A stretch of 24,451 nt of DNA from a virus. The position numbers and the translations under genes are program-made. The notes beneath the pieces are model-generated. The model made no database searches and was not told the origin of the DNA. It was given only the letters and a program-made list of their open reading frames with translations. Where the stretch lies: positions 1-24,451 of IMG/VR virus record IMGVR_UViG_3300025872_000296; one strand, 5' to 3'. Positions 1 to 24,451 of this stretch are shown piece by piece; position 1 is the first letter of the stretch; each line of letters starts with the position of its first letter.

Positions 1-1
1 G

Positions 2-172
2 CTTTCAAGAAAGGATGCAACCGCTGCATCTGCTTTGCTGAAACAGATTATTGAACAGCGTGACGCTGAATCTGCCAAGCAACCCGCCAATCCGAGTGAG
101 TCGGACGCAGCGGTGAAACTGCTGGAGGCACTCCAATACCGTGAGCTGCTAAAGGCAATCGCAACCCGATAA
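2..172 (+). CDS. C-terminal end of a probable HK97-type prohead protease (partial)
   Basis: An open frame enters from the window edge and ends at TAA 170-172, giving 56 residues. It begins LSRKDATAASALLKQI, is helical and charged, and has a QRDAES stretch. A C-terminal tail with the pattern 'FLRDAGxSRxxAxA...RDA' is common in prohead proteases that sit directly before the major capsid gene, and the next gene here is the major capsid protein, 10 bases downstream. Such a protease removes the capsid delta domain during head maturation. No catalytic residues lie in the visible part, so the identification rests on this tail and on position. A portal or scaffold C-terminus is the alternative. Confidence 0.5.
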   Translation, partial: LSRKDATAASALLKQIIEQRDAESAKQPANPSESDAAVKLLEALQYRELLKAIATR

Positions 173-182
173 AGGAACTATC

Positions 183-1532
183 ATGCTTGAAAAAGTCATT
201 GAAAAACTGGACGCAATTGAAGCGTCCAACGCTGCAAAACTTGCTGAGACCGCTGAGGCTGTAAAGACTCAAGTTACCGAAGCTGTTCAGGCAGTTAAAG
301 CAGAAACCGAGCAAAAACTTGCCGCTCTTGAGGCAAAGATTGCCGCTCCTTCCATCATTCGCCCTATCCACAAGACTGTTCGTGGTGAGGCAAACCGTCG
401 CTTCCGTGATGTGCTCAAAGAGTACATGAAGGGTGGCAATCAGGTTGAGCGCGAAGTCAAGATCTTTGAATCGGTAGACCAGTTTGACGGTTACATTCGG
501 GAAGCATCTGCGCTTACCGGCTCAGGCTACGATGTTGGTGGCCGTACCGCTTACGATCCCGTGTTTGCTGCTAAGCGTCTTGGCAATCCGATGATGGATC
601 TTTCCCGCATCGTTGCGACCGACGGTTCGGCTTACCAGTTCCGCGTAAAGACCGGCAACGCTGGCGCTCAGTGGGGCTACACGGTTCAGAACAACGGAAC
701 ACCAACGACTGAAGCAACGTCGATCTGGCAGGTGATCCTCAAAGACTTGAACGCACAGTTTCCAATTCGTACTGCTGCGCTTGATGATATTGATGGTCTT
801 GAGCCCAACGTTGTTGACGATATGCTGCTTGAGTTCCAGCAGGCAATGGCAACCTCGATGGTTCAAAACAACGATCAATCGGGAACCGGAACGTCGGTAT
901 CGACTGGCGGCGCTGATGGTTTGCGCGGTTTAGATCAGTATGCTGGTGCAAATGCAACCTACACGGGCGGTACAGTTTCCACGGCTTCTTTCGGAACCTC
1001 GGGAACCGCAACGACCAATGGTTTGCATAACCTTGCAACGTATGACCAGCTCACCACGAACGCAAACACTGTTGGTGCAAACAACATCGTTTATAAGGAC
1101 GTTGTTAACTTCATCTACAGCTTGCCTCAGCAATATTGGACCCCAACAGCAAGATTTATGATTAACCCAATCTTGTTGCAGGGCATCCGTGGTTTGGTTG
1201 ACGATCAGAAGCGTCCGATCTACATCGACGGTCTGAGCCGTGACGATGGCATCGTTGGCAAGTTGCTTGGCTTTGATGTAGTGGTCAACAAATATGTTGA
1301 CAATCCTTCTCAGCCCACAACCGGCGCGGCTGGCACAACTTCCTATTACCCAATGTATTTTGCGGATTGGCAGTTGTTCCACACCATCGTTATGCGCTTA
1401 AGCATGGTTCTGCGTCGCTACGATCAAACGCAACCAGGAAGCATTACGTTCTACGGCGAGACCCGCGCAGCTACATCTGTGCGCGATCCTAACGCTGGCG
1501 TACGTTACCGTTCCACCGGCACTGCGGCTTAA
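183..1532 (+). CDS. Major capsid protein, HK97 fold (copy A, with N-terminal delta-like domain)
   Basis: 449 residues with ATG preceded by AAGGA at 173-177. Residues 1-60 are Ala/Glu/Lys-rich and strongly coiled-coil, as in the delta (scaffolding) domain of HK97-type capsid proteins, which the prohead protease removes. The mature-like part starts near residue 107 (EASALTGSG), continues through VKTGNAGAQWGYT and a helical spine around FPIRTAALDDIDGL, and ends with DQTQPGSITFYGETR followed by VRDPNAGVRYR, where large capsid proteins of the Phage_capsid family usually have P-domain and C-terminal strands. It forms the icosahedral shell. The gene lies between the protease tail and a paralogous capsid gene, and a strong hairpin follows its stop. 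Identification is from family resemblance and gene order. Confidence 0.9.
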   Translation: MLEKVIEKLDAIEASNAAKLAETAEAVKTQVTEAVQAVKAETEQKLAALEAKIAAPSIIRPIHKTVRGEANRRFRDVLKEYMKGGNQVEREVKIFESVDQFDGYIREASALTGSGYDVGGRTAYDPVFAAKRLGNPMMDLSRIVATDGSAYQFRVKTGNAGAQWGYTVQNNGTPTTEATSIWQVILKDLNAQFPIRTAALDDIDGLEPNVVDDMLLEFQQAMATSMVQNNDQSGTGTSVSTGGADGLRGLDQYAGANATYTGGTVSTASFGTSGTATTNGLHNLATYDQLTTNANTVGANNIVYKDVVNFIYSLPQQYWTPTARFMINPILLQGIRGLVDDQKRPIYIDGLSRDDGIVGKLLGFDVVVNKYVDNPSQPTTGAAGTTSYYPMYFADWQLFHTIVMRLSMVLRRYDQTQPGSITFYGETRAATSVRDPNAGVRYRSTGTAA

Positions 1533-1536
1533 TTTA

Positions 1537-1554
1537 AGAGGGCGAAAGCCCTCT
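1537..1554 (+). promoter_or_regulatory. Intergenic RNA hairpin 1 with GAAA tetraloop, between the capsid genes
   Basis: AGAGGGC (1537-1543) pairs perfectly with GCCCTCT (1548-1554) around a GAAA loop (1544-1547): seven base pairs with a GNRA loop. It begins 5 bases after the stop of capsid copy A. No T-tract follows (the next bases are CCCTCTATGG), so an intrinsic terminator is unlikely. RNA stability, processing or translational control is more plausible. Its 3' arm shares bases with hairpin 2. Confidence 0.75.
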
Positions 1555-1568
1555 CCCTCTATGGAGAG
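1551..1568 (+). promoter_or_regulatory. Alternative hairpin 2 sequestering the Shine-Dalgarno of capsid copy B
   Basis: CTCTCC (1551-1556) is perfectly complementary to GGAGAG (1563-1568), leaving a 6-base loop. GGAGAG is the Shine-Dalgarno for the ATG at 1572. Hairpin 2 reuses bases 1551-1554 of hairpin 1, so the two cannot form together: hairpin 1 leaves the site open and hairpin 2 closes it. The pairing is visible in the sequence; regulatory use is inferred. Confidence 0.5.
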
Positions 1569-1571
1569 ACT

Positions 1572-2600
1572 ATGAAACAAGTGATTTTAGAAGGGCTTAA
1601 GCAGGCTCTCCACGAGGGCAAAGCCACGGTGAACCTCGCTGAAGCCTCAGCCCTCACGGGCTCGGGCTCCGGCGTTGGTGGCCGGGTATTCAACGAAGAT
1701 GTATTTGCAAGTCTGCGTTACTGGAACCCTTTCCGGGTTTACGCTAATCAGACAATGACCGCAGATTCGGACATTCAATTCACGGTTAAGACCGGTAACG
1801 CTGCAAACAGCACAAACCCATGGGGCTACACGGTAAACGCTAACAGCGGATCGCCCAACATTGCCACGAGCATTTGGCAGCTTCCGATGCGCGTTATTTC
1901 GGCTCAGATGCCTATCCGCGCAGCGGCGATGGACGACATTAATGGTTTAGATGCAGCTTTAGCCGAAGATCTTGCGATGGAATTTAGCCAGATCGAAGCC
2001 GCGTCAATGGCGATCAATAACGATCAGGCAGGATCGACAACAACAAGCACAGGCGCGACTAGCGGTTTACGCGGTCTCAAGATGTACTTAGGAACCGCGG
2101 GTTCTACGGCCGCTTATGGTAGTTCAGGAACCGCAATTACAAACGGCATTCACACGCTCAACACGGTTGGCTATGCTCATGCTGGCGGCATCGAATGGGA
2201 AAGCCTTGTTGATGTTGCCAACGCTCTTCCAGGCCAGTTTTGGAGGATGCCCGGAACGGCGTGGATGATGCACCCAATAGCGCTGCAAACGCTTCGCAAG
2301 TACACGCATGGCGGCAATTCTTATACGCTTGTTGAAACCGGCGAGGAAGGCGAAGGCCCAGGTGTCAACATCATGGGTTGGCCGGTCATTGTTAATCCGT
2401 ATTTGGACGCTCCTGCAACTGGCGCTTCTCCGATCTATCTTGCAAACTGGCCGCGATTCTTCTGGATTGTTGACCATTCAGAGATGACGTTGCAACGCAT
2501 GGAACAGACGCAGCCTGGGACAATCACGATCTACGCTGAGAAGCGTTTGGTCTCCACTGTGCGTGATGTAACCGCTGGTGTTCGTTTGATCGGAACCTAA
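1572..2600 (+). CDS. Second HK97-fold capsid protein (copy B, lacks the delta-like domain)
   Basis: 342 residues. It is clearly paralogous to the preceding capsid protein: EASALTGSG starts at residue 24 (107 in copy A), followed by the shared blocks VKTGNAA, WGYTV, ATSIWQ, AQMPIRAAAMDDINGLD, NNDQAG, GLRGL, QTQPGTITIYAEKR and VRDVTAGVR. It has only about 23 residues before the shared core and no long coiled coil, so the delta-like region of copy A is missing. GGAG at 1563-1566 is 5 bases from the ATG. It could be a second shell protein, a vertex protein (as gp24 is to gp23 in T4) or an elongated-head subunit; the sequence does not decide. The frame is intact and the core motifs are conserved, which argues against a decaying duplicate. 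Confidence 0.85.
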   Translation: MKQVILEGLKQALHEGKATVNLAEASALTGSGSGVGGRVFNEDVFASLRYWNPFRVYANQTMTADSDIQFTVKTGNAANSTNPWGYTVNANSGSPNIATSIWQLPMRVISAQMPIRAAAMDDINGLDAALAEDLAMEFSQIEAASMAINNDQAGSTTTSTGATSGLRGLKMYLGTAGSTAAYGSSGTAITNGIHTLNTVGYAHAGGIEWESLVDVANALPGQFWRMPGTAWMMHPIALQTLRKYTHGGNSYTLVETGEEGEGPGVNIMGWPVIVNPYLDAPATGASPIYLANWPRFFWIVDHSEMTLQRMEQTQPGTITIYAEKRLVSTVRDVTAGVRLIGT

Positions 2601-2601
2601 C

Positions 2602-3246
2602 ATGCCAAGTCAGCTACAAGGTAATTTCGGAGCGGGTTCGCGTAACCCGTTCAACTACTCGAAAGTCATTCAGAGTACCCGAGACCCGGTTACGCAATGG
2701 CTTACGCTCGACGAAATCACCAACCAGCTCAATTTGTTTGCCGATGAATCTCAAGACGAGTTTTTGTCGCAGCTTGAGCTGGCAGCGCGGATGGCAATTG
2801 AGGATTATTTGGGCGTTCCGATCTTCAATGTGACATATCAGGCTTCTTATTTAATCTCGGGTTTGATGGCGGCTCCGGTTTCGCTGGATCTTCCCGAGGT
2901 TTCGCAAAACGGCGTGACGATTAACTGGGTCAAGTATTACAACGATCTAAACCCTCCGGTTCTCACGACGATTGCAAGCTCGCAGTATTACTACGACCCA
3001 ACTGGGAACAAGTTAGTTCTTTTCGAGGTTCCCAATAACGTTAACACCTACATGACCGCTCCGATGCTCTGCCAGTACACGCTACAAGGCAGTGTTATTG
3101 GTCAGTATCCCGTGGTTAAGCAAGCTGGTCTCATGCTTCTCACGCATTTCTACAATAACCGGTCTGCCATATCTGAGGCTAAGCAGTATCAGCTTCCGTG
3201 GGCGATTGACCAGTTGTTAAGACCATACAAAACTTTGGTGATGTGA
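2602..3246 (+). CDS. Head-tail connector (adaptor) protein, gp6-like
   Basis: 214 residues starting 1 base after capsid copy B. The N-terminal half carries WLTLDEITNQLNLFADESQ and then an acidic/hydrophobic helix ending IEDYLGVPI, the usual pattern of phage head-tail connector proteins (Phage_connect_1, HK97 gp6/SPP1 gp15-like). In these, the 'L(T/S)LxE...L..D...D..L..L...A...E.Y....' helix bundle forms a ring under the portal. The C-terminal part (QAGLMLLTHFYNNR) matches the last helix of that family, where peptides are inserted 'LLVAHWYENR'-style. Length is typical. It is predicted to make the first ring of the neck and is followed by a head-closure-like gene, as in HK97-type modules. Confidence 0.75.
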   Translation: MPSQLQGNFGAGSRNPFNYSKVIQSTRDPVTQWLTLDEITNQLNLFADESQDEFLSQLELAARMAIEDYLGVPIFNVTYQASYLISGLMAAPVSLDLPEVSQNGVTINWVKYYNDLNPPVLTTIASSQYYYDPTGNKLVLFEVPNNVNTYMTAPMLCQYTLQGSVIGQYPVVKQAGLMLLTHFYNNRSAISEAKQYQLPWAIDQLLRPYKTLVM

Positions 3247-3587
3247 TGGTTTTACGCGTCGATCAAATCACCATCAATAATCTGACGTTTGGGCTTACCA
3301 ATCTTGGCGAGCAGACAACGACAGAGACTGCATGGTTTCAGACGCGAGCAAAAACCAAGTCTGTGCATAACCGAATTCGAACGCTTGAGAAGTTTCGTCA
3401 GTACGACAACATGATTGAGTTTACGGTGAACTACACACCCAATATGCGAACGATTTCCGATGCTCAAGAGGCTTACAGCATTTCCTTCCGAGACAAATCT
3501 TGGCGGATCGCTGAGGTTTACGAGCATGACGATCGCCAGTGGGTAACGTTTACTTGTTACCGTAACGAACCAACGGTTGCAGTCTGA
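3246..3587 (+). CDS. Head closure (stopper) protein, phage head-tail adaptor family
   Basis: 113 residues. I chose the ATG at 3246, which overlaps the preceding TGA as TGATG; a GTG one codon upstream (3243) is possible. The small beta-rich sequence has polar N-terminal strands, TAWFQTRAKTKSVHNR and a late EFTVNYTPNMR strand followed by WRIAEVYEHDDRQWVTFTCYR. This is the usual layout of SPP1 gp16/HK97 gp7-like closure proteins (the 'G...W.I..v...d.r...l.l.c.r' end). Such proteins plug the portal channel after packaging. Position between connector and terminator-like proteins supports the call. Confidence 0.7.
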   Translation: MVLRVDQITINNLTFGLTNLGEQTTTETAWFQTRAKTKSVHNRIRTLEKFRQYDNMIEFTVNYTPNMRTISDAQEAYSISFRDKSWRIAEVYEHDDRQWVTFTCYRNEPTVAV

Positions 3588-3991
3588 TGGGCCAGAATTC
3601 AGCCGTTACCTATGCTCAAGCGATACAGGCGCAGCTAACCTCGGTTTGTACGCCCACGCCAGTTTATGCTGTGTTTAACCGCAACTTTGCAACCGAGCCG
3701 ACGTTTGTTACTTGGCAGCTAAGAGATGTTCATCAGCCGGTGTATACGGGGCCGCAGTCGGTCAAGGGTATAGATAGACCTGTCTTTCAAGCGACAGTCT
3801 TTGCTCAGCAGATGGCGAACTGTTACTCGAAGGCTCAGCAGATTGTCGACGCGCTCCACGGCTATCAGGGAACATTTGGCGGCTTATTTTTTGTGGCAAA
3901 AGTAGACGTTGATTGGCTTTTCCACACATACGATAATGACAGCAAGCTACACCAGATTGTTTTGGATTCAACTTTGGACATTCCTTCGTGA
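3587..3991 (+). CDS. Tail terminator/completion-like protein (DUF3168-like)
   Basis: 134 residues, starting at the ATG that overlaps the previous TGA (TGATG at 3585-3589). It has an N-terminal helix (TYAQAIQAQLTSVC), then strands around PTFVTWQLRDVHQP, a central RPVFQATVFAQQ strand with a helix SKAQQIVDALHGYQG, and a C-terminal strand HQIVLDSTLDI. This arrangement fits small tail-terminator (DUF3168/gpU-like) proteins, which cap the tail tube and join it to the head. It directly precedes the tail tube gene, the expected place. Family assignment is by fold pattern and order only. Confidence 0.6.
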   Translation: MGQNSAVTYAQAIQAQLTSVCTPTPVYAVFNRNFATEPTFVTWQLRDVHQPVYTGPQSVKGIDRPVFQATVFAQQMANCYSKAQQIVDALHGYQGTFGGLFFVAKVDVDWLFHTYDNDSKLHQIVLDSTLDIPS

Positions 3992-3999
3992 GGTGAAAA

Positions 4000-4494
4000 A
4001 TGGCTCTTCCCAACAAAGTTTTACCCGGCTTTTCAGCCTCTCTATACTGCCAGCCGGGGGCTACTCCAACTCCTTTAACCACCGCAGAACTTTCTACATA
4101 TGCAAGTGTTTCTGCAATTGCAATAGCTGGAAATCTTGTTCCGGTTGAGGCGATTCCCGCATTTGGACAAGACGATGCAGTTGCTAATTTCTCGGTCGCT
4201 GGCTCGCGTCAGTCTGACAAGATCCCAGTGCAATCTGCCCCAACTTCCATGACGGTTGTGGCCGCATGGAATCCAGCAAGCACAAATCTTCTTTTGCTTC
4301 GCGCTGACGCGTATAACGGAACCATAGATAGAACTTTTGTTATTGCCGCAACAGACGGTACCAACACTGTTTATTTTTCTTTCAATGGACGCGTAAGTCA
4401 ATGGACAATTGATCCTGCTCCGGGCGCAGAAGCTCAGGTTACTTTTACGATTCACCCGCGAGGAAACCAATATGGATGGCAAAACAACACTTGA
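4000..4494 (+). CDS. Major tail protein (tail tube subunit)
   Basis: 164 residues with GAGGTGAAAA upstream of the ATG. It is a beta-rich, Ala/Thr-rich soluble protein: MALPNKVLPGFSASLYC, VPVEAIPAFGQDD, a KIPVQSAPTSMTVVAAWNP strand, then a strand-rich C-terminus ending VTFTIHPRGNQYGWQNN. Tail tube proteins of siphoviruses have a similar length and 'T.T..........v.' end strands, and the gene lies between the terminator-like gene and the chaperone/tape-measure block, where the tube gene is expected. It polymerises around the tape measure. No Ig-like C-terminal domain is present. The reading frame of the next small gene begins within its last 23 bases. Confidence 0.75.
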   Translation: MALPNKVLPGFSASLYCQPGATPTPLTTAELSTYASVSAIAIAGNLVPVEAIPAFGQDDAVANFSVAGSRQSDKIPVQSAPTSMTVVAAWNPASTNLLLLRADAYNGTIDRTFVIAATDGTNTVYFSFNGRVSQWTIDPAPGAEAQVTFTIHPRGNQYGWQNNT

Positions 4495-4660
4495 TGATCT
4501 TGTAGCTTTGATGGCTAGCTTTCATGGCGATTTACACGCTATGGCAAAAGGGCATCCCTTTACCCTTCAAGAGGTGGATGCCGCCTTACAGGAAGCCAGC
4601 CCCGGCGGGGCCGAAGCCGTCTGTCTTTCAGTGTTGAGAGCTCATGCAAAGAGCGAGTGA
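4472..4660 (+). CDS. Small unknown tail-module protein (62 aa)
   Basis: The frame is open further upstream (4409) inside the tube gene, but ATG 4472 has GAGGA (4460-4464) at good spacing, so I start there. It overlaps the tube gene by 23 bases in the +1 frame. The product is acidic and helical (LDDLVALMASFHGDLHAM, FTLQEVDAALQEAS, AEAVCLSVLRAHAK) with no TM segment or signal peptide. I recognise no family. A tail-tube cofactor or small chaperone is possible from position only. A +1 frameshift extension of the tube protein is conceivable, but no slippery site is obvious. Confidence 0.65.
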   Translation: MDGKTTLDDLVALMASFHGDLHAMAKGHPFTLQEVDAALQEASPGGAEAVCLSVLRAHAKSE

Positions 4661-4868
4661 CGATCTGCTGGCTTACTTAGTCACGCAAGCCCAGACCGGT
4701 TCTAAAAACTGGTTTGGGTATCCTCAACAAAGGCTCATCAACATTAGCCTTTGCCACAAGATCGCAGAGAATCATGCGCCAGATATGACACCAGACGAAG
4801 TAGTTAATTATGTGATTCGTCTTAACGATCTGATCTTCAAAAAGATCGTGACAAATGGGAAAGATTGA
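4644..4868 (+). CDS. Small unknown tail-module protein (74 aa)
   Basis: It overlaps the previous gene by 17 bases, again in the +1 frame, with a weak GAGAG upstream of ATG 4644. The product is helical: SDDLLAYLVTQAQTG, YPQQRLINISLCHKIAENH, then TPDEVVNYVIRLNDLIFKKI. No membrane segment or catalytic motif is apparent and I do not recognise the family. The tight overlaps (14 bases into the next gene) suggest translational coupling with its neighbours and a role in tail assembly, which is inference from context. Confidence 0.65.
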   Translation: MQRASDDLLAYLVTQAQTGSKNWFGYPQQRLINISLCHKIAENHAPDMTPDEVVNYVIRLNDLIFKKIVTNGKD

Positions 4869-5331
4869 GGTTAAGGGCTTCCGAGAGTTTGAGGATTCGC
4901 TTTTAGAATTAGCTCAAGAATTCGGCACGACCAAAGCAAGGCGATCATTACTTCCCGGTCTTAAATCTGCGATGGAGCCCGTAAAAGCGGCAATCCGCGC
5001 AAGAGTTCCTGTCGATACTGGAAAGCTACAACTCAAGGTTCGCAACGGCGCGAAGGTTGCAACGCGTAAAGACAAGTCTAAAAAGTATCTTAGTCGCGAC
5101 ACGGTTGCTTTTGGGTTTGTCGATGTTGGCGTTGGCTACAGGGATGCTAAGGGTGAGTACAGGCCAGCAGCAGAGGCTATAGAATTCGGTACGGCAGAGG
5201 TTCCTGCTAAGCCGTTCATACGAAACAGTTTTCAATCAATGGCAAGCTCCGCTCTTGATCGGTTAGCGTCTCTCATGAGCGCTCACATGGATCTATGGGC
5301 GGCAAAACAACGAGCAAAGGTTAGAAAATGA
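4855..5331 (+). CDS. HK97 gp10-like morphogenesis protein
   Basis: 158 residues. The HK97-gp10_like family (TIGR01725) pattern is present: an N-terminal basic helix (LKSAMEPVKAAIRARVP), VPVDTGKLQLKVR, a Lys-rich loop, VGYRDAKGEYRPAAEAIEFGT, and PAKPFIRNSFQSM, where family members read 'EFGT...PAxPFxRPA'. In HK97-type phages this protein helps complete the neck and usually lies between the head closure and terminator genes. Here it is after the tail tube gene and before the chaperones, which is atypical. It overlaps the upstream gene by 14 bases and the G gene by 4 (ATGA). Confidence 0.8.
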   Translation: MGKIEVKGFREFEDSLLELAQEFGTTKARRSLLPGLKSAMEPVKAAIRARVPVDTGKLQLKVRNGAKVATRKDKSKKYLSRDTVAFGFVDVGVGYRDAKGEYRPAAEAIEFGTAEVPAKPFIRNSFQSMASSALDRLASLMSAHMDLWAAKQRAKVRK

Positions 5332-5795
5332 GATTACAAGACAAGTTTGGTTCTTCGTTCCAAAGACAGAAATACGCAGACATTGATTTTGCTGGTCATG
5401 CGTTAAAGGTCTATCTTCCCACCAGGAAGGAAATGCTTGAGCTTGAGGGCAAGATCAAAAACCCTCCTGATGCTCTGTTAGAACAGGAATACGCAAAGCT
5501 AGTCGATACGTTTGAGAAGCTCTACAAGATCAATAAAACCGTAGAGGTTGAGCGTAAAGACGATGACATTGTGGTCGAGGGGCGAAGCCTAAAAGAAGCA
5601 TCACGGTTTAAGGCCCAAGAGATCATGCGCGAGATTGCGCTAATTAACTTGGTTGGCTTTGAGGAAGGGCAAGAGCTTTTTGCGCTGTCGTACGAGGATA
5701 TTTCCGAAGCCTTTTCTCCGGCGCAGATTAAGCATCTAACCGAGCTAATCGAAAAGGCAGTAAACCCAGACTATAAGGAAGTCGAAAAAAACTGA
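5328..5795 (+). CDS. Tail assembly chaperone, gpG-like (upstream part of a G/GT pair)
   Basis: 155 residues, overlapping the previous gene by 4 bases (ATGA). It is highly charged and helical (RKEMLELEGKIKNPPDALLEQEYAKL, in part), ending EVEKN then TGA. The gene sits immediately upstream of the tape measure, where lambda G lies. Its last codons are GAA AAA AAC TGA, so the stop directly follows a perfect A AAA AAC slippery heptamer (5786-5792), and the -1 frame runs into the next ORF. Most ribosomes should make this short form; a minority should make the GT fusion. Chaperones of this type coat the tape measure before tail polymerisation. There is no detailed homology to lambda G; the inference comes from architecture. 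Confidence 0.8.
   Translation: MRLQDKFGSSFQRQKYADIDFAGHALKVYLPTRKEMLELEGKIKNPPDALLEQEYAKLVDTFEKLYKINKTVEVERKDDDIVVEGRSLKEASRFKAQEIMREIALINLVGFEEGQELFALSYEDISEAFSPAQIKHLTELIEKAVNPDYKEVEKN
5786..5792 (+). promoter_or_regulatory. Programmed -1 ribosomal frameshift site, A AAA AAC
   Basis: In the G frame the codons are GAA-AAA-AAC-TGA, so A AAA AAC is in the X XXY YYZ register with the stop immediately after it. A -1 slip reads AAA-AAA-CTG-AAG-CGG onward and stays open to 6145. AAGGAAG (5775-5781) just upstream resembles the internal Shine-Dalgarno stimulators of some bacterial -1 sites, though the gap is shorter than in dnaX. I found no convincing stem-loop or pseudoknot downstream by eye. Confidence 0.85.
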
Positions 5796-6145
5796 AGCGG
5801 TCACTATATCGGCAGATTCGGGCGGCGATGATCTTTAACGGTCAGTCTCCCGAGGTTATAGAAAGCCTTGATGTAGTGACCACGCGAGAGTTAGAATTGA
5901 TGTACCGTGATGGCATGATTGGCGCGAGACAAAACTTAATGTTGATCTCGCATCTGATGGCAATTGTTTATAACGCGCTATCAAAAAACCCAATCAAGAG
6001 TCGAGAGTTTTTCCCGCATCTGGAGGAGTACTTTATCCCTCCAAACTACATGACAAGACAAGAGCGAGACTTCCTGGCGTTTACAAGTCTGCCAGGGTTC
6101 AAGTCAGAGTTTTTAGACATCTTAGGGGGAAACAATGGCCGGTAA
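5792..6145 (+). CDS. Tail assembly chaperone T part of the GT frameshift product
   Basis: This is the -1-frame continuation of gpG. After the slip the frame is LKRSLYRQIRAAMIFNGQSP and onward, giving 117 residues and a GT fusion of about 272. The first ATG (5828) has no good Shine-Dalgarno upstream (only ATTCGGGCGGCG), so independent initiation is unlikely. The T domain is helical (TRELELMYRDGMIGARQNL, MTRQERDFLAFTS). Its tail overlaps the tape measure gene by 11 bases. In lambda and relatives, GT binds the tape measure and recruits tube subunits. Confidence 0.8.
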   Translation: MKRSLYRQIRAAMIFNGQSPEVIESLDVVTTRELELMYRDGMIGARQNLMLISHLMAIVYNALSKNPIKSREFFPHLEEYFIPPNYMTRQERDFLAFTSLPGFKSEFLDILGGNNGR

Positions 6146-7871
6146 GCTAATCGCAGCCCTGCAAGTCGCGCTAGGTCTTGAGAGCGCAAAGTTCGTTCAA
6201 GAGATCGACAGGGCCAAAGCCAAAACCCGCGAAATGCAAGTCAGTGTCAATTTGCTTGGCACTGCGATGGGGGCATTGCGTCAGCCTATGTTGCTCGCCG
6301 CCGCTGCCGCCGGAGCGTTTGCTACTTCTTTTTTCAAAGCTGCGGATGCAGTTAATGATTTTGCTGAAGGCTCGGGTCTGGCGATTGAGGAAGTGTTGGC
6401 CCTGCAAAGCGCGATGGTGCAATCGGGGAAAGAAGCCGATAACGCCGCTCAGATGTGGGATCGCTTTTCGGTAACGCTTGGCGCTGCCGCTGATGGTCAA
6501 AAGGAACAAGCCGATCTGTTCAAAGAATTGGGCGTAAGTATTGCCGACGCTGGTGGTTTGCTAAGACCCGAGATCGACATCTTCCGAGACCTAACGTCGG
6601 TTCTTTCTGGCATGAGCGCCGGCGCGGAACGGGCTCGATTACAGGTTCAGCTTTTTGGAAAACAGTTTGGCAATCTTGATATTTCCAAGATTGACCAACT
6701 CTCAAGAAACACGGATAAGTTTTCTGGCGAAGCAAAGAAAGGCGTATTGGCTATCGGTGAGATAGGCGACGCTATCGACCAGATGACCGAGAAAGCAAAG
6801 ATCGGCTTTCTAACGTTGATGGGTAAAGCGCGTGACGCGTACATGGGCGTTAAAAAGTTTCTCGGCTTTGGCGAAGAGGAACCAGCGGTTCCCGCTCCAG
6901 TGGTTGGCGTTACGCAGGGCGGGAGGCAGTCTGGGACAAGAGTAAAGGCTGTAAAAGACTCGGGCGCGGAGTCTGCTGCGAAAGCGCTTAAGACGTACCT
7001 TGAGGGTTTAGACGCGCAGATTCTTAAACTAAAAGAAGGCGAAGAAGCGGCGTTACGGTTTGAAGCTGCAAAGCAAGGTGGCCCTGCTGGTCTTGCAAAG
7101 ATGGAAGAAATTATCCGTCTGCGGCGCGAGGAAGCCGAGCAACAAGAAGAGATGCAGAGACTGACAAAAGAAGCCAATCAAGAGTTGGCTGCGATGGACG
7201 ATTTAAGAAGATTTAATCTTGAGTTAAGGCTAAAGCAAATTGAGCGTGAAATTGAACTAGAAAAAGAATCGGCGCAAGTTCTTAATGAGATTCAGGCGCA
7301 AGCCGAAATCACAGCCAACAAAGAACTAGAAGATATGATGGAAAAGAAGAAGGCGGCAAGCGAAGAATTAGATCTTCTTGAAGATATACGCGATGGATAT
7401 AAGTCAATCGGCACAACCATTGTCGAAGCATTTATGTCGGGCAAATCGGCGGCAGATGCTTTTAAGTCTGCTCTTTCCTCCTTGCTTCAAAAGCTGGCTT
7501 CCCGCTCGCTGGATAAGTTTTTGGACACAATTTTTAAATCGGACATGAAAGGCGCCCCCTCATTGTTTGAAAACTTTATGTCTAACGTTCCCGTTCTTGG
7601 TGGTCTCTTTGGCAAGCGAGCCGGCGGCGGTCCGGTTAACTCCGGCGCTCCGTATCTTGTGGGGGAAAAAGGGCCAGAACTATTTGTTCCAAGCATGGCC
7701 GGTCAGGTTGTTCCGTCTTACGCTATGAGCGGAACATCGACAGTCAATAACTACAACATACAAGCAATCGACGTTAAGTCTTTTGAGGAAAGAATCATGG
7801 GCAGCAATCGAGCGGTCTGGGCGGCTAACTCTTACGCCCAGAAATCGCTCTCACCGCGAGGCAGAGCATGA
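6135..7871 (+). CDS. Tape measure protein
   Basis: 578 residues with AGGGGGA before the ATG. The N-terminal domain (residues 1-45) starts AGKLIAALQVALGLESAKF, followed by a small hydrophobic stretch (LLAAAAAGAFATSFF, about 53-68). A conserved minor-tail/tape-measure region with FAEGSGLAIEEVLALQSAM follows. A charged coiled coil fills roughly 280-415, then GGGPVNSGAPYLVGEKGPEL at about 498-518, the usual 'G..g.pYlVGE.GPE.f.P' tape-measure end. By the usual rule of about 0.15 nm per residue this predicts a tail near 85 nm (inference). It sets tail length and is ejected with the DNA. The stop overlaps the next gene (ATGA). Confidence 0.9.
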   Translation: MAGKLIAALQVALGLESAKFVQEIDRAKAKTREMQVSVNLLGTAMGALRQPMLLAAAAAGAFATSFFKAADAVNDFAEGSGLAIEEVLALQSAMVQSGKEADNAAQMWDRFSVTLGAAADGQKEQADLFKELGVSIADAGGLLRPEIDIFRDLTSVLSGMSAGAERARLQVQLFGKQFGNLDISKIDQLSRNTDKFSGEAKKGVLAIGEIGDAIDQMTEKAKIGFLTLMGKARDAYMGVKKFLGFGEEEPAVPAPVVGVTQGGRQSGTRVKAVKDSGAESAAKALKTYLEGLDAQILKLKEGEEAALRFEAAKQGGPAGLAKMEEIIRLRREEAEQQEEMQRLTKEANQELAAMDDLRRFNLELRLKQIEREIELEKESAQVLNEIQAQAEITANKELEDMMEKKKAASEELDLLEDIRDGYKSIGTTIVEAFMSGKSAADAFKSALSSLLQKLASRSLDKFLDTIFKSDMKGAPSLFENFMSNVPVLGGLFGKRAGGGPVNSGAPYLVGEKGPELFVPSMAGQVVPSYAMSGTSTVNNYNIQAIDVKSFEERIMGSNRAVWAANSYAQKSLSPRGRA

Positions 7872-8515
7872 GCTTCCAAACCATTTTAGACATCAGCCAA
7901 ACAATCACGGTTAACAACCGGCGGATGGTTGGGCAGCAATACTCCAGATCAGGGCAAGTAAGAACGGCGCTTTACGTTACATCCGTTCCTTGGGTGTTTA
8001 CAGTTAAGCCTCATTCGTTTCTTTACTATCCCCAGGTTCGAGATGTAATTCAGACCATTGACAACCTCGATCGGCAGACAGCGGCAACGATTACGTTTAG
8101 CTCTACAAACCTTCAGTGGTTTACCGCTTACCAAGGGCAGCTTAGCGGCGCTCAGGCCGCAGCGCTTACGCTTGCCTCATTACCGGCTGGAAACGCTACA
8201 CAAATTGCCATAGGTAATCTTCCGGCGGTAAGTAGCACCACAATCGTGTTCAAGGCGGGCGACTTCATACAGCTTGGCAGTTACCCCTACAAAATTACGA
8301 CTCAAGTTTTAAGGGGTTCGGGCTCGACGGTTAACGCAACATTGCATCGACCAATTATTGGAACACCGACAGTTGGTACGCTTACTGCGGTCGGATCTGC
8401 TTGCACGTTCTCAGTAGTCGCTGAAGTTTGTCCGACGTACACGCTAAGACCCATGACCAACGGAGCGTTTGTCGATTGGGATGCGGATTTTGTCTTTAGG
8501 GAGAATGTGCAATGA
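7868..8515 (+). CDS. Distal tail protein-like (first tail-tip protein)
   Basis: 215 residues; ATG 7868 overlaps the tape measure stop by 4 bases. The protein is beta-rich with no TM segment. It starts MSFQTILDISQTITVNNRR, then RTALYVTSVPWVFTVKPH and a long strand-rich region including FKAGDFIQLGSYPYKITTQVL, typical of tail-tip and carbohydrate-fold proteins; the end is TYTLRPMTNGAFVDWDADFV. It is the first gene after the tape measure, which is normally the Dit slot (hub ring joining tube and tip). There is no confident family match: this is position plus fold impression. Confidence 0.55.
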   Translation: MSFQTILDISQTITVNNRRMVGQQYSRSGQVRTALYVTSVPWVFTVKPHSFLYYPQVRDVIQTIDNLDRQTAATITFSSTNLQWFTAYQGQLSGAQAAALTLASLPAGNATQIAIGNLPAVSSTTIVFKAGDFIQLGSYPYKITTQVLRGSGSTVNATLHRPIIGTPTVGTLTAVGSACTFSVVAEVCPTYTLRPMTNGAFVDWDADFVFRENVQ

Positions 8516-9168
8516 GTACCCCTATGGCAGCGCTTAGTAGCGCAAGTATTACCCACGGCGAATTTGTCAGACTTACAACCTCTACGGCAACTTATACATT
8601 TTGCAATGCTGCGGCTCCAGTGGTTGCGGATGGCATTTCATTCACTGGATTAGGTAGCCTACTTTCTGTTGGCGCAGTCAATCGAGAAATTAAAGCGACT
8701 TCGATTGATATGATTATAGGATTGATTGGCATAGACCCAACAAATGTTTTTTTAGTTTTGGGATCTAACATCAAAGGCTCAACAGTAGAAGTTTGGCGCG
8801 GATTTTTTGACTCCAACTATCAGATCATTACAAGCCCTACGACTCAGTTTTTTAAGCGCTATCAAGGCATCGTATCCAACATTTCAATCACTGAAGATTG
8901 GAACGATAACATCCGAAGCCGTACCGCTACCGCGTCGATTTCTTGCACATCATTCAGATCTATTTTGGAGAACAGAATAGCCGGCATCAAAACCAATCTT
9001 TCGACATGGCAACAGCGCTACGCATCAGACACAAGCATGAGCCGCGTTTCTGCAATCTCCGGTCAATACTTTGACTTTGGCGCTCCGCCGAAATCGGGAT
9101 CGCAGTCAGATCCGGGAACCGTTCAACCAGCGCAAGCAGACATCAACGATATAAGCCAAGCAGGATGA
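8512..9168 (+). CDS. Second tail-tip/hub protein
   Basis: 218 residues with a 4-base overlap upstream (ATGA, 8512-8515) and downstream (9165-9168). It is a beta-rich, polar sequence with a central run of strands (STVEVWRGFFDSNYQIIT) and RYQGIVSNISITEDWNDNIR, then the SRTATASISCTSFRSILENR block. The 'vrG.fd......r.f.G.v......' pattern resembles N-terminal beta domains of GTA- and lambda-type hub proteins (a DUF2163-like slot), without specific motif support. It probably assembles with the J-like protein at the tail tip. The Gln/Asp-rich end (QADINDISQAG) is disordered-looking. Confidence 0.5.
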   Translation: MSTPMAALSSASITHGEFVRLTTSTATYTFCNAAAPVVADGISFTGLGSLLSVGAVNREIKATSIDMIIGLIGIDPTNVFLVLGSNIKGSTVEVWRGFFDSNYQIITSPTTQFFKRYQGIVSNISITEDWNDNIRSRTATASISCTSFRSILENRIAGIKTNLSTWQQRYASDTSMSRVSAISGQYFDFGAPPKSGSQSDPGTVQPAQADINDISQAG

Positions 9169-9602
9169 GATACGCCACAAAATACGACATGCCTCATTTG
9201 ATTGAGATGATGAAGGCATACGCAGACGAAGCAGGCATAGAGACACTAAAGCAAAACCAGAATGAAGGGCATGTAAAAGCGCTTTTCTTTGAGATGATAA
9301 AAGGCCGAGGTTTTGTTCTTATTGACGATCAGTTTCGAGGGTTCTTGGCAGCTTATGTAACAAGCAACTTTTGGAATAGTTCAGTTAAAGAGCTTCACGA
9401 GGTAGCGTGGTGGGTTGTACCAGAATTTAGAGATACATCTGTTGGCGGTAAGTTGTGGTTGAGATTTAACAAGCTTGCGCAAGACATGCTAGATCAGAAA
9501 CGGGTGCAGATTGTTTGCACAAGCCTTATGCCTAATTCGCCAAACATTGATTACACAAGATACAAGTTTAAGCCCATGCAAGCGACGTTCTTTCGAGAGT
9601 AG
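9165..9602 (+). CDS. GNAT-family N-acetyltransferase
   Basis: 145 residues. The fold pattern of GNAT enzymes is visible: an N-terminal helix pair (MPHLIEMMKAYADEAG), strand FVLIDDQFRGFLAAYVT (beta 2-3), strand ELHEVAWWVVPEFRD (beta 4), and motif A VVPEFRDTSVGGKLW at residues 84-98, which corresponds to 'vxPxxRxxGxGxxL' for acetyl-CoA binding; the C-terminal strands follow (VQIVCTSLM). The gene lies between tail-tip genes and overlaps the upstream one by 4 bases, an unexpected place for an enzyme. The substrate is unknown; modification of a virion protein or a host target is possible. GNAT genes occur in other phages in the same tail position. Confidence 0.75.
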   Translation: MRYATKYDMPHLIEMMKAYADEAGIETLKQNQNEGHVKALFFEMIKGRGFVLIDDQFRGFLAAYVTSNFWNSSVKELHEVAWWVVPEFRDTSVGGKLWLRFNKLAQDMLDQKRVQIVCTSLMPNSPNIDYTRYKFKPMQATFFRE

Positions 9603-9605
9603 ATC

Positions 9606-12600
9606 ATGCCAGCATCAATCATTCTTCAGGCTATAGGCGTAACGCTAACTGGATTACCGTTAGCTGCCGCGACGTTTGCAATTAACTTTGCAGTTTCGTT
9701 TGTTGTTACTCGGGCATTCGGGTCTAAGCCGCCGCAGTCTCAAGACACGGGCGCAAGGCAACAGGTTCCACCGGCTAACAACAATTCGATTCCCGTGGTG
9801 TACGGCGATGCTTGGTTGGGCGGTACGTTTGTTGATGCGGTTCTGTCTACCGATCAAAAAACGATGTATTACGTCATGGCGATCTCTTCTATTTCGTCTG
9901 ACGCTTCCGCGACATTCTCATATGATCGTACAAAGTTTTACTATGGTGATCGTTTAGTTAATTTTGACGCAACAGATCAAACAAAAGTTATATCGCTTAC
10001 AGATGGCGATGGGAATGTAGATACAAAGATAAACGGCAATCTTTACATCAGCCTTTATACGTCTACCAATGCTGGCGTTATAACTTCAATCAACGGAACT
10101 GCTCCCAACGTGACAATGGGCGGCGCGGATATTCCTGTTGCTTTACGCTGGCCGGCATCTGGCAGACAGATGAATGGGTTGGCGTTTGCGATTGTCAAGT
10201 TGGTTTACAACGCTGACGCGGGAACGACAGGTCTCCAGCCGATTACGTTTTACTGTAAGCATTACCCCAAGGGTGGAACGGTAGCAAAGCCTGGGGATGT
10301 TTGGTATGACTACATGACCGATACGCGGTACGGCGCTGGCATGACGGGATTGGTTGATGCCACAAGTGCAACCGCTCTCAATACTTACTCCGATCAGACG
10401 ATTACCTACACGCCAGCGGGAGGCGGTTCTTCCACACAGGCTCGGTACAGAATCAATGGGGTAGTTGATACAGGCAAACCCGTTTTAGATAACGTCGAGA
10501 AAGTTCTTGAGTGTTGCGACTCTTGGATGGCATACAACGCAGCATCCGGTCTCTGGTCGGTGGTTATCAATAAAGCAGAGACTTCTTCATTCTCTTTTAA
10601 CGATACAAATCTTATCGGTGAAATCAGAGTCTCTGCTGTAGACATTAATCAGCAGATTAACCAGATTCAGATTGAGTTTCCTTCTAAGCTAAACCGAGAC
10701 CAACCTGATCTGGTTTACATGGAAACACCGGCGGGGCTTTTGTATCCAAACGAGCCTCCAAATAGACAGACCACGACGCTAGAGTTTACGAATGACTCTG
10801 TACAGGCTCAATACTTAGGAAACCGAAGGCTAGAGCAAGCGCGAGAAGATCTGATTGTTACGATTACTTCTTCGTATCCTGGCATTCAAGTAGATGCTGG
10901 CGATGTGGTGGACATCACTAACACAGACTACGGATGGACAAACAAACTCTTTCGCGTCATTAAAGTATCGGAGGCAACCGTTGACGATGGAAACCTTGGC
11001 GCAACGCTAGAGCTTTCAGAGTACAACGCACAGGTTTACGACGATGCAAATATCACCGCGTTCACCGCTGCGCCTAATTCGTCGCTTCCTTCTCCTAATT
11101 ACTTCTCAAGCCTTAACGCTCCAGTTATTGGAGACATAAATCCAAGCGTCGCGCCTCCAACATTCTCGGCTACTTGCACGATGCCAGCAGTTGGCAGGGT
11201 TACAAAAATAACACTGTTCTATACATCATCTGCCACGCCTTCCGCGACGGATTGGAAAACATGGGGCACATCTATTCTTTCTAATGGTGCGACATTTGGC
11301 AATAGCACGAGCTTTAAATTTGACAGTATCAGCTTGGCTTCTGATAACTGGTACTTTGCTTTCTCTGTAGAGAATGATTCTGCCAAGAGCTCGCTATCTG
11401 CGACGAGCGCGGTCTTGAATTGGCTACCCACAACACCGGTCGGACCTACGGGGCCAACCGGGACGGGCGGGCCTACAGGGGCGCAGGGCCCTACAGGGGA
11501 TCAGGGACCTACGGGAAATCAGGGCGCGACGGGGCCTACGGGGGCTTCTGTAACAGGTCCGACGGGAAGCACGGGCCTGATAGGGATTGCATTTTTGAAT
11601 GCCTATTTAGTCCAGGCACAAACGGCAGCCGCACCAACATTTACAACACCGACAACTGGTTCGGCTGTTCCTGCTGGATGGTCAGCAACTACTCCAGCGG
11701 TGGCTATCGGGCAAGTTCTCTGGTATATACAAGGTCGATACAACGCTAACGCGGTAACGGTCGATGGAGTTCCTGCTAACTCGACGGCATGGACGGGGCC
11801 AATCGCTGCGTCAATCTTCCAGAGTATTAGGTCTGATAACTACAACGGGCCGACTCCTCCGACAACATCAAACTTTGGAACGGCTGGTTGGTATCTCGAT
11901 CAACCCTCTGGCAACCTTTACGCAAATGCCGCGTATTTGCGCGGTGAACTAGTCACGGGTGTTAGCGGGGCTCAGCGAATTGAAATTAATAAAACAGAAG
12001 CGAATAAGGTTGCTATTTATGATGCGTCTAATAATTTGCTTGGTTATTTTGGAGGCATAGGTACAGGTGTTTCTCCTCTAATAAGTCTTTCTCCTGGCCT
12101 CGGAACATTCAATATTGTTTATGGAGTTAGGACAGCATTGCCTAATCCGGCAGGAAGTCCTGGGGAGGCGGCGGCATATTACGCATATACATTAGATTCA
12201 ACAATTACAAGCGAGCTAGGGAGTTGGACAAACAACGGATCGCAAAGTCTAAGAAAGGGCGCTTACGGGGCTGTCAATTATGGTTATTTGGCAGAAGGGG
12301 TTTTAGGTTACTGGAATTCATCAACTTACAAAGCTGCGGGAAGGTTTTACAACGCTCAATTTCCGACAGAAGTTGCGATTGGTGACTCTGCTGGTTATGC
12401 AATCAATGTTATTAGCGGTTCCATTCGATACGGGTCTTACACGTTCTCGGCTTTTAACGGCTCAACAACTCAATTCTTGCGCGGCGACGGTACGTTTGGT
12501 GCTCCAGTAGCGGCTGGTTCTAACACACAGGTTCAATACAACTCCTCAGGGTCTTTTGCTGGCTCGGCTAATTTCACGTTTGACGGATCGAATGTAACCG

Positions 12601-13202
12601 TTAAAGGCAATCAAAAGCTACAACAAAACATCCCTGAGCTGCTCTACAGATCATCTGGAGATGTAAACAAATGGTTTATTAGCGCAAATATAAGCGACTC
12701 GGTAAACGGTGGAATTTCGATTGGCTCAGGAGATTCAATCAACACTGGCACGACTTATTGGAACCTAAACAGTTCGGGTAACATGATTTGCGGCGGTGTT
12801 TACTCGGCAACGGTTGGCGGAACAAACCGAGATGTTTATGTTGATAGCACTGGGCTTATAGGATATGTAAGCTCGACCCGAGCGTCAAAACTAAACATAC
12901 AGGCAATAAGCGATGTTTCGTGGATACATCAACTCAGCCCAGTTACTTTTTACTATCGGGCAAAAGATAAGGACGGCAATCTTTTAGATGAGGCTGATGG
13001 ACCGATAGCTTATGGATTGATTGCCGAGGATGTGGAGGGCATCAATTCTGATCTGTGTTATTACGATGAGATTAATAACAATCAAGTTTTGAAAGGAATT
13101 AACTATTCAAAATTGGTAATTCCGCTTCTTAAGGAAGTGCAAGACTTGCGATTAAAAATGCAGACGCTAGAGGCAAGAATTGCCGCGTTAGAAACAAAAT
13201 AA
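9606..13202 (+). CDS. J-like tail tip/host-specificity protein with collagen-like segment and S74 intramolecular chaperone
   Basis: 1198 residues. The N-terminus (1-30) is hydrophobic and TM-like ([21 protein letters not shown]), then [20 protein letters not shown] and a long beta-rich region with hub-type strands ([36 protein letters not shown]) as in gpJ-like tip attachment proteins. Residues about 613-658 are a collagen-like Gly-X-Y run rich in GPT. A fibre region follows, then a Peptidase_S74-type C-terminus of about 108 residues with the putative Ser-Lys dyad S1090/K1095 (STRASK, spacing of five kept, D and L of the usual motif replaced) and the [13 protein letters not shown] and [11 protein letters not shown] helices. 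The S74 domain cuts itself off after trimer folding. It is the main receptor-binding candidate. Confidence 0.85.
11442..11577 (+). repeat. Collagen-like Gly-X-Y (GPT-rich) segment in the J-like protein
   Basis: Residues about 613-658 read as repeated Gly-X-Y triplets: [20 protein letters not shown] and further units, with one ASVT interruption. GPT is the main triplet. Such runs form triple helices in phage fibres. Confidence 0.9.
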
Positions 13203-13222
13203 ATTAAGGTGCTTGATAAAAA

Positions 13223-14332
13223 ATGACATTAAAGATTTGTGTATACGCAATTGCAAAAAACGAAGAGCAATTTGTAAAAAGATTCTGTGATTCAGCAAAA
13301 GATGCTGATCTCATTTTGATTGCTGATACAGGGTCAACGGATAGCACTGCAAGCGTTGCTAGAGAGTGCGGAGCAACCGTTTACGATATATCAGTTAAGC
13401 CGTGGCGTTTCGATATGGCGAGAGATACAGCACTATGCCTCATTCCTGGCGATTACGATGTTTGTGTATCTCTAGATTTGGATGAACTTTTAGAGTTGGG
13501 ATGGCGCGAAGAAATTGAGCGTGTCTGGAAACCCGAGACAACTAGACTGCGCTACAAGTTTGATTGGGGGCATAACATTCTTTTCTACTACGAAAAGATC
13601 CATCATCGAGTTGGCTACCGGTGGCATCATGCGGTCCATGAATACCCAAGGGCTGATTTGCGAATCAAAGAAGTCTACGCACACACCGATAAACTTTTAG
13701 TTTCGCACCATCCAGACTCGACAAAAAGCCGTGGGCAGTATTTAGATCTTCTCAGAATGGCAGTGAAAGAAGATCCGCGATGCCCGAGAAATGCTTTTTA
13801 CTTTGCGCGTGAGCTGACGTTCTACAAGCTATGGGATGAAGCAATAACAGCTCTAAATGCTTATCTCAACATGCCCGAGGCTACATGGCAAAACGAGCGA
13901 TGCTATGCCATGCGTTTGTTGGGTAAGGCTTACGACGAGAAACTGGAATATTGGCAAGCGTTGAAGTGGTTTAGAACGTCTATAGCCGAAGCTCCAGGAA
14001 CGAGGGAACCCTGGGTTGATTTCGCCATGTCTGCATACCGTAAGCATATGTGGAAAGAATGCTTCCACGCCTCCACGATGGCGCTAGAGATTAAAGACAA
14101 AGAGTTGGTTTACACCTGTGATCCCGAGGTATGGGGGTCTAAGCCTTATGACTTAGCAGCAATCTCTGCTCACAATCTCGGGCTTAAAGACGAAGCAATA
14201 CGTTACGGGCAAACAGCTTGTGACTTATCGCCAGAAGATGAAAGGCTAAAAAACAATCTAGCTTTTTACAAACAAGCGGTGGTAGAATCACAAAAAGACA
14301 CGATAGCCATACGTTCTGCCGAGAGTGCTTAG
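13223..14332 (+). CDS. Glycosyltransferase family 2 with C-terminal TPR-like helices
   Basis: 369 residues; AAGGTG precedes the ATG, with a long spacer. The GT-A core is clear: KICVYAIAKNEEQFVKR (residues 4-20), DTGSTDST at 35-42, FDMARDTAL, and the DxD-type metal/nucleotide site SLDLDE at 83-88. From about residue 185 the protein is helical and repetitive (NAFYFARELTFYKLWDEAI, RLLGKAYDEKLEYWQALKWF, LAAISAHNLGLKDEAIRYG), like TPR repeats. That combination is common in bacterial and phage GT2 enzymes. It is cytoplasmic, with no signal peptide. It sits between the collagen-containing J-like gene and another collagen-like fibre gene. Its substrate is unknown: fibre protein or host surface glycan are the two candidates. 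Confidence 0.85.
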   Translation: MTLKICVYAIAKNEEQFVKRFCDSAKDADLILIADTGSTDSTASVARECGATVYDISVKPWRFDMARDTALCLIPGDYDVCVSLDLDELLELGWREEIERVWKPETTRLRYKFDWGHNILFYYEKIHHRVGYRWHHAVHEYPRADLRIKEVYAHTDKLLVSHHPDSTKSRGQYLDLLRMAVKEDPRCPRNAFYFARELTFYKLWDEAITALNAYLNMPEATWQNERCYAMRLLGKAYDEKLEYWQALKWFRTSIAEAPGTREPWVDFAMSAYRKHMWKECFHASTMALEIKDKELVYTCDPEVWGSKPYDLAAISAHNLGLKDEAIRYGQTACDLSPEDERLKNNLAFYKQAVVESQKDTIAIRSAESA

Positions 14333-14360
14333 CGAACGTCAATTTACCGAGTGAGGGAAC

Positions 14361-14843
14361 ATGGCCGTCTTTAACAAGAACACGCTTACGCAGGTTAGCG
14401 GGTTCGATAATCAAATTATTGCCGGTGAGCTGGTCTTCAACCAAAAGACTTACTGGAATCTGACACTCAATAATTCCGATGGTACGCCACGCAATCTCAC
14501 GGGCGCGACCATTACAAGCCAAATCATCCGCCGCCAGCTATCGAATGTTAGAGACTCTCGATATGGGCTCACGTTTGACATAGCCGATTATTCGCCGCCG
14601 CCCTCTCCAATCAGTCTAACGATTGCCAATCAAAATCTTTCTGGCGGATCGTTTACTCTAGTTATCGACGAATCGGCGTGGTCTGTCGTTTCCACAGACA
14701 CGCAGTTAGACATAAATGCTTCAAATCCAGTTGGTTTCTCTGGAAACATTACGGTTGCCATTCCCGCAAGCGGTTCAACACCAGCGCAAGACTTGATTAT
14801 TTTTCTCTTGTTCTTGGTGAGATCGAATGGAGTAACGAATTGA
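14361..14843 (+). CDS. Probable virion/fibre-associated protein of unknown function
   Basis: 160 residues with GAGGG before the ATG. The sequence is beta-rich and polar: GELVFNQKTYWNLTLNNSD, GATITSQIIRRQLSN, SPISLTIANQNLSGGSFTLV, GNITVAIP. It lacks TM segments and enzyme motifs. The shape, with strand-turn repeats and a 'dGtp.nLTGat.t.qiRr' pattern, is reminiscent of N-terminal beta-sandwich modules of baseplate/fibre upper proteins (BppU-like). It directly precedes and is coupled to a collagen-like fibre gene through a TTGA overlap, so a connector for that fibre is the best guess. Confidence 0.6.
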   Translation: MAVFNKNTLTQVSGFDNQIIAGELVFNQKTYWNLTLNNSDGTPRNLTGATITSQIIRRQLSNVRDSRYGLTFDIADYSPPPSPISLTIANQNLSGGSFTLVIDESAWSVVSTDTQLDINASNPVGFSGNITVAIPASGSTPAQDLIIFLLFLVRSNGVTN

Positions 14844-15514
14844 CTACGACAGTAACAGGCGCAAACCAGATTACGCTGGTTTTAGACCAAGGCGTGATTG
14901 GCCCCACGGGACCGGCGGGTCCATCAGGTGGGCCTACAGGCCCAACGGGTCCGGCAGGGGGTGTTGGCAGTGTAAGCTGGACAGGGGGCATCGTTTCGAT
15001 TGCGAACCCCACGACAAGCCCAGTATTTTCAGTGGCGGGAACTACCGGTGGTATACCTTATTTTGTTTCGGGAACAGAGTGGGCATCTTCTGGAGCGCTA
15101 GGCACGAACGTTTTAACGGCACTGCAAGTCAATTTGAACGCCACGGGCGGCATAGTAACTAGCGATGGAGCCGCAACACTTACCAGTAAGCGAATTGATC
15201 CGCGAGTCAATAGTGTTGCTACGGCAAGCACTCTTACGCCTTCAATCGCTCTTTATGACCAGTACGACTTTACCGCTTTAGCTTCGTCTCTTTCCGTTTT
15301 GGCTCCCATCGGATCTCCCGTTAACGGGGATAAATTGATTTTCAGAATTTTGGATGACGGAACCCCTAGGGCGTTAACGTGGAATTCTATTTATCGAGAA
15401 ATAAGCACTTTGCTGCCAGCGGCAACAGTTGCCAACAAAGTGATTTATGTGGGCTGCATTTACAATGGGAATAGTTCTTATTGGGATGTTATCGCCGTTG
15501 CTATTCAAACTTAA
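14840..15514 (+). CDS. Short collagen-like tail fibre protein
   Basis: 224 residues. I start at TTG 14840, which overlaps the previous TGA as TTGA and has GGAG at 14829-14832, 7 bases upstream; no ATG is in a sensible place. Residues about 23-42 are collagen-like (GPTGPAGPSGGPTGPTGPAG), followed by strands and a C-terminal region (TLTSKRIDPRVNS, then IALYDQYDFTALASSLSVL and DGTPRALTWNSIYR) that recurs at the ends of many phage fibre proteins. Likely a trimeric fibre. It is coupled to the 160-residue protein upstream and lies just downstream of the glycosyltransferase. Confidence 0.75.
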   Translation: MTTTVTGANQITLVLDQGVIGPTGPAGPSGGPTGPTGPAGGVGSVSWTGGIVSIANPTTSPVFSVAGTTGGIPYFVSGTEWASSGALGTNVLTALQVNLNATGGIVTSDGAATLTSKRIDPRVNSVATASTLTPSIALYDQYDFTALASSLSVLAPIGSPVNGDKLIFRILDDGTPRALTWNSIYREISTLLPAATVANKVIYVGCIYNGNSSYWDVIAVAIQT

Positions 15515-15523
15515 GGAATCATC

Positions 15524-16093
15524 ATGGAAATTGCAAAATCTGTTGACATTGTTTCTAGCGACTTGATTTGCCGCTCGCAGTACGGAGAAGGCTTGGTTGC
15601 GATGGGCAAATACTTTGTCGAGTGTTTTGACAAAGATGGCAATCTAAAGTGGGCTGACGAAGCTCCTAATCTTGTTGTAAACGTTGGCCTGCAATACATG
15701 GCCGGAACGTCTTTAGACGGTGCAACTACAAGGATCACCGCTTGGTATGTTGGCCTGATTACGGGTCCAGGCAGCGGTACAACGTTTGCAGCGGGCGATA
15801 CGCTTGCTTCTCATGCAGGATGGACTGAGAGCACTGCTTACTCAGGCACTCGACCGGCGGCAACGTTTGCAGCGGCAACAACCGCTAATCCCTCTGTTGT
15901 TACAAACTCTGCAAGCAAAGCATCGTTTAGCATCAACGCAACCGCAACCATTGCCGGCGCATTTTTATGTAGCGTGGCTTCTGGTACGTCTGGCACATTA
16001 TTTTCTGCTGCTGACTTTACCGGCGGTGATCGCTCCGTAGCAAACGGCGATACTTTGCAAGTAACTTACACATTCAGCTTAGCGGCGGCATAA
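15524..16093 (+). CDS. Virion-associated/fibre protein of unknown function (189 aa)
   Basis: AAGGA at 15513-15517 supports ATG 15524. The N-terminal part contains MGKYFVECFDKDGNLKWAD and NLVVNVGLQYMAG, a combination seen in small tail-associated proteins encoded beside fibre genes in many phages, followed by an Ala/Thr/Ser-rich strand region (TFAAATTANPSVVTNSASK) and VTYTFSLAAA at the end. There is no signal peptide or TM segment. Role unknown; likely virion surface, from composition and neighbours. An internal Met at residue 27 is an alternative start but lacks a better ribosome site. Confidence 0.6.
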   Translation: MEIAKSVDIVSSDLICRSQYGEGLVAMGKYFVECFDKDGNLKWADEAPNLVVNVGLQYMAGTSLDGATTRITAWYVGLITGPGSGTTFAAGDTLASHAGWTESTAYSGTRPAATFAAATTANPSVVTNSASKASFSINATATIAGAFLCSVASGTSGTLFSAADFTGGDRSVANGDTLQVTYTFSLAAA

Positions 16094-16094
16094 G

Positions 16095-16442
16095 ATGGCT
16101 TTCGTTCTTGCTGATCGAGTCCAAGAAACGACCGCAACAACCGGCACAGGGACAATTACCCTTGCCGGTGCTGCCACAGGTTTTCAATCGTTTTCTGTGA
16201 TTGGTAACGGTAATACGACTTTTTACACCATTGCAGATCAATCTGGGTCGAATTGGGAAGTCGGCATAGGAACGTACACATCAGCCGGGACAACGCTAAG
16301 CCGCAATACGGTGCTTTCGTCCAGCAACTCAGGAAGTTTAGTCAATTTTGGCGCTGGCACGAAAAATGTGTTCGTGACTTATCCGGCAGGAAAAGCGGTT
16401 TATGGTGTGAATGGCGTTACTGCCGCAATGATTTGGGGATAA
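16095..16442 (+). CDS. Small fibre-cluster protein, common phage beta-sandwich-type (115 aa)
   Basis: 115 residues, starting 1 base after the previous stop. It shows the recognisable pattern LADRVQETTATTGTGTITLA, FSVIGNGNTTFYTIADQSG, WEVGIGTYTSAGTTLSR and KNVFVTYPAGKAVY. Versions of this protein are widespread beside tail fibre genes in phages of Proteobacteria and other hosts. The function is not known to me; it is usually annotated as a tail or virion protein. Thr/Gly-rich with no TM segment. Confidence 0.65.
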   Translation: MAFVLADRVQETTATTGTGTITLAGAATGFQSFSVIGNGNTTFYTIADQSGSNWEVGIGTYTSAGTTLSRNTVLSSSNSGSLVNFGAGTKNVFVTYPAGKAVYGVNGVTAAMIWG

Positions 16443-16444
16443 AC

Positions 16445-16816
16445 ATGGCTGCGCCTAATTTGCTCTCACCAACAACTATCACGGGTAAAACCGTGACGGT
16501 TAATTTGACAACCACCAGCGCGACATCTGTGCTAAGCAATGCCGCAAGCTCTGGTAAAGCATTAAAGGTTAATTCGCTTTACGTTGCAAATACAACTGCA
16601 ACGGTGGCGAACATCACAATCAATCAGTATTCGGCAGCGGCGTTGGGCGGAACGGCGTTCCCGATTGCGTCAACAATTGCTGTTCCAGGCAACGCTACGT
16701 TAGTAGTGATTGACAAAGACGCTTACGTATATCTGGAAGAAAACACGAGCTTAGGAGCGACTGCTGGAACTTCTAGCGCGTTACAGATTGTTTGTTCTTA
16801 CGAAGATATTTCTTAG
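16445..16816 (+). CDS. Small fibre-cluster protein (123 aa)
   Basis: I choose ATG 16445, 2 bases after the upstream stop; the frame is open farther upstream but that part is out of frame with the real upstream gene. The product begins [16 protein letters not shown], then [20 protein letters not shown] and [16 protein letters not shown], with late strands [13 protein letters not shown]. Short beta-rich proteins with this start often follow the 115-residue type in phages, so the two may act together on the virion surface. Role not known. Confidence 0.65.
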
Positions 16817-16824
16817 GAGCTGAC

Positions 16825-18771
16825 ATGCCCAGAGGTAACGGCGGGGTTATAGGCCCGGCAAATATTCCGACTACATCTGTAGCAAAAGGCGTGTGGTCAT
16901 TGATGGAACAGATGATTGCTAAAAGTCAGGGCATTTGGCCTTTTGCTAGTTTAACCATCGTCCAAACCTTTACAGCTACGTCTACTTGGACATGCCCTAC
17001 TGGGGTGACTGAGGTTGAGTATTTGGTAGTGGCTGGTGGTGGGGGTGGTGGGCTTAATAATGGCGGGGGTGGTGGCGCAGGTGGTTATAGAACTGGAACA
17101 GGATTCGCCGTAACCGCCGGAACTGATTACACAATTACTGTAGGTGCTGGTGGCACAAATATAAACCCACCGACAAACGGTGACCCTTCGTCTTTTAGCA
17201 CCATTACATCAGCAGGAGGAGGAAAAGGATTTGGCTATGGATTTAATGGAGCTTCAGGGGGGTCCGGCGGTGGCGGTGGTCCTGGTGCTAACGGTGGTTC
17301 AGGAAATACTCCCGCTTCATCTTCGCCTCCTGATTCAAATGCCGTTCAAGGATATGCTGGAGGCAATGGAGGGCCAACTTCCGCACCTTATGCAGCAGGT
17401 GGAGGTGGCGGGGCAGGAGGCGCAGGACAAACCGCACCATCAGCAAGTATTGCCGGCAACGGAGGTAATGGTATTTTAGGCCCATCTTTTGCAAGTTCTT
17501 ATGGTGGTGCTGGCCCTGGGGGTTCTCCGTCAACTGGTTATTTTTCTGGCGGCGGCGGCGGGTCGGTTAATCCTGGAACAGGAGGGGCAGGGGGTTATGG
17601 TGGTGGTGGAACAGGTAATCTCTATCCAACCGCTGGAACTCCTGGTGGCACAAATACAGGCGGCGGTGGTGGTGGTGGTGTTTTTATTTCACCTAATGCA
17701 GGTGGCAACGGCGGCTCCGGCATAGTAATCCTCAAGTACACCGTACCAAGCCAAACCGTATTTACGTTCAAAGGCACTACTACTTGGAAATGTCCGACAG
17801 GTGTTACCAGTGTTGACTATCTTGTGGTTGGTGGTGGTGGGGGTGGTGGTAAAAACTGCACTGGAGGTGACAGAAGTGGGGGCGGTGGTGGTGGTGGCTA
17901 TAGAATTGCTTCAGGTGTTTCAGTAACCGCTGGGGCTGATTACACAATTATTGTAGGCGGCGGTGGTGCGGGCGCAACTTTATCAGGTGGTGGGGGATCA
18001 ACGGCAAATAATGGAACTAGAGGTGGAAATTCTTCTATATCAGGCACTGGTTTTAGTAATGACCCAGCTATTTCAAACGCATCCGGTACAGCATCGTCTA
18101 TATCAGGGACAACTCTAACCGTAGGCGGTACAGTAACCAATACGTTTTATGCCGGTATGGCTTTGTCAGGTACTGGTGTTACTACTGGAACAATTATTAC
18201 TGCTTACGGGACAGGAACGGGCGGGGCTGGAACTTACACAGTAAATGTAAGCCAAACAGTTTCAAGTACAACAATTACAGGATCATTGTCTGGTGTTAAT
18301 GCGTTTGGAGGAGGTGGTGGTGCTTCCTGCTCTGGGAACGCATCATCTACAAACGGAAGTTCAGGAGCATCCGGTGGTGGATCTGAAGGCCCATCAGGAG
18401 GCGGTGGTTCTGGTATTTATCCTGGCTCATCTTTTATTTCTGCAACAAGGCAAGGATACGATGGTGGCTCCTCCAATGCTTATAGCGGAGCTGGTGGTGG
18501 TGGTTCAGGTGGCGCTGGAGCTGCAAATTCTGGAAGTGTTGGTGGTAACGGAGGTTTGGGAACAACATCATCTATAACAGGAACGGCAGTTGATCGTGGA
18601 GGTGGTGGAGCAGGCGGCGGGACAACTAACGGAACAGCAACAGGCGGAGGTGGGTCTGGAAGTGATGGCACTGCAAACACTGGAGGCGGAGGTTCTGGAA
18701 GAGCAGGCCCAGTTATGAATAATGGATTTACCGGCGGCTCCGGTATCGTAATCATAAAAATTAATCAATAA
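16825..18771 (+). CDS. Large glycine-rich adhesin/tail fibre protein with two tandem modules
   Basis: 648 residues; I start at ATG 16825 with TAGGAG upstream, although the frame is open further upstream. The N-terminal 45 residues include a helical segment ([18 protein letters not shown]). Module 1 (about 46-306) starts [20 protein letters not shown] and ends [14 protein letters not shown]. Module 2 (about 311-648) starts [20 protein letters not shown] and ends [12 protein letters not shown]. Between start and end are runs of 3 to 8 glycines, as in the polyglycine-II Gly-rich adhesins known from Salmonella phage S16 gp38. Module 2 carries an inserted domain at about 415-492. Likely receptor-binding; adhesin call by analogy. 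Confidence 0.75.
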
Positions 18772-18779
18772 GAGGGTCT

Positions 18780-19034
18780 ATGACAACAAAGGTATTTAGG
18801 TTTCTGGGGATTGACACAGCAATGCACCTACTTCGTCCAGGTGCAAAGTGGGAAATATCAAACAACGTCTTTACGAGATGGGATGATCCACGGCCATGCC
18901 CCTCCATAGAAGAAGTTTATTGGGTGATGGACAAAATCAAAGAGTTTGAGGAAATGATTCCTACGATTTGGCTACCAGAGCAGTTAGAGGAAATGGGCAT
19001 CAGGCAAAAGGAAATCGAAGATGCAATTGCATAA
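18780..19034 (+). CDS. Conserved-looking small phage protein of unknown function (84 aa)
   Basis: AAGAGGG upstream of the ATG. The product is an 84-residue mixed helical protein: VFRFLGIDTAMHLLRPGAKW, FTRWDDPRPCPSIEE, VYWVMDKIKEFEE, then a Glu-rich C-terminus. Small proteins with the 'HLLRPGAxW....FTRWDDPRPCPS' signature are found near fibre genes in aquatic phages, but I know no function. The stop overlaps the start of the oxygenase gene by 14 bases, indicating coupling, so the product may work with it. Confidence 0.65.
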   Translation: MTTKVFRFLGIDTAMHLLRPGAKWEISNNVFTRWDDPRPCPSIEEVYWVMDKIKEFEEMIPTIWLPEQLEEMGIRQKEIEDAIA

Positions 19035-19623
19035 TCTGTTTCCAATCCCTGTAGGTTTTGCAGAGCTTGGTAGACCTCTGAGCGATGAAGAGTTGTTCTT
19101 CATCCGTGAACTGCCAACAAGACCTAACATGGGCAACACCACAAGCACAAACAACTTTGTTCTGCGTGACCCTGCGCTAACAAGCCTTCGTTCGTTTATA
19201 GAAGATAGCGTCTCGGATTACTTTAAGGGCACAGTCAATCCCAAACACAACGTATCCCTACGCATCACACAAAGCTGGTGTAATTACAGCGAGCCTGGGC
19301 AATACCATCATAAACATGCTCATCCTAATAGTTACATCTCTGGCGTGTTCTACATTCAGACGAACCCTAACGACAAGATTTACTTCTACAAAGACGGCTG
19401 GCAGCAGATCAAGTTTCCGCCTGAGCAGTGGAACCCGTACAACTCAGAGTCTTGGTGGTTTGAGGCTTATGCAGGCAGGCTGATTCTGTTTCCTTCATCG
19501 CTAACCCATATGGTTCCGACTATTGAAGGCGATGACACAAGAATCTCACTATCGTTCAATACCTTCCCTGTCGGTGTTGTCGGGGAGGAAATGGACTTAA
19601 CTGGATTAAAGCTGGAGGCGTAA
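19021..19623 (+). CDS. 2OG-Fe(II) oxygenase-like protein (TIGR02466-type)
   Basis: 200 residues. The metal/cosubstrate pattern of the double-stranded beta-helix oxygenases is visible: HHKHAHPNSYISGVFYI (H96, H97, H99, H101) with H163 (LTHMVP) as the distal ligand and R174 (TRISLSFN) as the likely 2-oxoglutarate binder. The start LFPIPVGFAEL and the 'S.r.t.sWcNys.PG.yHhkHaHpNs..SGvfYi' block match the TIGR02466 family of phage and bacterial oxygenases. Its targets are not known; hydroxylation of a protein or nucleotide is the general reaction. It lies between fibre genes and could modify fibre residues (inference). Confidence 0.75.
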   Translation: MQLHNLFPIPVGFAELGRPLSDEELFFIRELPTRPNMGNTTSTNNFVLRDPALTSLRSFIEDSVSDYFKGTVNPKHNVSLRITQSWCNYSEPGQYHHKHAHPNSYISGVFYIQTNPNDKIYFYKDGWQQIKFPPEQWNPYNSESWWFEAYAGRLILFPSSLTHMVPTIEGDDTRISLSFNTFPVGVVGEEMDLTGLKLEA

Positions 19624-19979
19624 TGGCACATTTCGCAAAGATCGATGAAAACAACATCGTTACTCAGGTGGTAGTTGTCGATAACAAAGACACCTCTGAC
19701 GCTTCCGGTGTTGAGAAAGAGCATATCGGCGCGGCGCATCTTGAGAAGATCCTCGGCGGTACTTGGAAGCAGACAAGCTACAACCGCAACATCAGGAAAA
19801 ACTACGCAGGGATTGGCTACACCTACCGCGAAGACATAGACGCTTTTGTACCGCCTAAGCCCTTTGCTAGCTGGTTACTCAACGCTAATGCACAATGGGA
19901 GGCTCCAGTAGCAATGCCTTCCGATGGCAAAATGTACAGTTGGGATGAAGCAACGATTTCTTGGCAAGCGCAAGAATAA
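19623..19979 (+). CDS. Small conserved phage protein (118 aa), fibre region
   Basis: ATG 19623 overlaps the previous stop by 1 base (TAATG). The product starts MAHFAKIDENNIVTQVVVVD, then GGTWKQTSYNRNIRKNYAG, IGYTYREDIDAFVPPKPFAS and WLLNANAQWEAP, ending MYSWDEATISWQ. This short protein, with its 'NIRKNYAGIGYTY' and 'PKP..SW.L....W..P' motifs, is typical of cyanophage and other aquatic phages, near fibre genes. It may assist fibre folding or decorate it; function unproven. Confidence 0.7.
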   Translation: MAHFAKIDENNIVTQVVVVDNKDTSDASGVEKEHIGAAHLEKILGGTWKQTSYNRNIRKNYAGIGYTYREDIDAFVPPKPFASWLLNANAQWEAPVAMPSDGKMYSWDEATISWQAQE

Positions 19980-19988
19980 GGCGACAAT

Positions 19989-21896
19989 GTGTACGGGATC
20001 AACTCTTTTGCTTCTGCGCCGTTCTCGGATACCGGAAGCCCGGTTATACCGAGCAATAATAACGTCATCGCGGAAAATGCAACTGGGTCTGATGCTTTAT
20101 CTAGCTTAGGAAATTTTCAAGCCGCAGCTAGCGAAAGCGCTAACGCGACAGACACACTTGCAAGCTCAAGTGTTTTACAAGCATCTGTTTCTGAGTCTGC
20201 GTCGGTATCTGATGCAAACGTCGGCACTGACTTTTCTGTTTCCTATTTAGTTGTTGGTGGCGGCGGCGGGGCAGGAAGTGGCTCCGGTGGCGGTGGCGGT
20301 GCTGGTGGTGTTGTCGAGGCTATCAATAGCGTCATTTGCGACTTAAACACTTCTTACACCATTGCAGTCGGTACTGGTGGTGCTGGTCAGAATTACAATT
20401 CTGTTCCTGGTAGCTCAGCTCAGAATGGCAATCAGTCGCAATTTGCTTCTGTTATCGGCTACGGCGGTGGTTACGGTGGTGGTTTTGGTCAAAGCTCACC
20501 ATCATTTGCTAATGGTGGCACTGGTGCAAGCGGCGGTGGCGGCAATGGCTTCTCTGGTGCTGGCGGTGGCGCTACGCAAGGAAATCCTGGAGGTGCAGGC
20601 GGCGGAACCGGTGTCGGCAGAGGCGGTGGTGGTGGTGGCGCGGGTGGTGCGGGCGCTTCTGCTGCGAGCCCAGCAACTACTGGCGGTAATGGTGGTATCG
20701 GCGTTCAATCTGCAATTACGGGTTCTTACTACGGCGGTGGCGGTGGAGGTGCGTCTAGCGTTGCTGGCGTAGGTGGTCTTGGCGGTGGTGGTAATGGCCG
20801 AGGAACCGCACAAAGCCCAACGGATGGATCGCCAAACACTGGTGGCGGCGGTGGTGGCGACAGCGGGACAAATAACGGTCGATCCGGCGGTTCTGGCGTT
20901 GTTGTTTTACGAGTCAAAGATGCTTATATCGCTACTTTTACAGGCGTAACCTCATCGCTTGTTTCGTCGGGTGGTTTCAATACTTACACGATCACGAGCG
21001 GTAGCGGAACCGTTACGTTTGCAGAAAGTGGATTCCAGGCTGCGGTTGGTGAGAGCGCAAATGCTTCTGATAGCACTAGTAGCGATCAAGTAAAAGCCGG
21101 TTTTGAAGATGAAAGCGCGACAGCTACAGATTCAATTGCTTCTGTTCAAAACTTATTAGCTACAGTCAGCGAGAGCGCGTCAGCAACGGATGTTGTCGCT
21201 CCCACGCTGGATACTATTAATTCAGTTGCAGAATCAGCAACTATTACCGATCAAAATGCTGGTGGCGCAGACTATCAATCGAATGTAAACGAAAGCGCTA
21301 CAGGCTCGGATGCTATCAATAGCGAGCAAGTAAAGGTCGGAGCAATAGCCGAGGCTTCTACCGTAAGCGACAGCTTAGACTCACTGCAAACACTTGCAGC
21401 AAATACATCTGAATCAGCTACGCTTGAAGATCTAACGAGCGCCACAAGCAATCTAGAGGCTAGCGTAAGTGACTCAGCAGTTATCGCAGACGCAACTGGT
21501 CTGGATGATAAGGTTGATGAATCAGCAACGGCTAGCGATAGTGTTGCGGCGGTACAGAGTTATTCAAGTGAGGTTAGCGAATCGGCTAATGCGACAGATG
21601 CCGTTTCATCGGGCAGCGTCATACAAGCAAGCGTCGCGGAAAATGCAAGCGCTAGCGATGCTACAGATAGATCCATTCTGTATCTTGCACAAATTGCAGA
21701 AGCTGCAAGCGGTCAAGACGTAACAAGTTCAGAGAAGGTTATTCTTGCAAGCGTTTCTGAGTCTTGTACCATTAGCGATCAGACCATTACAGTATGCGCG
21801 TTTGATACGGTCACCATAGAATCCTGTACGATCATTTCGTCAGCAATTAGTGACGGCGTAACACCGTCTCAAAGTTTCTTACTGTTCTTCACATAG
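19989..21896 (+). CDS. Glycine-rich fibre protein with 20-residue ESA-type repeats
   Basis: 635 residues. I take GTG 19989 (frame MYGINSFASAPFSD), with AAGG at 19977-19980; an overlapping ATG at 19987 is in another frame and gives no long product. Residues about 28-81 hold three copies and about 351-599 thirteen copies of a repeat of 20 residues with consensus like ESAxAxD. Between them (about 81-310) is a Gly-rich module starting [11 protein letters not shown] and ending GGSGVVVLRV, like the modules of the 648-residue protein. Hydrophobic at the extreme C-terminus (SFLLFFT). Probably a long structural fibre; no enzyme motifs. Confidence 0.7.
   Translation: MYGINSFASAPFSDTGSPVIPSNNNVIAENATGSDALSSLGNFQAAASESANATDTLASSSVLQASVSESASVSDANVGTDFSVSYLVVGGGGGAGSGSGGGGGAGGVVEAINSVICDLNTSYTIAVGTGGAGQNYNSVPGSSAQNGNQSQFASVIGYGGGYGGGFGQSSPSFANGGTGASGGGGNGFSGAGGGATQGNPGGAGGGTGVGRGGGGGGAGGAGASAASPATTGGNGGIGVQSAITGSYYGGGGGGASSVAGVGGLGGGGNGRGTAQSPTDGSPNTGGGGGGDSGTNNGRSGGSGVVVLRVKDAYIATFTGVTSSLVSSGGFNTYTITSGSGTVTFAESGFQAAVGESANASDSTSSDQVKAGFEDESATATDSIASVQNLLATVSESASATDVVAPTLDTINSVAESATITDQNAGGADYQSNVNESATGSDAINSEQVKVGAIAEASTVSDSLDSLQTLAANTSESATLEDLTSATSNLEASVSDSAVIADATGLDDKVDESATASDSVAAVQSYSSEVSESANATDAVSSGSVIQASVAENASASDATDRSILYLAQIAEAASGQDVTSSEKVILASVSESCTISDQTITVCAFDTVTIESCTIISSAISDGVTPSQSFLLFFT
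20070..20228 (+). repeat. ESA-type 20-residue repeats, first block (three copies)
   Basis: Three units at residues about 28-81 (ENATGSD, ESANATD, ESASVSD) with a 20-residue period. They belong to the same family as the later block; the Gly-rich module separates them. Confidence 0.85.
21040..21785 (+). repeat. ESA-type 20-residue repeats, second block (thirteen copies)
   Basis: Thirteen units, for example ESATATD, ESASATD, ESATITD, ESATGSD, ESANATD, ESCTISD. Spacing from E to E is 20 residues (60 bases) except one 16-residue unit. The DNA of the units is diverged. Confidence 0.85.
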
Positions 21897-21903
21897 GTTT
21901 GAT

Positions 21904-22137
21904 ATGGACTCTCAAACGCTTCTAAATATTCTTTTTGGGGCTGTTTCAGCAATGTTCGGCTGGATTTTTCGCATCATCTGGGAAGCCGTGAAAGAAATGC
22001 AGCGAGATCTCAGAGACCTAGAAAAAGATTTACCGCACAGTTATGCGTTGAAAAAAGATTACGAAGCGGACATGCACGAAATCAAAGTCATGCTTGGTAA
22101 GATCTTTGACAAGCTAGACCATAAGCAAGACAAATGA
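21904..22137 (+). CDS. Small one-TM coiled-coil protein of the lysis cassette
   Basis: 77 residues. An N-terminal hydrophobic segment (LLNILFGAVSAMFGWIF, about 6-22) is followed by a charged coiled coil (VKEMQRDLRDLEKDLP) and a Lys/Asp-rich end (DYEADMHEIKVMLGKIFDK). It sits at the front of the lysis block, overlapping the next gene by 4 bases (ATGA). The layout is like an inner-membrane spanin (Rz-like, N-in) or a holin accessory. No matching lipoprotein partner is seen. Confidence 0.6.
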   Translation: MDSQTLLNILFGAVSAMFGWIFRIIWEAVKEMQRDLRDLEKDLPHSYALKKDYEADMHEIKVMLGKIFDKLDHKQDK

Positions 22138-22403
22138 ATTGGTCAGACGTTCTTAAGGCTGTCATTCCTGTAATCGTTGCTTCGCTTGCTTGGTTGCTGG
22201 GTCAGGTTGCAGACTTCTCGACACGGCTGACGAAGATAGAAGGTTCCATGCCGGCGCTAATCACAAAGGAAGGTGTGCCGACTGACAGCCCGATCAGCGC
22301 AGAGAAACGGGCGATGCAAAAAGAGCAGCTAATGCAGCATATCAACGAGCTGCAAGTAAAAGTTAGGCTTTTAGAAGAGCGCGAGAGGTTAACCAAGAAA
22401 TGA
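22134..22403 (+). CDS. One-TM coiled-coil protein of the lysis cassette
   Basis: 89 residues: TM segment at about 9-27 (AVIPVIVASLAWLLGQVA), then a polar linker and a C-terminal helix (KEQLMQHINELQVKVRLLEE). It overlaps neighbours by 4 bases on both sides. As with the previous gene, an i-spanin or holin/antiholin accessory role is plausible from topology; no family is recognised with confidence. Confidence 0.6.
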   Translation: MNWSDVLKAVIPVIVASLAWLLGQVADFSTRLTKIEGSMPALITKEGVPTDSPISAEKRAMQKEQLMQHINELQVKVRLLEERERLTKK

Positions 22404-22882
22404 TGACTTTGCTTTCGTCGCTTCTTTCCTTCCTGGCCGGAGGCGTTCCCAGGTTGCTTGACATTTGGCAAGACTCAAAAGACAAAGCGCACGAACTACA
22501 GCTTGCTCAAATGCAAATTGAGCGCGAGTTGGAACTTGCAAAAGAAGGCTTTGCAGCTCAACAGCGGGTCGAGGAGATACGAACAGAGCAAGTTCAGATA
22601 CAGGCGCAAGCAGACGAGATGAAAGCGCTCTACGCGCACGATATAGCCCTTGGCGACGGTGTTTCGCAGTGGGTAAAGAATCTTCGAGCTCTTGTCAGGC
22701 CAGTAATCACTTATGGCATGTTTGCGTTACTTGTATTTGTTGACGTTGCTGGCTTTTGGTACGCTTGGACAATGAACGTACCCTTTGATCAAATGCTTAA
22801 TCAGCTTTGGGATGATGAGACTCAGCAGATCTGGGCCGCAATCATTGCATTCCATTTTGGAAGCCGAGCATTTGCAAAGTGA
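22400..22882 (+). CDS. Holin, GTA_holin_3TM-like
   Basis: 160 residues starting ATGATG at 22400; the second ATG is an alternative. N-terminal hydrophobic segment (LLSSLLSFLAGGVPRLL), a long coiled coil (about 25-80), then TM segments with RPVITYGMFALLVFVDVAGF and the end IWAAIIAFHFGSRAFAK. The 'RPvity....l.......W......w..ii.fhFGsR..' ending matches the GTA holin (3TM) family. It forms membrane lesions that release the endolysin to the wall. The endolysin gene's likely TTG start lies 11 bases before this stop, within the gene. Confidence 0.75.
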   Translation: MMTLLSSLLSFLAGGVPRLLDIWQDSKDKAHELQLAQMQIERELELAKEGFAAQQRVEEIRTEQVQIQAQADEMKALYAHDIALGDGVSQWVKNLRALVRPVITYGMFALLVFVDVAGFWYAWTMNVPFDQMLNQLWDDETQQIWAAIIAFHFGSRAFAK

Positions 22883-23345
22883 GTCTCTTGAGATGCTCAA
22901 GCATCACGAGGGCGTAAGGCTTAGACCTTACCGCTGTCCCGCGAGACTGTGGACAATCGGCGTAGGCCACGTTATCGACCCATCACACATAAGGGTAAAG
23001 TTTGAAGAGAGACTCTCTTTACCGATCCCGAGCGGATGGGATCGAACGCTCACGATGGCAGAAGTCGATGAGATTCTTTCGGCTGATCTACAGACATTTG
23101 AGGCTGGCGTACGCCGATTATGTCCTGCTGGCCTTACTCCTAATCGCGCTGATGCACTCACCAGCTTTGGGTTCAATGTTGGATTAGGAAATCTTCAAAG
23201 ATCGACGATCCGAATGCGGCATAACCGAGGTGACTATGCTGGAGCCGCGCAAGCCTTCATGCTGTGGATAAAAGCTGCTGGCAAAGAGTTACCAGGATTG
23301 GTAAAGCGTAGGCGCGATGAGTCTATGCTTTATTTAGCCGGATAA
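22872..23345 (+). CDS. Endolysin, GH24 lysozyme (T4-like/P21-like)
   Basis: The catalytic pattern E-x8-C-x5-T of phage GH24 lysozymes is seen: HEGVRLRPYRCPARLWTIG, with E13, C22 and T28 when starting at TTG 22872, giving 157 residues. The TTG has GGAAG 9 bases upstream, within the holin gene. ATG 22893 is an alternative but leaves almost no N-terminus before the catalytic Glu. GFNVGLGNLQRSTIRMRHNR and KELPGLVKRRRDESMLYLAG are the usual later GH24 blocks. No signal peptide or SAR segment, so release depends on the holin. It cleaves the peptidoglycan glycan strand. The stop overlaps the converging minus-strand gene by 23 bases. Confidence 0.85.
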   Translation: MQSESLEMLKHHEGVRLRPYRCPARLWTIGVGHVIDPSHIRVKFEERLSLPIPSGWDRTLTMAEVDEILSADLQTFEAGVRRLCPAGLTPNRADALTSFGFNVGLGNLQRSTIRMRHNRGDYAGAAQAFMLWIKAAGKELPGLVKRRRDESMLYLAG

Positions 23346-23535
23346 GATCGTCTTTCACCATCTGGCCGACGCTCTCGCCGTGATGCTTGGCTATTAACTC
23401 TATCAGCGGTAGCCGCCGAGTCTTAGGCTTCGATAAAAGCCAGTGAGCCCAATCCTTGACGACCAACGGCATAACCTTTTCGTAAGCTGCCGCAATTTCC
23501 TGTCGATCACTGCTCTTTACTTCCTTGATGATCAA
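23323..23535 (-). CDS. Small unknown protein, second of an overlapping minus-strand pair
   Basis: The frame is open from about 23679 to 23323, but the only sensible starts are TTG codons; TTG 23535 has GGAGA upstream and gives 70 residues (VKSSDRQEIAAAYEKVMPLV, then WAHWLLSKPKTRRLP and AKHHGESVGQMVKDDL). Helical, basic. It overlaps the preceding 63-residue ORF by 29 bases in another frame. It could be a separate coupled gene, or the second half of a protein produced by frameshifting or split by a sequence error. No family recognised. The 3' end overlaps the endolysin gene by 23 bases. Confidence 0.5.
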   Translation of the reverse strand: MIIKEVKSSDRQEIAAAYEKVMPLVVKDWAHWLLSKPKTRRLPLIELIAKHHGESVGQMVKDDLIRLNKA

Positions 23536-23698
23536 AAGCCAGTTCTCCGAGTGACCACGCTCGAAATGCTTTATGTTTTTCGATGGTGTCTTCGCATTCG
23601 GTTGAGGGCGGCTTCCAGCCGTACTGCCGCCAGATCTCCTCGACAGGCTTGAAGGTTCGCGGCGTTCTTTGCTCTGCAATCAACTCTCTCCAGCTCAT
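23507..23698 (-). CDS. Small unknown protein, first of an overlapping minus-strand pair (63 aa)
   Basis: The ATG at 23698 overlaps the exonuclease stop by 4 bases (ATGA), so translation is coupled. The product begins MSWRELIAEQRTPRTFKPVE and continues EIWRQYGWKPPSTECEDTIE and HKAFRAWSLGELAF. 'FKPVEEIWRQYGWKPPS' looks like a conserved motif, but I know no function. TGA ends it shortly after the reading frame starts to resemble a terminal region, and the next frame carries on with a plausible sequence, so a frameshift pair is possible. Confidence 0.6.
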   Translation of the reverse strand: MSWRELIAEQRTPRTFKPVEEIWRQYGWKPPSTECEDTIEKHKAFRAWSLGELAFDHQGSKEQ

Positions 23699-24285
23699 CC
23701 TAATTTCCTTTGCATTGTGTCAACTTCTGTTAAAAAAGTCATTACGTCTTTCTCTAGATCTTCAATGTCTTTGCGCTCTGGTTGAAAACGAACAACAAAC
23801 AACTGGAGATGCTCGGGCAGCCTTGGATCGAACGATACAAAATCAACCCACTCTCTACCGGTACAAGCGAGCTGTGCAAGCATCTGGTGTTTGTGCTCGG
23901 AAGGTGGTTCGCCTTTCATCATCCAGCCTAAATGTGTGGACGTTTTCGGGCATTTGATTTCCAGTAACCCGTCTGTCCATACAAGACCATCTGGCGATGC
24001 TGCAAAGTTTGGAATCGTCGGGTGATTGACGATAGCAACCTGCTCGACCCAGATGCCCGTTTTGATCTCATACGCAGCCCTTGCAAGCGGTTCGTTGGCC
24101 GTTCCCCACTCCATGTACGCATTTGTATAAGACTCGATTGGTGAGCCTGTAAGACGTTCTGTAATGATGTCGGCTATGTAATTAGCACGAGCTGCGGTTC
24201 CGGTCTTAGCACGGGCATCCGACACTCTGGATGCCGTGACCTTACCGAGCCGAGCGAGTTTCCATTCCTTGGTTCCCTGCTCCAT
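23695..24285 (-). CDS. YqaJ/lambda-type exonuclease (phage recombinase nuclease)
   Basis: 196 residues. The N-terminus has QGTKEWKLARLGKVTASRV, as in YqaJ-like nucleases, then MEWGTANEPLARAAYE with E65. The catalytic site is SPDGLVWTDGLLEIKCP with D99, E109 and K111, the D...ExK motif of the lambda exonuclease/YqaJ fold. A conserved helix follows (EHKHQMLAQLACTGREW). It degrades duplex DNA 5' to 3' to leave 3' tails for a single-strand annealing protein, and SSB lies immediately upstream. ATG 24285 overlaps the SSB stop by 1 base (TAATG). Length is normal for the family. A SSAP gene would be expected upstream beyond the window. Confidence 0.85.
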   Translation of the reverse strand: MEQGTKEWKLARLGKVTASRVSDARAKTGTAARANYIADIITERLTGSPIESYTNAYMEWGTANEPLARAAYEIKTGIWVEQVAIVNHPTIPNFAASPDGLVWTDGLLEIKCPKTSTHLGWMMKGEPPSEHKHQMLAQLACTGREWVDFVSFDPRLPEHLQLFVVRFQPERKDIEDLEKDVMTFLTEVDTMQRKLG

Positions 24286-24451
24286 TAAAAGGGAACCTCA
24301 TCATCGTTGTCGACCTCGGATTTTGGTCTGCCGCTTAGCATTTGCATCTGGTCAGCAACGATCTCGGTGGTGTACTTATCGTGACCGTTTTTGTCTGTCC
24401 ATTTTCGAGTTTCTATCCTGCCCTCGACGTAAACCTGAGACCCTTTCTTTA
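24285..24451 (-). CDS. ssb: Single-stranded DNA-binding protein, C-terminal part (partial)
   Basis: The gene enters from the right edge; 54 codons are visible. They read [20 protein letters not shown] (the L-strand/OB-fold 'G..v.veGri..r.w.dk.G' block), [18 protein letters not shown], then a short acidic tail ending DDEVPF. The usual SSB tip is DDDIPF, which docks repair enzymes. The visible domain is the last part of the OB fold followed by a very short linker, so the protein is shorter than E. coli SSB, as in many phages. It binds ssDNA during replication and recombination and is coupled to the exonuclease. Confidence 0.9.

Follow-up and report, generated by a model that had tools for sequence, protein, structure and literature searches.

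The window, i.e., the whole stretch of DNA that was analysed, is a virus record of 24,451 bases that carries two neighbouring capsid genes, both on the plus strand, as are the RNA elements associated with them. Copy A (183-1532) encodes an HK97-fold major capsid protein of 449 amino acids (PF05065, E 1.8e-20; PHROG 10, major head protein), and copy B (1572-2600) encodes a second HK97-fold capsid paralog of 342 amino acids (PF05065, E 1.4e-21). The two proteins are 43% identical, and copy A contains an N-terminal extension of about 100 amino acids that is absent from copy B. With the Phage_capsid profile PF05065 the copies score 73.9 and 77.6 bits (curated cut-off 24.2), which places both in this family and confirms the sequence-only reading, in which the neighbours had been taken for two capsid genes. 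The gap from the copy A stop at 1532 to the copy B start at 1572 has 39 bases and contains GGAGAG (1563-1568), a plausible Shine-Dalgarno sequence for copy B. This motif is invariant in the clade of the window, which comprises 74 distinct sequences with copy B at least 88% identical (some of the fold analyses were made on 73). In several members of the clade, the linker before the Shine-Dalgarno sequence and the Shine-Dalgarno sequence itself form a tiny frame, ATG GAG AGA CTA TGA (1561-1575), which overlaps the copy B start (ATGA); TTG replaces ATG in other members.

Two hairpins can be drawn in the gap. Hairpin 1 has a 7-bp stem, AGAGGGC (1537-1543) with GCCCTCT (1548-1554), closed by the GNRA loop GAAA (1544-1547), and an energy of -12.8 kcal/mol. 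Hairpin 2 (1551-1568; -7.7 kcal/mol) pairs CTCTCC (1551-1556) with GGAGAG (1563-1568) across the loop CTCTAT (1557-1562), and is an alternative both to hairpin 1 and to the longer helix described below. The letters and coordinates of both hairpins are exactly those first reported, and bases 1551-1554 are common to the two, as expected of the mutually exclusive stems of an RNA switch. Hairpin 1 begins 5 bases past the copy A stop and is a GC-rich stem-loop on the sense strand at the end of a gene, as is the stem of an intrinsic terminator. It is followed by the pyrimidine-rich linker CCCTCTAT (1555-1562), at the place where the relatives have a T-run. In the clade C1555 and C1556 are invariant, the remainder of the linker is mostly variable in length or sequence, and the tail after hairpin 1 reads TCTCCCTC or similar. 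The window has only 3 T in 8 bases at this point, interrupted by C, where a standard intrinsic terminator has a T-run; a terminator scan of the window did not include hairpin 1 among the terminators listed, and by the T-run test it would not be classed as a standard intrinsic terminator. A search of Rfam 15 across the window gave no matches at gathering score.

The window holds 6 perfect stems of at least 7 pairs with a loop of 3-6 bases, compared with 6.5 in Markov resamples, and hairpin 1 by itself is unremarkable against chance. Its position and its conservation are remarkable. None of the 14 stem positions varies among the 74 clade sequences, and in the loop the second base alone varies, giving GAAA or GCAA, both of the GNRA type. 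Third codon positions vary freely in the same clade, with a mean entropy of 0.73 bits in copy A and 0.56 bits in copy B. The pairs of hairpin 1 never vary and therefore show zero covariation within the clade. When the clade hairpin was used as a plain DNA pattern in a scan of viral contigs, many unrelated phages were returned mixed with clade members, and the pattern is too short for diagnosis.

The equivalent position was then compared across the wider family, one of freshwater phages. Scans of viral contigs with capsid queries, together with one scan of genome contigs, gave 407 A-B junctions with 164 distinct gaps, of which 148 belong to distant relatives outside the clade (copy B at most 67% identical); one viral-contig scan fed the later clade analyses only, and not the set of 164 gaps. 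A stem is found at the equivalent A-B position in all 164 distinct gaps, which are de-duplicated yet related and come from metagenomic contigs. A hairpin of -10 kcal/mol or lower, in model energies, occurs in 98% of the 148 relatives and in 2.7% of shuffled gaps. The T residues were counted from the last G-C pair, since A-T pairs otherwise absorb the T-run and a stricter count misses it; on this basis 120 of the 148 relatives have at least 5 T within the 8 bases that follow. The combination of a folding energy of -8 kcal/mol or lower with at least 6 T in 8 is present in 79 of the 148 relatives, compared with 1 of 740 shuffles. On the coding strand of 78 loci, the 4.8 kb of A-B gap contain 58 terminator-like matches (12 per kb); in the flanking capsid and neighbouring genes the density is 0.01-0.06 per kb, about 200 to 1,000 times lower. 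The family element can thus be described, from its sequence, as terminator-like, with the anatomy of an intrinsic terminator and a constant place in the head operon.

The stem sequences differ among the groups of the family, and compensatory change is found inside alignable subgroups. An RNAalifold consensus fold of the mixed-family MAFFT alignment was without pairs, apparently owing to misaligned indels, and compensation was scored on ungapped or nearly ungapped subgroups in its place. In one subgroup, compensatory double changes affect 4 of 7 pairs, in 10 cells, a result reached by 0 of 500 shuffles. A second subgroup has one compensatory pair (14 of 500 shuffles on cells), and a third one, of five sequences only, has two, a count indistinguishable from that of shuffles (62 of 500). 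In the tree of the B proteins, the clade of the window is monophyletic with a support of 1.0 and its neighbours have T-runs, although the adjacent deeper node is weak (0.26). Because the clade is monophyletic and its neighbours carry T-runs, the simpler reading is that the T-run was lost in the clade. As judged from these comparisons, hairpin 1 is real, under selection, and the positional equivalent in the window's clade of the family-wide terminator-like hairpin.

The ribosome site of copy B appears in a different light once coding sequence is included in the fold. The Shine-Dalgarno sequence GGAGAG (1563-1568) then pairs with CTCTCC at 1606-1611, in codons 12-14 of copy B, and CCCT (1555-1558) pairs with AGGG (1615-1618). 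The complete element, helix X (1555-1618), was obtained from the consensus fold of 73 clade sequences and consists of the pairings 1555-1558/1615-1618, 1562-1568/1606-1612 and 1570-1571/1604-1605. In long-context folding helix X is dominant (P about 0.9 or more) in 66 of the 73 distinct sequences and coexists with hairpin 1 (P about 1 in most members), with hairpin 2 at P about 0. The proposal that hairpin 1 frees the Shine-Dalgarno sequence is contradicted by this model, as the site is paired with codons 12-14 of copy B while hairpin 1 is formed. Codons 12-18 of copy B have the lowest synonymous variation among 336 seven-codon windows (permutation p 0.01). Changes in the pairs of helix X are nearly all compatible with pairing, and all of them are one-sided, with zero double changes. 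By folding, the Shine-Dalgarno sequence is unpaired at a median of 0.11 in the clade versus 0.49 in the relatives. Helix X is not thermodynamically exceptional, as 237 of 1000 synonymous resamplings of copy B hide the site equally or better. Since the Shine-Dalgarno sequence pairs with codons 12-14, copy B is probably restrained in translation; the masking by helix X would be specific to the clade and would add to the control exerted at the transcript. A second stretch with very low synonymous variation in the clade lies at codons 22-27 of copy B (1635-1652), and in the consensus fold part of it belongs to a stem formed by 1644-1652 with 1659-1667.

The explanation that we regard as probable is a hairpin that attenuates transcription or forms the end of transcripts, comparable to T-phi of T7, to which the clade of the window has added the masking of the copy B ribosome site. 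In most relatives, some of the transcripts would end behind copy A, at the GC-rich stem and the T-run, and this partial termination would leave copy A abundant, with smaller amounts of copy B and of the head-tail mRNA downstream. The terminator-like hairpin of the family would have to be leaky, because only about 20-30 bases separate the T-run from the copy B start. A gap of this size is too short for a promoter, and copy B would therefore be supplied by read-through, as is assumed here, or by a promoter inside copy A. In the clade of the window the T-run would have become a C-interrupted tract, and for this reason hairpin 1 is probably a weak terminator, or acts mainly to protect the copy A messages at their 3' end. 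Copy B would probably also be restrained at translation through helix X. Hairpin 2 would be an alternative cover of the copy B site, which may form briefly while the left arm of hairpin 1 is occupied by a ribosome that is finishing copy A. The resulting A:B ratio would be put to use in the shell. The earlier suggestion that the hairpins set the ratio of the capsid proteins thus survives as a selected hairpin between the paralogs with a plausible effect on the ratio, the two-way switch that was to hide the site being supported only in part.

Two other readings are unlikely. The first is translational coupling through helix X, in which codons of copy B hide its ribosome site and ribosomes ending copy A melt hairpin 1 and so assist the opening, with B following A at a lower level. 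The consensus fold and the synonymous conservation agree with it, as does the cost of opening the ribosome site, which falls in 69 of 73 clade members when hairpin 1 is melted, by a mean of 2 kcal/mol. However, over 20 bases separate the stop at 1532 from the left arm of helix X, which a terminating ribosome should not reach; 24% of the synonymous resamplings hide the site equally, and helix X is missing in the relatives. From the models, some coupling of copy B to the translation of copy A is possible. In the second reading, hairpin 1 does not terminate and only stabilises or processes the copy A message, by shielding its 3' end or as a nuclease site. In agreement with this, a strong GNRA stem persists in the clade where the T-run is missing, but the T-runs found in most relatives indicate that the ancestral role was termination.

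Rather improbable is the switch of the sequence-only reading, in which hairpin 2 hides the Shine-Dalgarno sequence of copy B once a ribosome ending copy A has melted hairpin 1, and translation of copy A lowers copy B. Both stems are exact, and among the 74 clade sequences loop 2 differs in length and sequence, whereas the arms of hairpin 2, including C1555, C1556 and GGAGAG, are invariant. If the 5' arm of hairpin 1 is masked, hairpin 2 reaches a P of 0.55 in the window, with a median of 0.12 over the clade. However, 10 of the 12 arm bases are otherwise constrained, four by hairpin 1 and six as the Shine-Dalgarno sequence, which leaves two free, and shuffling the linker with the other two elements kept fixed gives hairpin 2 a chance probability of about 0.33. 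Moreover, helix X covers the site as long as hairpin 1 is intact, so that the site is not free, and the melting of hairpin 1 makes the site easier, not harder, to open in the 69 members mentioned above. The ribosome that ends copy A may thus shift the balance towards hairpin 2, as had been expected, with an effect on the site that is opposite in sign. As the model hides the ribosome site in both states, the stated direction of the switch is not reproduced; the two-way switch has partial support only, and the folding models contradict the direction proposed for it. Covariation in relatives had been named as a check: stems of the hairpin 1 type compensate in relatives, the arms of hairpin 2 never vary in the clade, and hairpin 2 is absent outside it (analogues of at least 6 pairs in 9 of 148 relatives, mostly A/T tracts). 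A short CTCT/AGAG hairpin beside hairpin 1, seen in a local fold of 1533-1580, was rejected, since it is broken in clade variants with a CTTTT linker and vanishes with coding sequence in the fold. It is hardly credible that the perfect 7-bp inverted repeat, invariant as it is in the clade, is a DNA site for a regulator, since the confinement of loop changes to GNRA and the pairing kept by relatives with unrelated sequences are what an RNA structure predicts.

Within the preferred reading of an attenuating hairpin with added masking, a further step is proposed only tentatively and is doubtful as it stands. In one clade, control of the A:B ratio would have moved from transcription, with the T-run of the leaky terminator lost, to translation, through the hairpin and helix X, with the place kept. 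The clade is a single lineage, and the loss of the T-run together with the buried ribosome site counts as one event. If true, the clade shows an element that sets a ratio and changes its level of control while keeping its place.

In phage T7, the leaky terminator T-phi immediately follows the major capsid gene 10, and genes 11 and 12 depend entirely on read-through for their expression (PMC5592923). The family element resembles it as a terminator-like element right after a major capsid gene that would be leaky and work alike, with homology not claimed. T-phi acts on T7 RNA polymerase and divides the capsid gene from tail genes, whereas the present element divides two capsid paralogs and its copy in the window is without a T-run. 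In filamentous phages, a partial terminator between gene VIII and gene III sets the ratio of the major to the minor coat protein. This is a closer functional parallel than T-phi, although the phage and its proteins are unrelated. Phage operons also make use of Shine-Dalgarno masking and translational coupling, with a ribosome site buried in local structure after the upstream gene; here, in contrast, the strand that pairs with the site belongs to the coding region downstream, and coupling is a candidate only. Many distinct sequences of freshwater phages have HK97-type paralogs in tandem with a conserved terminator-like hairpin between them, which suggests selection on the proportion of the two shell proteins.

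In the phage collection, a single relative is annotated, the Methylophilaceae phage P19250A (KX815270), with capsid paralogs that are 58% and 54% identical. It shares the gene order and the two capsid paralogs and has a GAAA-capped hairpin, GGGGAAG/CTTCCCC, between them (genes P19250A_0005 and P19250A_0006), but its gap has 77 bases with the tail TCTCTTTAATTAATTT and is without hairpin 2 or helix X. As a cultured relative, P19250A makes the capsid ratio and its control point concretely testable. Its second capsid paralog (KX815270, 6066-7124) is annotated as a hypothetical protein; the homologue in the window matches PF05065.

Contigs assigned to alpha-, beta- and gammaproteobacterial and to archaeal genome bins also carry the same capsid paralogs; these are probably phage contigs in the bins, and the host labels are doubtful. 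Elsewhere in the window, an apparent small frame (MQRASDDLLAYLVTQAQTG...) occupies 4644-4868, between the listed frames 4409-4660 and 4855-5331 and under the listing limit of 80 amino acids, and a strong hairpin lies inside it at 4690-4718.
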